In this document: positions 1 through 64,000 of the stretch, piece after piece
Layout of the letters: each line of letters begins with the position of its first letter
Numbering within the stretch: the stretch's first letter is position 1
Assembly (NCBI RefSeq): GCF_001421165.1
Contig: NZ_LMKB01000006.1
Location: forward strand, 90,112-154,111
DNA length: 64,000 bases
DNA from: Frigoribacterium sp. Leaf8
GTDB lineage: Bacteria; Actinomycetota; Actinomycetes; Actinomycetales; Microbacteriaceae
Direction: 5' to 3'
Notes under the pieces: model-generated
Database searches by the model: none
What the model saw: only the letters and a program-made list of their open reading frames with translations
What the model was told of the DNA's origin: nothing
Translations under genes and position numbers: made by a program

Positions 1-881
1 AGGGCGCGCAGTCGCCGGGTCGTCGTCCGCAGCCGATGGACCGCATCCGGGCGGCCGTCGCGCACGGCGGCGTCGACCGCGAGCAGCTCGTCACGGAGTC
101 CCGACGCAGCGGACGCCACGAAAGCCGCGGCCGACTTCTTCTTCGGGGCCGGGGTGGCCGGGGCAGGCACGACCGTCGAGGCGGCCCCGCCGGTGCCGTC
201 GCCCGACGCTGCCGGCACAGCGAATTCGGAGCCCAGCCCTCTGGCCAGCTTCGACTTCGACGACGAGAGCGACGCGCCGGCCGCCTCCAGCCGCTCCGCG
301 ACCGCGTCGAGCAGCCGCTCGCCCTCGTCCCCGTCGACGCCCGGCGCGAGCTCGACCTCCCATTCGCGCCAGGTGCGCAACACGCCGGTGTCGGGGTTCG
401 ACGCCCGCACGACGTCGTCGGCGAGTTCGGCCAGCTCGCGGTCCGAGCCGTCGAGCAGGCGGGTCACGGTGCGCGTCGTCTCGAGTCGGAGCACGGGGTG
501 CACCGGCCGGCCCCGCAGCCGCGCCTCGACCAGCCGGCGCAGGGCGTCCGGCACGGGCTCGCCGGGGTCGCCGAGCGGCCAGTGGACCTCGCGGCGCCCG
601 GTCGTGCCGGCCGACGGCGGCAGCTTGAGGTGCCATCCGGCGTCGCCACCGCCCTCGCGCCTCCTCAGGGTGGTCCGGGCCCCGAGCAGCGTGTGGTCGA
701 CGGTGTCCCAGTAGGTCGCGGCGAGCTCGACGGGGTCGTCGTGCCCCACGCCGTCGACGACGAGCGCCTCGGCGGCGCCGCCCCCCACCCCGACCAGGTC
801 GGGCACCCCGGCGGTCTCGTGGACGTCGTACTTGCGTTCGATCTCGGTCTGTTCGGTGCGGCGCGGTGATGCGGTGCTCAT
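1..881 (-). CDS. CYTH and CHAD domain protein, cut by the left edge
   Basis: The reading frame runs leftward from an ATG at 881 to base 1 without a stop, so only the first 293 codons are present. The start is followed by E13-I-E-R-K17, the ExExK signature of the CYTH (triphosphate tunnel) fold, which binds triphosphates or polyphosphate through acidic residues. The CYTH domain fills roughly residues 10-205. An Ala/Pro/Lys linker follows, and the beginning of a CHAD domain, rich in His and Arg (HRLRTTTRRLRA), reaches the edge. CYTH-CHAD fusions are usually tied to polyphosphate binding, but the substrate here is unknown. A TAGAAC hexamer at 888-893 lies 6 nt before the ATG, and GGAGG is also in that gap. 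Transcription diverges from the maltokinase gene. Missing its C-terminus, so catalytic status cannot be judged. Confidence 0.85.
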   Translation of the reverse strand, partial: MSTASPRRTEQTEIERKYDVHETAGVPDLVGVGGGAAEALVVDGVGHDDPVELAATYWDTVDHTLLGARTTLRRREGGGDAGWHLKLPPSAGTTGRREVHWPLGDPGEPVPDALRRLVEARLRGRPVHPVLRLETTRTVTRLLDGSDRELAELADDVVRASNPDTGVLRTWREWEVELAPGVDGDEGERLLDAVAERLEAAGASLSSSKSKLARGLGSEFAVPAASGDGTGGAASTVVPAPATPAPKKKSAAAFVASAASGLRDELLAVDAAVRDGRPDAVHRLRTTTRRLRA

Positions 882-955
882 GCCTCCGTTCTAGTCGGGA
901 GGCCTGGTGGCCGGCCCTCCGGACCCCGCGGGGCGGCCCGGCGTAGGGTCGTCGC

Positions 956-2311
956 ATGAGCGATGTGGCACCGATTCTTGCCGGATGGATGGCGCGTCAG
1001 CGCTGGTACGCGACCAAGGGACGAACGCCCGCCCTGCGGGTGATCGGATCGTTCGAGGCCGAGGTGGACGACGCCCTCACCATGACGCTGCTGATCATCG
1101 ACGAGGCGGCGGACGTCCCCGTCCTCTACCAGGTGCCCCTCGTCAGCCGCGCGACCCCCCTGCCCGGCGGCGACGCGGCCTTCATCGGCTCGGCCGACGG
1201 ACGCTACCTCTACGACGGTCCCCACGACCCGGCCTACGCCCGGGAGTTGCTGCGCACCATGTCCGCCGAGGCGCACGTGGTGGGTGCCGACGTCACGGTC
1301 GACGGCACGCGGATCGTCGACCCCGGGCAGGTGCGTCGCTCGCGCGTGCTCTCGGGCGAACAGTCGAACACCTCGATCGTCTACGACGTCGAGGGCGGCC
1401 CCGTCGACCAGGTCATCGCGAAGGTCTTCCGGGTGCTGCACCACGGCGACAACCCGGACGTCACCACCCAGGCCGCCCTGACCCGGGGCGGGTCGACGCA
1501 CGTCCCCTCGTCGTTCGGCTCGTTGCGCGCGACCTGGCCCGACGTCGGGCGCGAGGGCGGGACGGCCACCGGCCACCTCGCCTTCTCGCAGGAGTTCCTC
1601 CCCGGCCTCGAGGACGCGTGGCGCGTGGCCCTGACGGCGGCGGCCGACGGTACCGACTTCACCGCCGATGCCCACGCGCTCGGCGTCGCCGTCGCCGAGG
1701 TGCACGCGACCCTCGCCGCCGACCTGGGCACGGTCCCCGCGGGCGACGACGAGATCGCCGGGGCCCTGACGAGCATGCGTCGACGCATCACGACCGCGTC
1801 GCGCGAGGTGCCGCAGATCGCCGAGCACGCCGCCGCGATCGGTGCCGTCTACGACGCGGCCGAGCACCTGCACTGGCCCGACCTGCAGCGCATCCACGGC
1901 GACCTCCACCTCGGTCAGGCCCTGCTCTCGCCCGAGCGCGGCTGGATGCTCATCGACTTCGAGGGCGAGCCCCTGCGGCCGATGCCCGAGCGCTCGCGCC
2001 CCGACCTGCCGATCCGCGACATCGCGGGCATGCTGCGGTCGTTCGACTACGTGGCCGGTTCGCTGGCGCAGGAGGCCGTCCCGGTGGACGCCGCGGCCTG
2101 GGCGCACGACGCCCGCCGCGCGTTCGTCGACGGGTACGTCGCCTCGTCCGGCGTCGACGTCCGGGCCGCCCGGGCCCTGCTCGACGCGTTCGAGATCGAC
2201 AAGGCCGTGTACGAGGCGATCTACGAGAGCCGCAACCGGCCGGACTGGATCGACATCCCGCTCGCGGCCGTCGCCCGGCTCGCCGCACGCAGCGCCCCCG
2301 CCGCCGGCTGA
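956..2311 (+). CDS. mak: Maltokinase-like phosphotransferase (Mak)
   Basis: The 451-residue product matches the length and layout of actinobacterial maltokinase, which makes maltose 1-phosphate from maltose and ATP and feeds the GlgE alpha-glucan pathway in the cytosol. The N-terminus (about residues 10-110, starting GWMARQRWYATKGR) is the typical cap domain. The APH-like kinase core carries the catalytic loop IHGDLHLGQ at about 313-321 and the metal-binding LIDFEGEP at about 332-339. The ATG at 956 lies 6 nt after TAGGGT (944-949), which suggests a leaderless mRNA. Unlike many relatives it is not beside treS or glgE in this window, although a GH15 enzyme and phosphoketolase lie 20 kb away. 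A related sugar kinase specificity remains possible. Confidence 0.82.
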   Translation: MSDVAPILAGWMARQRWYATKGRTPALRVIGSFEAEVDDALTMTLLIIDEAADVPVLYQVPLVSRATPLPGGDAAFIGSADGRYLYDGPHDPAYARELLRTMSAEAHVVGADVTVDGTRIVDPGQVRRSRVLSGEQSNTSIVYDVEGGPVDQVIAKVFRVLHHGDNPDVTTQAALTRGGSTHVPSSFGSLRATWPDVGREGGTATGHLAFSQEFLPGLEDAWRVALTAAADGTDFTADAHALGVAVAEVHATLAADLGTVPAGDDEIAGALTSMRRRITTASREVPQIAEHAAAIGAVYDAAEHLHWPDLQRIHGDLHLGQALLSPERGWMLIDFEGEPLRPMPERSRPDLPIRDIAGMLRSFDYVAGSLAQEAVPVDAAAWAHDARRAFVDGYVASSGVDVRAARALLDAFEIDKAVYEAIYESRNRPDWIDIPLAAVARLAARSAPAAG

Positions 2312-2318
2312 GCCGGGC

Positions 2319-2380
2319 GGGCAGGGTCGCGAGGCGTCCTCCGCGTGACGGGCAGGGTCGCGAGGCGCCCTCCGCGTGAC
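2319..2380. repeat. Direct repeat, two 31-bp units in tandem
   Basis: Two copies of a 31-bp unit, 2319-2349 and 2350-2380, lie head to tail just after the maltokinase stop and differ at one base (T versus C). The unit begins GGGCAGGGTCGCGAGGCG. It abuts a hairpin terminator, so it probably arose by slippage at that structure. No coding role is visible. Confidence 0.85.
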
Positions 2381-2385
2381 GGGCT

Positions 2386-2425
2386 GCGCCTCCTGACCCC
2401 TCGACGGTGAGGGGGCAGGAGGCGC
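2386..2425. terminator. Bidirectional terminator hairpin between convergent genes
   Basis: Left arm 2386-2402 and right arm 2409-2425 pair at 16 of 17 positions around a 6-nt loop. Each arm contains GCGCCTCC or its complement, the common 9-mer of this window. It lies between the convergent ends of maltokinase and pyruvate oxidase. No clear T-tract follows, as is usual in high-GC actinobacteria. Confidence 0.75.
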
Positions 2426-2435
2426 GGCGCCGACC

Positions 2436-4193
2436 TCAGGGACGCGGCACGTTGCGCAGGTTCGACCGCGCCATGGCCACGGCCTCGCCTGCGCCGCCGT
2501 TCATGACGATCTTCGACATGGCGAGCGAGAAGCCCTTCACCTGGGCGCCCGTGATCGTCGGGGGCAGCGAGAGCGCCTTCGGGTCGGTCGCGATGTCGAC
2601 GAGCGCCGGACCATCGTGTTCGAAGGCTGCCTCGTAGGCCGCCCGGAGGTCGCGGGGGTCGTCGACGTGGACGGCGTGGATGCCGATGGCGCGCGCCACC
2701 GCGGCGTAGTCCGTGTAGGGCACGTCGACGCCGAAGTCGGGGAACCCGTCGACGAGCATCTCGAGCTTGACGAGGCCGAGCGTCGAGTTGTTGAACACGA
2801 CGATCTTCACCGGCAGCTGGTACATCTGCGCCGTGACGAGTTCGCCCATCAACATGGACAGCCCGCCGTCGCCCGAGATCGAGACGACCTGGCGATCGGG
2901 GTAGGCCATCTGCGCGCCGAGGGCGTGCGGCAGGGCGTTGGCCATCGAGCCGTGCAGGTACGAGCCGAAGATGCGCCGCCGCGGGGTCGGGGTGACGTAG
3001 CGAGCGGCCCAGACGTTTCCCATGCCCGTGTCGGCCGTGAAGATGGCGTTGTCGGCCGCGACCTCGTCGAGCAGCGAGGCCGCGTACTCGGGGTGGATCG
3101 GCCGCATCTTCTCGACGTTCTTCGTGTAGGCCCCGACCGCACCGGTCATCAGCTTCTCGTGCTTCTTGAGGGTCTTCTCGAGGAACCTGCGGTTCTTCTT
3201 GCGTGTCACGAGCGGCATGAGCGCCCGGAGGGTCGGGGCGATCGCCCCGTGGACGGGCACCTGCACGTCGGCGCGACGACCGATCACGGCGGCGTCGACG
3301 TCGACCTGGGCGATGGTGACCGTCGAGGCGTCCGGCAGGAACTGCGGGTACGGGAAGTCGGTGCCGAGCAGCACGAGCAGGTCGGCGTCGTGGATGCCGG
3401 CGTGGGCGGCACCGTAGCCGAGCAGGCCGGTCATGCCGACGTCGAACGGGTTGTCGTACTGGATGACGTCCTTGCCCCGCAGGCTGTGCCCGATCGGGGC
3501 ACCGACGAGGTCGGCCAGGGCGATGATCTCGTCGTGCGACCCACGACCGCCCTCGCCGACGAAGAACGCGACGGTGTCGGCCTGGTTCACGGCATCGGCC
3601 AGGGCCTGCACGTCGTGCCGGTCGGGCACGAGCTCGGGCGGGCGGACGCTGATGTAGGCGGGCACCTTGCCGCCCGCGTCGAGTTCGGCGATGTCGCCCG
3701 GCAGCGTGATCACGCTGACGCCCTCGCCCGCCAGGGTGTGCCGGATCGCGCTGGCGACGACCATCGGCGACTGCTCGGCCGTCGAGATCATCTCGCTGTA
3801 GCCCGAGCACTCGACGAAGAGGCGGTCGGGGTGGGTCTCCTGGAAGTAGTCCGAGCCGATCATCGTGCTCGGGATGTGGCTGGCGATGGCCAGGACCTTG
3901 GCACGGCTGCGGTTGGCGTCGTAGAGCCCGTTGATGAGGTGCAGGTTGCCCGGGCCGCACGACCCGGCGCAGACGGCGAGCTCACCGCTCATCTGCGCGT
4001 CGCCCGAGGCCATGAACGCCGCGGCCTCCTCGTTGCGGACGTGGATCCAGTCGATCCCGCCCTTCGCCGAGCCGCCCGTGCGACGCACGGCGTCGACGAT
4101 CGGGTTCAGGCTGTCGCCGACGATGCCGTAGATCCGGCGGACGCCGGCGGTGACGAGCTGGGCGATGATCTGGTCGGCGACCGTGTCTGCCAT
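2436..4193 (-). CDS. poxB: Thiamine diphosphate-dependent pyruvate oxidase/dehydrogenase
   Basis: This 585-residue enzyme belongs to the pyruvate oxidase/acetolactate synthase family. The family turns pyruvate into acetate and CO2 using ThDP and FAD, passing electrons to quinone at the membrane. An N-terminal ThDP-binding Pyr domain (about 1-175, with acidic pair E55-E56), a central FAD-type domain (about 185-340) and a C-terminal PP domain are seen. The PP domain has GDGG near 437 followed about 26 residues later by the Asn pair, the GDG-(X)n-NN Mg/ThDP motif. The start is placed at 4193 because AAGGGA precedes it; an in-frame ATG 14 codons upstream lacks a good site. The gene diverges from mycoredoxin. 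The short C-terminal tail (NLRNVPRP) could be the lipid-binding tail, which is an inference. Confidence 0.88.
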   Translation of the reverse strand: MADTVADQIIAQLVTAGVRRIYGIVGDSLNPIVDAVRRTGGSAKGGIDWIHVRNEEAAAFMASGDAQMSGELAVCAGSCGPGNLHLINGLYDANRSRAKVLAIASHIPSTMIGSDYFQETHPDRLFVECSGYSEMISTAEQSPMVVASAIRHTLAGEGVSVITLPGDIAELDAGGKVPAYISVRPPELVPDRHDVQALADAVNQADTVAFFVGEGGRGSHDEIIALADLVGAPIGHSLRGKDVIQYDNPFDVGMTGLLGYGAAHAGIHDADLLVLLGTDFPYPQFLPDASTVTIAQVDVDAAVIGRRADVQVPVHGAIAPTLRALMPLVTRKKNRRFLEKTLKKHEKLMTGAVGAYTKNVEKMRPIHPEYAASLLDEVAADNAIFTADTGMGNVWAARYVTPTPRRRIFGSYLHGSMANALPHALGAQMAYPDRQVVSISGDGGLSMLMGELVTAQMYQLPVKIVVFNNSTLGLVKLEMLVDGFPDFGVDVPYTDYAAVARAIGIHAVHVDDPRDLRAAYEAAFEHDGPALVDIATDPKALSLPPTITGAQVKGFSLAMSKIVMNGGAGEAVAMARSNLRNVPRP

Positions 4194-4276
4194 GGTGATC
4201 CCTTCGTGGTGCGTGCTGGTACGCCTCCCAGACAACTCCCCCGGCGCTCACCGCCGACCGGGCTTAACCTGGGGTC

Positions 4277-4549
4277 ATGAGCGACATCGCGAGCACGTAC
4301 GTCCCCGAGTCCGGCACCATCACCATGTTCAGCACCTCGTGGTGCGGCTACTGCGCCCGCCTCAAGCAGCAACTCGGCAAGCAGGGCATCGCCTTCACCG
4401 AGGTCAACATCGAAGAGGTCCCCGGCACGGCCGAGATCGTCGAGAAGGCCAACGGCGGCAACCAGACCGTGCCGACGATCGTCTACCCCGACGGCTCGAC
4501 GGCCACGAACCCCTCGCTCGCCGACGTCCAGGCCAAGCTCGGCCTCTGA
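4277..4549 (+). CDS. mrx1: Mycoredoxin-type glutaredoxin
   Basis: This 90-residue thioredoxin-fold protein has the active site C23-G-Y-C26 typical of actinobacterial mycoredoxin-1, which reduces mycothiol-mixed disulfides using mycothiol instead of glutathione. The cis-proline motif TVPTIV lies near residues 63-68, and the GG-type helix that follows completes the thiol-binding surface. TAACCT at 4265-4270 is 6 nt before the ATG, so the mRNA may be leaderless. The next gene starts 7 nt after the stop and is probably cotranscribed. Its host must make mycothiol, which fits the Actinobacteria. Confidence 0.9.
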   Translation: MSDIASTYVPESGTITMFSTSWCGYCARLKQQLGKQGIAFTEVNIEEVPGTAEIVEKANGGNQTVPTIVYPDGSTATNPSLADVQAKLGL

Positions 4550-4556
4550 CGCCGTC

Positions 4557-5594
4557 GTGGGCCCGACCGGCACGACCTCCTCGGCACGTCGCCCCCTGCG
4601 GCTGCTGATCCTCGGCGGCACCGCCTGGCTCGGTCGGACGATCGTCGAGGCCGCCCTCGCCGGCGGCCACGACGTCACGTGTCTCGCCCGCGGGTCGTCC
4701 GGCGACGTCCCCGAGGGCGCGGCGTTCGTCCGGGCCGACCGTCGCACGCCCGGGGCGTACGACGCCGTGCTCGGGGGCGGACGACGCTGGGACGCGATCG
4801 TCGACCTGAGCCGCGACGCGTCGCACGTGCGTGACGCCGTGTCGGTGCTCGAACCAGTCGGCGCCTCCTTCGTCTTCGTCTCGAGCGTCAGCGTCTACGC
4901 CGACACCGCCACCACCGGGGCGGACGAGACGGCGGCCCTCGTCGACGCCGACGAGTCGGACTACGGCGGGTCGAAGGTCGCGGGCGAGCGCGCCGTCGTC
5001 GAGGCGTTCGGCGCCGACCGGTCACTGCTCGTCCGGGCGGGCCTCATCGGCGGACCGGGCGACCACACGGGCCGCACGGGCTGGTGGCCGCTGCGCTTCG
5101 CCCTGGCCGCCGCGTCCACGGAGCCCGATCCCGTGCTCGTGCCCGACGTGCCCGGCCTCGACGTGCAGCCGGTCGACGTCCGGGACCTGGCGAGCTGGAT
5201 CGTCGCGTCCGTCGAGCGAGGTCTCTCGGGAACGTTCGACGCGGTGGGTGATCGGCAGTCGCTGGCCGACCACCTCGCGGTGGCGCGCCGGGTCGCCGGC
5301 CACACGGGCGAGGTCGTACCGGTCGACGAGCCCTGGCTCGACGCACACGGGGTCGGGCCGTGGGCCGGGCCCCGGTCGATGCCCCTCTGGGTGCCCCTCG
5401 CCACGCACGCGGGCTTCGGCGCCCGGTCAGGAGGCGCGGGCCGGGCCGCCGGGCTCGTGCCGCGCCCCGTGGACGAGACGCTGCGCGACGTCCTCGCGTG
5501 GGAACTCTCGCGTCCCGGCCCGGCGGGCCCCCACGGCGCGGGGCTCGAGCCCGCCGACGAACGCGAGCTGCTCACCGCCGCCCGCGACCGCTGA
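4557..5594 (+). CDS. NAD(P)-binding epimerase/reductase of the extended SDR family
   Basis: The 345-residue product has an N-terminal Rossmann motif GGTAWLG (about 20-26) and the SDR pair YGGSK (Tyr near 136, Lys near 140), as in nucleotide-sugar epimerases and isoflavone-reductase-like enzymes. Its substrate cannot be told. The GTG at 4557 follows the mycoredoxin stop by 7 nt and lacks a strong ribosome site, so translation may be coupled. The first 15 residues are probably disordered. The C-terminal third is rich in Gly, Ala and Pro and holds one copy of the GGAGGCGCG motif at 5430. Confidence 0.75.
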   Translation: MGPTGTTSSARRPLRLLILGGTAWLGRTIVEAALAGGHDVTCLARGSSGDVPEGAAFVRADRRTPGAYDAVLGGGRRWDAIVDLSRDASHVRDAVSVLEPVGASFVFVSSVSVYADTATTGADETAALVDADESDYGGSKVAGERAVVEAFGADRSLLVRAGLIGGPGDHTGRTGWWPLRFALAAASTEPDPVLVPDVPGLDVQPVDVRDLASWIVASVERGLSGTFDAVGDRQSLADHLAVARRVAGHTGEVVPVDEPWLDAHGVGPWAGPRSMPLWVPLATHAGFGARSGGAGRAAGLVPRPVDETLRDVLAWELSRPGPAGPHGAGLEPADERELLTAARDR

Positions 5595-5679
5595 GGCCGA
5601 CCCGCGCTCTGCCGGTCTCTGCGAGCCGCGCCTCGCGCCTCGCCCGCCGCACGCCAGCCGCCGCCCGCCGCCATGCAGC

Positions 5680-5739
5680 GCACCGCGTTCCGTGCAGCAC
5701 GCTCCCTCTAGTCGCGGTGCGGTGAACGAAACGCGGTGC
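5680..5739. repeat. 60-nt palindromic element, copy 1
   Basis: An imperfect long hairpin. The left arm starts GCACCGCGTTCCGTGCAG and the right arm ends GAACGAAACGCGGTGC, around a centre containing CTCTAGTCG. It lies in the convergent gap between the epimerase and the VOC gene. It shares sequence with the copies at 5796, 7350 and 34217. Confidence 0.8.
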
Positions 5740-5795
5740 GATGCCGGCAGGCGGCCCGGTCCGGCGCGTCCTGGGTAAAAGGCCCCCGCGCCTCC

Positions 5796-5855
5796 GCACC
5801 CCGTTTCGTGCGCCACACACCGTCTAGTCGCGGTGCAGTGCACGAAACGCGGTGC
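5796..5855. repeat. 60-nt palindromic element, copy 2
   Basis: A second hairpin in the same gap, with left arm starting GCACCCCGTTTCGTGCGCC and right arm ending GCACGAAACGCGGTGC. The centre again holds GTCTAGTCG. Two copies 56 nt apart in a 282-nt gap suggest local duplication followed by drift. The gap has no gene. Confidence 0.8.
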
Positions 5856-5876
5856 CGTCGCGGCAGGCGGCCCGTA

Positions 5877-6272
5877 TCAGCTCTGTGCGGGCGGGGCGAA
5901 GAACTCGATCTGGTTGCCGTCGGGGTCCTTGATCATGAGGGCGTGGCCGAAGTCCGCGTCCTGCAGGTCGGACTCGATGCCGACCGACGTGGCGTGCTCC
6001 TGCCAGGCGACGACGCCGTCACGATCGGTCACGGCCAGGCCGATGTGGTCGAGCCCGGGGACGGTCGGGTCGAAGGCCGCGCTCGATCCCCCGGTGTAGG
6101 CCGTCACCCCGAGGATCTGCCCGTTGCCGACGGAGAAGATGCGGCGATCGAGGCCGTCGAGTTCGATGCGGCCGACGGGGCCGGCGCCGAGCAGCTTCTC
6201 GTAGAAGGCGAGGCTCGTGTCGAGGTCGGAGACGGTGATGGCGACGTGGGCGTAGCCGGAGAGTTCGGGCAT
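5877..6272 (-). CDS. VOC/glyoxalase-family protein
   Basis: A 131-residue single-chain vicinal-oxygen-chelate protein made of two beta-alpha-beta-beta-beta repeats. Candidate metal ligands are H9, H76 and E123 (in NQIEFF), matching the usual His/His/Glu pattern of glyoxalase- and dioxygenase-like members. The ATG at 6272 is chosen because AAGGAG precedes it. Upstream in-frame codons only give an Arg/Ser-rich stretch that reads as non-coding. It could be a glyoxalase, an antibiotic-resistance protein or an extradiol dioxygenase; the sequence does not decide. It diverges from the AbiEi-like gene. Confidence 0.82.
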   Translation of the reverse strand: MPELSGYAHVAITVSDLDTSLAFYEKLLGAGPVGRIELDGLDRRIFSVGNGQILGVTAYTGGSSAAFDPTVPGLDHIGLAVTDRDGVVAWQEHATSVGIESDLQDADFGHALMIKDPDGNQIEFFAPPAQS

Positions 6273-6426
6273 GGGGTGCTCCTTCGGTGGTCGGGTGTTC
6301 TCCGACCCACCGAACTCGCCTCGACTGAGAACGGCCTCTCGTCCCGCGCTCCGCCGTCCCCCGCATCCCTCCACAGGATGGCGAGATCCGATCCCGGAGT
6401 CCGCTCGAGCCCGAGACGATCGACGC

Positions 6427-7380
6427 GTGACCACCCACGAACGAGACCTTCGTTCCCTCCTCATCCGCTCGCGGTTCGACGATCCGTCGGAACGCCGAGC
6501 CCACGCGCGTGGCGAACTCGTGCGCGTCGCGCCCGGACGCTACGTCGAGTCGGCGGCCTGGCGGGGCCTGCGCCGCGAGGAACGCCACGCCGTCCGAACG
6601 GCGGCCGCGGTCGGCCGGATGCGTGACGCGGTCGTCGTCTCCCACACCTCGGCGGCCGCGGTGTGGGGCATGCCTGTGCTCGGCCCGCCGCTCGCCCGCG
6701 TCTCGACGACCGACCCGGCGCGCGCCCGGACCCACACGGGTGCGCACGTGACCAGACATGCGGCACCGCTGCTCTCGGACGAGATCACCCCTCATCGGGG
6801 TCTCCTCGTGACCACGCCGGCCCGGACGGCCGTGGACGTCGCTCTGAGCGGGACACGCAGCCAGGCCGTGGCCGTCCTCGACCACTGCCTGCGACGTCGG
6901 TTGTGCACGCTGGCCGAGTACCAGGCGTGCCTGCTGGGACGAGACCGTGTCCGGGGCTCGACCCGCGCCTCCTGGGTCGCCGAGTTCGCCAGCCCCCTGG
7001 CCGGTTCCGCCGGTGAATCGGTCTACCGGGTTGCCCTGGACGGTCTCGGATTCCCCGCACCCCGTCTCCAGGAACGGCACGTCGACGACGAGGGGCTCAT
7101 CGGGTTCACCGATTTCGGGTGGGAGGCCTACGGCGTGTACGACGAGTTCGACGGCTTCGTGAAGTACCTCGACCGCGAGATGCGGCACGGGCTGACGGCG
7201 GAGGAGATCGTGATCCTCGAGAAGGTCCGTGAAGACCGGCTGAGTGGGCTGCCCTACGTGAATCGGGTGACACGAACCATCTGGCGCGATCTCGCGCGTC
7301 CGCAGCGGATCGTCACACGGCTCGAGCGAGCCGGCCTCCCGCGCGTCCACACCGCGAATCGTGCACGGCACCGTGACTAG
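6427..7380 (+). CDS. AbiEi-antitoxin-like / DUF559-like protein
   Basis: A 317-residue protein. It has an N-terminal winged-helix-like part (RDLRSLLIRSRFDDPSERR... about 1-60) typical of actinobacterial 'type IV toxin-antitoxin AbiEi family antitoxin domain' proteins. The C-terminal half, with GFTDFGWEAYGVYDEFDG, resembles a degenerate restriction-endonuclease-like (VSR/DUF559) fold with an acidic centre. No AbiEii toxin gene is adjacent. The GTG at 6427 is the first plausible start; upstream codons look non-coding. The last dozen codons and the TAG stop are built from the left arm and centre of a palindromic repeat at 7350-7407. Function is unproved; family assignment is moderate. Confidence 0.7.
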   Translation: MTTHERDLRSLLIRSRFDDPSERRAHARGELVRVAPGRYVESAAWRGLRREERHAVRTAAAVGRMRDAVVVSHTSAAAVWGMPVLGPPLARVSTTDPARARTHTGAHVTRHAAPLLSDEITPHRGLLVTTPARTAVDVALSGTRSQAVAVLDHCLRRRLCTLAEYQACLLGRDRVRGSTRASWVAEFASPLAGSAGESVYRVALDGLGFPAPRLQERHVDDEGLIGFTDFGWEAYGVYDEFDGFVKYLDREMRHGLTAEEIVILEKVREDRLSGLPYVNRVTRTIWRDLARPQRIVTRLERAGLPRVHTANRARHRD

Positions 7381-7407
7381 TCGGGGTGCCGTGCACGAAA
7401 CGCGGTG
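7350..7407. repeat. 58-nt palindromic element, copy 3, overlapping a stop codon
   Basis: Left arm 7350-7372 and right arm 7385-7407 match at 21 of 23 positions around a 12-nt centre that includes ACTAGTCGG. The TAG stop of the upstream gene lies in the centre. Part of the right arm recurs from 7432, giving a partial second copy. Confidence 0.85.
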
Positions 7408-7431
7408 CGTCGAGGTGCGGCGGTGTGTCGC

Positions 7432-7530
7432 GGTGCCGTGCACGAAACGCGGTGCGTCGAGGTGCGGCGCGGTGCGTCGAGGTGCGGCGCGGTGCGGCGC
7501 GGTGCGGCGCGGTGCGGCGGGGTGAGGGCG
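7432..7530. repeat. Partial palindrome copy followed by decamer tandem repeats
   Basis: The segment from 7432 repeats the 7385-7422 sequence (GGTGCCGTGCACGAAACG onward). It then runs into tandem 10-nt units of the type GGTGCGGCGC or GGTGCGTCGA, about eight in a row to 7530. The array ends 2 nt before the stop of the helicase gene on the other strand. It is a likely slippage product. Confidence 0.8.
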
Positions 7531-7532
7531 GG

Positions 7533-9665
7533 TCAGGCTTCGAGGGCCTCGGTGAGCAAGGCGACGAGGGCCGAGAGCTGCACGTCGACGGAGTCGACGA
7601 CCTCGGAGTCGTCGCCGTCGAGTGCCCGGGCGGCGAGGCCGGCCTTGCTGTCGATCAGCTCGGCGATCTTCGTGTCGATCGTCTGCGCCGCGATGACGCG
7701 CCACGCCGTGACCGGCTCGGCCTGGCCGATGCGGTGCACGCGGTCGATGGCCTGCGTCTGCTCGGCGTCCGTCCACGACAACTCGGCCAGCACGACGTTC
7801 GAGGCGACCTGCAGGTTGAGCCCCACGCCGGCCGCGGTCAGCGAACAGACGACGACCTCGACCTCGGGGTCGTTCACGAAGGCGTCGATCTGGCGCTGAC
7901 GGACGGCCGGGGTCTGGTCGCCGCGGATCGAGGAGTACTTGATGCCCCGCTTGGCGAAGGTGGCCTCGGCGACGTCCATGACGTCGATGTGCTTGGCGAA
8001 GAACACCACCTTGCCGACGTTGCGGGCGAGCTGGGCGGTGTAGTCGGCGGCCAGGCCGGCCTTGGCCTGACCGATGCGGCGCACCATGCTGAAGACGTTC
8101 TCACCCGTGCTCGACGCGCTGGCGTCCTCGAGCTCCCACTTGGCGACCTGGCGGACGAGGTCGTGATCGATGCCCTCGACGCGGACGCCGGACGTGCGGG
8201 TGGTGAGCGCGGTGCGGTACTTCTGCACCATGCGGCGGGCCAGCTCGCGTTCGGCGTCGCGGATGGACCGGCCCACCTCGTCGTCGAGCTCGACCGGAAG
8301 GTCGGCGATGCGGCGGGCGGGGATGTCGGAGGCGACGTCGACCTTCTTGCGACGGACGATGCCGAGGTCGATCACGATCTCGCGCGCCGACGAGAAGAAC
8401 CCGGGGTCGGCGGGGGTCAGGCCGACCTCTTCGAGGCGCTCCATCAACTCGGCGGCGGGCTTCTTGTCGCCGATCCAGCCGAGGAACTCCCAGATGGCGC
8501 GGAAGTCCTCGATGTCGTTGATCAACGGGGTGCCGGTCAGCGCCATGAGCAGCGGGTGCGCGGTGCGCGACCGGATGCGCTGGGCGAGCTGCAGCACGTG
8601 CCGCGACCGCTGCGATTCTTTGTTCTTGATGAAGTGGGCCTCGTCGACGATCATGCCCTTGAAGCCGAGCTCGCCGAGCCAGCCGACGTGACGGTCGAGC
8701 ACCTCGTAGTTGACGATGACCACGTCGGCGAAGGCGTCGAGCTTCTCGCCGTCGCCGTGGATGACGGTCGCCGTGCGCGTCGGCGTCCACAGCTGGACCT
8801 CGCGGGCCCAGTTCGTCTTGACGACGTTGGGCACGACCACGAGCAGCGGGTACGCCGCGGCCGCCTGGGCGGCGAGCAGTGCCTGGGCGGTCTTGCCGAG
8901 GCCGGGCTCGTCGGCGAGCAGGTAGGTGCGGTGGCCCTGGCGGGCGGACTCGACGAGCTGTGCCTGGTGGTGCATCAGGGTGGCGCCCGCGGGGGCGTCG
9001 ACCGTGGTGGGCTCGGGCAGCGGCATGCAGGCCGAGCCTCCCCCGGCGCCGTACTCGAAGGACTTGAACAGGGGGCCGAAGAGCTCCCAGTTCGCGAGCC
9101 GGCGCGGGTGCGCCTCGCGGGCGACCTCGGCGAGCGCGAAGTCGGGCGGCAGGAACGGGTTCGCCAGCTGCCGCGAGATGACCGACTGCGGGACGACCTG
9201 TCGCTCGGAGGTCGGCGCGACCGGCGCGGCCTCGGTGACGATGATCTGCTGCTCGGGCTCGAGCTCGAGCCCGGCCGACATCTGCATGTCGCGCTTGAGC
9301 GTCTTGGCGGCCTCGCTGACCGTGGCCGCGTCGCCCAACAGGGTGATCAGCGACGTGTCGCGGGCGGCGGTCTTGGCCAGGATCTGGGCGACGCCGTCGA
9401 GGCGCTTCATCTGCTCGGCGCGCTCGGACTCGCTGATGGCCTTGTCGACCTTGACCCGGGCGCGTTCCTCGCGCATGAGCAGGGCGATGACCTGGAACTT
9501 GGTGCGGCTCGAGGGCTTCACCTGACCGCGTTGCGCGGCGGCCTCGACCTCGCGCACCGCACGGGCGAGGACGGGGATCAGCCCGTCGTTGTCGACCTCG
9601 CGGCGACGGTTCGGACGCTGGGCGGTGCGGGTACCACCCGATTGACGCTGGCCTGGTCGAGCCAA
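7533..9665 (-). CDS. SNF2-family DEAD/DEAH helicase
   Basis: A 710-residue ATP-driven DNA translocase of the SNF2 type. The N-terminal 200 residues are helical and charged and unlike the core. Motif I LADEPGLGKT lies near 247-256 and the DEAH box (VDEAH) near 335-339. The C-terminal RecA lobe ends with motif VI AIDRVHRIGQ near 640, which is diagnostic for SNF2 proteins. The start is set at a TTG at 9665 because GAGGAGGAGCC precedes it directly; codons farther upstream translate to Arg/Pro-rich nonsense. It lies alone, with a leader of about 300 nt. Its target (DNA repair, transcription recycling or defence) cannot be told; no nuclease or methylase partner is adjacent. Confidence 0.85.
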   Translation of the reverse strand: MARPGQRQSGGTRTAQRPNRRREVDNDGLIPVLARAVREVEAAAQRGQVKPSSRTKFQVIALLMREERARVKVDKAISESERAEQMKRLDGVAQILAKTAARDTSLITLLGDAATVSEAAKTLKRDMQMSAGLELEPEQQIIVTEAAPVAPTSERQVVPQSVISRQLANPFLPPDFALAEVAREAHPRRLANWELFGPLFKSFEYGAGGGSACMPLPEPTTVDAPAGATLMHHQAQLVESARQGHRTYLLADEPGLGKTAQALLAAQAAAAYPLLVVVPNVVKTNWAREVQLWTPTRTATVIHGDGEKLDAFADVVIVNYEVLDRHVGWLGELGFKGMIVDEAHFIKNKESQRSRHVLQLAQRIRSRTAHPLLMALTGTPLINDIEDFRAIWEFLGWIGDKKPAAELMERLEEVGLTPADPGFFSSAREIVIDLGIVRRKKVDVASDIPARRIADLPVELDDEVGRSIRDAERELARRMVQKYRTALTTRTSGVRVEGIDHDLVRQVAKWELEDASASSTGENVFSMVRRIGQAKAGLAADYTAQLARNVGKVVFFAKHIDVMDVAEATFAKRGIKYSSIRGDQTPAVRQRQIDAFVNDPEVEVVVCSLTAAGVGLNLQVASNVVLAELSWTDAEQTQAIDRVHRIGQAEPVTAWRVIAAQTIDTKIAELIDSKAGLAARALDGDDSEVVDSVDVQLSALVALLTEALEA

Positions 9666-10045
9666 GGCTCCTCCTCGTGGTCGACGCGGGACGTCGACGG
9701 TGCTGTGCCGCCGTGTCGGCGGAGGGTGCTGCGCGGGACGCCGAGAGGCTCGGCGACCCGGACGGACGACGACCGAGAGGGTCGCGCCGGATGCGTGCGG
9801 GGCGGGGTGCCGCGCGATGGACAGCTGTACCGGCTTCGCGACGGGCGACCTTCGTGGCGGGCAGTCCGACGACGGCACGTGCCCCGAAGCCCCGTCACGC
9901 CGAGGTGTCGACTCGCACCGGAGGAGGCGCGGACCGGAGAACACCCGGGCGGTGAAGCTGGGGACAGTTTACGCGTACGACGCGCCGGTACGCCACCAGC
10001 GCCTCCTCGTGTCCCGGGCCCAGGTGGCAACGGGCCGGCGACGCA
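9666..10045 (-). other. 380-nt gap, probable promoter and long leader of the helicase gene
   Basis: I see no convincing gene here. On the minus strand TAAACT at 9966-9971 is a good -10 hexamer for the helicase, which would give a leader of nearly 300 nt before the TTG start. Only short Arg/Pro-rich frames cross the gap. One GGAGGCGCG motif sits at 9923-9931. The leader could hold a regulatory structure, but I cannot identify one. Confidence 0.5.
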
Positions 10046-11518
10046 TCAGCCGCGACGACGCAGGCCGCGGGTCGCCGGCCCCTCGAGCACGCTGCCGTCG
10101 GCGGCGAACCGCGACCCGTGCAGCGGGCAGTCCCACGACCGTTCGGAGTCGTTCCAGGTGACGATCCCGACGAGGTGCGGGCAGATCGCCGAGACGGTGC
10201 AGACCTCGCCGTCGACGGTCGAGCGCGCGACGGGGGCGAAGCCGCCCGACCGGCCCACCTCCCCCTGGCCCTCGGCGGGTGCGACGGCGACCAGACGGCG
10301 GGTCATCGCCCCGGCCCAGCCCTTGGCCGCCCACCACGCGTCGGCCGCGTTGATGCCGATCCCCGACGCGATGGCGATCGGCGTCGTGACCCGCCCGTGC
10401 AGCGTGGTCATCCAGGGCTGCGGGTCGCCGAGCACGTCCGACACGAGGGTCATCGCGGCCTGGACCGCGTTCGTCAGCCCCCAGTGCTCGTAGCCGGTCG
10501 CCAGGTAGATGCGGCCTCGACCCCGCGGCAGCCAGCCGACGAACGGCACGTGGTGCGGCGTGCCGTAGTCCTGACCGCTCCACGAGTGGGTCGGCCGCGC
10601 ACCCGGCCAGTGGCGCGTCGTCCACTCGGCGAGGTCGTCGACCATCGCGATCGTCGAGGAGGCGCGACCCACCGGGTGCCGGTTGCCGCCGGTCACGAGG
10701 CGGTCGCCCACCGCGGAGAACGACCGGGTGGGACCGTCGACCGCCTGGTACATGCCGTCCGGCAGGTCGTCGACGCCCTCGAAGGCCAGGCCGTAGGAGC
10801 GCTCGCTGCGGAGCTTGGCGAAGTAGAGGCCGCGGTCGAGCACGGGGCTGCCCGTCGTGACGTGCACGCGGCGGCCGCGGACGTCGGGACCGTCGCTGTG
10901 GGTCACCGTCGGGTTCGTCGCGTCGACGCCGGTGACGCGCACCCCCTCGACGACGACGCCACCGAGCGCCCGGACGTCCGCCACGAGCGCGACGATCGCC
11001 TGCACGGGGTCGAACTGCGCCTGGTCGGGCAACCGGAGTCCGCCGGTCGTGCCGAACGGGAGGTCGAGGCCGAACTCCTTGACGACGGGGAGGCCGGCCT
11101 TCCTCGCGACGAGGTACTCGTCGTCGACCGTGGCGATCCCGGCCCGGGTCGTCGCGTAGCTGAAGGCGTCCCGGCGCTCGACCTCGACGCCGGCCTCGTC
11201 GAGGTAGTCGACCATCCAGTCGAAGCCCGCGCGGTTGGCCGCGACGTAGGCGTCGACGACGCTCTGGTAGGTGTTCGTGCGGATGCGCTGGAGCTGCCTG
11301 CCCTGCAGCAGCGACATCGACGCGGACCCGCTGCCGCTCGCGACGCTGCCGACCGTGCGCGCCTCCAGGACGGCGACCCGGTGACCGCGACGCGCGAACA
11401 GCAAGGCGGTGACGAGTCCGGTCAGGCCCCCGCCGACGATCACGTCGTCGTAGACGGTCTCGGGGTCGATCCTGTCGGTGGTGACGTCGGGAGCGGCGTC
11501 GAGCCAGGGTGACGGCAT
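10046..11518 (-). CDS. FAD-dependent oxidoreductase with C-terminal Rieske domain
   Basis: This 490-residue protein fuses a DAO-type flavoprotein to a Rieske [2Fe-2S] domain. The dinucleotide-binding motif VGGGLTG is near residues 28-34. Near the end CPH and CPLHG (Cys about 446 and 466, His about 448 and 469) supply the iron-sulfur ligands. Such fusions oxidise amines or amino acids and pass electrons to the cluster; the substrate is unknown. The ATG at 11518 is preceded by GGAGG. An upstream extension would be Arg/Pro-rich and unlikely. It lies behind the APH-like kinase gene on the same strand with a gap of about 110 nt, so cotranscription is possible. Confidence 0.85.
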   Translation of the reverse strand: MPSPWLDAAPDVTTDRIDPETVYDDVIVGGGLTGLVTALLFARRGHRVAVLEARTVGSVASGSGSASMSLLQGRQLQRIRTNTYQSVVDAYVAANRAGFDWMVDYLDEAGVEVERRDAFSYATTRAGIATVDDEYLVARKAGLPVVKEFGLDLPFGTTGGLRLPDQAQFDPVQAIVALVADVRALGGVVVEGVRVTGVDATNPTVTHSDGPDVRGRRVHVTTGSPVLDRGLYFAKLRSERSYGLAFEGVDDLPDGMYQAVDGPTRSFSAVGDRLVTGGNRHPVGRASSTIAMVDDLAEWTTRHWPGARPTHSWSGQDYGTPHHVPFVGWLPRGRGRIYLATGYEHWGLTNAVQAAMTLVSDVLGDPQPWMTTLHGRVTTPIAIASGIGINAADAWWAAKGWAGAMTRRLVAVAPAEGQGEVGRSGGFAPVARSTVDGEVCTVSAICPHLVGIVTWNDSERSWDCPLHGSRFAADGSVLEGPATRGLRRRG

Positions 11519-11627
11519 GGGGGCCTCCGGGTGCGCGGGTGGGTGCTGCGCGCCACGGTAGGCCCGTCCGCCCGTCCGTGGGTGCGCGGCGGACCCGTCC
11601 GTGGGTGGGCGGCGGAGGGACCGGCGG

Positions 11628-12824
11628 TCAGGCGGGGCGGGCGAGGGTGCCCGCGGCGGCACCGATCAGCTGGACGGCCTTGCGGCGGCCCGTGTCGGTG
11701 CCGAGCGTGGCCTGTCCGCCGGCGTGGGCGAGCAGCTGCGACGCGACGCCCGGCGCGAGCCGGTCGGCCAGGCCGGGCAGGCGTTCGACCCAGGCGCGCG
11801 TCACGTCGTCGGCGAGGCGTTCGCAGGCCCGGGCCTCGGCCTCGTCGCCGTTGCCCCGGTGCCACTGTCCCGTCACGACCAGATGGGCGACGAGGGCCGC
11901 CGCGTCGCGCGCCGGGTGCCCGAGCCCCGCGGTGTCGACGTCGAGCAGACCGGTGACCCGCCACGGCTCGGACGGGTGCACGAAGAGCTGCTCGAGGTGC
12001 AGGTCGCCGTGGATCACGGCGAGGGCGTCCGAGGCGGATGAGGCGCGGCGCCGGTCGATCTCGTCGTAGAGGCCGTCGATCTCGGTCGCCCGGTCGGGCA
12101 GCGCGGCGCGCAGCGTCGAGCGGTGCCAGGCTCCGTGGTCGAGGGCGTCGGACTGCGCCCGCGCCACCACGTCGACGCGGGCGATGCGCGTGCCGAGGTC
12201 GACCATCTGCTCGACGAACCGCGGGTCGTCGACGAGCTCGACGACGCGCTGCCCGGCCGGCACCCCCGGGACGCGTTCGAGGACGAGCAGGCCGTCCGCC
12301 CGCGAGGCGAGCACGGCGGGCACCGGCAGCCCCTGCGCCCGGAACGCCTCGTGCAGGGCGACGATCGGTGCCACCCGGTCGGGGCGGACCACCTTGAGGA
12401 AGACGGTGGTCTCGGCGGCGTCGAGTCGGATGACGGCGCGCTTGCCGGGTCGGTACGCCGCGACGCTCAGCCGCGGTTCGGTGACGACGACGCCGAGCGC
12501 CGCGAGCGCGTCGGCCACCCGGTCGGGATACGTGGCCCCGGCGAGCGCCGGCAGCATCGGGTCGGCCGGGTAGGCCCAGACGGCGAGCGGCTGACCGGTG
12601 TTCGGGTCGCGGGTGAGCACCGAGGACTCGTCGGCGGCCCGGGTGTCGGTGTCGATGAAGGTCAGCACGGTCGAGGTCGCGCCGACCGGGTCGACCGTGT
12701 CGACCTCGTAGCCGTAGAGGAACCCGGCGCCCGAGGGCTCGACCGAGTGGGGTCGGAAGGCGACGACGGTCAGCCCCGAGTTCGCGAACGCGGCGGGGAG
12801 CACCTCGGCGGAGTTGGGCCACAC
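11628..12824 (-). CDS. APH/choline-kinase-like phosphotransferase
   Basis: A 398-residue kinase of the aminoglycoside phosphotransferase fold. The catalytic loop IHGDLHLEQL lies near residues 268-277 and the metal-binding LLDVDTAG about 18 residues later. The kinase core starts near residue 100, after an N-terminal segment without a recognised domain. It resembles the maltokinase active site, but the N-terminal cap of maltokinase is absent, so a different small-molecule alcohol is the likely acceptor. The GTG at 12824 has no good ribosome site, and the true start is uncertain. It diverges from the FUSC gene. Confidence 0.75.
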   Translation of the reverse strand: MWPNSAEVLPAAFANSGLTVVAFRPHSVEPSGAGFLYGYEVDTVDPVGATSTVLTFIDTDTRAADESSVLTRDPNTGQPLAVWAYPADPMLPALAGATYPDRVADALAALGVVVTEPRLSVAAYRPGKRAVIRLDAAETTVFLKVVRPDRVAPIVALHEAFRAQGLPVPAVLASRADGLLVLERVPGVPAGQRVVELVDDPRFVEQMVDLGTRIARVDVVARAQSDALDHGAWHRSTLRAALPDRATEIDGLYDEIDRRRASSASDALAVIHGDLHLEQLFVHPSEPWRVTGLLDVDTAGLGHPARDAAALVAHLVVTGQWHRGNGDEAEARACERLADDVTRAWVERLPGLADRLAPGVASQLLAHAGGQATLGTDTGRRKAVQLIGAAAGTLARPA

Positions 12825-12943
12825 GAGGAGGCAGTCAACCAGCAGCCGGACCGATCGGTGGGGAGGCGCGGGCGGGGTGACCGTTTCGTGACCTGTCGCG
12901 ACGTCGCGACGCGGGCGGCGCCTCCCCGTCTACCCTGGAGGGC

Positions 12944-14020
12944 GTGAAGGTCGTCTCGCGCATCCGGCAGACGAAGCGCACGCCCCTGCTCCAGGTGGTG
13001 AAGACGAGCGTCGCGGTGATGGCGGCCTGGTTCGCCTCGGTGGCCCTGTTGCAGCAGCCCCTGCCGATCTTCGCCGCGATCGCGGCCCTGCTCGTGGTGC
13101 TGCCGAGCGTCAACCAGTCGTTCGTGCGCGGCCTCGAGCGCAGCGTCGGCGTCATCGCCGGCGTGCTCATCGCCTTCGCGGCCGGCCAGCTGTTCGGCGA
13201 CGCGACCTGGATCGTGCTGGCGATCGTCGTGGTGAGCCTGCTCGTGGCCTGGGCCTTCCGGCTCACGCCGAGCTCGGCGAACCAGGTGCCGATCTCGGCG
13301 ATGCTCGTGTTGGCGATCGGCGCCCAGACCCCCGACTACGCGCTCGACCGGGTGCTCGAGACGATCATCGGTGCGGCCATCGCGCTCGCGATCAACGCGT
13401 TGATCGTGCCTCCCGTCGCCCTCGCCCCCGCGCACCTCGCCGTCGGACGGCTCGCGCGCGACATCGCGTCCGTGCTCGACGAGACCGCCGCCGTGCTCGA
13501 CGAACCGGTCGACGGGTCGCGGCTCGCCACGGGCCTGACCAGGGCCCGCGAGCTCAGGGTGGCCCAGGCCCGGGCGGTCGACGCGGTCACCGCGGGCGAG
13601 GAGAGCCTCCAGCTCAACCCCCGTGCGAGCCGCAACCGCAGCGTCCTCGAGGCCGACGCGGCGCTGCTGCGGCGCCTCACCGTGCTCGTCAACCGGGTGG
13701 TCGGCATGGTGCGGTCGGTCCACGACAACTACGACCCCCGGCTGTCCGACGACCCCGTGGTGCAGAGCATCGCCGAAGACCTCCGACGAGCCGCCCACGA
13801 CGTGCGCCTGCTGGCGCGGACCACCGAGGAGGCGCTGCCGGCCGGGCGCGCCTCCCGCCTCCCCGACGCCACCGGCGGTCCCGCGACGGGCACCGGGCAC
13901 GACGACGGCCCGGCGCTCACGTCGCCGGTGAGCGTGCTGCGCCCCGACCCGGACAACTGGGTGCTGGTCGGGTCGCTGCTCGAGGACCTGCGCCGCGTGC
14001 GCGAGGAGATCATCGGGTAG
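12944..14020 (+). CDS. FUSC/aromatic-acid-exporter-like membrane protein
   Basis: A 358-residue inner-membrane protein. The first 155 residues hold about five hydrophobic helices (for example VAVMAAWFASVALL and WIVLAIVVVSLLVAW), followed by a cytosolic helical region and a Gly/Asp-rich tail. This matches the FUSC/ArAE family of efflux proteins for aromatic or other small acids, in a shorter actinobacterial form. The GTG at 12944 has TACCCT at 12931-12936, 7 nt before it, with GGAGG between. The next gene follows its stop by 9 nt and may be cotranscribed. The substrate is unknown. Confidence 0.75.
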   Translation: MKVVSRIRQTKRTPLLQVVKTSVAVMAAWFASVALLQQPLPIFAAIAALLVVLPSVNQSFVRGLERSVGVIAGVLIAFAAGQLFGDATWIVLAIVVVSLLVAWAFRLTPSSANQVPISAMLVLAIGAQTPDYALDRVLETIIGAAIALAINALIVPPVALAPAHLAVGRLARDIASVLDETAAVLDEPVDGSRLATGLTRARELRVAQARAVDAVTAGEESLQLNPRASRNRSVLEADAALLRRLTVLVNRVVGMVRSVHDNYDPRLSDDPVVQSIAEDLRRAAHDVRLLARTTEEALPAGRASRLPDATGGPATGTGHDDGPALTSPVSVLRPDPDNWVLVGSLLEDLRRVREEIIG

Positions 14021-14029
14021 CATCCGACG

Positions 14030-14986
14030 ATGCGACGGGGCCGGGCGACAGGGGTGGCCGACCCGACCCTCGACCGCTACGCCCCGTTCGCGCTGGTGAC
14101 CGAGCCCGGTGCCCTCGGGCTCACCCGCTCGATGATCGAGACGGCACACGGCCGGACGGTCGTGCACCACGCGACGGCGTCGGCCGACCGGTCCTCGCGC
14201 CGCCGGGCGACCGTCCTGCTGCACGGGGCGGCTGGTTCGTGGACGACGTGGACCCCCCTGCTGCAGGCCGCCCGCGAGGTGGACGCGGTCGTCTCCCGCC
14301 CGGTGCTGATCGACCTGCCGGGGTGGGGCGCCTCGCCCGAGCCGGACCCGGGCCTCGACGTCGAGTCGGCCGCCGCCGTGGTGGTCGAGGTCGCCGAGGC
14401 GCTGGGCGTCACCGAGTTCGACCTCGTCGGACACTCGATGGGCGCGTTCGTCGCCCTGCACCTGGCCGCCGTCCGACCCGACCTCGTGCTCAGCGTCTCG
14501 GTCGTGTCGGTCACGTCCTTCTCGGCGATCGACGCCGTGACGCACCCGGTGCGAGGCCTCGTGCGGTTGCCGGCCTTCACGCTGCTGCGGGCGGCGTTCG
14601 GGGTGCTGCCCCGCGCCTCCGCGTCCCTCTTGCGCGGCGCGGCCCGCATCGGACTGCTGCGAGCGCTGTCGTCGCCCGTGTTCCGCCACGTCGACCGCGT
14701 CCCGCGCTCGGTGCTCGAGGCGTTCGTGGCCGAGCTCAGGCCCCGGGGCTTCCTGGCGGCCTCGAGGTCGGGGCAGGGGTACGACGCGACCCGGTGGCGA
14801 GGCATCGAGTGCGACGTCGCCGCCGTCAGCGGAGCCGACGACGTCTTCGCCCGGTCGTCCGACCTCGACCGCCTGGCCGGCGTCGTGCGGCACGCCCGGA
14901 CGACCCTCCTCGCCGACTGCGGGCACTTCGCCCACGTCGAACGGCCCCACGAGACCTTGCGGGCCCTCGGCTGGGTGGAGGGCTAG
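14030..14986 (+). CDS. Alpha/beta hydrolase
   Basis: A 318-residue alpha/beta-hydrolase-fold protein. The nucleophile elbow G134-H-S136-M-G138, an acid in GADD (about 268-271) and the catalytic His in CGHFAH (near 299) form a full triad. HGAAGS near 65-70 gives the oxyanion loop. The substrate (ester, epoxide or amide) cannot be read from the sequence. TAGCAT at 14018-14023 lies 6 nt before the ATG, but it overlaps the stop codon of the upstream gene, so readthrough from that gene is equally likely. Its TAG stop overlaps the stop of the convergent gene in a shared CTAG. Confidence 0.8.
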   Translation: MRRGRATGVADPTLDRYAPFALVTEPGALGLTRSMIETAHGRTVVHHATASADRSSRRRATVLLHGAAGSWTTWTPLLQAAREVDAVVSRPVLIDLPGWGASPEPDPGLDVESAAAVVVEVAEALGVTEFDLVGHSMGAFVALHLAAVRPDLVLSVSVVSVTSFSAIDAVTHPVRGLVRLPAFTLLRAAFGVLPRASASLLRGAARIGLLRALSSPVFRHVDRVPRSVLEAFVAELRPRGFLAASRSGQGYDATRWRGIECDVAAVSGADDVFARSSDLDRLAGVVRHARTTLLADCGHFAHVERPHETLRALGWVEG

Positions 14987-15723
14987 GACGCCTCGGCCGA
15001 CGCCGCCGAGCCCGCCCCGGCCCCGACCTCGCGCACGATCATCGCGACGCACCGCGCGTGGCCCAGCGGCCGGAAGTGGCCGTCGACCGGGAACTCAAGG
15101 TTGACGGCCCCCGGCAGGACGCTGCCCTCGGTGACGTGGGCGTCGAACCGCGACGCCATCGACGTGATGGTCCCGTTCGCCTCACGCTGTCCGGCGAGCC
15201 GCAACAGGTCGGCGTCCCGGGGCGAGAAGGGCCTCAGCGCCCTGACCGGCAGCACCCTCGCCCAGCGCGACCCCGAGAAGGGACTGTTGACCGTCACCAT
15301 GCGGGTGATGCGTCGCTCGGCGTCGGTCGAGACCATCATCGTCTTCCCGACGAGCCCGCCCTTGCTGTGGGCCAGCACGACGACGTCCCGCAGGTCGTGG
15401 GCGTCGAGGATGCGTTGGGCCACCTCGGCGGTGGCCGCGATCGGACGACGGTTGTGGCCCATGCCGGGCACCACGACGATCGGGTGACCCCGATCGTTCA
15501 GCCGGTCGGCCACGGGACGGAGGAAGCGCCAGGTCTCGTAGACGCCGGGCAGCAGCAGGACGGGCTCACGGCCGCCGTCCCGGTAGCGACGCGGCACCAC
15601 CCGGCCCGACCGCGGGACGAGGTGCACCCACCAGACGTACCGGTAGTCGAGCACGACCGTGCGGACGAAGCGCCAGAGGCCGACCCGGCGACGTCCGTGG
15701 CCGCGCGACGGTGTGGAGCTCAT
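14983..15723 (-). CDS. Lipase-like alpha/beta hydrolase
   Basis: A 246-residue alpha/beta hydrolase with the nucleophile elbow AHSKGG (Ser 120), preceded by a PGVYETW oxyanion region near 59-65. The residue after Ser is Lys rather than the usual Met or Gln, as in triacylglycerol-lipase-like and PGAP1-type enzymes. An N-terminal basic-aromatic segment (about 15-35) could touch the membrane. TAGCGT at 15730-15735 (complement) lies 6 nt before the ATG, so a leaderless mRNA is likely. It converges on the other hydrolase with overlapping stop codons. Confidence 0.78.
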   Translation of the reverse strand: MSSTPSRGHGRRRVGLWRFVRTVVLDYRYVWWVHLVPRSGRVVPRRYRDGGREPVLLLPGVYETWRFLRPVADRLNDRGHPIVVVPGMGHNRRPIAATAEVAQRILDAHDLRDVVVLAHSKGGLVGKTMMVSTDAERRITRMVTVNSPFSGSRWARVLPVRALRPFSPRDADLLRLAGQREANGTITSMASRFDAHVTEGSVLPGAVNLEFPVDGHFRPLGHARCVAMIVREVGAGAGSAASAEAS

Positions 15724-15742
15724 GCCGCCACGCTAGGCGACG

Positions 15743-16117
15743 TCAGGCGGCGGTGCCCACCAGGGGCAGTTCGCCCCAGGGCTCGCCCTCCGGCCAGGCG
15801 ATCGACTCGACCGCGGCCCGGGCCATCTCGAGCGTGACGTCCCAGCGGCCACAGATCGACGCCCACGGCGGCGGGAACTCCGACGCGTCGTCGAGCAGCG
15901 CCAGGGCGAGTCGCCCGAGCCCCGCGCGGGCGGCCGCGCTCGCCGCGTCCGGCAGGGAGTCGGTCAGCCCGTGGACGACCCTCACCCGGTGGGCGAAGTC
16001 CATCTGCTCGATGTCGTCGAACGCCCCCCAGGCGCTCTCGATCTCTCGTCGCAGCCTCGTGATCTCGACCGCGTCGAAACCGTGACGGTCGGCGCGTCCG
16101 GGTACCGCTCGTGCCAT
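15743..16117 (-). CDS. Hypothetical protein
   Basis: A 124-residue acidic, soluble, mostly helical protein that I do not recognise. Tryptophans are frequent (for example in SIAWPEGEPWGELP at the end). The ATG at 16117 is used because GAGGGGGG precedes it. The codon pattern is typical of the genome. It lies just upstream of the lipase-like gene on the same strand, 19 nt apart, but that gene appears to have its own promoter. Confidence 0.6.
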   Translation of the reverse strand: MARAVPGRADRHGFDAVEITRLRREIESAWGAFDDIEQMDFAHRVRVVHGLTDSLPDAASAAARAGLGRLALALLDDASEFPPPWASICGRWDVTLEMARAAVESIAWPEGEPWGELPLVGTAA

Positions 16118-16446
16118 GTCAGCCCCCCTCAGAGCATGGCCACGGATCGGGTACCCACGGCCGGGCGTCGGCTTCGGTGCCGATGCAGGCGAACATACCA
16201 TCCAGTACGGTCCGGGCTCCAGCACCCTCGATCACGAGTCGATCACGGCGGCGAGCGACCCCTTGGACCGGCTCGGGACGGCATGCGCCGGCGACCCCTC
16301 GGGCCGACGCGCCCCGGCGTCCCCACCCGTCGTCGGTCGAGCTGTCCCCCGAAGGCTGAGCCGTCGCCCGGGCCCACGGTCTACCGTCCACGTCGCACCC
16401 ACCGGTGCGACGACTCCGCACGAACCCACGACGAACGGGAGACATC

Positions 16447-16986
16447 ATGTTCCAGGGATCCGACCAACTCCGCGACAACATGCAGAAGGTCCTCGTCGAC
16501 CTCATCGAGCTGCACGTCCAGGGCAAGCAGGCGCACTGGAACCTGCTCGGCTCGAACTTCCGCGACCTCCACCTGCAGCTCGACGAGATCGTCGACGCGG
16601 CCCGCGAGTTCAGCGACGAGGTGGCCGAGCGCATGCGCGCCGTCTACCTGATCCCCGACGGCCGCACCTCGACCGTCACCCGCGGCACGAGCCTGCCCGA
16701 GTTCCCCGCGGGCCCCGTCGAGACCACCGCGGTGGTCGACCTCATCGTCGACCGCATGTACGCCGTCACCGGCACGATGCGCACGGTCCACGACGACGTC
16801 GACGACGAGGACCCCACGACGGCCGACGTGCTGCACAGCATCCTCGAGCGCCTCGAGCAGCTCGCCTGGATGACCGGCGCCGAGAACCGCCACCCCGAGA
16901 AGGACGCCCGCCAGGACGACACGCGTCAGCGTGACGAGGACGCCGCGGCCGAGGGCCTCGACCGCGTCGGCGCCGTCGCCAACTGA
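16447..16986 (+). CDS. dps: Dps family DNA-binding ferritin
   Basis: A 179-residue Dps protein, which forms 12-subunit shells that oxidise iron with peroxide and coat DNA in starved or oxidised cells. H30, H42, D57 and E61 fall exactly on the conserved inter-subunit ferroxidase positions of the family. The C-terminus carries an acidic/charged tail (about 150-179) instead of a Lys-rich tail, so DNA binding may be weak. The ATG at 16447 follows GGGAG. A strong hairpin separates it from the downstream reductase gene. Confidence 0.88.
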   Translation: MFQGSDQLRDNMQKVLVDLIELHVQGKQAHWNLLGSNFRDLHLQLDEIVDAAREFSDEVAERMRAVYLIPDGRTSTVTRGTSLPEFPAGPVETTAVVDLIVDRMYAVTGTMRTVHDDVDDEDPTTADVLHSILERLEQLAWMTGAENRHPEKDARQDDTRQRDEDAAAEGLDRVGAVAN

Positions 16987-17000
16987 CCCGACCACCTCAC

Positions 17001-17050
17001 GAGGGCACCGTCCGGGAGCGCGCCACCCGCGCCTCCCGGGCGGTGCCCTC
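17001..17050 (+). terminator. Intrinsic terminator-like hairpin after dps
   Basis: Arms 17001-17018 and 17033-17050 pair at 17 of 18 positions around a 14-nt loop. The structure begins 14 nt after the dps stop and ends about 20 nt before the next start. The loop and right arm contain the CGCGCCTCC motif. No T-tract is seen. Confidence 0.75.
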
Positions 17051-17071
17051 TCTCGTCGAGAGGACGACCCC

Positions 17072-18256
17072 ATGACCGAATCGTTCGACCACGTCATCGT
17101 GGGCGGCGGCATGACCGCCGACGCCGCCGCGAAGGCCATCCACGACACCACCCCGGACGCGTCGGTGCTGATCGTCAGCGCCGACGTCGACGCGCCGTAC
17201 ACGCGCCCGGCGCTGTCGAAGAAGCTCTGGACCGACCCCGACTACACCGAGGCCGACAACGCTCTCGGCACCGTCGCCGACTCGGGTGCCGAGATCCGGC
17301 TGCGCACGCTCGTCGAGTCGATCGACCGCGAGGCCCGCACCGTGACCACCGACCGCGGCGACGTGATCGGCTACGGGGCCCTGCTGCTCGCCACTGGAGG
17401 CAGCCCCGTCGCCCTCGACCTGCCGGACGACGACCGCGTCGTGTACTTCCGGACCGCCGAGGACTACCGCCGACTCCGCTCGCTCTCGGGCGGCGGCCGG
17501 CACGTCGTCGTCGTGGGCGGCAGCTACATCGGCACCGAGCTCGCCGCGGCCCTCGTGCAGAACGACACCCGCGTGACGCTGGTCTTCCCCGACGACGTGC
17601 TCGGCGGATCGGTGTTCCCCGCGTCCCTCGCCTCGTCGTTCGAGAAGAGATTCGAGGAGGCGCGGGTCGAGCTGGCGCGCGGACGTCGCGTCGAGAGCGG
17701 CACGGCCGACGACGCCGGCGTCCACCTCCGGCTCGACGACGGCTCGACCCTCGACGCCGACGCGGTCGTCGTGGGGCTCGGCATCTCGGTCGACGACCAG
17801 CTCGCGGCCGACGCGGGTCTGGCCGTGGACGACGGCATCGTGGTCGACGAGCACCTGCGGACGAGCGACCCGAACGTGTTCGCCGCCGGCGACGTGGCCT
17901 CGTACCCGGACGCGATCCTCGGGCGCCGCCGCGTCGAGCACGTCGACAACGCGAAGTCGCAGGGCCCCGTCGTCGGTCGCAACATGACCGGTGCCGACGA
18001 GGTCTACGACCACACGCCGTACTACTACTCGAAGGTCTTCGACCTCTCGTACGAGGCCGTCGGCACGCTCGACGCGTCGCTCGAGACGATCGTCGACGAC
18101 AAGGGCGAGGGCGAGGCCGTGGCGTACTACCTGGGCGACGACGGCGCGGTCGAGGGCGTGCTGCTCTGGAACGTCGAGGAGGCGCGTGACGCGGCCCGGG
18201 CGGTCCTCGCGGCGGGTTCCGATCTTGGGCAGAAAAACCTAGTTGGACTCATCTAG
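17072..18256 (+). CDS. FAD/NAD(P)-dependent pyridine nucleotide-disulfide-type reductase
   Basis: A 394-residue flavoprotein of the AIF/ferredoxin-reductase type. The N-terminal FAD motif VGGGMT (about 10-15), the NAD(P) motif VVVGGSYIGTE (about 145-155) and the FAD-closing motif FAAGDVAS near 270-277 are all present. It probably reduces a ferredoxin, rubredoxin or quinone. The ATG at 17072 follows GAGAGGAC. The last 12 or so codons (after AAGS, from about 18221) switch abruptly to AT-rich codons such as ctt, aaa, cta and gtt. The 3' end therefore appears to be supplied by the inserted islet, yet the reading frame closes with a plausible tail. Confidence 0.82.
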   Translation: MTESFDHVIVGGGMTADAAAKAIHDTTPDASVLIVSADVDAPYTRPALSKKLWTDPDYTEADNALGTVADSGAEIRLRTLVESIDREARTVTTDRGDVIGYGALLLATGGSPVALDLPDDDRVVYFRTAEDYRRLRSLSGGGRHVVVVGGSYIGTELAAALVQNDTRVTLVFPDDVLGGSVFPASLASSFEKRFEEARVELARGRRVESGTADDAGVHLRLDDGSTLDADAVVVGLGISVDDQLAADAGLAVDDGIVVDEHLRTSDPNVFAAGDVASYPDAILGRRRVEHVDNAKSQGPVVGRNMTGADEVYDHTPYYYSKVFDLSYEAVGTLDASLETIVDDKGEGEAVAYYLGDDGAVEGVLLWNVEEARDAARAVLAAGSDLGQKNLVGLI

Positions 18257-21110
18257 GACAACCCCTAAAGGCCCGTATATGCGATAGGTTCCGAGTTGTT
18301 ATCACTTCTCTTGGCGGACCGCATCCAAGCTTGCGCCGTGCAACTAAGAGTTCGGGAGTCTCGAATGGCCGGTCGCTTCATCGACTTACAAACGCGCCTT
18401 GAGGGCCTTCGAGAAGAGCCGCAGCGCAAGCTCAGCTTTTTCTTCGGGTCAGGGTTGAGCAATGCCACGCTGCCCTCAACCGCCCTTCTGGCCGACACGT
18501 TTCTCGCACTCTTAAAGCCAGCATTTCAGGAGGAAGTGCGCACCTCGGATAACGGGCGGAAGGGTGCGCCGGGCCTTTATCAAGAGGCTGCCAAACTTGT
18601 GGCGCTCCACAAGGGTGACTTGGTGATAGCTCGTGTCATTCGCGAAGCCGTCCTAAGCGCTTATAGAGGCGACACGTCACGCTTGGAAATTACCGGTCGT
18701 CCCGGCACGTATGACGAAGCGGCCCTCCATGACCTCACGATGTCCCCAGGACTCTGGAACATACCTTCGGGATACCGATCCTTCGCGAAATTTTTCAAGA
18801 GCATTCCTGCCGAATTCCGTGGACGGGTACTGACAACGAACTTTGATCCTTTTATAGAGATGGCTCTTGCTCAGGCGGGCTTAGAAGCCGAGCCCGAAAC
18901 GCTGGACTTTGACAATCCACCCTCCGTCGAAGCAAGTCGCTTCAGTCGGACTGAAAAAGTCGTCCATCTCCACGGCTACTTCGCCTCGACATTCGGTGTG
19001 AATACAATTGGTCAGCTCGAGCGCGTGCGGCCCAACACGGAGAACTATCTGCAGCAGCTTCTACAGGGCCACTCTGTAGTAGTAGCAGGATACGGCGGGT
19101 GGAATGACGCCTTCACGAGAATGCTGTGGCGCGATTCCTCCTACAGGACACTTACCGACGCCGAGGTCCTGTGGAGCACTTTCGACGGAAACGCAAATAA
19201 TGCACTGGACGTTCCGATCATTGCTGAACTCGATGGCCGGCCTGGATTCCATCTTTTCGTAGGTGTTGACGCGGGCGAACTCTTCGTGACGGCGGATACG
19301 ACGGAGCCACTAACGGCAGAGGTCCTGCTTCCCAGGGGCTATACGAGCGTCGAAGGTGTCCCCCTCATTGCCAGCCTGCCTATATCCTTTGCCGAGGGGG
19401 CGCAGCCCACATGGACTGATGCCGCTAATGGAACGTGGCCCCTTTTGTCCCCTGGCAAACAGCTATACGACCTAGTGGCAGAAGGTAGTAAAAAGCTGGT
19501 CGCCGCGGTTGGACCCATAGCCGAGGGTAAGAGCACTGCCCTCAAACAGGTTGCCTGGCGTCTCGCGAACGAAACCGAATCCTGCAGGGTCATTTGGCGC
19601 GAGGCGGGCGCATCTCCAGCGGCAGACGAAGCCCTGGGAAATATGGATTTCAAGCCTAAGACTTTAATTGTCATCGACGACGTGGAGAGTGCAGTACCGC
19701 TGCTTCGAAGGCTCATCCGAGTGTTAGAAGAGACGGACATCGGGCTGCGCGTGATGGTGGCATGTCACGACCGCCACTGGGCTTCGGCCCTGCGTTTCGC
19801 ACATGGTTTGGCGCATGTAGTCAAATTTGGTGACCTGGAAGAACAAGACGCCGACGCTATAACCCGGACGTGGGATCGCTACAACATTCTTCCCGAATCG
19901 TCCTCAAGCCAGGAGGTCTTGGCATCAGCTCTTCTTCAAGCAGCTCACGGCAACCCCCAGGTCGACGGAAGCTCTCTGTTTGGCGCAATTCTAGCCGTGA
20001 GGGAAGCGGCAACGCTTAATGAGCGTATTGGTGCCCTTATGCGGAGTCTTGACGCAGTAACTGTCTCTCGCGCAAACACCATAACCCTCACGGATGTCTT
20101 CGGATCTATCTGCGTTCAGCAACATTTTCTCGACGCGGCGAATACCAACGCAAAGGGGGCGACCCGCAAGTTCCTGTCGGAGCTCATCAAAGGCGACGAA
20201 GCAGTTCTCGACGAAACTGTTCTCTTTCGCTTGGGACGGGAGGCTGCGCTGACATTCTCCGGTGAACGCGTCTACGCGAGGCACCCCGCGATAGCAACAG
20301 CTGTGGTCGCGTGGCTCGAGGACAATCAAAGACTAGGTTCCGTCTGCGAAAAGACTGCATTTGCAGGCGCTACCCTCCGGCAAGCGGGCCTGGTTTCCAC
20401 GGATGATTACGATGCATACATGCTGCCGGGGAGCATGCCCACTTACGGTCTAGCAGTTGCTGCAGGCAGGGGGGCGATGTTGGGAGCTCCCAAGCTGCTT
20501 GAGGCTCGAGTAAACTACATATCAACAATTCGCAGGCTAGAACAGTACGAGGATGCACTTCTTTTCGCGAGAGGCACAGCCAGCAATCTGGGGCGCTATC
20601 GGGATTGGCGCACAGCGACGAGGGGGTTGCTCACTGAGGCACATCTGCTCTTGGAAGCTGATTACGAGCCTGGACTCGGACTGGGTGCGGCTGCTTTATC
20701 GCTCCACGATCCCTTGCTTCCTTATCTAAAACCAATCCAGGCTCAACGCGGCCTTGTAGCAATCTGTCGTCTTGCAGACAAACTTGTCCTCCAAGGCGAT
20801 AAGAACGCCGGTCCAGTACTCTTCTTCGCACACTCCCTACTTATCGACAGGTTCGGACCCACGACTCTTGCTCTAAGAACTAACCCAACAACACCGAAAA
20901 ATATTAATGGAAGCCTCAGCGGTGCTGCCTTGTCGACAGCACTAGCTCAGGCTGCCAGTCCATACGCGCGAAAGCTCCTCAAGGATTGGGACCTACCTTT
21001 TGGGCCGACGGTACGCGGCGAATGGCAACTTCCATTCAACAACTACATCGAATACACAAAATTGGGGGCGATCTAAAGCGGCTAATTTTATATTGCTTAA
21101 CGCCTTGATC
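18221..21110. mobile_element. Low-GC genomic islet carrying a SIR2-STAND gene
   Basis: From about 18221 to 21110 the sequence drops visibly in G+C and uses codons rare elsewhere (tta, ata, aga, act). It contains no GGAGGCGCG motif, unlike most flanks. It inserts between a reductase and an SMP-30 gene that would otherwise converge. No integrase, transposase or terminal inverted repeat was seen; the only matching ends are a 6-bp CGATCT at 18220-18225 and 21069-21074, which chance could give. It carries one gene. Acquisition by transfer is inferred from composition. Exact ends are uncertain by tens of bases. Confidence 0.7.
18365..21076 (+). CDS. SIR2-STAND NTPase, Avs5-like candidate anti-phage protein
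   Basis: A 903-residue multidomain protein. Residues about 20-290 form a SIR2-like NAD-binding domain: GSGLS (28-32), TTNFD (near 158, the catalytic-site Asn), HLHG (near 201, the catalytic-site His) and VVAGYGGWND near 240. Residues about 350-600 are a P-loop NTPase with Walker A GPIAEGKST (383-391) and Walker B TLIVIDDVE (433-441). The C-terminal 300 residues are helical and TPR-like, as in STAND sensors. Known SIR2 defence proteins (Thoeris, DSR, Avs5) deplete NAD after sensing phage; this role is inferred. The ATG at 18365 has GGGAG 7 nt upstream; a TTG 23 codons earlier is less likely. AT-rich codons mark transfer. No partner gene is present. Confidence 0.85.
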   Translation: MAGRFIDLQTRLEGLREEPQRKLSFFFGSGLSNATLPSTALLADTFLALLKPAFQEEVRTSDNGRKGAPGLYQEAAKLVALHKGDLVIARVIREAVLSAYRGDTSRLEITGRPGTYDEAALHDLTMSPGLWNIPSGYRSFAKFFKSIPAEFRGRVLTTNFDPFIEMALAQAGLEAEPETLDFDNPPSVEASRFSRTEKVVHLHGYFASTFGVNTIGQLERVRPNTENYLQQLLQGHSVVVAGYGGWNDAFTRMLWRDSSYRTLTDAEVLWSTFDGNANNALDVPIIAELDGRPGFHLFVGVDAGELFVTADTTEPLTAEVLLPRGYTSVEGVPLIASLPISFAEGAQPTWTDAANGTWPLLSPGKQLYDLVAEGSKKLVAAVGPIAEGKSTALKQVAWRLANETESCRVIWREAGASPAADEALGNMDFKPKTLIVIDDVESAVPLLRRLIRVLEETDIGLRVMVACHDRHWASALRFAHGLAHVVKFGDLEEQDADAITRTWDRYNILPESSSSQEVLASALLQAAHGNPQVDGSSLFGAILAVREAATLNERIGALMRSLDAVTVSRANTITLTDVFGSICVQQHFLDAANTNAKGATRKFLSELIKGDEAVLDETVLFRLGREAALTFSGERVYARHPAIATAVVAWLEDNQRLGSVCEKTAFAGATLRQAGLVSTDDYDAYMLPGSMPTYGLAVAAGRGAMLGAPKLLEARVNYISTIRRLEQYEDALLFARGTASNLGRYRDWRTATRGLLTEAHLLLEADYEPGLGLGAAALSLHDPLLPYLKPIQAQRGLVAICRLADKLVLQGDKNAGPVLFFAHSLLIDRFGPTTLALRTNPTTPKNINGSLSGAALSTALAQAASPYARKLLKDWDLPFGPTVRGEWQLPFNNYIEYTKLGAI

Positions 21111-21114
21111 ACGT

Positions 21115-21993
21115 CTACTTGAAGCCGAAGAGGAACGGCGGGCGCGCGGCCCGGTCGAGCTCGAGCGCGAAGATGCCGCCGCTCAGCGGGAACTCCTCGA
21201 GCTGTTCGTCGCTCAGCCCCTCGCGGGCCGACAGCACGAACAGCGTGCGCAGGTCGTCCCCGCCGAAGCCGATGCCGGTCAGGTTCGGCACCGGGAAGGT
21301 GATCTCGTCCACGAGACCGCCGTCGGCGTCGAGGTGCACCACCTTGCCCTCGCCGTAGATGGCCCCCCAGAACTCGCCGCGCTCGTCGCGGGCCAGGCCG
21401 TCGTGGGCGCCCTGCGACGAGAACGGGACGAGCTCGCCCAGGGTGCCTTCGGCATCCCACGAGGCCCGGTAGATCGTGTCGTCACCGGTGTCGGTGAGGT
21501 AGATCTCGCTGCCGTCGTCGTTCCACTCGAAGCCGTTGGTCGTGGCGAAGTCGTCGCGCAGCTGGGTGAGGGTGCCGTCGGGGGCGACGCGGTAGAGACC
21601 GGCCACGGGGCTGCCCTCGGGGTCGGTGGCGCCGACGACGAAGGCGCCGAACGGGTCGCACTTGCCCTCGTTCAGCCGGAGGCGCTCGTCGGCGTGGTCG
21701 ACCGTCGCGATCGTCCGCTGCTCGGTCCCGTCGTCGCGCATGACGATCACCGTGTCGTCGAGTGCGGCGATCAGGCCGCCGCCGCGCCGACGCTGGAAGC
21801 TCGGCAGGGGTGGGTCGACGACGACCGTCGTGTCGCGTGTGCCGTCCGCCGAGGTGCGGTGCAGGAGGCCGTTCGTGATGTCGGTCCAGACCAGCTCGTG
21901 GGCGTCCACGTCCCAGACGGGACTCTCGCCGAGGGTGGCCCTCGCGTCGAAGAACAAGCGGGGCTCGGACGTGGTTCCGGTCGGAAGAGGCAT
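21115..21993 (-). CDS. SMP-30/gluconolactonase family lactonase
   Basis: A 292-residue six-bladed beta-propeller lactonase. Metal ligands typical of the family are in place: E23 (GESPVWD), N153 (TTNGF) and D198 (HDGLA), with N108 in LNEGKCDP nearby. It likely opens a sugar lactone such as gluconolactone, which would fit the gluconate genes at 42-44 kb, though they are not linked. TAGACC (complement of 22000-22005) lies 6 nt before the ATG, so a leaderless mRNA is likely. The stop is only a few bases beyond the low-GC islet. Confidence 0.85.
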   Translation of the reverse strand: MPLPTGTTSEPRLFFDARATLGESPVWDVDAHELVWTDITNGLLHRTSADGTRDTTVVVDPPLPSFQRRRGGGLIAALDDTVIVMRDDGTEQRTIATVDHADERLRLNEGKCDPFGAFVVGATDPEGSPVAGLYRVAPDGTLTQLRDDFATTNGFEWNDDGSEIYLTDTGDDTIYRASWDAEGTLGELVPFSSQGAHDGLARDERGEFWGAIYGEGKVVHLDADGGLVDEITFPVPNLTGIGFGGDDLRTLFVLSAREGLSDEQLEEFPLSGGIFALELDRAARPPFLFGFK

Positions 21994-22124
21994 CCGACCG
22001 GTCTACCCGCCCGACATGTCCACCGGCTCCTTTTCTCGCCCCCAGGGGTACGGAGGCCGTTGTTGGCACACAGAACACTGCGAGGGACGGGCACGAGGAG
22101 GCGCGCTGGGCCACCGTAGGAGGC

Positions 22125-24053
22125 GTGACGGACACCCTCGAGACCACCGACGACATCCAGGCCGACCACTTCGGCGCGACGACGGCCGCCGCCGGCGAAT
22201 GGCACCGCCCCGACCCCCGGGACGACGGCTACGTGCCGCTGCGCTCCTACGGGGCGATCGGCGACGGTCGGACCGTCGCCCTCATCGCCCGCGACGGCCA
22301 GATCGACTGGCTGCCGATGCCCGACATGGACAGCGACCCGGTGTTCTCCGGCATCGTCGACGCCGGCAAGGGCGGACGCATCGAGCTGCGTCCCGTCGAC
22401 GACGACTTCGAGGTGCAGCGCGAGTACGTCGAGAACACGAACGTCCTCGTGACCCGCTTCCGCACCTCCACGGGCGTCGTCGAGATCACGGACGCGCTCG
22501 TCACGGGCATCGCCGGTCGGCTGCCGTGGGCGGAGCTCGCCCGCCGCATCGAGGGCGTGACGGGGTCGGTCGCCATGCGCTGGGCGGTGATCCCGGGCAA
22601 CACGTTCGGCACGCACCCGATCCGCCGGGTCGACACGTTGCACGGGCCGGTCCTGCGCGCCGCCGACATCAACCTGGCGCTCGTCGGCTTCGAGCACGGC
22701 CGCCTCGACTCGGTCGAACCCGGCGACGGCGAGGCCCACGGCGGACCGCACCGGTTCTGGGGCGAGTTCACCACCCACGAGGGGTCGCGCTCGTTGATCT
22801 GTCTCTGCGGCGTCGAGGACGAACCCCTGCACCTGCCCGACCCGCACGTGGTCGACCAGGGCATCGACCGCACGGTCCGCAACTGGCAGACCTGGTCGGA
22901 CGAGTTCAACTGGGACGGCCCGTGGTCCGACGCCGTGCAGCGCAGCGCCCTCGCGCTCAAGCTGCTGATCTTCAGCCCCACCGGCGCGATCGCGGCAGCC
23001 GCCACGGCGGCCCTGCCCGAGAACTTCACCGGGGACAAGAACTGGGACTACCGCTTCGCCTGGGTACGCGACCTGGCCTACACGGTGAACGCGCTCGTCC
23101 GCTTCGGCCTGCGAGAAGAGACCCAGGCAGCCGTCTCGTGGTTGCTCTCGGCGCTCAAGGCCAACGGCCGCACGATGCACATCTTCCTCAACCTCGACGG
23201 CTCGGTGCCGGACGGCACCCACGAGACGGGGTCCGAGGGCTGGCGCGGCATCGGCCCGGTCTACAAGGGCAATCCGGCGGGCGAGCAGCTGCAGCTCGGC
23301 ACCTACGCCGACATCCTGGCGATCATGAGCCAGTACGCGGCCGACGGCAACATCCTCGACGAGTCCACCGGCGACCTGCTCGCCGGTTTCGCCGACGACG
23401 CCTGCCGCCGCTGGCAGGAGAAGGACTCGGGCATGTGGGAGCTGCCGGACGAGCAGCACTACGTGAGCAGCAAGATGGGTTGCTGGCAGGCCATCGACGC
23501 CGCCCTGCACCTCACCGAGGTCGGGCAGATGCACCCCGACCCCGAGGACGTCGTCTTCTGGAAGAAGAACCGCGACCTGATCAAGGAGTGGATCGCCGAG
23601 CACGGCTGGAACGAAGAGGTCGGCTCGTACGTCATGTACCCCGGCAGCGCGAGGCTCGACGCCTCGGTGCTGCTGCACGCCCCCAGCGGCTTCGACCGCG
23701 GCGAGCGCATGTCGCGGACGATCGACGCCATCCGGCGCGAGCTGGGTGCGGGCCCCCTGGTCTTCCGCTACAGCGACGTCGCCGAGGAGGAAGGCACGTT
23801 CGTGGCCTGCGCCTTCTGGCTCGCCAGCGCCCTGGCCTGCGTGGGCCGTCAGGACGAAGCGGTCGAGCTGATGGACCAGCTCGTGCAGCAGCCGAACGAC
23901 GTGGGCCTGCTGACCGAGATGATCAGCGCCGACGACGGGCAGTTCCTCGGCAACGTGCCGCAGGGCCTCAGCCACCTCGCCCTCGTCAACGCGGCGATCA
24001 CCATCGACGAGATGAGCCGTGAGGGCACCACCGACGACATGGAGGGCCAGTGA
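22125..24053 (+). CDS. GH15 family glucoamylase/trehalase-like glycosidase
   Basis: A 642-residue cytosolic enzyme (no signal peptide). It has an N-terminal beta-sandwich-like domain (about 40-260) and an (alpha/alpha)6 barrel beginning near GDKNWDYRFAWVRD (about 300-315), the classic GH15 block. Candidate general acid and base are Glu near 372 (GSEGWRG) and near 556. Members cut glucose from alpha-glucans, and the actinobacterial branch includes trehalases. The GTG at 22125 has AGGAGG only 1-2 nt away, a short spacing, so the start is not certain. Its stop overlaps the phosphoketolase start by 4 nt, so the two are translated together. Confidence 0.85.
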   Translation: MTDTLETTDDIQADHFGATTAAAGEWHRPDPRDDGYVPLRSYGAIGDGRTVALIARDGQIDWLPMPDMDSDPVFSGIVDAGKGGRIELRPVDDDFEVQREYVENTNVLVTRFRTSTGVVEITDALVTGIAGRLPWAELARRIEGVTGSVAMRWAVIPGNTFGTHPIRRVDTLHGPVLRAADINLALVGFEHGRLDSVEPGDGEAHGGPHRFWGEFTTHEGSRSLICLCGVEDEPLHLPDPHVVDQGIDRTVRNWQTWSDEFNWDGPWSDAVQRSALALKLLIFSPTGAIAAAATAALPENFTGDKNWDYRFAWVRDLAYTVNALVRFGLREETQAAVSWLLSALKANGRTMHIFLNLDGSVPDGTHETGSEGWRGIGPVYKGNPAGEQLQLGTYADILAIMSQYAADGNILDESTGDLLAGFADDACRRWQEKDSGMWELPDEQHYVSSKMGCWQAIDAALHLTEVGQMHPDPEDVVFWKKNRDLIKEWIAEHGWNEEVGSYVMYPGSARLDASVLLHAPSGFDRGERMSRTIDAIRRELGAGPLVFRYSDVAEEEGTFVACAFWLASALACVGRQDEAVELMDQLVQQPNDVGLLTEMISADDGQFLGNVPQGLSHLALVNAAITIDEMSREGTTDDMEGQ

Positions 24054-26449
24054 CGAACGACCACTCGACGCCGATGCCACCGGCGACCCCCGACGACCTC
24101 GCTCTCGTCGACGCGTGGTGGCGGGCCGCCAACTACCTGACCGTCGGGCAGATCTACCTGATGGACAACGCGCTGCTCACGCGGCCGATCGCGCGCGACG
24201 ACATCAAACCGCGCCTCCTCGGCCACTGGGGCACGTCGCCCGCGCTGAGCTTCGTCTACGCGCACCTCAACCGCGTGATCCGGCGCGACGACCGCGACCT
24301 CTTGTACGTCTGCGGCCCGGGGCACGGCGGGCCGGCCATGGTCGCCAACACGTACCTCGAGGGCACCTACAGCGAGCTGTTCCCCGAGGTGACGCAAGAC
24401 GCGGCGGGACTGCAGAAGCTCTTCACGCAGTTCTCGTTCCCGGGCGGCATCCCGTCGCACGCGGCACCCGAGACCCCGGGGTCGATCAACGAGGGCGGTG
24501 AACTCGGGTACTCGTTGAGCCACGCCTACGGTGCGGTGCTCGACGACCCCGACCTGGTGGCCGTCTGCGTCATCGGCGACGGCGAGGCCGAGACCGGGCC
24601 ATTGGCGACGAGCTGGCACGCGAACAAGCTGCTCGACGCCCGACACGACGGGGCCGTGCTGCCGATCCTCAACCTCAACGGCTACAAGATCGCCAACCCG
24701 ACGGTGCTCTCGCGCATCCCCGAGGGCGAACTGCTCGAGCTGATGCGGGGCTACGGATACGAGCCGCTCGTCGTCGCGGGCGGTTTCGACGGCGAGGACC
24801 CGATGCGGGTGCACGAGCGCATGGCCGCCGCCCTCGACCACGCCTTCCTCCGCATCGACGAGCTGCAGCGGGAGGCCCGCGACGGCGACGGCACCGCACG
24901 CCCGCGGTGGCCCATGATCGTGTTGCGGACCCCCAAGGGGTGGACGGGCCCGAAGGTCGTCGACGGCGAGCGCGTCGAGGGCACCTGGCGTGCACACCAG
25001 GTGCCGCTCAGCGGGGTCCGCGAGGACGACGGTCACCGGGCGCAGCTCGACGACTGGATGCGGTCGTACGGCGCCGACGAGCTCTTCGACGAGACGGGTC
25101 GGCCGGTGGCCCGGCTCGACGGGCTCCGCCCCCGGGGCGCGAAGCGCATGAGCGCGATCCCGGCCTCCAACGGTGGTCTCGTGCGTCGTGACCTGCAACT
25201 CACCGACTACCGTGCGCACGCGGTCGAGACCTCCGACGATCGCCGCACCCAGGCCGAGGCCACGCGCGTCCTCGGCCGGTGGCTCGCCGAGATCGTGCGC
25301 GACAACCAGTCGACCTTCCGTCTCTTCGGGCCCGACGAGACGGTGTCCAACCGACTCGACCCGGTGTTCGACGTGACCGAGCGGGTGTGGGCGGCCGACA
25401 TCTGGCCCGACGACGAGCACGTGGCCCGCAGCGGCCGCGTGATGGAGGTGCTGAGCGAGCACCTGTTGCAGGGACTCATGGAGGGCTACCTGCTGACCGG
25501 GCGCCACGGTCTGCTCAACACCTACGAGGCCTTCGTGCACATCGTGGACTCGATGTTCAACCAGCACGCGAAGTGGCTTGAGAGCGCCGACGAGATCGAC
25601 TGGCGCGCGCCGATCTCGTCGTTCACCTACCTGTTGTCGTCGCACGTCTGGCGGCAGGACCACAACGGCTTCTCGCACCAGGACCCCGGGTTCCTCGACG
25701 TCGTCGTCAACAAGCAGGCGCACCTCGTGCGCATCTACCTGGCCCCCGACGCCAACACGCTGCTCGCCGTCGCCGACCACGCGTTCCGCACGACCGACAC
25801 GGTCAACGTGATCGTCGCCGGCAAACAAGAATCCCCCGCCTGGCTGTCGCTGCCCGAGGCCGAGGAGCACGTCCGACGCGGCGTCGGCATCTGGGAGTGG
25901 GCGGGCACCGAGGGGACGCCCGTCGACGGGGTCGACCCCGACGTGGTGCTGGCCTGCGCGGGCGACGTGCCGACCCTCGAGACCGTGGCGGCCGCCGACC
26001 TGCTGCGTCAGGTGCTGCCGTCCCTGACCACGCGCGTCGTCAACGTGGTCGACCTGATGCGGCTGCAGGACGCGAGGGAGCACTCGCACGGCCTCACGGA
26101 CGACGACTTCGACGCACTCTTCACGACCTCGAAGCCGATCGTCTTCGACTTCCACGGCTACCCGTCGCTCGTCCACCGGCTCACCTACCGCCGCACGAAC
26201 CACGCGAACCTGCACGTGCACGGCTTCCAGGAGAAGGGCACCACCACGACGCCGTTCGACATGGCCATGCTCAACGACATCGACCGCTATCGGTTGGTGC
26301 TCGACGTGCTGCACCGCGTACCGGGCCTGGCCGACGAGCACCCCGAGCTGGTGGCGGACGTCGAGTCGCGGCGCGAGGCGGCCCGGGCGTACGCCTACGA
26401 GCACGGCGAGGACCACCCCGACGTCACCGGCTGGCAGTTCGGCGCCTAG
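24050..26449 (+). CDS. xfp: Xylulose-5-phosphate/fructose-6-phosphate phosphoketolase
   Basis: A 799-residue ThDP enzyme that splits xylulose 5-phosphate or fructose 6-phosphate with phosphate to give acetyl phosphate. The family signature blocks LGHWGTSP (near 55), GPGHGGPA (near 90) and GGELGYSL with IGDGEAETGP (about 150-185) are intact, and the length is standard. The GTG start overlaps the GH15 stop (GTGA), so glucose release and carbon splitting are coupled in one operon. With pyruvate oxidase and no visible acetate kinase here, it suggests an acetyl-phosphate route. The encoded protein continues in the usual C-terminal transketolase-like domains. Confidence 0.93.
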   Translation: MTNDHSTPMPPATPDDLALVDAWWRAANYLTVGQIYLMDNALLTRPIARDDIKPRLLGHWGTSPALSFVYAHLNRVIRRDDRDLLYVCGPGHGGPAMVANTYLEGTYSELFPEVTQDAAGLQKLFTQFSFPGGIPSHAAPETPGSINEGGELGYSLSHAYGAVLDDPDLVAVCVIGDGEAETGPLATSWHANKLLDARHDGAVLPILNLNGYKIANPTVLSRIPEGELLELMRGYGYEPLVVAGGFDGEDPMRVHERMAAALDHAFLRIDELQREARDGDGTARPRWPMIVLRTPKGWTGPKVVDGERVEGTWRAHQVPLSGVREDDGHRAQLDDWMRSYGADELFDETGRPVARLDGLRPRGAKRMSAIPASNGGLVRRDLQLTDYRAHAVETSDDRRTQAEATRVLGRWLAEIVRDNQSTFRLFGPDETVSNRLDPVFDVTERVWAADIWPDDEHVARSGRVMEVLSEHLLQGLMEGYLLTGRHGLLNTYEAFVHIVDSMFNQHAKWLESADEIDWRAPISSFTYLLSSHVWRQDHNGFSHQDPGFLDVVVNKQAHLVRIYLAPDANTLLAVADHAFRTTDTVNVIVAGKQESPAWLSLPEAEEHVRRGVGIWEWAGTEGTPVDGVDPDVVLACAGDVPTLETVAAADLLRQVLPSLTTRVVNVVDLMRLQDAREHSHGLTDDDFDALFTTSKPIVFDFHGYPSLVHRLTYRRTNHANLHVHGFQEKGTTTTPFDMAMLNDIDRYRLVLDVLHRVPGLADEHPELVADVESRREAARAYAYEHGEDHPDVTGWQFGA

Positions 26450-26489
26450 GGGTGCGACAAGCCGCCGCGCCGGGCGTACGGTCGGGCGC

Positions 26490-26768
26490 ATGACGCCGAA
26501 GGACGAGACTCCCCCGCAGCTGAAGAACCCCGACATGTACGAGGCACTCCGCGACGAGGGGGCGTCGAAGGAGAAGGCCGCGCGCATCTCGAACGCCGCC
26601 GCCCAGAAGGGCAACAGCGAGAAGAAGGTGGCCGCCAAAGGCGGGAAGTCCGGTTCGTACGACGACTGGACGGTGGAGGAACTCAAGGCACGCGCGAAGG
26701 AACTCGGCGTGACCGGCTACTCCGACCTGAAGAAGGCCGACCTGATCGAGGCGCTCCGCGAACACTGA
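26490..26768 (+). CDS. Small Rho-N-domain protein
   Basis: A 92-residue, Lys-rich protein. Residues about 55-90 (WTVEELKARAKELGVTGYS...LIEALREH) form a Rho termination factor N-terminal/SAP-like helix-extended fold that can bind nucleic acid. The first half, with KEKAARISNAAAQKG, resembles DUF7218. TACGGT (26477-26482) lies 7 nt before the ATG, so a leaderless mRNA is likely. It converges with the Ku gene 9 nt away. In actinobacteria similar small proteins occur near Ku; whether it helps end joining is inference. Confidence 0.75.
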   Translation: MTPKDETPPQLKNPDMYEALRDEGASKEKAARISNAAAQKGNSEKKVAAKGGKSGSYDDWTVEELKARAKELGVTGYSDLKKADLIEALREH

Positions 26769-26777
26769 CCGTCGCGG

Positions 26778-27776
26778 TCAGCCGGCCTTCTTCTTCGGGG
26801 CCGCCTTCTTGTCGGAGGCGGACGAGGCGGGCTTCTTCCTCGCCGCAGAACCCGACCCTCCGGACGTCGACCGCGAGGACTCCTTCTTCGAGGGCTCCTT
26901 CTTCGCAGGCGACTTCTTCGCGGCGGGTTTCGTCGACGACGACGCCGCGGCCTTCTTGGTCGGCTTGGGATGTCCGCCCGACCGGTTCTTCTCGACCGAC
27001 CGACGCAGCGCCTCCATCAGGTCGATGACCTCGCCGCCCTCGTCGTCGTCCTCGGGCTTCTCGCCGAAGGTGGCGTCCGTGTCGAGCGACTCGCCTTCCT
27101 CCAGCTTCGCGTCGATCAGCTGTCGCAACTGCTCCTGGTAGTCGTCGCTGAAGTCCGCGGGCTCGAAGTCGTCGCTCAACGAGTCGACGAGCGACGACGA
27201 CATGTCGAGTTCCTTGTCGCTGACGCGCGTCTGCTTCTCGAGCGCCGGGAACCGTGCCTCGCGCACCTCGTCGTCCCAGAGCAGGGTCTGAAGCATCAGC
27301 ACGTCGCCGCGGACGCGCAGGGCCGCGAGCCGGGTCTTCTGCCGCAGCGAGAAGTGGACGATGGCCGTGCGGTCGGTCTCCTCGAGGGTCCGGCGCAGCA
27401 GCACGTAGGCCTTGGGCGAGGTGCCGTCCGGCTCGAGGAAGTAACTGCGGTCGAGCATGATCGGGTCGACCTGGTCGCTCGGGACGAACTCGAGCACGTC
27501 GATCTCGCGCGAGCGCTCCTCGGGCAACGACTTCAGGTCGTCACCCGTGATCACCACGGTGCGGTCGCCGTCGTCGTAGGCCTTGTCGATGTGCTCGTAG
27601 TCGACGACCTTGCCGCAGATCTCGCACTTCCGCTGGTACCGGATGCGGCCACCGTCGGCGTCGTGCACCTGGTGCAGGGACACGTCGTGGTCCTCGGTGG
27701 CGCTGTACAACTTGACGGGGACGTTGACGAGCCCGAACGTGATCGCGCCCTTCCAGATCGATCGCATGACGCTCAT
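26778..27776 (-). CDS. ku: Ku protein, non-homologous end joining
   Basis: A 332-residue bacterial Ku. The homodimer rings DNA ends and recruits LigD. The beta-barrel core is in residues about 1-255, beginning MRSIWKGAITFGLVNVPVKL, with a Cys pair (CEICGKVV near 50). The C-terminal tail (about 270-332) is a long Lys/Ser/Ala/Pro stretch, a DNA-binding extension seen in soil actinobacteria. The first ATG (27776) has GGAGA in front; a second ATG three codons later would also work. The gene diverges from the SDR gene, and LigD lies 1 kb on. Confidence 0.92.
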   Translation of the reverse strand: MSVMRSIWKGAITFGLVNVPVKLYSATEDHDVSLHQVHDADGGRIRYQRKCEICGKVVDYEHIDKAYDDGDRTVVITGDDLKSLPEERSREIDVLEFVPSDQVDPIMLDRSYFLEPDGTSPKAYVLLRRTLEETDRTAIVHFSLRQKTRLAALRVRGDVLMLQTLLWDDEVREARFPALEKQTRVSDKELDMSSSLVDSLSDDFEPADFSDDYQEQLRQLIDAKLEEGESLDTDATFGEKPEDDDEGGEVIDLMEALRRSVEKNRSGGHPKPTKKAAASSSTKPAAKKSPAKKEPSKKESSRSTSGGSGSAARKKPASSASDKKAAPKKKAG

Positions 27777-27860
27777 CTTTCTCCGCGTGCGCTCCGAATG
27801 ACCGCCGGTGGGGTACAGACCCCCGAGCGGCGGAGGCGCGGCGAGGGCACCGTGGGCGTC

Positions 27861-28748
27861 ATGAGCCAATACGACAAGAAGAACCCGGTCGACCTCTACC
27901 CCGCGCCGCCGTTCCCGAAGCAGGAGCAGTCGCTGCCGGGCGAGGCCTGGAAGATGGACCCCAAGCCCGACCACGGCGAGACCAGCTACGTCGGCAAGGA
28001 GCGCCTCACCGGCTTCCGCGGCGTCGTCACCGGCGCGGACTCGGGCATCGGTCGCGCCGCCGCGATCGCGCTCAGCCGTGAGGGCGCCGACCTCGTGCTC
28101 AGCTACCTTCCCAGCGAGCAGAAGGACGCCGAGGAGGTGCGCGACCTGCTCGAGGGCGAGGGGCGCAAGGCCGTCCTCGTCCCCGGCGACATCTCGGACG
28201 AGCAGTACTGCAAGGACCTCGTGCAGAAGGCCGTCGACGAGTTCGGCGGGCTCGACACCCTCGTCATGGTGGCCGGTCGGATGAAGAGCAACGACGACAT
28301 CCTCACGCTCACCACCGAGGACATCGACTCGACCATCAAGACCAACGTCTACTCGCTGTTCTGGCTGACCCAGGCCGCCATCCCGCACCTCGAGCCCGGT
28401 TCGTCGATCGTGACGACCGGCTCGGTGCAGGGCACGCAGCCGAGCCCGGACAAGATCGACTACGCGCTCACCAAGGGTGCGATCGGCGTCTTCACCTCGG
28501 GCCTCGCGCAGCAGCTCGCACCCAAGGGCATCCGCGTCAACCAGGTCTCCCCCGGCCCGGTCTGGACGCCCCTGCAGCCCGGCTCCGACGACGCCGAGAC
28601 GGTGTCGGAGTTCGGCGGCCAGGCGCCGTTCGGTCGCCCCGGCCAGCCCGCCGAGCTCGCCGCCGCGTACGTGCACCTGGTGAGCCCGGAGTCGAGCTAC
28701 ACCTCGGGCGCGACCATCACGATCGCCGGAGCGATGCCCGCGGTCTGA
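27861..28748 (+). CDS. Short-chain dehydrogenase/reductase, YhdF/YgaD-like
   Basis: A 295-residue SDR. The TGADSGIG cofactor motif is at about 57-64, and the catalytic S188, Y201 and K205 (YALTK) are all present. The extended N-terminus (YPAPPFPKQEQSLPG...) before the Rossmann fold is typical of stress-linked oxidoreductases of the YhdF/YghA type. The substrate is unknown. The ATG at 27861 is used; a GTG three codons upstream is also possible. It lies between Ku and LigD, but its function need not be linked to end joining. Confidence 0.85.
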   Translation: MSQYDKKNPVDLYPAPPFPKQEQSLPGEAWKMDPKPDHGETSYVGKERLTGFRGVVTGADSGIGRAAAIALSREGADLVLSYLPSEQKDAEEVRDLLEGEGRKAVLVPGDISDEQYCKDLVQKAVDEFGGLDTLVMVAGRMKSNDDILTLTTEDIDSTIKTNVYSLFWLTQAAIPHLEPGSSIVTTGSVQGTQPSPDKIDYALTKGAIGVFTSGLAQQLAPKGIRVNQVSPGPVWTPLQPGSDDAETVSEFGGQAPFGRPGQPAELAAAYVHLVSPESSYTSGATITIAGAMPAV

Positions 28749-28833
28749 TCCGCGCCTCCTCGGCTCCGTCGTCCCGACGACACGGACCCACAGCCGGGTA
28801 GAACGAGGAACACACGAGACAGGGAGGCGCGCG

Positions 28834-31458
28834 ATGGCGGGCAAGGGACGCGGCGAGACGGTCGAGGTCGGCGGGCACCGGTTGCAGTTGACGAACCTCG
28901 ACAAGGTGCTCTACCCGGATGCCGGCACGACCAAGGCCGACGTCCTGGGCTACTACGCCGCCGTCGCGGAGTGGATGCTGCCGCACGTCGAGGGTCGGCC
29001 GGCCACCCGCAAGCGCTGGGTGAACGGCGTCGACGGCGAGGTGTTCTTCGAGAAGAACCTGCCCGACTCCGCGCCCGACTGGGTCGCCCGGCACACCCTC
29101 GAGCACAAGGACCACGCCAACGTCTACCCGATGGTGAACGACGTCGCGACGCTCACCTGGCTGACGCAGGTCGCCGCGCTCGAGGTGCACGTGCCGCAGT
29201 GGCGGTTCGGCCCGAAGGGGGCGCAGCGCAACCCCGACCGGCTGGTGCTCGACCTCGACCCGGGTGAAGGCGTCGGCCTCGCCGAGTGCGTCGCCGTGGC
29301 GCAGCTGCTCAAGCCGATCGTCGAGGGCATGGGCCTCGAGCTGATGCCCGTGACGAGCGGCAGCAAGGGCGTGCACCTGTACGCCCGGCTCGACGGGAGG
29401 CAGACCAGTGCCCAGGTCGGCGAGGTCGCCCACGAACTGGCCCGTGCGATGGAGGCCGACCACCCCGACCTCGTGCTCAGCACCATGGGCAAGGCCGACC
29501 GCCGGGGCAAGGTGCTGCTCGACTGGTCGCAGAACAACGGCAACAAGACGACGGTCGCCCCGTACTCGCTGCGGGGTCGGTCCCGGCCGACCGTGGCGAT
29601 GCCTCGCACCTGGCGCGAACTCGCGTCGAAGACCCTGGCGCAGCTCGAGTACACCGACGTGCTCTCGCGCCTGAAGCGGCGCGGCGACCCCCTGGCCGAC
29701 GTCTCGGCGCACGTGCCGGTGCCCTCGGGCGAGCTGGGCGAGGACTTCCGCAACACCGAGGCCCCCGACCACGACCCCTCCGAGAAGGTGCGCGACCGCC
29801 TCGAGGTCTACCGCTCGAAGCGCGACGCGTCGAAGACCGCCGAGCCCGTGCCCGACGAGGCCCCTGCCTCGACCGACGGCACGAGCTTCGTCATCCAGGA
29901 GCACCACGCCAGCTCGCTGCACTGGGACTTCCGCCTCGAGCACGACGGCGTGCTGGTCAGCTGGGCGTTGCCGAAGGGCGAGCCCGACGACCCGGGCACG
30001 AACCACCTGGCCGTCCAGACCGAGGACCACCCGCTCGAGTACGGCACCTTCGAGGGCACGATCGCCAAGGGCGAGTACGGCGCCGGCGAGGTGACCATCT
30101 GGGACTCCGGCGAGTACGAGCTCGAGAAGTGGCGGGAGGGCAAGGAGGTGATCGTCGTGCTGCACGGCGAGCAGCGCGGCACCCGACGCGTCGCGCTGAT
30201 CCACACCGGCCACGGCGGTGGGCGGGCGGAATCGAACTGGCTCATCCACCGCATGAAGGACGACGCGGGCGACGTCGGCTCGCACGACGGCGCTTCCGTC
30301 GGCAATTCAGGAGGACGACCGCATCGAGCCCGGAAGACGACCGAAGACGCGCGATCCCCTGAGTTGCCGCCGTCCGCGCGGGCGAATCGGCGAGGCGACG
30401 CCGGCAAGTCCTCACGCGCGGCGCACGCGACCGGCGGCTCCCCCGGAGGGTCGGGCCGCGCCTCCTCGGCTCGCGACGGGAAGCAGGAGTTCCCGGCACC
30501 CGACCCGGTCGCGCCGATGCTGGCGACGACGGGCGACGCGCACGACGTGTCCGAGGGCGGGTGGGCGTTCGAGATGAAGTGGGACGGCATCCGCGCCGTG
30601 GCGGTCGTCCACGACGGCGCGGTCACGCTGACCAGCCGCAACGGCAACGACCTCACCCCGGCCTACCCCGAGCTGCAGGTGCTGGCGGAGCGGGTCGACA
30701 GCGAAGGAGGCGCGGTGCTCGACGGCGAGATCGTGGCCGTCGACGAGAAGGGTCGCCCCGACTTCGGCCTGCTCCAGACGCGCATGGGGTTGACGCGGTC
30801 GCGCGACGTGGCGCGAGCCGCCGCGGGCGCGCCGGTGAAGCTGCTGCTGTTCGACGTCATGCGGGCCGAAGGGCGCTCGCTCGTGAAGGACGAGTACGAC
30901 GACCGGCGTGAGGTGCTCGAGCGGATCGTCGAGAGCGGCGGGGCCGTCGACGTGCCCCCGGCGTTCGACGGGGACCTGGAGGCGGCGGTCGCCACCTCGA
31001 AGCGCCTGCGCCTCGAGGGCGTGGTCGCCAAGCGGCGCGACGCGACGTACAGCGCCGGTCGACGGTCCCGCGCCTGGATCAAGATGAAGCACCACCAGAC
31101 GCAGGAGGTCGTGATCGCGGGCTGGCGCGCCGGTGCCGGCCGGAGGGCCGACGGCGTCGGCTCGCTCCTGATGGGCGTGCCGGGCGAGGACGGGCTGCAT
31201 TACGTCGGCCGGGTCGGCACGGGGTTCACCGACCGCGAGCTCGACGAGCTGTTGCCGGCGTTGCGCGCCGCCGAGCGGAAGACCAGCCCCTTGGTGGGCG
31301 TGCCCGCCGTGGACGCCCGCGGCGCCCACTGGGTCACCCCGTCGCGGGTGGGCGAGGTGTCGATCGCCGAGTGGACCTCGACCGGGCGGCTGCGGCAGCC
31401 GAGCTGGCGCGGGTGGCGGCCCGACAAGTCGCCGGACGACGTCGTCCGCGAGGGGTGA
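28834..31458 (+). CDS. ligD: ATP-dependent DNA ligase LigD
   Basis: An 874-residue end-joining ligase with domains in the order POL (about 1-300), PE nuclease/phosphoesterase (about 345-490) and LIG (about 560-874), the mycobacterial order. The POL active-site D140 and D142 (LDLDPGEG), the PE H357 (HHASSLHWDFR) and the ligase nucleophile K582 (EMKWDGIR) are intact. A low-complexity Ser/Arg/Gly linker (about 490-550) separates PE and LIG. GGAGG lies just before the ATG, inside a GGAGGCGCG motif. It works with Ku to fill, trim and seal double-strand breaks. Confidence 0.93.
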   Translation: MAGKGRGETVEVGGHRLQLTNLDKVLYPDAGTTKADVLGYYAAVAEWMLPHVEGRPATRKRWVNGVDGEVFFEKNLPDSAPDWVARHTLEHKDHANVYPMVNDVATLTWLTQVAALEVHVPQWRFGPKGAQRNPDRLVLDLDPGEGVGLAECVAVAQLLKPIVEGMGLELMPVTSGSKGVHLYARLDGRQTSAQVGEVAHELARAMEADHPDLVLSTMGKADRRGKVLLDWSQNNGNKTTVAPYSLRGRSRPTVAMPRTWRELASKTLAQLEYTDVLSRLKRRGDPLADVSAHVPVPSGELGEDFRNTEAPDHDPSEKVRDRLEVYRSKRDASKTAEPVPDEAPASTDGTSFVIQEHHASSLHWDFRLEHDGVLVSWALPKGEPDDPGTNHLAVQTEDHPLEYGTFEGTIAKGEYGAGEVTIWDSGEYELEKWREGKEVIVVLHGEQRGTRRVALIHTGHGGGRAESNWLIHRMKDDAGDVGSHDGASVGNSGGRPHRARKTTEDARSPELPPSARANRRGDAGKSSRAAHATGGSPGGSGRASSARDGKQEFPAPDPVAPMLATTGDAHDVSEGGWAFEMKWDGIRAVAVVHDGAVTLTSRNGNDLTPAYPELQVLAERVDSEGGAVLDGEIVAVDEKGRPDFGLLQTRMGLTRSRDVARAAAGAPVKLLLFDVMRAEGRSLVKDEYDDRREVLERIVESGGAVDVPPAFDGDLEAAVATSKRLRLEGVVAKRRDATYSAGRRSRAWIKMKHHQTQEVVIAGWRAGAGRRADGVGSLLMGVPGEDGLHYVGRVGTGFTDRELDELLPALRAAERKTSPLVGVPAVDARGAHWVTPSRVGEVSIAEWTSTGRLRQPSWRGWRPDKSPDDVVREG

Positions 31459-31515
31459 GGCCGGGCCGTCGGACGACGGGGCATCGATCGGCGCCCGGCG
31501 GGTGTTGAGTGCAGC

Positions 31516-32949
31516 ATGAGCACACCTCCCCCCGCCCCGAGCGACGCCGCGACCCTGCGCGGCAGGCGGGTCGTCCTCGTGGTCGCCGTGCTGGCCTCGT
31601 TCGTGGCGTTCCTCGACGGCTCGATCGTCACCGTGGCGCTGCCCGCGATCGCCCGCGAACTCGGCACCGGCACGGGAGGCGGCGCGACGGCCGACGACGG
31701 CGCGGGCCTCGCCCTGCAGCAATGGGTCGTCGACGCCTACCTGCTGACGCTCGGATCGCTCATGCTCGTCGCCGGCTCGCTCAGCGACACGTTCGGCCGG
31801 GTGCGGGTGCTGCGCGCGGGCCTGATCGGCTTCGCCGTGACGAGCGTGCTCGCCGCCCTCGCCCCCGACCCGGGCCTGCTGATCGCCGCCCGGGCCCTGC
31901 AGGGCGTGACCGCGGCCCTCCTCGTGCCGAGCAGCCTCGCCCTCATCACCTCGACCTTCAGCGGCCCGGCACAGGGCAAGGCCATCGGCAGCTGGACGGC
32001 CTGGACCGGCGTCGCGTTCCTGATCGGTCCGCTGACCGGGGGCGCGCTCGTCGACACGCTCGGCTGGCGCTGGGTCTTCGCCGTCGTCGTCGTGCCCGTC
32101 GTCCTCACCCTCGTGCTGATGACCCGGTTGCCCGGCGACGCCCACCGGGGGCGCGACGGTGCTCCCCCGCGGGTCGACGTCGTGGGCGCCGTGCTGGCCG
32201 CGGTGGGCCTCGCCGGACCGGTCTTCGCGCTCATCGAGGGGCAGCGCGTCGGGTTCGGCACCTGGTTCGTCGTCACGCCGCTCGTGGTCGGCCTCGCCGC
32301 GCTCGCCGCCTTCGTCTGGTGGGAGCGCCGCTCACCCGCTCCGATGATGCCGCTGACGCTGTTCCGGACCCGTACCTTCACCGTCGGCAACCTGGCCACC
32401 GTCGGCATCTACGCGGCCCTCAGCCTCGGCACCCTGACCATCCCCCTGGTGGTGCAAGAACTGGCGGGTCTGACGGCGACCCTGGCCGGGCTCGTCACCC
32501 TGCCGACGACGATCGTGTCGCTGCTGTTCTCGACCCTGTTCGGCACGCTCGCCGCCACCCACGGCCCGCGCCCGTTCATGACGGCCGGGCCGCTGATCAC
32601 GGCGAGCGGGTTCCTCTGGATGCTGATGGTCGCCGATCCGATCGACGTCTGGTGGCAGGTCGTGCCCGGCGTGGTCCTCTTCGGCTTCGGCCTGTCGGTG
32701 ACCGTGGCTCCGCTCACCTCGACGGTGCTGTCGCAGATCCCGGCCGGCCAGTCGGGCATCGCCTCCGCCGTCAACAACGCCATCTCGCGCGTGGCCGGGC
32801 TCGTCGCGGTCGCGTTCCTCGGGGTCATCGCCGGAGGCGCGCTCACGGTGGGCGGGTTCCATCGCGTCGTGATCGTGGTCGCCGTGCTGCTCGGGGTGAG
32901 CGCGCTGGTGTCGTTCGTCGGTCTGCGCGACCGCACCCGCGCCTCCTGA
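31516..32949 (+). CDS. DHA2-family MFS drug/proton antiporter
   Basis: A 477-residue membrane protein with about 14 hydrophobic helices, the DHA2 layout. The N-terminal motif FLDGSIVTVALPAI (about 33-46) and the RALQGVTAA motif (about 122) are typical of EmrB/QacA relatives that export drugs with protons. The short hydrophilic linker at about 55-70 is poorly conserved. It ends TRAS, encoded by CGCGCCTCCTGA, a pattern seen at two other stops in this window. The MerR-type gene downstream converges on it. Confidence 0.85.
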   Translation: MSTPPPAPSDAATLRGRRVVLVVAVLASFVAFLDGSIVTVALPAIARELGTGTGGGATADDGAGLALQQWVVDAYLLTLGSLMLVAGSLSDTFGRVRVLRAGLIGFAVTSVLAALAPDPGLLIAARALQGVTAALLVPSSLALITSTFSGPAQGKAIGSWTAWTGVAFLIGPLTGGALVDTLGWRWVFAVVVVPVVLTLVLMTRLPGDAHRGRDGAPPRVDVVGAVLAAVGLAGPVFALIEGQRVGFGTWFVVTPLVVGLAALAAFVWWERRSPAPMMPLTLFRTRTFTVGNLATVGIYAALSLGTLTIPLVVQELAGLTATLAGLVTLPTTIVSLLFSTLFGTLAATHGPRPFMTAGPLITASGFLWMLMVADPIDVWWQVVPGVVLFGFGLSVTVAPLTSTVLSQIPAGQSGIASAVNNAISRVAGLVAVAFLGVIAGGALTVGGFHRVVIVVAVLLGVSALVSFVGLRDRTRAS

Positions 32950-32998
32950 GGGCGCCGGCGCGAGGCGACCAGCCGCACGCGACCAGCAGGAGGCGCGG
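32937..32998. terminator. Convergent-gene inverted repeat
   Basis: A perfect 12-bp inverted repeat, CCGCGCCTCCTG at 32937-32948 and its complement at 32987-32998, spans the gap between the MFS and MerR genes with a 38-nt loop. The left arm is part of the MFS stop region. A termination role is inferred. Confidence 0.55.
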
Positions 32999-33000
32999 CG

Positions 33001-33609
33001 TCAGGGCCCGAAGCGGCGCCAGGACGCGTCCTGCTGGGCCAGGCGGCGCAGGGCGAGCAGGAGCGGCTCGACCAACACGGTGCCGAGCACGACGTACTGC
33101 ACCGCGGCGTCCACCGAATCGACCGGGATGCCCGCGATCTCGGCCTCGGCGACCTCGGCCATCGACCGCGCGTAGCCGTCGAGCGTCGCGTCGGGCAGCT
33201 CGAACCCTGCGGCCTCGAGTCCGTCGACCGCGACCTCGAGGGCGGCGAGCACGTCGGCCGACCCCGGATCGATCGTCCACCCCCACCCGGCCACGAGCGC
33301 TTCGGCCCGCGACAGGTCGACGCCCTCGGGGGCCGTCGTCGTGACGGCCGACTGGGCGACGCCGAGCACCTCGGCGACCGTCTCGTGCTCACCGTCGAGC
33401 TGCCCGAGGACGGCGCGCGCGCCGGCGACGCTGAGCCCGCCCGCGCCGAGCAACGCCCGGACGAGCCGCAGGCGGCGCACGTGGTCGTCCCCGTACCGGG
33501 CCTGGGTGGCGCTGGTGCGCTCGCCCTCGGGCAGCAGCCCCTCGCGCAGGTAGTACTTGATCGTGGCGACCGGCACCCCGGTCGTCTCGGCGAGCTGGGA
33601 GATGCGCAC
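33001..33609 (-). CDS. MerR-family regulator
   Basis: A 202-residue regulator. The N-terminal winged helix (RISQLAETTGVPVATIKYYLREGLLP) is the MerR fold with KYYLREGLL as recognition region. The C-terminal part, about 120 residues, is a helical effector domain with no Cys, so a metal role is unlikely. The GTG at 33609 is chosen because AAGGGG lies 6 nt upstream; an ATG 20 codons farther would place the operator inside the gene. It is divergent from the DUF4188 gene it probably controls through the palindrome between them. Confidence 0.82.
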   Translation of the reverse strand: MRISQLAETTGVPVATIKYYLREGLLPEGERTSATQARYGDDHVRRLRLVRALLGAGGLSVAGARAVLGQLDGEHETVAEVLGVAQSAVTTTAPEGVDLSRAEALVAGWGWTIDPGSADVLAALEVAVDGLEAAGFELPDATLDGYARSMAEVAEAEIAGIPVDSVDAAVQYVVLGTVLVEPLLLALRRLAQQDASWRRFGP

Positions 33610-33619
33610 GGACTGCCCC

Positions 33620-33656
33620 TTGACATTGGATAGCGCGACTCTCCAATATTGGAGAG
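33620..33656 (+). promoter_or_regulatory. MerR-type promoter with palindromic operator
   Basis: TTGACA (33620-33625) and AATATT (33645-33650) are separated by 19 bp, the overlong spacer that MerR regulators untwist. A perfect palindrome CTCTCCAATATTGGAGAG spans 33639-33656, and weaker outer arms (GGATAG/CTATCC) extend it. It is the only AT-rich patch in the gap and faces the DUF4188 gene. It is likely the MerR binding site for both divergent genes. Confidence 0.75.
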
Positions 33657-33682
33657 CGCCACTATCCATCTAAGGAGACATC

Positions 33683-34180
33683 ATGTCGAGAGTCAACCCG
33701 GGCCGCACCACGCACGAGCACGACGGCGAACTCGTCGTCTTCCTGATCGGCATGACCGTCAACCGCTGGTGGCGGCCCGACCAGTGGGGGCCGGTGTTCG
33801 CGGCGATGGGACCGATGCTCACCGAGTTGTTCCGTGATCCCGAGAGCGGGCTCGCGGGCATGAGGCTGACGCTCGGACGTGGCGGGCCGGTGCTCGTGCA
33901 GTACTGGACCTCGCTCGAGAAGCTCTACGCCTATGCCAGCTCGCCGCAGCAGGCGCACCGGCCGGCCTGGATGGCGTTCAACCGTCGGGCACGCACGGCC
34001 CCGGGGGCCGTCGGCATCTGGCACGAGACCTTCGTGGTCGAGCGCGCCGAGAGCATGTACGTCGGCATGGCGCCGTCGGGGCTGGCCCGGGCGACCAGGT
34101 CGGTGCCGGTCGGTCCGCGCAGCGACACCGCGCGGGCCCGGGCCGCGAGCGGCCGGACCCCCGGCACCGCGTCGGCCTGA
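33683..34180 (+). CDS. DUF4188 monooxygenase-like protein
   Basis: A 165-residue protein of the DUF4188 group, an alpha/beta-barrel fold related to heme-degrading and antibiotic monooxygenases. FLIGMTVNRWWRPDQW near 20-35 and WHETFVVERAESMYVGM near 112-130 are its typical blocks. Function is unproved. The ATG at 33683 follows AAGGAG. It is divergent from the MerR gene and lies behind a MerR-type promoter, a pairing common in actinobacteria, so it is probably induced by a small molecule. Confidence 0.75.
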   Translation: MSRVNPGRTTHEHDGELVVFLIGMTVNRWWRPDQWGPVFAAMGPMLTELFRDPESGLAGMRLTLGRGGPVLVQYWTSLEKLYAYASSPQQAHRPAWMAFNRRARTAPGAVGIWHETFVVERAESMYVGMAPSGLARATRSVPVGPRSDTARARAASGRTPGTASA

Positions 34181-34216
34181 CGCCGCGTGCCGCCCCGCCG
34201 CGCCGCGTCCGTCACC

Positions 34217-34276
34217 GCACCGCGTGTCGTGCACCGCACCCGGTCGAGACGAGGTGCCGTGCACGGGACGCGGTGC
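34217..34276. repeat. 60-nt palindromic element, copy 4
   Basis: Arms 34217-34240 and 34253-34276 pair at 21 of 24 positions around a 12-nt centre. The sequence family is the same as copies 1-3 (GCACCGCG... and ...GCGGTGC). It lies after the DUF4188 stop and before the GH3 gene. Confidence 0.85.
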
Positions 34277-34421
34277 GCTGTCGGCCGGTCGCGTCAAGCC
34301 CCCACGGGCCCCATTGCCCTCGAGTCGCCTGTGACCCTACGATGAGCCAGACGTGAGCCGCCCTCGTTCGGGGGTGGCTCCAGCTCTGTCGTGAGACAGC
34401 CGTGATTACAAGGGAGTAATC

Positions 34422-37400
34422 GTGTCCGCTGCCCCTGCCCGCTCTTCCTCGACCCCTCGGTCGCGAGCCCCGCGCCGTCCGCGTCGCGGTCTCGCGCTCG
34501 CCGCCGGGACCGCCGCCGCGGCGCTGCTGCTCAGCGGCCTGCCCGCGATCGCCGCGCAGGCCGCACCGGTCGACCTCGCCCGCTTCGGCACGGTGACCGC
34601 CTCGGCGAGCCAGGCCGACGGCGACGGCACGTTCCCGGCCGAGGCCCTGATCGACGGCGATCCGGCGACCCGCTGGGCGAGCGGCAACGGGCCCGACGAG
34701 GACGTCGAGTTCACCGCGTCGGTGATCGTCGACCTCGGCGGCACCGCCCGCGTCGACGCGATCGGCCTCGACTGGGAGGCCTCGTACGCGACCGACTACA
34801 CGGTCGACGTCACGTCGGGCGACCCGACCCTGCCGGCGAGCTGGACCACCGCGCAGACCGTCGCGAGCGACGGCGGCCGCGACGACGTGACCCTGTCGAC
34901 GCCCACCGAGGCCCGGTACGTGCGCGTCAGCATGCTGCACCGGTCGGCTGCGACCTGGGACCCGGCGCGCCCCCACTTCTACGGCTACTCGGCCTTCGGC
35001 CTGCAGGTCTTCGGTGAGGCCGAGACGCGCTCGGTCACCTTCGACCGGTCGACCGCGACCGTCGCGGCCGGCCAGACCCTGACCGCGGGCCTCAGCTTGA
35101 CCGGTCCGAGCGACGAGCCGGTCACCGTCCGGGTGCGCTCCACCGGCGGCACGGCGGTGGCGGGCACCGACTACACGGCGCTCGACGAGACCGTCACGTT
35201 CGCGCCCGGCGAGACCAGCGCCTCCGTGGACCTCGTCACGACCTCGACGGGCGCCCTCACGCCCCGCAGGTCGATCGAGCTGACCGCGTCCGAGCCGAGC
35301 GACCCGACGGTCGTCGGCACGCGGGCCACGCTCACCGTGGCGCTCACCCCGACGGGCACCCTGCCGAACGTCGGCGCGACCACGGTGCTCGACGACTTCG
35401 AGGGCGGCGTGCCGAGCGGCTACTTCGGCTGGGGCCAGAGCCCTGCCGTCACCCCGACCCTCGAGACCGGGGAGGCGCAGCGCGAGGGAGCGACCGGCGT
35501 CCAGGCCCTGCGCGTCACCGTCGTCGGCCCGACCACCGCCGAGAGCTGGTTCGGCTTCTCGCACGACGTCCCCGCCACGGACTGGAGCGACCACGACGGC
35601 TTCTCGTTCTGGTTCAAGGGCGCCGCCTCGGGCCTGCCCCTGCGCTACGAGCTGAAGAACGGCGACGGCGCCCTCTTCGAGCAGACCGTCGTCGACGACA
35701 GCGCGGACTGGAAGCAGGTCAGCGTGCTGTTCGCCGACCTCCGTCAGAAGGGCCAGCCGTCCAGCGACCTGCGCTTCGACCCGTCGGCGTCGACCGGCTT
35801 CGCCGTGACCCTGACCGGCCTCGGCGCGGGCACCTGGCAGGTCGACGACGTCGCCCTCTTCGAGCGCGCGACGATGATCGAGGACTTCGAAGGCGACGTC
35901 CCGCTCGGCACGACGGCCGACCCGCTCGGCTTCTTCACCTGGGGTTCACCCGCGCCGCTCGAGCCCACCATCAGCCGCGACGTCACCGTGCAGGAGCGCG
36001 ACGGCCGCGCCGACAACCACGTGCTGAGCGGCACCTCGTCGATCCCGGCCGGCGGCTACGGCGGCCTCAGCCACAACCTCGCCGACAGCCAGGACTGGTC
36101 GAGCTACCAGGGCCTGCGCTTCTGGTGGTACGCCTCGCAGGCGAACAACCCGGCCTCCCCGACGGCGGGCGCCGACATCAAGGTCGAGCTCAAGGACGGC
36201 GACCCGGCCGGCGGCGACAGCGCCGAGACCAGCGAGCTGTGGGCGACGACCTTCAAGGACAACTGGGGCAGCAGCACCAACCGCTGGAAGCTCGTCGAGC
36301 TGCCCTTCTCGGCGTTCACGCCGTCCGGCTACCAGCCGGGTGACGCCGCGACGACGAACGGCACCCTCGACCTGACGAGCGCGTTCGGCTACTCGTTCAC
36401 CTTCACCCCGGGCACGCCCGCCCCGGTCGGCTACGCCCTCGACGACACGCAGCTCTACGGCACCCCGGCGAGCGCCGCGTCCGTCACGGTCGACCCGTCG
36501 CAGGACGTCTACCTGGTGGACGCCGGCGGCTCGGTCGAGATCCCGCTGACCGTGACGACGGCGGGCGACGAGCCGTTGGCGTCGGACGTGTCGGTCGACT
36601 GGTCGACCGCCGACGGCACGGCCGTCGAGGGCACCGACTACGACGCGGCCTCGGGCACCGTGACCTTCGCGGCGGGGACCGCCTCGGGGACGGCGCAACC
36701 CGTGACCGTGTCGACCCGCGCCTCCTCGGGGGCCGCCGAGTCGAAGGAGTTCGCGGTCACGCTGGCCTCGACCACGGCGAAGGTCGGTGACGGTCCGCGC
36801 GTCGTGATCGGCGCGCACGACCTGCCGTACCTCGACCCGTCGCTGCCGACGGCCGACCGCGTCGCCGACCTGCTCGGCCGCATGACGCTCGACGAGAAGG
36901 TGGGCCAGATGGCGCAGGCCGAGCGGCTCGGCCTGTCGTCGCCGCAGGACGTCAGCGGACGCGCGCTCGGCTCGCTGCTGAGCGGTGGCGGCTCGGTGCC
37001 CGAGGGCAACACCGCGGTGGCCTGGGCCGACATGGTCGACGCGTACCAGCGCGAGGCGCTGTCGACTCGCCTGCAGATCCCGATGGTCTACGGCGTGGAC
37101 GCCGTCCACGGCCACAGCAACGTGGTGGGCGCGACGATCTTCCCGCACAACACCGGCCTCGGCGCGACCCGCGACCCGGCCCTCGTCGAGCGGATCGCCG
37201 AGGTCACGGCGACCGAGGTGCGCGCGACGGGCGTGCCGTGGACCTTCGCCCCCTGCCTCTGCGTGTCCCGCGACGAGCGGTGGGGCCGCAGCTACGAGTC
37301 GTTCGGCGAGGACCCCGACCTGGTTCGCACCTTCGCCGCCCCGTCGGTGATCGGCCTGCAGGGTGAGGACCCGACCGACATCGGCGGCGCCGACGAGGTG

Positions 37401-39506
37401 CTGGCCACGGCCAAGCACTGGGCCGGAGACGGCGGCACGAGCTACGACGAATCCGTGGCCGGCACGGGTGCGTACCCGATCGACCAGGGCGTCACGCACG
37501 CCGACTCGCTCGAGGACTTCACCCGGCTGCACGTCGACCCGTACCTGCCGGCACTCGAGGCGGGCGTGGGCACGATCATGCCGTCGTACTCGGCGGTCGA
37601 CCTGGGCGACGGGCCCGTGCGCATGCACGAGAACGCGGCACTGAACGACGATCTGTTGAAGGGCGACCTGGGGTTCCAGGGCTTCCTGATCAGCGACTGG
37701 GAGGGCATCGACAAGCTGCCCGGCGGCAGCTACGCCGACAAGGCCGTGCGCTCGGTGAACGCCGGGCTCGACATGGCGATGGCGCCGTACAACTACGGCG
37801 CGTTCATCGACGCGATCGTGGCGGCCGTCCGCTCCGGTGACGTGGCCGAGTCGCGGGTCGACGACGCCGTGCGTCGCATCCTCACGCAGAAGTTCGACCT
37901 CAACCTGTTCGAGCAGCCGTTCGCCGACCGCACCAACGTCGACGGCGTCGGCTCGGCCGAGAACCGCGCCGTCGCCCGTCAGGCCGCCGGCGAGTCGCAG
38001 GTGCTGCTGAAGAACGCCGGAGGCGCGCTGCCGTTGGCCGCGGACGCCGACCTGTACGTGGCCGGCTCCAGCGCGGACGACCTCGGCCGCCAGATGGGCG
38101 GCTGGACGATCAGCTGGCAGGGCGGATCGGGCGACACGACGACGGGCACGAGCATCGCCGAGGGCATCCGTGAGGTCGCTCCCGGCGCTTCGGTCACCCT
38201 CAGCCCCGACGCCTCGGCACCGATCGGCGCCGGTCAGACCGGTGTCGTCGTGGTCGGCGAGCGTCCGTACGCCGAGGGTCAGGGCGACGTGCCGAACAAC
38301 GGCTCGAGCCTGTCGCTGACGGCCTCCGACCAGGCGATCGTCGACACGGTCTGCGCCGCTGCCGCATCGTGCGTGGTGCTCGTGGTCTCGGGCCGACCGC
38401 AACTGCTCGGCGACGTCGTGAGCGTCGCGGACGCGGTCGTCGCGTCGTCGCTGCCGGGCTCCGAGGGCGCCGGCGTCGCCGACGTGCTGTTCGGCGATCG
38501 ACCGTTCACCGGGCGCCTGCCCGTGACCTGGGCGGCCCGTGCCGACCAGGTGCCGATCAACGTGGGCGACGCCGACTACGAGCCGCTCTACCCGTACGGC
38601 TGGGGCCTGCGCACCGACGGTGCCCGCGAGCGTCTGGAGGCGCTGGTCGCCTCCCTGCCCGAGGGCGCCTCCCGAGCGGCGGTGCAGGCCGTGCTCGACG
38701 CCGACGTGTGGGACGGCGACGGTGCCGTGACGGACGCCGCCGCCGCGCTGCGCCTCCTGCTCGCCGCCGTCGCCCCGGTCGGCGGGACCGACCTCGGTGC
38801 GATGTCCACGGCGGACGCCCTCGTGTCGGTCGCCCGCGACCTCGCCCAGCAGGCGATGGTGGACGGCACGGCGGTCGACGGGTCGGCGGCCCTGACGGCC
38901 GACGCCGAGAACGCGCTGCAGCGCGGTCTGCCGGACGTGGCGCTGGCCGGGTTCGCGACGGTGCTCGGTATCGACCTGGACGTCGTCGAGCCGACGAAGG
39001 TCGTCGTGCCCGGCACGCTCGACCCCGCGACCGCCCGCCCGGGCGACACGGTGTCGATCACGGCGACCGGGTTCGTCGCCGGGGAGGACCTCGCGGGCAC
39101 CGTGTTCTCGGAGCCGCAGTCGATCGGTGCCACGACGGCCACGGCGGCCGGGGTCGGCGTGCTGCGGTTCGTCGTGCCGGCCGACCTCGAACCCGGGACG
39201 CACGTCGTCGAGCTCGAGGGGACGGGACAGATCGCCCGGGCCACCCTGACGGTGCTCGCCGCGGCGGTGCCGGGCGACCCGGGGACGCCGGGTGGCGGGA
39301 CGCCGGGCACGGGCACGCCGGGCACGCCGGGTGGCGGCGGGTCGGGCACGGGCTCGGGCTCGGGCTCGGGCGGCACCGTCGTGGCGTCGCCGGTCGGGCT
39401 CGCCTGGACCGGCTCGGGCGAGTGGATCGGCATCGCCCTCGCGGCGTTCCTGATCGTGGCGCTCGGGGTCGCCCTGCGGCTGCGTCGGCCTCGCGACCGC
39501 GGCTGA
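34422..39506 (+). CDS. Large secreted, wall-anchored GH3 glycosidase
   Basis: A 1694-residue surface enzyme. A signal peptide ends near AAQA-AP (about 46). Modules follow: an F5/8-type C carbohydrate-binding domain (about 50-200), a Calx-beta domain (205-310), two CBM11-like domains starting near DDFEGG (about 325) and IEDFEGD (about 485), a second Calx-beta domain (690-790) and a GH3 core (about 810-1400). The nucleophile is D1092 in SDWEG. A Gly/Thr/Pro linker, then L1660-A-W-T-G, a helix and an Arg-rich tail give a LAXTG sorting signal for a class E sortase. It probably cuts beta-glucans outside the cell. The GTG at 34422 follows AAGGGAG. No sortase gene is in view. Confidence 0.88.
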   Translation: MSAAPARSSSTPRSRAPRRPRRGLALAAGTAAAALLLSGLPAIAAQAAPVDLARFGTVTASASQADGDGTFPAEALIDGDPATRWASGNGPDEDVEFTASVIVDLGGTARVDAIGLDWEASYATDYTVDVTSGDPTLPASWTTAQTVASDGGRDDVTLSTPTEARYVRVSMLHRSAATWDPARPHFYGYSAFGLQVFGEAETRSVTFDRSTATVAAGQTLTAGLSLTGPSDEPVTVRVRSTGGTAVAGTDYTALDETVTFAPGETSASVDLVTTSTGALTPRRSIELTASEPSDPTVVGTRATLTVALTPTGTLPNVGATTVLDDFEGGVPSGYFGWGQSPAVTPTLETGEAQREGATGVQALRVTVVGPTTAESWFGFSHDVPATDWSDHDGFSFWFKGAASGLPLRYELKNGDGALFEQTVVDDSADWKQVSVLFADLRQKGQPSSDLRFDPSASTGFAVTLTGLGAGTWQVDDVALFERATMIEDFEGDVPLGTTADPLGFFTWGSPAPLEPTISRDVTVQERDGRADNHVLSGTSSIPAGGYGGLSHNLADSQDWSSYQGLRFWWYASQANNPASPTAGADIKVELKDGDPAGGDSAETSELWATTFKDNWGSSTNRWKLVELPFSAFTPSGYQPGDAATTNGTLDLTSAFGYSFTFTPGTPAPVGYALDDTQLYGTPASAASVTVDPSQDVYLVDAGGSVEIPLTVTTAGDEPLASDVSVDWSTADGTAVEGTDYDAASGTVTFAAGTASGTAQPVTVSTRASSGAAESKEFAVTLASTTAKVGDGPRVVIGAHDLPYLDPSLPTADRVADLLGRMTLDEKVGQMAQAERLGLSSPQDVSGRALGSLLSGGGSVPEGNTAVAWADMVDAYQREALSTRLQIPMVYGVDAVHGHSNVVGATIFPHNTGLGATRDPALVERIAEVTATEVRATGVPWTFAPCLCVSRDERWGRSYESFGEDPDLVRTFAAPSVIGLQGEDPTDIGGADEVLATAKHWAGDGGTSYDESVAGTGAYPIDQGVTHADSLEDFTRLHVDPYLPALEAGVGTIMPSYSAVDLGDGPVRMHENAALNDDLLKGDLGFQGFLISDWEGIDKLPGGSYADKAVRSVNAGLDMAMAPYNYGAFIDAIVAAVRSGDVAESRVDDAVRRILTQKFDLNLFEQPFADRTNVDGVGSAENRAVARQAAGESQVLLKNAGGALPLAADADLYVAGSSADDLGRQMGGWTISWQGGSGDTTTGTSIAEGIREVAPGASVTLSPDASAPIGAGQTGVVVVGERPYAEGQGDVPNNGSSLSLTASDQAIVDTVCAAAASCVVLVVSGRPQLLGDVVSVADAVVASSLPGSEGAGVADVLFGDRPFTGRLPVTWAARADQVPINVGDADYEPLYPYGWGLRTDGARERLEALVASLPEGASRAAVQAVLDADVWDGDGAVTDAAAALRLLLAAVAPVGGTDLGAMSTADALVSVARDLAQQAMVDGTAVDGSAALTADAENALQRGLPDVALAGFATVLGIDLDVVEPTKVVVPGTLDPATARPGDTVSITATGFVAGEDLAGTVFSEPQSIGATTATAAGVGVLRFVVPADLEPGTHVVELEGTGQIARATLTVLAAAVPGDPGTPGGGTPGTGTPGTPGGGGSGTGSGSGSGGTVVASPVGLAWTGSGEWIGIALAAFLIVALGVALRLRRPRDRG

Positions 39507-39534
39507 CGGGCCCCGCCGCACCGCGCCTCCCCCA

Positions 39535-39596
39535 CGAACCCCGTGTCGAACGACGCACCCCGCTTCCTCCGGGTGCATCGTTCGGAACGGGGTTCG
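39535..39596. repeat. 62-nt palindromic element, divergent copy 5
   Basis: Arms 39535-39560 and 39571-39596 pair at 23 of 26 positions around a 10-nt centre, CGCTTCCTCC. Size and design match copies 1-4, but the arm sequence (CGAACCCCGTGTCGAACG) differs. It lies after the GH3 stop. Confidence 0.8.
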
Positions 39597-39648
39597 TCGT
39601 CGCATCGGCGCTGCGTCACCTGAGCGCAGCCGCTGCTAGCGTCACGGG

Positions 39649-40188
39649 GTGCTCACCACCGACCGCCTGCTGCTGCGCCGCTGGCACGAGTCCGACCGTG
39701 CGCCGTTCACGGCCCTCAACGCCGACCCCGAGGTGATGAGGTACTTCCCCTCGACCCGCACCCGTGCCGAGAGCGACGCCCTGGTCGACCGGCTCGACGC
39801 CGCGATCGAGGCGGACGGCTTCGGGCTGTGGGCCGTCGAGCGTCGCGACTCGGGTGCGTTCGTCGGCTTCGTCGGGCTGTCCCGTCCCTCGTTCGACCCC
39901 GCGCTCGTGGGGCAGGTCGAGATCGGGTGGCGACTCGCCCGCGAGGCCTGGGGTCAGGGCGTCGCCACCGAGGCCGCCCGGGAGGTCGTCCGGTTCGCGT
40001 TCGACCCGGCCGGCGCCGACCTGCCCGCCCTGGTCAGCTTCACGACGGCGACCAACGAACCGTCCCGCCGCGTGATGCGCCGCCTCGGCATGACGCACGA
40101 CCCCGCCGACGACTTCGAGCACCCCGCCCTCCCGCCGGGCCACGCTCTCCGACCGCACGTGCTGTACCGCCTGAGCCGCGCCTCCTGA
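39649..40188 (+). CDS. GNAT acetyltransferase, RimJ/RimL-like
   Basis: A 179-residue acetyltransferase of the RimJ/RimL group, which move acetyl from acetyl-CoA to protein N-termini, spermidine or small amines. The opening LTTDRLLLRRWHESDRAPF and the motif A region WRLAREAWGQGVATEAAR (about 90-107) identify it. The GTG at 39649 has TAGCGT (39637-39642) 6 nt upstream, suggesting a leaderless mRNA. It ends SRAS encoded by CGCGCCTCCTGA. It converges with the ADH gene. Confidence 0.85.
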   Translation: MLTTDRLLLRRWHESDRAPFTALNADPEVMRYFPSTRTRAESDALVDRLDAAIEADGFGLWAVERRDSGAFVGFVGLSRPSFDPALVGQVEIGWRLAREAWGQGVATEAAREVVRFAFDPAGADLPALVSFTTATNEPSRRVMRRLGMTHDPADDFEHPALPPGHALRPHVLYRLSRAS

Positions 40189-40271
40189 CCCGCGCCACCG
40201 GCGACGCCGCTCCGGGCGACGGACCGCCGAGGCAGGGGGCACGCGAGACGCGACCGGCCCCACCCTGTGGC

Positions 40272-41474
40272 CTACCCGGGCTCGACCCCGACCAGGCGGT
40301 CGTCCACGTCCGCCGCGGCGAGCACCGTGCCCACCTCCGCCAGCGGGATCGTCCCGCCCACGAGCGACCCCAGCGGCCACCGCCGCCACGCCTCGGTCGC
40401 CCACGCCACGGACGAGTCGAGCCGCTCCGGCTCCGCGTCGCGCACGCCGCCGACCGTGACGAGCCCCTCGACCAGCCGGGCACCGCTCACGCCGACCTCC
40501 CCGCCGCGCGCTGCCGCCCCCGCCAGCACCACGACTCCCCCGACGGCCACCCGCTCGACCAGGGCCGACGCCGCCGCGACCCCGTCGAAGGCGAGCCCCA
40601 CCGTGCGGTGACGCCCCGACCGGTCGACCGACGCGAGCACGCGAGACAGGGCGTGCGGCCCGGTCTCCGCCCCGGGGTCGGCCACGGCGACGGCGCCGAA
40701 CGCGCGCGACCGCTCGCGCCGCACCTCCTCGGGGTCGACGACCACGACGCGCGCCCCGGCGTCCGTGGCCATCGCCGTCGCGACCAGTCCGACGGCACCC
40801 GCCCCCGACACGACGACGACCTGGCCCGCGAGTGACGGCACCCCCGAGAGTCCGAGCACCGAGGAGGCGCGGTGCAGCACCTCCGCGGCCGTCGCGGTCA
40901 CGCCCGCCACCGGGGCGAGCACGGCCGCGGGCACGTCGTCGGCGACGACCACCATGGTGGTCCCCCGGCGCAGGTGCACGTGGCTCGCGACCGTGCCGGA
41001 CAACTGCCAGCTGCGCCGCGTGCGCTCCTCGCCGTACCGCTCCCCCGACACGCAGGCCGAGGTCAGACCCCGATGACACGGGACGCACCGACCGCACGCC
41101 ACGGTGCCGGACCAGACGACGCGCATGCCGGGCCGCAGCCGTCGGCCGTCGTGGGCGCGGGCGTGCTCGTCGGCCTCGACGACCTGCCCGACCGCCGAGC
41201 CGCCCGGCACCACGGGCAGGCACGCCGCCCCCCGATCGCCGAGGGAGCGCACCACGTCGAGGCGGACGGCCGTGAGCTCGACGGCGACCAGGGCGTCCCC
41301 GCGCGCGAGGCGCACCCCCGGCACGGCGATCTCGCTGAAGCCGTGTCCGCTTCCGACCCCGGTGCCGAGCCAGACCTGTGCCGACGCCGGCGGGTCGAGG
41401 CACACGTCGTGGCCATCGAGCACGGGACGCATCGGGTCGACCCGCGGCCGCCCCGCCTGCGTCGCCCTCGACAT
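40272..41474 (-). CDS. MDR/zinc-type alcohol dehydrogenase-like protein lacking catalytic zinc ligands
   Basis: A 400-residue medium-chain dehydrogenase fold. The structural-zinc cysteines C127, C130, C133 and C141 are present. At the catalytic site the usual Cys-Gly-Ser-Asp is VRLD (70-73) and the usual GHE is GGS (91-93), so zinc cannot bind as in classical enzymes. The NAD(P) loop VVSGAGAVGLVA lies near 215. It may be an altered reductase or a decoy of a synthetic pathway; substrate is unknown. ATG at 41474 follows GGGGG, and a TAGGGT at 41516-41521 (complement) is a possible -10. It is convergent with the GNAT gene. Confidence 0.72.
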   Translation of the reverse strand: MSRATQAGRPRVDPMRPVLDGHDVCLDPPASAQVWLGTGVGSGHGFSEIAVPGVRLARGDALVAVELTAVRLDVVRSLGDRGAACLPVVPGGSAVGQVVEADEHARAHDGRRLRPGMRVVWSGTVACGRCVPCHRGLTSACVSGERYGEERTRRSWQLSGTVASHVHLRRGTTMVVVADDVPAAVLAPVAGVTATAAEVLHRASSVLGLSGVPSLAGQVVVVSGAGAVGLVATAMATDAGARVVVVDPEEVRRERSRAFGAVAVADPGAETGPHALSRVLASVDRSGRHRTVGLAFDGVAAASALVERVAVGGVVVLAGAAARGGEVGVSGARLVEGLVTVGGVRDAEPERLDSSVAWATEAWRRWPLGSLVGGTIPLAEVGTVLAAADVDDRLVGVEPG

Positions 41475-41685
41475 CGTCCCCCACCCCTCGCACCCGGCCT
41501 CCCGCGCACGCCACGACCCTAGGCAGGGCGGGTGGCGGTCCGGCGAACGGCGGGCGTCCACCCGGTGAACGCGCCGCACCGTCGAGTGGACGGAAGATGC
41601 CGTCGCCCACCCCGTGACCAGCATCTCCTGCCCACTCGGGCCCCGGTCACGAGCACCGGCAGGAGCGACGGAGGCGCGGCCCGGG

Positions 41686-42279
41686 TCAGGCGACCGGCGT
41701 CAGCCCCAGCGCCCGGATCACGTCGTCGGCCTCGTCCTCGGGCGACCGGCCGGCGTCGACCACGACGTGCCGCTCGTCGGCCTCGGGCGGTTCGAGCGTC
41801 GCGACCTGCGAGTCGAGCAGGGCGGTCGGCATGAAGTGGCCCTCGCGGGCGGCCATGCGGTCGCCGAGCAGGTCGCGGCTGCCGCGCAGGTAGACGAAGA
41901 CGACGTTGTGCTCGCGCAGCACGTCGCGGTACTTCCGTTTCAGTGCCGAGCAGGTGATCACGCCGGGCACACCCGCCAGGGCGTGTTCGACGATCCAGGA
42001 CGAGACCGTGTCGAGCCAGGGTGCCCGGTCGTCGTCGTCGAGCGGGGTGCCGGCCGCCATCTTCTCGACGTTCTCGTCGGGATGCAGGTCGTCGCCCTCG
42101 TACGAGTCCCAGCCGAGCCGCTCGGCGAGCAGGGCCGCGACGGTCGACTTGCCCGAACCCGACACGCCCATGACGACGAGCACGGGGTCGGCGGCGTACG
42201 GACCGCCCGCCGGCACCGCGCCTCCCGCATCCGGCGCGGCAGCCGAGGAGGCGCGGTCCGCGTTCTCGAGGACGGTCAT
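41686..42279 (-). CDS. gntK: Gluconokinase
   Basis: A 197-residue ATP:gluconate 6-phosphotransferase of the AAA-like kinase fold. The P-loop GVSGSGKST spans residues 38-46, with the downstream GDDLHP and CSALKRKYRD blocks typical of GntK. The ATG overlaps the gntP stop (ATGA), so it is translated with the permease. The first 30 residues are an Ala/Gly/Pro extension encoded by a CGCGCCTCC motif and its reverse, an inverted pair; other gluconokinases begin nearer the P-loop. Confidence 0.9.
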   Translation of the reverse strand: MTVLENADRASSAAAPDAGGAVPAGGPYAADPVLVVMGVSGSGKSTVAALLAERLGWDSYEGDDLHPDENVEKMAAGTPLDDDDRAPWLDTVSSWIVEHALAGVPGVITCSALKRKYRDVLREHNVVFVYLRGSRDLLGDRMAAREGHFMPTALLDSQVATLEPPEADERHVVVDAGRSPEDEADDVIRALGLTPVA

Positions 42280-43670
42280 CAGATGAACACGCTCGCGAGC
42301 ATGACCCCGGCGAGGGCCGTGAGGCTGAGGACGCACTCCATCAGGCTCCAGGTCCTGAAGTTCTGGCCGACCGTGGTGCCGAGGTACTCCTTGATCAGCC
42401 AGAAGCCGGCGTCGTTCACGTGCGACAGGAAGACCGAGCCCGCACCGATGGCGAGCACCAGCAACGACGCCTCGGGGGTCGACATGTCGGCGGCGAGCGG
42501 GGCCATGATGCCGGCGGCCGTGACCGTGGCGACGGTGGCCGACCCGGTGGCGACGCGGACGAGCGCCGCGACCACCCAGGCGACGAGCAGGACGCTCACG
42601 CCCGACTCCGACACCGCGTCACCGATCACGGTCCCGATGCCCGTGTCGATCAGGACCTGCTTGAACCCGCCACCGGCGCCGACGATGAGCAGGATGCCGG
42701 CGACGTCGGGCAGCGACGAACCGAGCGTCTTCGACACGGCGGCCTTGTCCATGCCCCCGGCGCGGGCGTAGAAGACCATCGCGTAGAGCACGGCGACGGT
42801 CAACGCGACCATCGGCGTCCCGAGGAACTCGAGCAGGTCGACCCAGGAGCCGGTCGCCGTGGGCAGCGCCGCCTCGCGGATCGAGCGCGCGAGCATGAGC
42901 ACGACGGGCAACAGGATGCCGATCAGGGCGTTGACGAAGCTCGGGCGCCTGCGGGCCGAGCCCTCGCCGCCGTCCTCTTCCTTCGAGACGAAGAGGTCGG
43001 GGACCGGCACGGGCGCCCACTTGGCGGCGAGCGTCGAGAACAGCGGGCCGGCGACGATCACCGTGGGGATCGCGACGAGCACGCCGAGGCCGAGCGTCAG
43101 GCCGAGGTCGGCGCCCACGGTCGAGACGGCGAGCAGCGGGCCGGGGTGCGGGGGCACGAGGGCGTGCATCGCCGAGAGGCCGGCGAGCGCCGGGATCGCG
43201 ATGCGCATGAGCGGCAGGCCCGACCGGCGGGCGACGAGCACGATCACGGGGATCAGCAGCACGAGGCCGACCTCGAAGAACATCGGCAGGCCGATCAGCG
43301 CGCCGATCAGGGCCATCACCCAGGGCAGCGCCTTCTGCGACGAGCGCGAGATGAGGGTGTCGACGATGCGGTCCGCTCCGCCCGAGTCGCTGAGCAGCTT
43401 GCCGAACATCGCGCCGAGCCCGATCAGGATGCCGACGCTCGTCATGGTCGATCCGAAGCCCGTGCCGAAGCTCGTGACGGCGTCGCCCGGGGCGAGGCCG
43501 GCGCCGATGCCGACCCCGACGGCGCCGAGCAGCAGCGCCAGGAAGGGGTGGACCTTGAGCCAGGTGATGAGGCCGACGATCACGACGATGCCCACGAGGG
43601 CCGCGATGATCAACTGCGCGTCGGTGCCCGAGGGCGTGGGGGCGGCCGTGGCCGCTGCGAGGAGGTGCAT
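42279..43670 (-). CDS. gntP: Gluconate:proton symporter, GntP family
   Basis: A 463-residue membrane permease with about 12-14 hydrophobic segments. Family blocks are visible: a loop with HPFLALLLGAVGVGIG near 40, PMFFEVGLVLLIP near 125 and ALVPPHPGPL near 160. It imports gluconate with protons. A negative-charged loop near 225-240 is probably cytosolic. It is cotranscribed with gntK and divergent from the GntR regulator with a palindromic site between, so likely induced by gluconate. Confidence 0.9.
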   Translation of the reverse strand: MHLLAAATAAPTPSGTDAQLIIAALVGIVVIVGLITWLKVHPFLALLLGAVGVGIGAGLAPGDAVTSFGTGFGSTMTSVGILIGLGAMFGKLLSDSGGADRIVDTLISRSSQKALPWVMALIGALIGLPMFFEVGLVLLIPVIVLVARRSGLPLMRIAIPALAGLSAMHALVPPHPGPLLAVSTVGADLGLTLGLGVLVAIPTVIVAGPLFSTLAAKWAPVPVPDLFVSKEEDGGEGSARRRPSFVNALIGILLPVVLMLARSIREAALPTATGSWVDLLEFLGTPMVALTVAVLYAMVFYARAGGMDKAAVSKTLGSSLPDVAGILLIVGAGGGFKQVLIDTGIGTVIGDAVSESGVSVLLVAWVVAALVRVATGSATVATVTAAGIMAPLAADMSTPEASLLVLAIGAGSVFLSHVNDAGFWLIKEYLGTTVGQNFRTWSLMECVLSLTALAGVMLASVFI

Positions 43671-43788
43671 TCCGTCGCGTCCTTCCGAGGACGCTTCACT
43701 GCGACCTCTTCGTCGTGGGCCGGAGCCCGGGGGGTTGTCGTCCGTCGGCGCCGGACGGATGTCTGGCAGTCTTGTCCCACGAACGAAT

Positions 43789-43809
43789 CTGATTAGTGTG
43801 AATAATCAG
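43789..43809. promoter_or_regulatory. Operator palindrome of the gluconate regulon
   Basis: The perfect inverted repeat CTGATTA-N7-TAATCAG is the only AT-rich patch between gntP and gntR. It suits a dimeric GntR-type repressor acting on both divergent transcripts. Binding is inferred. Confidence 0.75.
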
Positions 43810-43882
43810 ACTTATGGAGTGTGCCACAGTCGGCACCACCCCGCCACCCGCCTGCCCACCCCCCTCGATCAAGGAGTCGTCG

Positions 43883-44617
43883 ATGACCCCCGGCCTCGCA
43901 GCATCACGAGAACGCGGCCTGCACGCCCGGGTGGTCGACGTCCTCGGAAGCGAGATCGTCGACGGTCGACTGGCCGTGGGCTCCATCCTGAACCTCGACG
44001 ACCTGGCCGTCCGCTTCACGGTGTCCCGGTCGGTGCTGCGCGAGGCCCTGCGCGTGCTGCAGTCGCTCGGCATGGTCGAGCCGCGTCAGCGCATCGGCAC
44101 GCAGGTGCTCCCCCGCACCTCGTGGGATCTCATGAACCCGCAGATCATCCTCTGGCGCGGTCGCAGTCCCGAGTACTTCGTCCAGATGCGCGAACTGCTC
44201 GAGCTGCGGCTCGGGCTCGAGCCGGTCGCGGCCCGACTGAGCGCGCTCGCCTTCACCCCCGATCAGGCCTCCGCCGTCGAGGACGCCGCCCGCACCATGG
44301 TCGCCGCCGCCGCGTCCGGTGACGGCCGCGCCTACCTCGAGGCCGACGTCGCGTTCCACACCGCCGTGCTGCGGGGCTCGGGCAACGACGTCATCGGCCA
44401 CTTCGCGTCCACCGTCGAGGCCCTGCTGCGCACCCGGACCGAAGAACGCCGCTTCACCATCACCGAGTACACGCCCGCGGCGGCCGGACTGCACCTCGAC
44501 CTCGCCCTCGCGATCCGGGCCGGCGACGCCGACGAGGCCTTCTCCCGCTCGTGGCGGCTGATCGACACGACCGTCGACGAGTTCGTGGCCGAGTCGGGCG
44601 GCTCCCCCGCCGCCTGA
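43883..44617 (+). CDS. gntR: GntR/FadR-family regulator of gluconate genes
   Basis: A 244-residue regulator with an N-terminal winged helix (about 10-75, FTVSRSVLREALRVLQSLGMV) and a C-terminal all-helical FCD domain (about 90-230). Histidines in AFHTAVL and GLHLDL are likely metal/effector ligands. The ATG at 43883 follows AAGGAG. Divergence from gntP-gntK with a shared palindrome makes a gluconate or 6-phosphogluconate-responsive repressor the best guess. Confidence 0.82.
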   Translation: MTPGLAASRERGLHARVVDVLGSEIVDGRLAVGSILNLDDLAVRFTVSRSVLREALRVLQSLGMVEPRQRIGTQVLPRTSWDLMNPQIILWRGRSPEYFVQMRELLELRLGLEPVAARLSALAFTPDQASAVEDAARTMVAAAASGDGRAYLEADVAFHTAVLRGSGNDVIGHFASTVEALLRTRTEERRFTITEYTPAAAGLHLDLALAIRAGDADEAFSRSWRLIDTTVDEFVAESGGSPAA

Positions 44618-44793
44618 TCGGCCCCGACCGCCTGCCCGCCCGGCCGTGGCCGTTGCTCGGCCACAGCCTCCCGCCCGGTCCCGGCCGTGCGGTCGGCGCG
44701 TACGGCCGACCCACCGAGGAGGCGCGGTGGACGCACAGGCGCCCGTCACGTCCTGTTCACGCACCGGTCGCCCCCGGGGTGGAGCATCGACGC

Positions 44794-45105
44794 ATGATCT
44801 CGCTCAGCGCCCTCGTCAAGCCGAAGGACGGAATCCACTCGGTCCGCCTGCTCGAGAAGAGCCTCCGCGACCACTACGAGAACGTCCCCGTCACGGACCA
44901 CCAGTACCTCGTGCGCTTCGCCGACGGTCCCGCCCTGGTGACCGACGAGCTCGCGGGTCTGCGGGTCGACGTCGTGGTCTCGGACGAGCGGGCCGCGTCG
45001 CACTTCCGCGAGGCGTTGGCGGGCGAGATCGCGACCCGCGTCCTCGGGCGCACCGTCGACGTCGTGTGGTCGCGCTCGGCGAGCGTCCCCGCGCCGCTGC
45101 GCTGA
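44794..45105 (+). CDS. Conserved hypothetical protein
   Basis: A 103-residue soluble protein I cannot name. It mixes charged helices (VRLLEKSLRDHYENV) with beta segments (QYLVRFADGPALVT) and a C-terminal VDVVWSRSASVPAPLR; the layout suggests a small alpha/beta fold. The ATG at 44794 has GGAG about 11 nt upstream, a loose site. It lies alone between gntR and the OhrR-like gene, convergent with the latter. Confidence 0.55.
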   Translation: MISLSALVKPKDGIHSVRLLEKSLRDHYENVPVTDHQYLVRFADGPALVTDELAGLRVDVVVSDERAASHFREALAGEIATRVLGRTVDVVWSRSASVPAPLR

Positions 45106-45126
45106 GGCACGGCGGAGCCGAGGGGG

Positions 45127-45576
45127 TCAGTCGCCCTCGGCGTCGGCGGCCGCGATCAGCTTCGTCATCGTGCGGTGCAGCACGACGAGCTCGTCGGGCG
45201 TCACCCCGAGCCGCGCCATCATGCGGGCGGGGATGCTCTCGGCCTCACGCCTCGACGCGGCACCGGCCGGGGTCAGCTCGATCGACAGCGCGCGCTCATC
45301 GTCGGCCCGGCGCGCTCGGGTGAGCATGCCCTGGGCCTCGAGCCGCTTGAGCAGCGGACTGAGCGTGCCCGGGTCGAGCCGCAGCAGACGACTGAGCTCA
45401 CGACCCGACAGCGGTGCGTGCTGCCAGAGGGCCAGCATGACGAGGTACTGCGGGTGCGTCAGCCCGAGCGGCTCGAGCACCGGACGGTAGGCCGCCACGA
45501 CGCCCCGCGAGGCGACCGAGAGCGCGAAGCAGATCTGGCTCTCGAGTTCGAGCGGATCGGCGCCGGCGGCGCTCAT
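45127..45576 (-). CDS. OhrR-like MarR regulator
   Basis: A 149-residue MarR-fold regulator. C16 in ICFALSVASR matches the single redox-sensing cysteine of OhrR, which loses DNA binding when organic hydroperoxides oxidise it. The winged helix (SGRELSRLLRLDPGTLSPLLKRLEAQGML) is typical. The usual target ohr is absent here; the cotranscribed upstream gene is a small zinc ribbon. Its ATG overlaps that gene's stop by 4 nt. Autoregulation through the upstream palindrome is likely. Confidence 0.8.
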   Translation of the reverse strand: MSAAGADPLELESQICFALSVASRGVVAAYRPVLEPLGLTHPQYLVMLALWQHAPLSGRELSRLLRLDPGTLSPLLKRLEAQGMLTRARRADDERALSIELTPAGAASRREAESIPARMMARLGVTPDELVVLHRTMTKLIAAADAEGD

Positions 45577-45812
45577 GCCCGCGGCGCCGGGCAGTGCACC
45601 ATGGTGCGGACGCCCGTGCGGTCGACGACGTGCTCGTCCATCGGGGCGCCGCAGAGCGGGCAGGTGCCACCGTGCTGGGGGGCCACCGCCGGCGCCTCGT
45701 TCTTCAATCCCAGCTGCGCGCCGCCGATGTAGGGACGCAGTCGGGCGTTCATGCGCTCGACCAGGTCGCCGAACCTGCTGCCGTGGTCGTGGTGCCGCTC
45801 GGGTCTCGTCAT
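45573..45812 (-). CDS. Small zinc-ribbon-like protein
   Basis: A 79-residue protein with C51-P-L-C54 and H73-C74 (possibly with H61) as a putative zinc site; the N-terminal half is polar with a short helix (FGDLVERMNARLRPYIGG). Function is unknown. The stop overlaps the start of the OhrR-like gene. TAGACT (complement of 45820-45825) lies 7 nt before the ATG, so the transcript may be leaderless. Confidence 0.65.
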   Translation of the reverse strand: MTRPERHHDHGSRFGDLVERMNARLRPYIGGAQLGLKNEAPAVAPQHGGTCPLCGAPMDEHVVDRTGVRTMVHCPAPRA

Positions 45813-45819
45813 GATGGTT

Positions 45820-45837
45820 AGTCTACCAACGATTGGT
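45820..45837 (-). promoter_or_regulatory. Promoter and OhrR-type operator
   Basis: A -10 hexamer TAGACT (minus strand) and a palindrome ACCAA-CGA-TTGGT at 45825-45837 overlap, so a bound repressor would block polymerase. It is upstream of the zinc-ribbon and OhrR-like genes. Confidence 0.6.
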
Positions 45838-45874
45838 GCCCCAACGACAGGGCCACGGCGGACGGAGACGCGAC

Positions 45875-45905
45875 CGCGCCCGCCCCGACGAACGGGGCGG
45901 GCGCG
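45875..45905 (-). terminator. Terminator hairpin of the stress-protein gene
   Basis: A perfect 12-bp stem (CGCGCCCGCCCC at 45875-45886 with 45894-45905) and 7-nt loop lie 36-66 nt downstream of the minus-strand stop at 45941. A GGAGGCGCG motif lies between. Confidence 0.75.
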
Positions 45906-45940
45906 GAACGGCGGAACCGAGGAGGCGCGGGTGGCGTCGC

Positions 45941-46657
45941 TCAGGCGACCTTGCGACCCTGCGCCAGCGTCTGGTGCGCCCGGGCGGCGAGTTCACCACG
46001 GACCAGCACCTCGTACCGGCCGGCCTCCATGGTGCGGACCGACGAGAAGTCGCGACGACCACGCAGCATCTTGTGGCCGACGAAGCCCCACAGCGCTCCC
46101 CACAGCGCACCGAGGCCGACGGCGACGAGCAGCACGCCGATCCAGGCACCCGACGGGGCGAAGATGCCGAAGAGCAAGCCGAGCAGCAGGCCGAACCACG
46201 CTCCGCCACCGGCACCGCGTCCCGCGGCCTTGCCCGAGGTCAACCGACCCGACACGTTCTCGACGGTCCGGATGTCATGCCCGACGATCGACACGCTCTC
46301 GACGGGGAAGCCCTCGTCCGACAAGAGGTCGACGGCCGACTGGGCGTCCTCGTACTTCGTGAACGACGCGAGCACCTGGGGGTAGCCCGCACCCGCGAAG
46401 GCGCCGATGCCGCCGGGGCCCGGGGTGCCCGTCGTCGGCGTGGCCTGCGGCCCGGTCTGGCCGTAGCCGGGCTGGCCGTACGGCGCGCCCGACTGGTCGC
46501 CCTGACCCGGCACCGTGCCCGACGGGCCCGGGGCCTGCCCGGCCTGCTGACCCTGGTCGCCTGCCGGCTGCTGTCCGGCGGACTGCGGTGCGTACTCGCC
46601 GTACGCGGGGCGGGGGCGGTCGTCGGGGGTGGGCGTGGTGTCCTGCTCGTTGCTCAT
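45941..46657 (-). CDS. General stress protein 17M-like membrane protein
   Basis: A 238-residue protein. A disordered Gly/Gln/Pro-rich N-terminus (1-85) is followed by a YflT/GSP17M-like alpha/beta domain (VLASFTKYEDAQSAVDLLSDEGFPVESVSIVG..., about 90-135). A glycine-zipper hydrophobic hairpin (about 143-195) probably enters the membrane. Bacillus GSP17M is induced by general stress; role here is unproved. TAGAAC (complement of 46664-46669) is 6 nt before the ATG. Confidence 0.78.
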   Translation of the reverse strand: MSNEQDTTPTPDDRPRPAYGEYAPQSAGQQPAGDQGQQAGQAPGPSGTVPGQGDQSGAPYGQPGYGQTGPQATPTTGTPGPGGIGAFAGAGYPQVLASFTKYEDAQSAVDLLSDEGFPVESVSIVGHDIRTVENVSGRLTSGKAAGRGAGGGAWFGLLLGLLFGIFAPSGAWIGVLLVAVGLGALWGALWGFVGHKMLRGRRDFSSVRTMEAGRYEVLVRGELAARAHQTLAQGRKVA

Positions 46658-46798
46658 GCTCCCGTTCTATCGCGCCCGCGTCGACGCGGAGGGAATGCAC
46701 AGACGGCCCACAGCATTCCTTGGCGCGCTCCCAGTCCCACCGGCCGCGCCACGGCCCCTCCCACACTCCGATGTCGGCGGGTGGGGCAGGATCGACGG

Positions 46799-47536
46799 AT
46801 GACCACCACCCACGTCCTCGTGCTCGACTTCGACGGGACCGTCTGCCTGGGCGACGGCGCCGTCCTGACCTACGCGCGCCTCCTGGACGAGGCCCTCGCG
46901 GCGACCGACGAGCGGCACCCACCCCGGCTGGTCGAAGCGGCGCTGGCCCGGTTCGTCGGCAGCCCGCTCGCCGACGAACCCGCCGGGGTGGAGGCCGCCC
47001 TGGCCGAGGCCGACGGATCGCCCGACGGGTACGTCGTCGCCGAGCGGGTCTCGCGCGCCCTCGGCGTCGCCGACGCGGCCCGCTCGGCCGCGTACGCCGG
47101 GGCCCGGGCGGCCCTCGCGGACGGCCGCCTCGAGATCGAGGCGCCGGACGGACTCGCCGAACTGCTCGACTCGCTGCCCGACGGCGTGCACGTCGTGCTC
47201 GTGACGAACTCCCCCGAGCACGGCGTCGTCCAGCCCCTCGAACGACTGGGCCTCGCCGACCGCGTCGACGAGATCGTCACCGACGCGCGCAAACCGTCCG
47301 GGCTGCCCGCCGTTCTCGACCGGCTCCGCGCCGACGCGGGTCTCGCCGGCCGCCCCGACCGTCTGCTCAGCGTGGGCGACATCTGGCCGAACGACCTCGA
47401 ACCGGCCGCCGCCCAGGGTTCGCCGACCGCGTTGGTCGAGCGGTTCCCCTCCGCGGACGCCCGGCCGACGCATCGCGCGGGGACGCTGCCCGAGCTGTAC
47501 CCGGCGATCCGCGCCTGGGCGGGACGCGCCTCCTGA
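46799..47536 (+). CDS. HAD-family hydrolase
   Basis: A 245-residue haloacid-dehalogenase phosphatase. The nucleophile D10 and acid D12 (LDFDGT), the Thr motif in VTNSPEH and motif IV GDIWPND (about 207-213) make the usual set. A helical cap lies between. Substrate, probably a phosphosugar or nucleotide, is unknown. The ATG at 46799 follows CAGGAT by 6 nt. It ends GRAS, encoded by CGCGCCTCCTGA. It converges with the LLM gene. Confidence 0.8.
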   Translation: MTTTHVLVLDFDGTVCLGDGAVLTYARLLDEALAATDERHPPRLVEAALARFVGSPLADEPAGVEAALAEADGSPDGYVVAERVSRALGVADAARSAAYAGARAALADGRLEIEAPDGLAELLDSLPDGVHVVLVTNSPEHGVVQPLERLGLADRVDEIVTDARKPSGLPAVLDRLRADAGLAGRPDRLLSVGDIWPNDLEPAAAQGSPTALVERFPSADARPTHRAGTLPELYPAIRAWAGRAS

Positions 47537-47580
47537 GCGGAGCCGCGCCTCCCCCGACCAGCCGGGCGTCCTGAGCGCCC

Positions 47581-47614
47581 TGCGCCTCCGGGACACGACC
47601 CCCGAGGAGGCGCA
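47581..47614. terminator. Convergent-gene hairpin
   Basis: TGCGCCTCC (47581-47589) and its perfect complement (47606-47614) face each other between the HAD and LLM genes, with CCC/GGG pairing close to the loop. Two further copies of the same motif are at 47525 and 47544. Confidence 0.55.
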
Positions 47615-47656
47615 CCACCCGTCGCGAGATCGGCGTCGGCGGCGTCCGGGCCGGCG

Positions 47657-49057
47657 TCAGACCGTCGCCGGCACCACCGCGAAGCGGGCACCCGGGTGGT
47701 CGGCCGAGAGGTGTGCGCCGGGACGGCCGAGCATCTGCTCCCGCAGCGTGCCCGTGGCCGGCTCGGCCGGCATCCGGCCACGGCGACGCAGTTCGGGCAC
47801 GACGAGGTCGGCGAAGTCGGCCAGGTCGGCCGTGCCGAAGATCGGCTCGATCAGGAAACCGTCGAGGTCGGTCTCGTCGACGAGCCGCTCGAGCTCGTCC
47901 GCGACCTCCACGGGGTCGCCGACCAGCTGGAGCCCCCGGGTGCCCTTGCCTCGCAGGTCGTCGAGGATCTCGCGCACGGTCGGGGCCGGCGAACCGTCCT
48001 TCGGCAGGAACCGGTCGATGTTGCTCTGACCCATCTGCCCGACGGGGCCTCCGTCGTCCTGCAGCTGCGTCAGGTCGCGGGACGGGTCGAGCGAGAGCAG
48101 GTCGATGCCCGTGTTGCCCGCGTAGAGGACGGCGACGACCTCGTCGGTCTGGAGGTCGTCGAACTCCTTCCGCAGCGCGACGGCCTCGTCGTGGGTCGGG
48201 GCCACCGTGACGGTCAGCCCGACCATGATCTTGACCGACTCGGGGTCGCGGCCGAGGGCGGCCGCCTTCGCGCGGATGTCGGCGACGTTCGCGGCCGTCT
48301 TCGGCACCGTCGTGCCCTGCACGAAGACGCACTCGGCGTTGCGCGCGGCGTAGGCGCGCCCCCGGTCGGACGTGCCGGCCTGGAACAGGACGGGGGTCCG
48401 CTGCGGCGACGGGGCGACCGTGAAGTAGCCGGACGACCGGAAGTGCTCGCCGGCGAACTCGACCCGGTGGATGCGGTCTCGGTCGGCGAGGACGCCCGCC
48501 TCGGCGTCACCGCGGAACGCGCCGTCCTCCCAGCAGCCCTCCCAGAGCGTCATCGCGAGGTCGACGTACTCGTCGGCCTGGTCGTAGCGGGCGTCGTGAC
48601 CGCGCATCTGGTCGTGGCCGAACAGCTCGGCGACGGTGTTCTGCGAGGCGCCCGTGACGATGTTCCAGCCGATGCGGCCGCCCGTCAGGTGGTCGAGCGT
48701 GGCGAAGCGGCGGGCCGACTGCACGGGGTGGTCGAGGCCGGTCGACGAGGTGACGACGAAGCCGAGGCGTTCGGTCTCGCGGGCCAGGGTCGGGATCAGC
48801 AGGGCCGGGTCCATGCCGGGGAAGTTGATGCCGCCGCGCGCCGCGGTCTCGGGCAGGTCGCCGTCGACCGACGGGTAGCCGAACCCGTCGGCGAAGAACA
48901 GGAAGTCGAAGCCGGCCGCGTCGAGCAGCTTCGCCATGCCGATCCACAGGTCGAGCCCGTGGTAGCCGAGCGAGTCGCTGCGCGGGTGGGACCAGCTGAG
49001 GGTGCCGCCGACCTGGGGGCCGGCGACTTCGAACACACCGAGACGGATCTGCTTCAT
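47657..49057 (-). CDS. LLM-class flavin-dependent monooxygenase (NtaA/SnaA/DszA family)
   Basis: A 466-residue TIM-barrel flavin-dependent monooxygenase of the nitrilotriacetate/DszA branch. The FMNH2 is supplied by a separate reductase. FFADGFGYPSVDGD near 54-68, the DHLTGGRIGWNIVTGASQNTV block (about 120-140) and FQAGTSDRGR near 225 are family signatures. It may oxidise a sulfonate, sulfone or amine. No reductase is adjacent. A palindrome lies immediately before its ATG, and the TetR gene precedes it on the same strand. Confidence 0.87.
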   Translation of the reverse strand: MKQIRLGVFEVAGPQVGGTLSWSHPRSDSLGYHGLDLWIGMAKLLDAAGFDFLFFADGFGYPSVDGDLPETAARGGINFPGMDPALLIPTLARETERLGFVVTSSTGLDHPVQSARRFATLDHLTGGRIGWNIVTGASQNTVAELFGHDQMRGHDARYDQADEYVDLAMTLWEGCWEDGAFRGDAEAGVLADRDRIHRVEFAGEHFRSSGYFTVAPSPQRTPVLFQAGTSDRGRAYAARNAECVFVQGTTVPKTAANVADIRAKAAALGRDPESVKIMVGLTVTVAPTHDEAVALRKEFDDLQTDEVVAVLYAGNTGIDLLSLDPSRDLTQLQDDGGPVGQMGQSNIDRFLPKDGSPAPTVREILDDLRGKGTRGLQLVGDPVEVADELERLVDETDLDGFLIEPIFGTADLADFADLVVPELRRRGRMPAEPATGTLREQMLGRPGAHLSADHPGARFAVVPATV

Positions 49058-49064
49058 GCCGTCA

Positions 49065-49082
49065 GTGAACCGGATGGTTCAC
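49065..49082 (-). promoter_or_regulatory. Palindrome upstream of the LLM gene
   Basis: The perfect inverted repeat GTGAACC-GGAT-GGTTCAC lies 7 nt before the LLM start. It is a likely operator, perhaps for the neighbouring TetR protein. A GCCCCG/CGGGGC stem at 49093-49120 may end the TetR transcript. Confidence 0.6.
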
Positions 49083-49125
49083 CCAGAGTCCAGCCCCGAA
49101 ACAAGGTCTTAACACGGGGCTCCCC

Positions 49126-49725
49126 TCAGGCGGGGACGGCGGCGGCGCGGACGCGGGCGACGAGCGCCGCGGTCGCGTCGACGGCCGCGCGGTCGACGGC
49201 CGCGCTCGCCCCGGCGCTGAGCAGCGTCGCCTGGAGACCGCGCCAGAGCGCGACCGTCTCGTGCGCGAGCGACTCGGCCCGCGCCTCCTCGACGCCCTCG
49301 GCGCGGTACGCGGCCGCCACCTGACCCACCCACTCGGAGCCGATGTCGCCGAGCAGCGAGGCGTAGCGCTCGCGATCGAAGCTCGCGAGGCCGAACACCT
49401 CGAAGAACAGGCGGTTGAAGGGCTGGTTGACGGGATCGGACACCGTCCGCCAGACGGCGAGGAGGCGCTGGTCGAGCGGCAGGTCCGGCCCGGCCAGGTG
49501 GTCCACGACCCCGACGATGCCCGGGAACCGCCGTTCGGCCCCGTGCAGCGCCGTGACGACCAGTTCTTCGCGGCTGCCGAAGTAGTACAGCAGCATGCGG
49601 TTGTTCGAGCCGACCGCCGTCGCGAGGGCGCGCAGGGTGAGCTGGCCGACGCCGTTCTCGAGCACGTGGTCGACGACGCGCTCGAGCAGTTCGGCCCTCT
49701 TGTCGGACGACTCACGCGTGGCCAT
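49126..49725 (-). CDS. TetR-family regulator
   Basis: A 199-residue regulator with an N-terminal helix-turn-helix ([26 protein letters not shown], about 30-55) and a helical ligand domain. The ATG at 49725 is used; TAGTTT (complement of 49733-49738) lies 7 nt before it, so it may be leaderless. It is divergent from the nucleoside importer operon and upstream of the LLM gene, so it may control either. A CTCGCGAG palindrome lies at 49744 in the promoter gap. Confidence 0.8.
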
Positions 49726-49844
49726 GACCCCGAAACTAACGTCTCGCGAGGTCGGCGACGACGGCAACACGACCGAAACGACGATGAAACAGTCCGGGTC
49801 TAGCTTTTCGACACCTCACCCGAACGAACCTCAGGAGTTCCCCC

Positions 49845-50975
49845 ATGAGCCCTCTCTCCGTTCCTCCCGCGTTCCGCTCCACCTCCCTCGACCGCCGCGG
49901 GTTCCTGCGCCTGGGCGGGTCGGCCGCCCTCGTCGTCGGCACGACCGCCCTGCTCGCCGCCTGCACCGACTCGTCGGCCGGGACGGGCGCGGCGACCGGC
50001 GGGGCCGCGTCCGGCGGGTCGTTCGGCACCATCGCCGTCCAGCTCTCGTGGATCAAGAACATCGAGTTCGCGGGCGAGTACTTCGCCACGGAGAAGGGCT
50101 ACTACACCGACGCCGGCTTCAGCGAGGTCACGCTGCTCGCGGGCGGCGGGCAGACCGGAGCCGAGGAGGCGCTGCTCGCCGGGCAGGCCAAGGTCGGGTT
50201 GTCGTCGGCCTCGCTCACCGGCCCCTCGGTCGCTCAGGGCGCCGCCCTCAAGATCATCGGCACGACGTTCCAGAAGAACCCGTTCTGCCTGCTCTCGCTC
50301 GAGGAGGGAGAGCCGATCCGCACCCTGGCCGACCTCAAGGGCAAGAAGATCGGCGTGCAGTCCGGCGGCAACCAGACGATCTTCGAGGGCTTCCTCAAGG
50401 CCAACGACATGACGCTGGACGACGTCGAGCTCGTCGCCACGCAGTACGACATCGCCCCGCTCGAGACGAACGCCTACGACGCGCACATGTCGTACATCAC
50501 GAACGAGCCGATCCTCGCCGAGATGGACGGCTTCACCCCGGTCGTGCTCGGCTTCGCCGACAACGGACTTCCCTTCGTCGCCGAGACCTTCACCGTCACG
50601 CAGGACACCATCGACAACGAGCGCGACATGCTCAAGGCCTTCCTGGTCGCCGAGATCAAGGGCTGGACCGACGCGGTGAAGGACCCGGAGCAGAGCGCGA
50701 AGTACGCCGCCGAGAAGTACGGCAAGGACCAGGACCTCGACGTCGAGGAGCAGACGGCCGAGGCCGAGGCGCAGAACACGCTGATCCTCACCGAGGACGT
50801 CAACGCCAACGGCCTGTTCACGATGACCGACGAGCTGGTCGCCGAGAACATCGCCTCGCTCAAGGCCATGGGCACCGACGTGTCGGCCGACGACCTCTTC
50901 GACCTCAGCATCATCAAGGAGGTCTACGAGGAGAACCCCGACCTCGTCACGACCTTCGAGATCCCCACGGCATGA
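49845..50975 (+). CDS. ABC importer substrate-binding lipoprotein, NMT1/THI5-like
   Basis: A 376-residue solute-binding lipoprotein. It has a twin-arginine-like R17-R-G-F-L-R22 and lipobox LLAAC with lipidated C40. The domain starts [23 protein letters not shown], the THI5/NMT1 hallmark; relatives bind thiamine precursors, riboflavin or aromatic and nucleobase-like ligands. Downstream purine-catabolic genes make a nucleoside or base the best guess, an inference. The ATG at 49845 follows CAGGAG. The stop overlaps the ATPase start. A possible -10 TAGCTT lies near 49801. Confidence 0.82.
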
Positions 50976-51835
50976 CCATGACGGACGGCACCACGACCGC
51001 GCGCACCACGCTGCCGCTCACGACGGCCACGGGCGACCCCGCCGGCCGACCCGAACTCGCCACGGGCATCAACATCCAGGGGCTGACCAAGTCGTTCCAG
51101 CTCGGCCGGAAGAGCGTGCAGGCCCTGACGCAGATCGACCTGGGCACGAAGAAGGACTCGTTCCTCAGCCTGCTCGGCCCCTCGGGCTGCGGCAAGTCGA
51201 CCATCCTGCGCATCCTGGCCGGGCTCGAGACGCCCACCTCGGGCAGCGTCGTGATCAACGGCAAGACCGCGGCCGAGGTGCAGCGCGGGCACGAGACGGG
51301 CATCGCGTTCCAGGACTCGGCCCTGCTGCCCTGGCGCAGCGTGGAGAACAACATCCGGTTGCCGCTCGAAGTCGCCGGGCTGACTCCCCCGGCCGGCCTG
51401 ATCGACGACCTGATCGACCTCGTCGGCCTGAAGGGCTTCGAGAAGGCCAAGCCGGCGCAGCTGTCGGGCGGCATGCGCCAGCGCGTCTCGATCGCCCGCT
51501 GCCTCGCCGTGCAGCCGACCATCATGCTGCTCGACGAGCCCTTCGGCGCGCTCGACGACATGACGCGGCAGCGCATGAACGTGGAGCTGCTGCGCATCTG
51601 GGGCGAGAAGCCCGCCACGACGCTCATGGTGACGCACGGCATCGCCGAGGCCGTGTTCCTGTCCGACGTCGTCGCCGTGATGAGCGCCCGGCCCGGCCGC
51701 ATCGCCGAGGTGGTCGAGATCGACCTGCCCCGACCGCGCCTGCCCGAGCTGACCCGCACGCCGGAGTTCCACGCGTACGTCGACCGCATCTCCGAGATCC
51801 TGTTCGGCTCGCACGGGGCGGCCGCCGATGACTGA
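50972..51835 (+). CDS. ABC importer ATPase
   Basis: A 287-residue ATP-binding subunit. Walker [10 protein letters not shown] is at 69-77, the signature [10 protein letters not shown] near 166 and Walker [12 protein letters not shown] near 190. It resembles SsuB/TauB/ThiZ-type ATPases of NMT1-type importers. The N-terminal 30 residues are unusual Thr-rich. It starts in the ATGA overlap with the lipoprotein gene; a second ATG two codons on is possible. It overlaps the permease start by 8 nt. Confidence 0.9.
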
Positions 51836-52742
51836 TCTGCACACCTCGCCCCGCGAGACGGCCGAGCGCGAGGTCGAGGCGGAGCTGGGCCAGAGCGTGG
51901 CGCTCCAGGCCGAGACCGTCCGGGGTCGCGAGCGACGGTCGGTGCTCGGCTCGATGGCCGCTGCCCCGCCGTGGGTCGGCGCCCTCGTCGGCATCGTGCT
52001 CATCGTCGCGATCTGGCAGGTCGTGGCCGTCACGCTCTTCTCGGTGACGGGCTCGGTGCCCCCACCCGGCCAGGTGCTCGTCCAGCTCGTCACCGACCTC
52101 AGCGACCTCGTCTACTGGCGTGCCATCGGCGCGACCGCCGGCAGCGCGGCGTGGGGCTTCCTCTGGGGCAACCTCATCGCGTTCGCGCTGGCCTTCGCCG
52201 TGCTGCTCGTGCCGTGGTTCGAGGGCCTCTCGACCCAGCTCGCGGTGGTCTGCTCGTGCATCCCGCTGACGGCGATCGCGCCGATCGTCACGCTCATGTC
52301 GCCCGCCGGCGGCCGGACGACGTCGATCTTCCTGGCCGCGCTCAGCGTGATCTTCACCACCGTCATCGGCACCCTGCTCGGCCTGCGGGCCGCGAGCGAG
52401 ACCCAGCTCGACGTGATCACGGCCTACGGCGGCTCGCGCTGGACGCAGCTGGTCAAGGTCCGTCTGATCGCCGCCCTCCCCAGCATCCTCGCGGCGCTGA
52501 AGCTGGCGGCCCCCGCGGCGTTCCTCGGGGCGGTGCTCGGCGAGTACTTCCTCATCGGCGTCGACCAGGGCCTCGGCATCCTGCTGCTCGCAGCGCAGGC
52601 CACGGCGGCGTCGGTCAAGCTCTGGGCGCTGGCCCTGATCTCGGGCGGCATCGCCGGGATCGCCTACTTCGTCATCGGGCGGATCAGCCGACTGGTCACG
52701 CCCTGGTCGGCGGGCGACAGCCGCGCCGGAGAGGGGTTCTGA
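51828..52742 (+). CDS. ABC importer permease 1
   Basis: A 304-residue integral permease (BPD_transp_1 type) with a polar 45-residue N-terminus and about six membrane helices. The coupling-loop block [15 protein letters not shown] lies near 203-217. It overlaps the ATPase gene by 8 nt and the second permease gene by 1 nt. With its partner it forms a heterodimer channel for the THI5-like ligand. Confidence 0.88.
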
Positions 52743-53638
52743 TGGCCACGACCCTGCCCACTGGCACCGGCACCCGCGTCACCGCCCCCGCGGTCTCGAC
52801 CAGCGCCTCCTCGACCGCCCGGTTCGTCCTGCGGCGCATCGGCCGCACCGTGCTGACGATCGCGATCTCGGCGATCATCCTCGGCATCCTGTGGAACCTC
52901 GCCATCGTCGTGCTGCAGGCCAACGCGTTCATCGCGAAGACCCCGGCCGACGTGTTCCGCTGGTTCTTCGTCGACTCCGAACTCAGTCGGACCACGGCCG
53001 CCGAGAACCGCGTGCACATCGCCGGCCTGCTCGGCGTGACCCTGTGGCACGCCGCGATCGGCTTCGTCTTCGGCGTCGGCGGGTCCCTCGTCGTGGCGAT
53101 CGTGTTCACCCTGATCCGCCCGGTCGAGTTCATGTTCATGCCGATCGCCATGCTGCTGCGCACCGTCCCGCTGCTCGCGATGGCGCCCGTGATCTACCTC
53201 GTGCTGGGCAACGGCATCGTCACCGCCGGCTTCATCGGCGGGGTGGTCGTGTTCTTCCCGCTGCTGGTGAACCTGACCCTCGGCTTCCGCTCGGTCAGCG
53301 CCCAGTCGGTCGACCTCATCCGGGTCTACGGCGGGAGCCGGTGGACGATCATGCGCAAGGTCGCGTTCCCCACCGCCCTGCCGTACTTCTTCGCCTCGAT
53401 GCGCATCGCCGTGCCGGGAGGCATCACCGGCGCGATGCTCTACGAGTGGCTGTTCACCTACGAGGGCCTCGGCGCCGCCATCACGGCCGCCAAGTCGCAG
53501 TCGCAGTACGGCGAGATCTGGGCGATCGTCGTGCTGATCACCCTCGTCTCGATCGTGCTCTACACGGTCACGACGTTCGTCGAGACGGCGGTGCTCGCGA
53601 AGTGGGGCCCCAACGCCGGCAAGGCGACCGCCTCGTGA
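52742..53638 (+). CDS. ABC importer permease 2
   Basis: A 298-residue permease, similar in length and fold to the previous one, with the matching coupling loop VYGGSRWTIMRKVAFP near 196-211. The two permeases are only distantly alike, so an old duplication is likely. The start overlaps the upstream stop (TGATG); its stop overlaps the nucleoside hydrolase start (GTGA). The helices begin near 35. Confidence 0.88.
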   Translation: MATTLPTGTGTRVTAPAVSTSASSTARFVLRRIGRTVLTIAISAIILGILWNLAIVVLQANAFIAKTPADVFRWFFVDSELSRTTAAENRVHIAGLLGVTLWHAAIGFVFGVGGSLVVAIVFTLIRPVEFMFMPIAMLLRTVPLLAMAPVIYLVLGNGIVTAGFIGGVVVFFPLLVNLTLGFRSVSAQSVDLIRVYGGSRWTIMRKVAFPTALPYFFASMRIAVPGGITGAMLYEWLFTYEGLGAAITAAKSQSQYGEIWAIVVLITLVSIVLYTVTTFVETAVLAKWGPNAGKATAS

Positions 53639-54624
53639 CGCGCCGCGTGCTGGTCGACACCGACACCGGCATCGACGACGCCCTCGCGCTGCTCTGGCTC
53701 GCCGCACAACCCGACGTCGAGATCGTCGGCATCACCGCCGTCTACGGCAACTGCGCCGTCGACGACGCCCTGCGGAACGTCGGACACGTGCTGCGGCTCG
53801 TCGGGCTCGAGGACGTCCCGGTCGCCCGGGGCGCGGAGGGCCCCCTCGAGGCGGAGGCGCACATCGCGCACTACGTCCACGGTCACGACGGTCTCGGTGA
53901 CGTCGTCGCCGACCGGCCGCTCCCGCGCGTGCTGCTCGACACCCCGGCGGCCGGACGCCTCGTCGAGGTCGCCCGGGAGTCCCCGGGCGAGATCGACCTG
54001 CTCACCCTCGGGCCGCTGACCAACGTGGCCCTGGCGCTGAGGGCCGAGCCGCGCCTCCTGACCCTCTTCCGGTCGGTGACGATCATGGGCGGCAGCGGGC
54101 CGTTCCCTCCCCTCGGCCGCACGGACATGGTCGACGCGAACGTGCAGAACGACGGCGTGGCCGCGCGGGAGGTCTTCGCCGCCCCGGCGACCTCGCGCCT
54201 CATGGTCGGCGTGAACGCGACGTCGCAGGTGATCACCGACGAGTCGCACGTCGCGGCGCTCCGGGACTCGGGCACGCCGACCGGCACGTTCGCCGCCGAC
54301 GTCCTGGCGACCTACCTGGACTTCTACCGGAACGCCTGGGGCCGCCGCGTCAGCCCCGTGCACGACGGACTCGCCGCCGCGCTGATGGTCCACCCCGAGT
54401 GGATCGCCGACAGCGTCACCGGCCCCGTCGGCATCACGAACGACGGCTTCGCGACCCGCGGCCGGGTGCTGCGCACGGCCGACGGCGCCGAGGTCGACTG
54501 GCACCCGGACGGCCCCGTGCCGACCGGTGACCCGTCGACCCCCACGACGGCGGTCACCGCCGTCCACACCGACCTCTTCCTCCCGTCGTTCGTCGACGCC
54601 CTGATCCACGGAGCCCGCTCGTGA
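53635..54624 (+). CDS. Nucleoside hydrolase (IunH/RihA family)
   Basis: A 329-residue enzyme that splits ribonucleosides to base and ribose. The calcium-binding DTDTGIDD spans residues 8-15, and VYGNCAVDDA, IMGGS and a C-terminal HDGLAA (with Asp) complete the site. It is coupled in the importer operon, so imported nucleosides are probably its substrate. Purine or pyrimidine preference is not visible. GTG start overlaps the permease stop. Confidence 0.9.
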   Translation: MTRRVLVDTDTGIDDALALLWLAAQPDVEIVGITAVYGNCAVDDALRNVGHVLRLVGLEDVPVARGAEGPLEAEAHIAHYVHGHDGLGDVVADRPLPRVLLDTPAAGRLVEVARESPGEIDLLTLGPLTNVALALRAEPRLLTLFRSVTIMGGSGPFPPLGRTDMVDANVQNDGVAAREVFAAPATSRLMVGVNATSQVITDESHVAALRDSGTPTGTFAADVLATYLDFYRNAWGRRVSPVHDGLAAALMVHPEWIADSVTGPVGITNDGFATRGRVLRTADGAEVDWHPDGPVPTGDPSTPTTAVTAVHTDLFLPSFVDALIHGARS

Positions 54625-55670
54625 CCACCACCTCCCCCGCCGACGCGACCCGCGCCTCCTCGGCTGCCACCCCCTCACCCGCCGGCGCCGTCGTGCGCGA
54701 CCTGCGCGCCCTGCCCAAGGGCCACCTTCACCTGCACATGGAGGCGGCGATCCGCTCCAACTCGCTGGCCGACATGGCGGCGGCGTCGGGCGTCGTCGTG
54801 CCGATGCCGACCAGCTTCGGCGACTTCAGCGAGTTCAGTGCGACGTACCAGGGCATGCTCGTGGTCCTGGCCGAGAGCGAGAATCTCTTCCGCCTGATCG
54901 ACGAGGCGGTCGAGGACTGCGCCGTCGAGGGCGTCGCCTACGTCGAGTTCGGGGCGAGCCCGCAGTTCTACGTCGCCACCTTCGGGTCCCTCGACGCCTC
55001 GCTGCGGGCGATGCTCGCGGCATGCGCCGAGAGCGGCGAGCGGTGGGGCGTCGAGGTCGGCCTGATGATCACGGTCGACCGCACCGAGAGCGTCGAGGCC
55101 GCGAACGAGCTGGCCCACCTGGCCGCCGCCTACGCCGACCGCGGCGTCGTCTCGCTCGGCCTCGCCAACGACGAGCGCGGCAACCCGGCGGCGCGCTACG
55201 AGGAGGCGTTCCGCATCGCCAAGCACGCGGGCCTGCTCTCGACGCCGCACGCCGGCGAGCTCGCCGGCCCGGACCAGATCGAGGAGGCGCTGGACGTCCT
55301 CGGTGCCGACCGCGTGCTGCACGGCGTGACGGCCGTACAGAGCGAACCGCTGATGGCCCGACTGGCCGCCGAGGGCGTCTGCCTCGACGTGTGCCTCACC
55401 TCGAACGTGTTGCTCTCGGTGATCCCCACCATCGAGGACCACCCGCTGAAGCGCCTCGTCGAGGCCGGCGTGCGGTGCTCGATCAACGCCGACGACCCCA
55501 TCCTGTTCGGGCCGGGCGTGTTGGCCGAGTACGAGCTGGCCCGGACCACCCTCGGTCTGTCCGACGAGCAGCTCGCCGCATGCGCCCTGAGCTCGATCGA
55601 GTGCTCGGGGGCGAGCGACGGACTCAAGGAGCAGGCGGCCGGCGAGATCGCGGCGTGGCTGGCGGCGTGA
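54621..55670 (+). CDS. Adenosine deaminase family protein
   Basis: A 349-residue amidohydrolase-fold deaminase. Zinc ligands H37 and H39 (in KGHLHLHM), His in STPHAGE, and Asp in INADDPILF are in place; the family's usual SLNTDDP is INADDP here. It may deaminate adenosine, adenine or a related base. The first 25 residues are Thr/Ala/Ser-rich and include a CGCGCCTCC motif. The GTG start overlaps the nucleoside hydrolase stop, and its own stop overlaps the next gene. Confidence 0.88.
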   Translation: MTTTSPADATRASSAATPSPAGAVVRDLRALPKGHLHLHMEAAIRSNSLADMAAASGVVVPMPTSFGDFSEFSATYQGMLVVLAESENLFRLIDEAVEDCAVEGVAYVEFGASPQFYVATFGSLDASLRAMLAACAESGERWGVEVGLMITVDRTESVEAANELAHLAAAYADRGVVSLGLANDERGNPAARYEEAFRIAKHAGLLSTPHAGELAGPDQIEEALDVLGADRVLHGVTAVQSEPLMARLAAEGVCLDVCLTSNVLLSVIPTIEDHPLKRLVEAGVRCSINADDPILFGPGVLAEYELARTTLGLSDEQLAACALSSIECSGASDGLKEQAAGEIAAWLAA

Positions 55671-57127
55671 CCCCGCCCATCCGCCGTTTGGTCGTCGAGG
55701 GCGCCCACGTCGCGACGGTCGACGCCCACGACACCGAGCACGCCGGCGGGCACGTCGTCGTCGACGGATCGCGCATCGTCGCCGTCGGGCCGGGACCCGC
55801 CCCCGCGTGGTGCACCGCCGGGCTGACCCCGCCCGGCCCGGCGGCCGGGTCGGCTCCCGGGCCGGGCGGGCCTGCTTCTGAGCCAGCCGGGCCGAATGCC
55901 GCACCGATCGCGGTCGAGCGCGTCGACGGCCGGGGCCACCTGCTGACCCCCGGCCTGGTCAACACGCACCACCACCTCTACCAGTGGCTGACCCGCGGCA
56001 TCGCGCAGGACTCGATCCTGTTCGACTGGCTCGTCGCGCTCTACCCGACCTGGGCGCGCATCGACGAGCCGCTCGTCGAGGCCGGGGCCGCCGCCGCGAT
56101 CGCCGTGCTCGCCCGGTCGGGGTGCACGACCGTCGGCGACCACCACTACGTCTTCCCGGCCGGTGCCGGCGACCTGGTGGGCGGCATCGTCCGGGCCGCC
56201 GCGACCGTCGGCGTCCGTCTGCACGCCACGCGCGGCTCGATGGACCTCGGTCGGTCGCGGGGCGGCCTGCCCCCGGACTTCGCCGTCGAGACCACGGACG
56301 CCGCGCTGCGCGCCAGCCAGGAGGCGGTGGCGCGGTTCCACGACCCGTCCGGCGACGCGCGGGTCCAGATCGCGATCGCGCCCTGCTCGCCGTTCTCGGT
56401 GACGCCCGACCTGCTGCGCGAGGCCGCCGTCCTCGGGCGGCAGCTCGGAGTCCGGCTGCACACCCACGGCTCCGAGACCGTCGAGGAGGACGCGTTCTGC
56501 CTCGAGCGGTTCGGCCGCACGCCGACCCAGTACCTGGAGGACCTCGGCTGGCTCGGCGACGACGTCTGGATGGCCCACTGCGTCCACCTCGACGACCACG
56601 CGATCGGACGGTTCGCCGCGACGGGGACCGGTGTGGCGCACTGCCCGTCGTCGAACGGTCGTCTCGCCGCGGGCATCGCCCCGATCGCGTCGTTGCTGCG
56701 CGCGGGGGCGCCCGTCGGGCTCGGGGTCGACGGTGCCGCGTCGAACGAGTCCGGCCAGCTCGGCACCGAGATCCGGCAGGCGGTGCTCTTCGGGCGCCTG
56801 CGCTCCGGGGCGGACGCGTTCTCGGTCCGGCAGGGCCTGCGCCTGGCGACGATCGGCGGTGCCCGCGTGCTCGGACGCGACGCGGACCTCGGCTCGATCG
56901 AGGTCGGGAAGCTCGCCGACCTCGCCCTCTGGCGCGTCGACGGGGTCGAGTTCGCGGGCATCGCCGACCCGGTGGCCGCCCTGGGGCTCGCCTCGATACC
57001 GCCGCTGGCCCGGCTCTGGGTCGGCGGCGACGCGGTCGTGGCGGACGGCGAGCTCGTCCACGCGGACCAGGGTCTGCTCGCCGAGGGCGCGGCCCGGGCG
57101 TCGGCGGAGCTGCGCGCCCGAGTCTGA
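55667..57127 (+). CDS. 8-oxoguanine deaminase-like amidohydrolase
   Basis: A 486-residue zinc amidohydrolase. The metal motif NTHHHLYQ (H101-H103), RGSMDLG near 190, AHCPSSNGRL near 325 and D355 in GVDGAASNE match 8-oxoguanine deaminase, which converts 8-oxoguanine to urate. The atrazine-hydrolase relatives AtzB/TrzN are less alike. A 32-residue Pro/Gly/Ala insert (about 45-78) is unusual. GTG start overlaps the deaminase stop, so it closes the operon and suggests handling of oxidised guanine; the substrate is inferred. Confidence 0.82.
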   Translation: MTPPIRRLVVEGAHVATVDAHDTEHAGGHVVVDGSRIVAVGPGPAPAWCTAGLTPPGPAAGSAPGPGGPASEPAGPNAAPIAVERVDGRGHLLTPGLVNTHHHLYQWLTRGIAQDSILFDWLVALYPTWARIDEPLVEAGAAAAIAVLARSGCTTVGDHHYVFPAGAGDLVGGIVRAAATVGVRLHATRGSMDLGRSRGGLPPDFAVETTDAALRASQEAVARFHDPSGDARVQIAIAPCSPFSVTPDLLREAAVLGRQLGVRLHTHGSETVEEDAFCLERFGRTPTQYLEDLGWLGDDVWMAHCVHLDDHAIGRFAATGTGVAHCPSSNGRLAAGIAPIASLLRAGAPVGLGVDGAASNESGQLGTEIRQAVLFGRLRSGADAFSVRQGLRLATIGGARVLGRDADLGSIEVGKLADLALWRVDGVEFAGIADPVAALGLASIPPLARLWVGGDAVVADGELVHADQGLLAEGAARASAELRARV

Positions 57128-57135
57128 CGCGACCC

Positions 57136-57189
57136 GCGCCTCCTGCGCCTCCTGCGCCTTCTGCGCCTCATGCGCCTCTTGCGCCCGTC
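57136..57189. repeat. Nonamer tandem repeat
   Basis: Six tandem units of the type GCGCCTCCT, the last three diverged, immediately follow the deaminase stop. The first unit forms the common CGCGCCTCC motif, so slippage from it is likely. Confidence 0.85.
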
Positions 57190-57223
57190 GGCGTGAGGGC
57201 ACGACCCGCGCGACCCGCGCGAC

Positions 57224-57283
57224 CCGCCACGAAGTAAACACTCCGCCACGACATCTCGTGGCGGAGTGTTTATTTCGTGGCGG
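57224..57283. repeat. 60-nt palindrome, copy 6 of a distinct sequence
   Basis: Arms 57224-57251 and 57256-57283 (28 nt each) differ at one base around a 4-nt loop, CATC. Inside each arm CGTGGCGG (or complement) occurs at both ends. It matches the other copies in size and in location after a gene end. Confidence 0.9.
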
Positions 57284-57324
57284 CGTAGCGGCCGGCCCCT
57301 TCGAACAGACGGCCCGACAACGAC

Positions 57325-57351
57325 GAAAGCCCCTCACGAGGAGGGGCTTTC
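57325..57351 (-). terminator. tRNA terminator hairpin
   Basis: GAAAGCCCCTC (57325-57335) pairs perfectly with 57341-57351 over a 5-nt loop. It lies 8 nt beyond the 3' end of the tRNA on the minus strand. Confidence 0.85.
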
Positions 57352-57359
57352 GGTGGTTC

Positions 57360-57435
57360 TGGTGGATCTGAGGGGACTCGAACCCCTGACCCCCTGCATG
57401 CCATGCAGGTGCGCTACCAGCTGCGCCACAGACCC
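57360..57435 (-). tRNA. tRNA-Ala (GGC)
   Basis: The complement folds as a full cloverleaf with GGGTCTG/CAGATCC acceptor (one G-U), D arm with GCGCAGCTGGTAGCGC, and anticodon loop ATGGCAT giving anticodon GGC. The T arm has GGTTCGAGTCC, and CCA is encoded at 57360-57362. A terminator hairpin follows. Confidence 0.95.
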
Positions 57436-57556
57436 AGAACTGCTGCCCTTCGGGGGTTTTCACCCCGTCGGAAGCAACTCGTCTACATTACTACACTTTT
57501 CGACCGCGCACGTTCACCCGCCCTCGACCCTGCTCGAGCGCGGCCGAGAAGACACG

Positions 57557-57618
57557 ACATGCCGCTCACCTCGGGAGGTGAGCGGCATGTCATGAGGCCC
57601 CGCCGACACGGCGGGGCC
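57557..57618 (-). terminator. Tandem terminators of the rsfS operon
   Basis: Two perfect hairpins lie downstream of the rsfS stop on the minus strand. The first met is 57596-57605 with 57609-57618 (10 bp, GGCCCCGCCG). The second is 57557-57571 with 57576-57590 (15 bp, ACATGCCGCTCACCT). Double terminators ending a housekeeping operon are common. Confidence 0.8.
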
Positions 57619-57635
57619 CAGGAGGCGCAGGGAGA

Positions 57636-58049
57636 CTAGGCCTCGGCCGGTGCGTCGGCTGCGACCTCGGCCGGAGCGGTGGCCGACTCGGTCAGCACGT
57701 CGAGCGGGATGGTCGGGCAGTCGCTCCAGAGGCGCTCGAGCGCGTAGTACTGACGGTCCTCGTCGTGGAAGACGTGGGCGACGACGTCACCGAAGTCGAG
57801 GAGGACCCAGCGGCCCTCGGCACGACCCTCACGACGGAGGGTCTTGACGCCGGCCTCGAGCATCTTGTCCTCGATCTCGCCGGCGATGGCGACCACGTTG
57901 CGTTCGCTGCGGCCGGTGGCCAGCAGGAACACGTCGGTCAGGGGCAGGGGGCCGGACACGTCGAGGGCGACGAGGTCGTCGGCCTGCTTGTCGTCGGCCG
58001 CGCGTGCGGCGATCTGCAGCAGCTCGATGGCACGAGGGGTGGCTGTCAC
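57636..58049 (-). CDS. rsfS: Ribosomal silencing factor RsfS
   Basis: A 137-residue RsfS/Iojap protein, which binds ribosomal protein L14 and blocks subunit joining when nutrients fall. The core ATGRSERNVVAIAGEIEDKM and GRWVLLDFGDVVAHVFHDEDRQYYALERLW are intact. A 20-residue Ala/Pro tail follows. The GTG start at 58049 follows AAGGAA. It is last in the nadD operon. Confidence 0.92.
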   Translation of the reverse strand: MTATPRAIELLQIAARAADDKQADDLVALDVSGPLPLTDVFLLATGRSERNVVAIAGEIEDKMLEAGVKTLRREGRAEGRWVLLDFGDVVAHVFHDEDRQYYALERLWSDCPTIPLDVLTESATAPAEVAADAPAEA

Positions 58050-58111
58050 GTGTTCCTTAGGGGGTAGGTGGTGATGCGGGCCGACAGGGGTCGGTTCGGG
58101 TGGGTCGGGCC

Positions 58112-59335
58112 TCAGCCCAGCACCCCGGTGGCGAAGCCACCGATGATCAAGCCGATGATACCGAGGCCCACGACGCCGCCCGAGATGCCGAGGATCAGCG
58201 GCAGGTGGTTGCCCTTGGGCTGCGACGCGGCCAGCACGACGGCGCGGGTGGACGTGTGCGTGCTGATGGCCCGGCTGGCACGCACGGGCTCGGCGTCGCT
58301 CGACGCCTGCTCGGCGTCGCCCTGCTCGAGGATGCGGTCCATGTCGGAGTTGTCGATGCGTGCCTGCGAGCCGGTCGACGCCAGGCTGCGCGGCAGGTCG
58401 ATCGAGCCCGTGATGATGATCTCGCCGGTCGCGTTCAGCGCACCGGTCACGTCGGCGACCTGCGCGTCGGTGAGGATCAAGGCGTTCTGCTGACCGGTGC
58501 TGGTGCCGAGCTGGCGGCCCGGGACGGACTCCGCGTCGGGCTCGTCGGACTGGGTGGACCAGTGGCCGGACGGGACGACGGGCGCGGCGTCGGACGAGTC
58601 GTCGCGCTGGTCGCGTGACGGACCGACGCCGGACGGTCGCGGCGCCGACGACACGGGACGGGACGGGGCAGGAGGCGCACTCGGCGAGTCCTGTCCGCTG
58701 CGGTCCTGCTCGTCGGACAGGGCGAACGGGAACACCGTCGGCGTCGACGTCGGGGTGGGGGTCGAGGACACCGGGGTCGCCGCGCCGGTCGCACCCGTGC
58801 GTCGGGGCCCGGGGACGTCGTCCGACGAGTCGTCGTCGTCCGACGGGTCGACGTCCGACACGGCGGACGGCACGGGGGCCGAGGCGGGACGGAGGGCCGC
58901 CGAGGCCGGCGCGGACGCACCGGGCGCAGAGGCCGGTCGGTCGGCGGCCGGGGCGATCTCGTCGACGGTGTTGAGCGCGTCGGCCAACGGACGACGGGGT
59001 TCGGGAGCCGGTGCCTGCAGAGGCACCGGGGAGGCGTCGCGGCTCTGGCTCGCGTCGCGCAGGGCGCGCATCTGGCGGCGGGTCAGGCCGGTGCCGGGGT
59101 CGACGACCGAGCCGGGTGCGGGGGGCGGCACGTCGCGCAGGGCGGCAGCCGACGGCACGGGAGTCGGCATCGGCACGTCACCCGTGGGGGTGGTCGCGGG
59201 CCGCGGGGCGGGAGCGGACGTCGAGGCGGGCACCACGGGCACGGCACCGGTGATGGCCTGACCGGCCTCGCGGGCTCGCTCGAGGTCGCGGATCTGTCGC
59301 CGGGTGAGGGGCGGCTGACCGTCGGACGTGCTCAT
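58112..59335 (-). CDS. Membrane-anchored disordered protein
   Basis: A 407-residue protein that I do not recognise by function. The first 20 residues are polar with a [16 protein letters not shown] helix, repeated as [14 protein letters not shown] near 88. A long Pro/Ala/Ser/Asp-rich disordered stretch follows. A single hydrophobic segment ([27 protein letters not shown]) lies at the C-terminus, so it is probably tail-anchored. Its ATG overlaps the nadD stop. A similar protein commonly lies between nadD and rsfS in the family. Confidence 0.65.
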
Positions 59336-59958
59336 GAAACGCTCCGATACAGATGGTGCTTGGAGATGTACTGGACGACGCCGTCGGGGACCAAGTACCA
59401 CACCGGAAAGTCTCGACCCACCCGGGCGCGGCAATCGGTCGACGAGATGGCCAGTGCGGGGACTTCGAGCAAGCTTACGTCGCTCTCGGGCAAACCGCTA
59501 ACGCTGAGGTCGTGCCCCGGCCGGGACACGGCGACGAAGTGGGCGAGGTCCCAGAGCTCTTGGACGTCTTTCCAGTCGAGGATCTGGGCGACGGCGTCGG
59601 CGCCGGTGATGAAGAAGAGCTCGGCCGTCGGACGGAGGCGTCGGATGTCGCGCAGGGTGTCGATCGTGTAGGTCGGCCCCTCACGGTCGACGTCGACGCG
59701 GCTGACCGTGAAGGTCGGGTTCGACGCCGTGGCGATGACCGTCATGAGGTAGCGGTGCTCCGCCTCGCTGACCTCGGGTTTCATCCACGGTTGACCGGTC
59801 GGCACGAAGACGACCTCGTCGAGGTGGAACGACTGCGCGACCTCGCTGGCCGCGACCAGGTGCCCGTGGTGGATCGGGTCGAACGTGCCGCCCATGATGC
59901 CGACGCGGGGTCGCCTGACGCCCTCGCCGTCGGGCACGGTGGCGCCCGCCACGACCAT
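59332..59958 (-). CDS. nadD: Nicotinate-nucleotide adenylyltransferase
   Basis: A 208-residue NadD, which makes deamido-NAD from nicotinate mononucleotide and ATP. The nucleotidyltransferase motif [11 protein letters not shown] spans 23-33 and ISSTDCR (the family's ISSTxxR) lies near 180. The first 17 residues are an extra, likely unstructured leader, so a later start cannot be excluded. It precedes the membrane protein gene with a 4-nt overlap. Confidence 0.92.
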
Positions 59959-59975
59959 CTCGCCGACCTCGGCGG

Positions 59976-60197
59976 TCAGTGGTTCTCGGGGTGACCGAAC
60001 TCGTCGATCGGACCGTCGTGGTGGTCGAGCTTGTTCGCCTTGCGCAGCGAACGGTTGGCGACGTCGCGGTAGCTGAACACCACGTAGCCGAGGACGAGGA
60101 ACGCGACGGCGAAGACACCGGCGATGACGGGTGCCGGCGCGATCAGCGGTGCGAGTTCTTCGTGGGCTTCGGCGAGCAGCAGCGAGGCGTCGAGCAT
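59976..60197 (-). CDS. Small membrane protein
   Basis: A 73-residue protein with one hydrophobic helix ([25 protein letters not shown]) and a charged C-terminal tail ([22 protein letters not shown]) that may be cytosolic. Function is unknown. GGGAG precedes the ATG. It lies 17 nt upstream of nadD and is probably cotranscribed. Confidence 0.7.
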
Positions 60198-60235
60198 GGG
60201 TTCTCCCGTTCAGGCGGTGACGATCGTCGGTCAGT

Positions 60236-61504
60236 CTACCCGCGGACCTGGCCCTGACCCCGCACGACCCATTTGGTGCTCGTGAGTTCGGCGAGCCCCA
60301 TCGGTCCGCGGGCGTGGAGCTTCTGGGTCGAGATGCCGACCTCGGCCCCGAAGCCGAACTCGCCGCCGTCGGTGAAGCGGGTCGAGGCGTTGACCATGAC
60401 GACGGCGCTGTCCACCTCGGCCAGGAACCGCTCGGCGGTCACCAGGTCGTTGGTCACGATCGACTCGGTGTGGTGCGTCGACCACCGGGCGATGTGCGCC
60501 ATGGCCTCGTCGACGTCGGCCACCACCCGGACGGCGAGGTCGAGCCCCATGTACTCGGTCGCCCAGTCGTCGTCGGTCGCCGGGACCCCGTCGGGGAAGA
60601 CCTCGAGCGTCCGTTCGTCGCCGTGGATCGTCACGCCGGACGCGCGCAGGGCACCCAGCACCGGCGGCAGCAGGCGTTCCGCCGCCTCGCGGTGGACGAG
60701 CAACGTCTCGAGGGCGTTGCACACGCTCGGACGCTGCACCTTGGCGTTCTGGACGATGTCGACGGCCCAGCCCTCGTCGGCGCTCGCGTCGAGGAAGACG
60801 TGCACGACCCCGGCACCGGTCTCGATGACGGGGACCGTCGACTCGCGGACCACGGTGTCGATCAGCTCGGCGCTGCCCCGGGGGATCAGGACGTCGACCA
60901 GCCCTCGGGCCCGCATGAGGTCGGCGGCCCCCTCGCGGCCGAACTCGTCGATGGTGACGACGGCGTCGGCCGGCAGCCCCACCTCGGCGAGGGCCTCGCG
61001 CATCACCTCGACCAGCACGCGGTTGGACTGCTGCGCCGCGCTGCCGCCGCGCAGGACGGCCGCGTTGCCGCTCTTCAGGGCGAGCGCGGCGATGTCGACC
61101 GTCACGTTCGGCCGGGCCTCGTAGATGGCTCCCACCACGCCGAACGGCACGCGGACCTGGTCGAGGCGCAGCCCGTTCGGCAGCACCTTGCCCCGCACCG
61201 ACTCGCCGACCGGGTCGACCAGCGAGGCCACCAGCTCGGTGGCGGCCGCGAGCCCGGCCAGTCGACCGGAGTCGAGCCTCAGGCGATCCTGGAGCGAGGC
61301 GCCGACGCCGTTCTCGCGCGCGTTCGCCAGGTCGAGCTCGTTCGCCGCGACGATCCGGTCGACGTTGGCGAGCAGGGCGGCGGCGACGGCGCGCAGACCG
61401 GCGTCCTTGCGGTCGGCCGTCGCGGTGGCGAGCACGCGGGAGGCGGCCTTCGCGGCGGTCAGCTTGTCGGTGAGCGACGGGGCCGGGGCATCGATGAGCG
61501 ACAT
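60236..61504 (-). CDS. proA: Gamma-glutamyl phosphate reductase
   Basis: A 422-residue ProA, which reduces gamma-glutamyl phosphate to the semialdehyde for proline. The catalytic-Cys block [15 protein letters not shown] lies near 258 and the dinucleotide-binding [12 protein letters not shown] near 122. TAGGCT (complement of 61511-61516) is 6 nt before the ATG, so a leaderless transcript is likely. It lies 87 nt behind proB. Confidence 0.93.
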
Positions 61505-61591
61505 GCACGAAGCCTATGCGCCGCTCCCTCGTCTCGCGAGACCGCTCCGGCGGTGACCGCGGCGGCGCGGACGCCCCCGAGGAGGCGCGGG

Positions 61592-62437
61592 TCAGTCCGG
61601 TCGCCCGCCCGCGCTCCCGGAGTCCCCCGCCGCAGGTCCCGACCCCGCGGCTCCCGCCGCCTCGAAGAAGGTGCCGACCTGCTCGCCCGCGAGGGCCCGG
61701 GCGACGTTGGCGGCGCTCGTCACGAGGACGGGGGTGCCGGCCTCGGCCGCGAACCGGGCGGCCGCGACCTTCGTGCCCGCGCCTCCGGTGCCGACGCCGG
61801 CCGCACCGGCCGCACCGAAGGTGACCCCGGCGAGGTCGTCGCCGAAGGGCACGTCGACGAGGGCGACGGCGCCGGGTTCGTGCGGCGGGCGGGTGTACAG
61901 GGCGTCGACGTCGCTGAGCAGGACGAGGGCGTCGGCACCGACCAGCTGCGACACCAGCGCCGCGAGCCGGTCGTTGTCGCCGAAGCGGATCTCGTGGGTG
62001 GCGACCGTGTCGTTCTCGTTGACGATCGGCAGGATGCGCAGCTCGAGCAGGCGCTCCATGGCGCGCTGGGCGTTGCTGCGGTGCGTCGGGTTCTGCATGT
62101 CCCCGGCGGTCAGCAACACCTGCCCCGCCACGATGCCGTAGCGGCGCAGGCTCTGCTGGTACCGGTAGATCAGGACGTTCTGCCCGACGGCGGCGGCCGC
62201 CTGCTGGGTCGCGAGGTCGGTCGGGCGGGAGTCGACGCGCAGGTGCGGCAGGCCCGTGGCGATGGCCCCGGACGAGACGAGCACGACCTGGGCACCCCGC
62301 CCGTAGGTCGCGGCGAGGGCGTCGACCAGCGGCTCGATCTGTCCGGCGTTCTCACCGCTGATCGACGACGAGCCGACCTTGACCACGATGCGGCGGGCCG
62401 TGCCGAGGCCGGCGCGGTCGACGACGCCCCCGGTCAC
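61592..62437 (-). CDS. proB: Glutamate 5-kinase
   Basis: A 281-residue ProB of the amino-acid-kinase fold. VVKVGSSSI near 20, SSGAIATG near 55 and IVNENDTV near 145 are the family blocks. The C-terminal PUA domain of longer homologues is absent; the short form is known in actinobacteria. The GTG start overlaps the obg stop, so it is coupled to obg. The last 20 residues are Gly/Ala-rich. Confidence 0.92.
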
Positions 62438-63984
62438 GCCCGCTCGTCGCCTTCGACGTCGTCGCCCTCTTTCACGAGGAACCCATCGTCGTCGGTCCAC
62501 AGGCCGGCGGCGCGTTCACGCTGGAGTTCGGCGCGGGCCTCGGCCTTGGCGTCCATGCGCTCGAAGTACTCCTCGCGGCGCTGGTTGCGGGTCGGGCGGT
62601 CGTTCTGGATCAGGCGCGGGTCGGTGCCGCGGGCGCTGGTCATCAGCTCGGCCGTCGAGGTGAGGGTGGGCTCCCAGTCGAAGACGATGCCGCCCTCGGG
62701 GCCGATGACGACCGTCGAACCGGCCTGTGCACCCGCCTTGAACAGGGCGTCCTCGACGCCGATGGCGTTGAGCCGGTCGGCGAGGTAGCCCACGGCCTCC
62801 TCGTTGTTGAAGTCGGTCTGCACGACCCACCGCTCGGGCTTCTGGCCCAGGATGCGGTAGACGTTGCCGTAGGTGCCACCCTCGACCCTGATGACGAAGG
62901 GCTTCTCGTTGACGGCGCGTGGGCGCATGACGATGCGAGGAGGCGCGGGTCGCGCCGCGATCTCGGCGCGGCTGGCCTCGACGACCTCGGCCAGGGCGAA
63001 GGACAGGTTGCGCAAGCCCTCGTGGCTCACGGCGGAGATCTCGAAGACGCGGTAGCCGCGGGCCTCGAGTTCGGGCGTGACGAAGTCGGCCAGCTCGCGA
63101 CCGTCGGGCACGTCGACCTTGTTGAGCGCGATCAGCTGCGGGCGGTCGAGCAGCGGCTTCTGGCCGTCCGGGACGGGGTACGCCTCGAGCTCGCGGAGGA
63201 TGACGTCGAGGTCGGTCAACGGGTCGCGGCCCGGGTCGAGCGTCGCGCAGTCGAGCACGTGCAGCAGGGCCGAGCAGCGCTCGACGTGCCGGAGGAACTC
63301 TAGCCCGAGGCCCTTGCCCTCGCTGGCCCCCTCGATGAGCCCGGGGACGTCGGCGACCGTGTAGCGCGTGTCACCCGACTCGACGACGCCGAGGTTGGGG
63401 TGCAGCGTCGTGAAGGGGTAGTCGGCGATCTTCGGCTTGGCGGCCGAGAGGGCGGCGACGAGGCTCGACTTGCCGGCCGACGGGTAGCCCACGAGCGCGA
63501 TGTCGGCGACGACCTTGAGTTCGAGCAGGACGTCTCCGGCCCAGCCGGGGGTGCCCAGCAGGGCGAAGCCGGGCGCCTTGCGCTTGGTCGACGAGAGGGC
63601 CGCGTTGCCGAGGCCCCCGATGCCGCCCTCGGCGGCGACGTAGCGCATGCCCGGTTCGACCATGTCGATCAACTCGACGCCGTCGGCGGACTTCACGACG
63701 GTGCCGACCGGCACGACGAGCTCGAGGGTCTCGCCGTTGGTGCCGGCCCGGTGGTCGCCCATGCCGAAGCCGCCGTTGTCGCTCGAGCGGTGCGGTGCGC
63801 GGTGGAACCCGAGCAGCGTCGTGACGCCGCTGTCGCTGACGATGACGACGTCGCCGCCGTGACCGCCGTTGCCGCCGTCGGGGCCGGCCAGCGGCTTGAA
63901 CTTCTCGCGCTTGACGGACACGCAGCCGTTGCCGCCGTTGCCGGCGCGGAGGTGGAGGGTCACTTGGTCGACGAATGTGGCCAT
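62434..63984 (-). CDS. obg: GTPase ObgE/CgtA
   Basis: A 516-residue Obg GTPase, acting in large-subunit ribosome assembly. The glycine-rich OBG domain (about 1-160) includes GGNGGHGGD. The G domain follows, with GYPSAGKSS near 165, DVPG, and NKVD near 290, and a C-terminal OCT domain ends in an acidic tail. Upstream ribosomal genes rplU/rpmA probably lie beyond the edge. The ATG is at 63984. Confidence 0.95.
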
Positions 63985-64000
63985 GAGGTGCTTGATCTCT

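What the first reader, a model, noticed from the sequence alone, without database searches (positions are those of the whole stretch)
18221..21110. Low-GC islet with an isolated SIR2-STAND protein, candidate new anti-phage defence
One 903-residue gene, far lower in G+C than all its neighbours, joins a SIR2-like NAD-consuming domain (GSGLS, TTNFD, HLHG) to a P-loop NTPase (Walker A at 383-391, Walker B at 433-441) and a helical sensor-like tail. This is the Avs5/SIR2-STAND plan, where sensing a phage protein assembles the NTPase and triggers NAD loss. Seen: domains and composition. Known: SIR2 defence families. Inferred: defence role and acquired origin. The helical tail may define a new sensor class.
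Basis: partly seen in the sequence, partly recalled or inferred. Interest (0 to 1): 0.85.

Follow-up and report, generated by a model that had tools for sequence, protein, structure and literature searches.

The report
Acquired single-gene SIR2-STAND immune candidate
A bacterium has gained, probably by swapping in a short piece of DNA from a relative, one gene whose protein looks like a bacterial immune receptor that would destroy the cell's NAD when it senses an invader; it resembles the known Avs5 defence proteins but has a different motor domain and an uncharacterised sensing end.

Summary
Window 18365-21076 (+) encodes an intact 903-residue protein with an N-terminal SIR2_2 domain, a P-loop STAND NTPase and a helical tail. 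The islet (about 18217-21122) has 55.5% G+C against 72.5% outside. In 15 of 15 other genomes searched of the genus, one labelled same species, the site is empty: the two flanking genes lie 12-150 bp apart. The last 12 residues of the upstream reductase came with the islet and resemble that gene's end in another genus of the family, so acquisition by homologous replacement is likely. The NTPase is Pfam nSTAND5, not the nSTAND3 reported for Avs5. Six full-length relatives share SIR2_2 + nSTAND5. Foldseek's best solved match is Avs5 (9jap, E 1.7e-17). Best reading: a stand-alone Avs5-like NADase receptor of a separate SIR2-nSTAND5 subfamily. Phage defence, NAD loss and trigger are inferred, not tested. 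The tail model is too poor to call a new sensor class. New variant of a known kind.

The parts
18217..21122 (.). acquired low-G+C islet (limits to within a few bases)
   Evidence: homology to the 15 other genus genomes stops at 18200-18217 and resumes at 21123-21152; 55.5% G+C against 72.5% outside
18365..21076 (+). SIR2-nSTAND5 gene, 903 aa plus stop
   Evidence: GGGAG at 18354-18358
18365..19264 (+). SIR2-like effector domain, residues 1-300 (Pfam SIR2_2 at residues 155-259; N159 and H203)
19385..19786 (+). nSTAND_NTPase5 domain, residues 341-474 (Walker A 383-391, Walker B D438-D439)
19880..20368 (+). mostly helical region after the NTPase, residues 506-668, with the invariant R639-H640; place of the STAND arm (inference)
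20369..21073 (+). divergent helical tail, residues 669-903, likely sensor (inference)
   Evidence: block pLDDT 25-68; 14-20% identity to relatives
18217..18256 (+). foreign 3' end of the upstream reductase gene: last 12 residues (SDLGQKNLVGLI) and stop
   Evidence: 15 of 15 genus relatives end in LVGRI or LAGRI; orthologues of genus g5 end in NLVGLI or NLVGMI in 4 of 5
17072..18256 (+). flanking native gene: pyridine nucleotide-disulphide oxidoreductase (start by inspection within the longer frame 16931-18256)
21115..21993 (-). flanking native gene: SMP-30/gluconolactonase family, convergent; it ends FLFGFK, unlike any of the 15 relatives (FLFG, SLFG or LFGPxx)

Best explanation
The gene is a self-contained immune receptor of the SIR2-STAND kind. 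The helical C-terminal tail holds the protein off and recognises an invader's product; ATP binding by the nSTAND5 NTPase then lets the protein assemble; assembly activates the N-terminal SIR2 domain (N159, H203), which splits NAD and stops the infected cell. Shown here: the domains and their order, conservation of the catalytic and nucleotide-binding residues in 7 of 7 proteins, likeness of the model to Avs5, and recent acquisition. Inferred: NAD cleavage, assembly on triggering, phage as trigger. It works like Avs5 but its NTPase belongs to another Pfam family, so it is best filed as a separate SIR2-nSTAND5 subfamily. The islet was most likely brought in by double-crossover replacement of the stretch between two convergent genes, from a relative of the same family.
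For: SIR2_2 and nSTAND_NTPase5 above cut-off. Six full-length relatives, 901-941 aa, six of six with both domains above cut-off; N159, D161, H203, K389 and D438 identical in 7 of 7, residue 439 acidic in 7 of 7. Foldseek in PDB: EfAvs5 9jap first (E 1.7e-17, 954 columns), next DSR2 (7.1e-8); also Apaf-1, SPARSA, Avs3, SIR2/HerA, RuvB-type ATPases and ThsA. Low GC3 of the gene in the window (0.58), its family relative L035 (0.56), Dietzia L083 (0.60) and Nocardioides L087 (0.60), against mostly 0.8-0.98 in neighbours. Site empty in 15 of 15 other genus genomes. Foreign reductase end, and the same convergent gene pair in 3 of 5 loci of genus g5. Tail diverges most. The same NTPase type occurs with a Cap4/LmuA-like N terminus in L054 (Pfam Cap4 E 0.0045, below cut-off; PADLOC LmuA 1.5e-11). 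For PaAvs5, NAD loss and need of the SIR2 asparagine, Walker motifs and C-terminal repeats are reported in PMC12931631.
Against: No experiment. PADLOC matches only the SIR2 part, to pAgo-type, PDC-S65 and a SIR2 model; none of the 9 families listed is an Avs or DSR model. No known defence gene was recognised among 10 neighbour proteins of the relatives scanned by Pfam, nor among 3 of L087 scanned by PADLOC. No match in 50,697 phage records; no confirmed match in viral contigs. The NTPase part of the family profile matches a transposition ATPase (ATP-dependent target DNA activator B, 8xvb, E 6.8e-6) better than it matches the Avs5 NTPase (E 0.056) in the PDB sequence search. Foldseek TM-scores are low (0.27); domain placement and the tail are uncertain (pTM 0.51). 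No promoter-like site was found, 0.8 expected by chance. The SIR2 domains of the 7 proteins do not form one clade (AU p 0.005), so the subfamily is defined by architecture and may have arisen more than once.
Confidence: 0.77

Rival explanations
1. It is simply a far clade of Avs5, and the nSTAND3/nSTAND5 difference is only divergence within one family.
For: EfAvs5 is the first Foldseek hit over 954 columns. The three PaAvs5 homologues tested in PMC12931631 share only 18-21% identity. L054 scores both nSTAND5 (5.7e-16) and nSTAND3 (7.4e-6, just under cut-off), and L035 scores nSTAND3 at E 0.018. The family profile touches the 9jap NTPase at E 0.056.
Against: No nSTAND3 match for the window protein at E 1 or better; no Avs model among the PADLOC matches; the SIR2 sequence is nearest FAM118B among solved structures.
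Confidence: 0.35
2. It is an NADase defence receptor, but its usual trigger is plasmid or other mobile DNA rather than a phage protein.
For: Nothing here identifies the trigger; the SIR2 part also matches SIR2-pAgo models, some of which act on plasmids (recalled).
Against: STAND architecture and a divergent tail fit protein sensing as in Avs proteins (PMC12931631).
Confidence: 0.12
3. The SIR2 domain does something other than bulk NAD cleavage (deacylation, ADP-ribosylation or signalling) in a regulatory role.
For: SIR2 folds also deacylate (recalled); human FAM118 proteins, the nearest solved relatives by sequence, are weak NAD processors on their own (PMC12700824).
Against: The SIR2 domain of PaAvs5, likewise joined to a STAND NTPase, lowers NAD and raises ADP-ribose on infection (PMC12931631); patchy presence and acquisition do not suit housekeeping.
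Confidence: 0.07

Closest known systems
Avs5 (AVAST type 5; EfAvs5 PDB 9jap; PaAvs5, PMC12931631)
   Same: Three-part plan: SIR2_2 effector, central STAND NTPase, helical C terminus; first Foldseek match; TTN-D motif and Walker motifs.
   Different: NTPase is nSTAND5 (PF25199) instead of nSTAND3 (PF20720); canonical HG motif (H203), where PaAvs5-1 has NG (HG is about as frequent as NG in Avs5); no TPR/Sel1/PPR found by Pfam in the tail; 12% identity in the structural alignment.
SIR2 proteins with an NB-ARC NTPase and TPR traces (for example L049, Granulicella plasmid)
   Same: Related SIR2 domain (28% over residues 72-341), same general order.
   Different: NB-ARC NTPase, about 1020 aa; SIR2 relatives of this size often show a GxGGxGKS loop.
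DSR2
   Same: SIR2 effector with long C-terminal region; second in the Foldseek list.
   Different: No P-loop NTPase (recalled); here the Walker A lysine and Walker B aspartate are invariant in 7 of 7.
Cap4/LmuA-like + nSTAND5 protein (L054, genome G457)
   Same: nSTAND5 NTPase; aligns to window residues 339-501.
   Different: Different N-terminal domain; no other aligned stretch was reported.
FAM118B (human SIR2_2 protein; PDB 9r3e, 9r0p)
   Same: Nearest SIR2 sequence among solved structures.
   Different: Chains of 298-371 residues; no STAND NTPase or tail.

Membership tests
SIR2-STAND class (plan) | N-terminal SIR2_2 domain with catalytic N and H | tested here: met
SIR2-STAND class (plan) | central STAND P-loop NTPase with Walker A and B | tested here: met
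   PF25199 E 2.3e-26; K389, D438 in 7 of 7
SIR2-STAND class (plan) | C-terminal helical sensor | tested here: inconclusive
   helical but block pLDDT 25-68; diverges most
Avs5 | nSTAND3 NTPase (PF20720), as described in PMC12931631 | tested here: not met
   no nSTAND3 match at E 1 or better
Avs5 | fold over the full length | tested here: met
   9jap first, E 1.7e-17, 954 columns; TM only 0.27, so order of domains rather than arrangement
Avs5 | TPR/Sel1/PPR repeats in the C terminus | tested here: inconclusive
   no Pfam repeat at E 1; weak profile touch on a kinesin light chain, E 0.73
Avs5 | filament formation and NAD loss on phage infection | not testable with these tools
   needs bench work
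Avs5 | match to an Avs model in PADLOC-DB | tested here: inconclusive
   none among the matches; no positive control with a true Avs5 was run
DSR1/DSR2 | SIR2 plus helical region without P-loop NTPase (recalled) | tested here: not met
   P-loop NTPase present
SIR2-pAgo (SPARSA) | SIR2 linked to a short Argonaute partner | tested here: not met
   the gene stands between a reductase and an SMP-30 gene; only the SIR2 part matches those models

The most novel reading that the evidence does not exclude
SIR2-nSTAND5 proteins are a defence family of their own, parallel to Avs5: a rare, mobile, single-gene NADase receptor built on the nSTAND5 core, onto which SIR2 domains (and, in L054, a nuclease-type domain) were joined more than once, with a tail that senses ligands unlike those of Avs1-5.
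Probability: 0.4. Interest if true: 0.6.

Novelty: new variant of a known kind. Interest (0 to 1): 0.42.

Why it matters
If true, the STAND-NADase strategy has been built at least twice on different NTPase cores, and effector swapping on the nSTAND5 core becomes directly testable. The same-species empty site gives a natural pair of strains. The replaced reductase end suggests how a single immune gene can move between genera by ordinary recombination.

Tried and rejected
Site-specific integration: apart from the gene, frames lying wholly inside the islet are at most 133 aa (not searched against a library), no repeat lies at the edges themselves, and by eye the displaced reductase end of the relatives is not at the right edge, so replacement fits better than insertion. 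One 20-nt direct repeat of 80% identity does lie outside both edges (18142-18161 and 21147-21166); it is G+C-rich, in native sequence and probably chance, but was not tested further. Assembly artefact or contamination: not excluded without reads; the in-frame, homologous reductase end and the contig of 545,754 bases argue against it. Cargo hotspot in the genus: not seen, 15 of 15 relatives have 12-150 bp between the two genes. Origin from a plasmid or phage: plasmid tblastn gave 11 of 72,556 records, all on the SIR2 part, at most 24% of the query; phages none; DNA of the left edge none in plasmids. Left edge elsewhere in the 16 genus genomes: best other match E 0.09. First genome-contig scan with the window protein alone: 7 stretches matched a pattern, none confirmed. 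A single origin of the SIR2-nSTAND5 fusion: the SIR2 tree (74 of 81 rows; 7 dropped as too short or with an early TTN motif; L109 of the 80 loci left out before that as a fragment) rejects one clade, AU p 0.005, with long branches as a caveat. A conserved partner gene: none seen, except that L085 and L086, close relatives, share a downstream HTH-nucleotidyltransferase gene. PF25199 as a search probe: at E 0.001 it rang in 292 of 296 phylum genomes and in 14 of 14 control genomes, so only matches over the cut-off (13 of 296, own included; 0 of 14 controls) were used. Literature: PF25199 in no held paper; searches showed no title or abstract start about a SIR2-nSTAND5 defence protein; PMC8195603 passages name nSTAND1 and nSTAND2, and SIR2 as one of 13 effectors of another STAND-type system.
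Full report
What is there. The frame 18365-21076 on the + strand encodes 903 residues, with a GGGAG six bases before the ATG. Pfam gives SIR2_2 at 155-259 and nSTAND_NTPase5 at 341-474, both above cut-off. PADLOC matches only the SIR2 part; NCBIfam gives one match far below its cut-off and PHROGs two weak ones to families of unknown function. The gene is 56.0% G+C with GC3 0.58; eight nearby genes measured have GC3 0.935-0.975.

How it got there. The protein has one match in its own genome. In the genus, 2 of 16 genomes match it, the window's own and G008 with a partial NTPase match. Both flanking genes are present in 16 of 16 genomes, and in the 15 others, one of them labelled same species, 12-150 bp lie between their stop codons, against 2,858 bp in the window. 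Homology stops inside the reductase gene (18200-18217) and resumes at 21123-21152. All 15 relatives' reductases end in LVGRI or LAGRI; the window's ends in SDLGQKNLVGLI, with the last 45 bases at 51% G+C. Of five orthologues of genus g5 in the same family, three end in NLVGLI (L170, L172, L173), one in NLVGMI (L171) and one in DLRGRI (L175); their last 45 bases have 67-71% G+C. In 3 of those 5 loci (L170, L172, L173) an SMP-30 gene lies convergent next to the reductase. The simplest reading is that a fragment from a relative of the family, holding the end of the same reductase and the SIR2-nSTAND5 gene, replaced the native stretch by homologous recombination. Whether the odd SMP-30 end (FLFGFK) came along is unclear: it matches neither the 15 genus relatives (FLFG, SLFG or LFGPxx) nor the three g5 loci (RLFG, FFG). 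The exact donor was not found.

Relatives. Searches with the protein found matches in 8 of 398 genomes of the family (own included), only one of the others long (G022, L035, 27% over 715 alignment columns), and in 6 of 396 of the phylum (own included), the rest partial. PF25199 passes its cut-off in 13 of 296 phylum genomes, own included; most of these matches begin at profile position 34-44, and besides the window only G457 (1-143) and G516 (10-137) span nearly the whole model. A scan of one genome for each of 84,980 species with the two-row profile gave 84 relatives of 189 candidates, 80 kept. Five of the 80 match far beyond the SIR2 domain: Dietzia maris, Nocardioides mangrovi, and Polaromonas, Rhodocyclales and Sulfuritalea MAGs. 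All five, and L035, carry SIR2_2 and nSTAND5 above cut-off. The other 75 loci were not scanned by Pfam; by loop pattern some have an NB-ARC-like loop and many no recognised P-loop. The catalytic and Walker residues are identical in 7 of 7. Identity of the window protein to the six is 25-31% in SIR2, 25-33% in the NTPase, 21-29% in the next region and 14-20% in the tail, the pattern expected of a sensor. In the window, L035, Dietzia and Nocardioides the gene has GC3 0.56-0.60, lower than most neighbours, which suggests repeated transfer or a composition peculiar to the family; in the three Pseudomonadota MAGs the difference is smaller (0.48-0.75).

Modularity. A tree of 74 SIR2 domains puts the window with Dietzia and Nocardioides (97/85), the three Pseudomonadota ones together with a Chloroflexi SIR2 protein (100/98), and L035 apart; one clade for all seven is rejected (p 0.005), with long branches as a caveat. 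L054 joins nSTAND5 to a Cap4/LmuA-like N terminus (below the Pfam cut-off for Cap4), and a profile comparison aligns the two NTPases (probability 94.5, E 7.7e-8). Effector exchange on an nSTAND5 core is thus likely, not proven.

Structure. In the model, ten-residue means of pLDDT are 70-95 for residues 1-300, 61-95 for 351-660 and 25-68 for 670-903. Foldseek in PDB ranks EfAvs5 (9jap, labelled SIR2-STAND) first by nearly ten orders of magnitude over DSR2, followed by Apaf-1, SPARSA, Avs3, SIR2/HerA, RuvB-type ATPases, ThsA and others. TM-scores are low, so this supports the order of domains, not their arrangement. By sequence profile the nearest solved chains are FAM118B for SIR2 (E 5e-8) and, for the region after the Walker A motif, a transposition ATPase (8xvb, E 6.8e-6); the Avs5 NTPase scores only E 0.056. 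In the viral library the first match is an ankyrin-repeat protein (E 1.8e-5), and those named among the 50 listed are mostly AAA+ ATPases and clamp loaders, none a SIR2 protein.

Mechanism. For PaAvs5, PMC12931631 reports NAD hydrolysis on infection and loss of immunity when the SIR2 asparagine or the Walker A residues are changed, and that the C-terminal repeat domain is essential for activation. PMC12700824 states that filament formation appears to be needed for activity in ThsA and Avs5. By analogy the window protein would sense with its tail, assemble through its NTPase and cleave NAD. None of these steps was tested here.

Verdict. The protein works like Avs5 by plan and fold but fails the NTPase criterion of Avs5. 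It is a new variant of a known kind of immune receptor.

Noticed in passing
L054:1-2715 (-), genome G457: A 905-residue stretch (frame continues beyond the locus) joins a Cap4/LmuA-like N terminus to an nSTAND5 NTPase: possible sister system with another effector.
   Followed up: partly
L087:663-5302 (-), Nocardioides mangrovi: Three genes of 290, 313 and 879 aa with GC3 0.65-0.81, upstream of the SIR2-nSTAND5 gene, without Pfam match at E 1e-4 or PADLOC match at E 1e-3: possible unknown defence or mobile cluster.
   Followed up: partly
L085:8837-9412 (+) and L086:3418-3993 (+): Shared downstream gene with a helix-turn-helix and a nucleotidyltransferase domain next to the SIR2-nSTAND5 gene in two related MAGs.
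   Followed up: no
L103:5920-9834 (+), Chloroflexi MAG: 1305-residue SIR2 protein whose only P-loop found by pattern is at residue 760; its SIR2 domain groups with the Pseudomonadota SIR2-nSTAND5 proteins.
   Followed up: no
L002 (G008:C1:2849358-2849828): Another genome of the genus holds an 836-residue frame with a weak match to the NTPase part only: perhaps another STAND protein.
   Followed up: no
window 26501-28500 and 50001-51000: Mild dips in G+C (0.66-0.68) elsewhere in the window.
   Followed up: no
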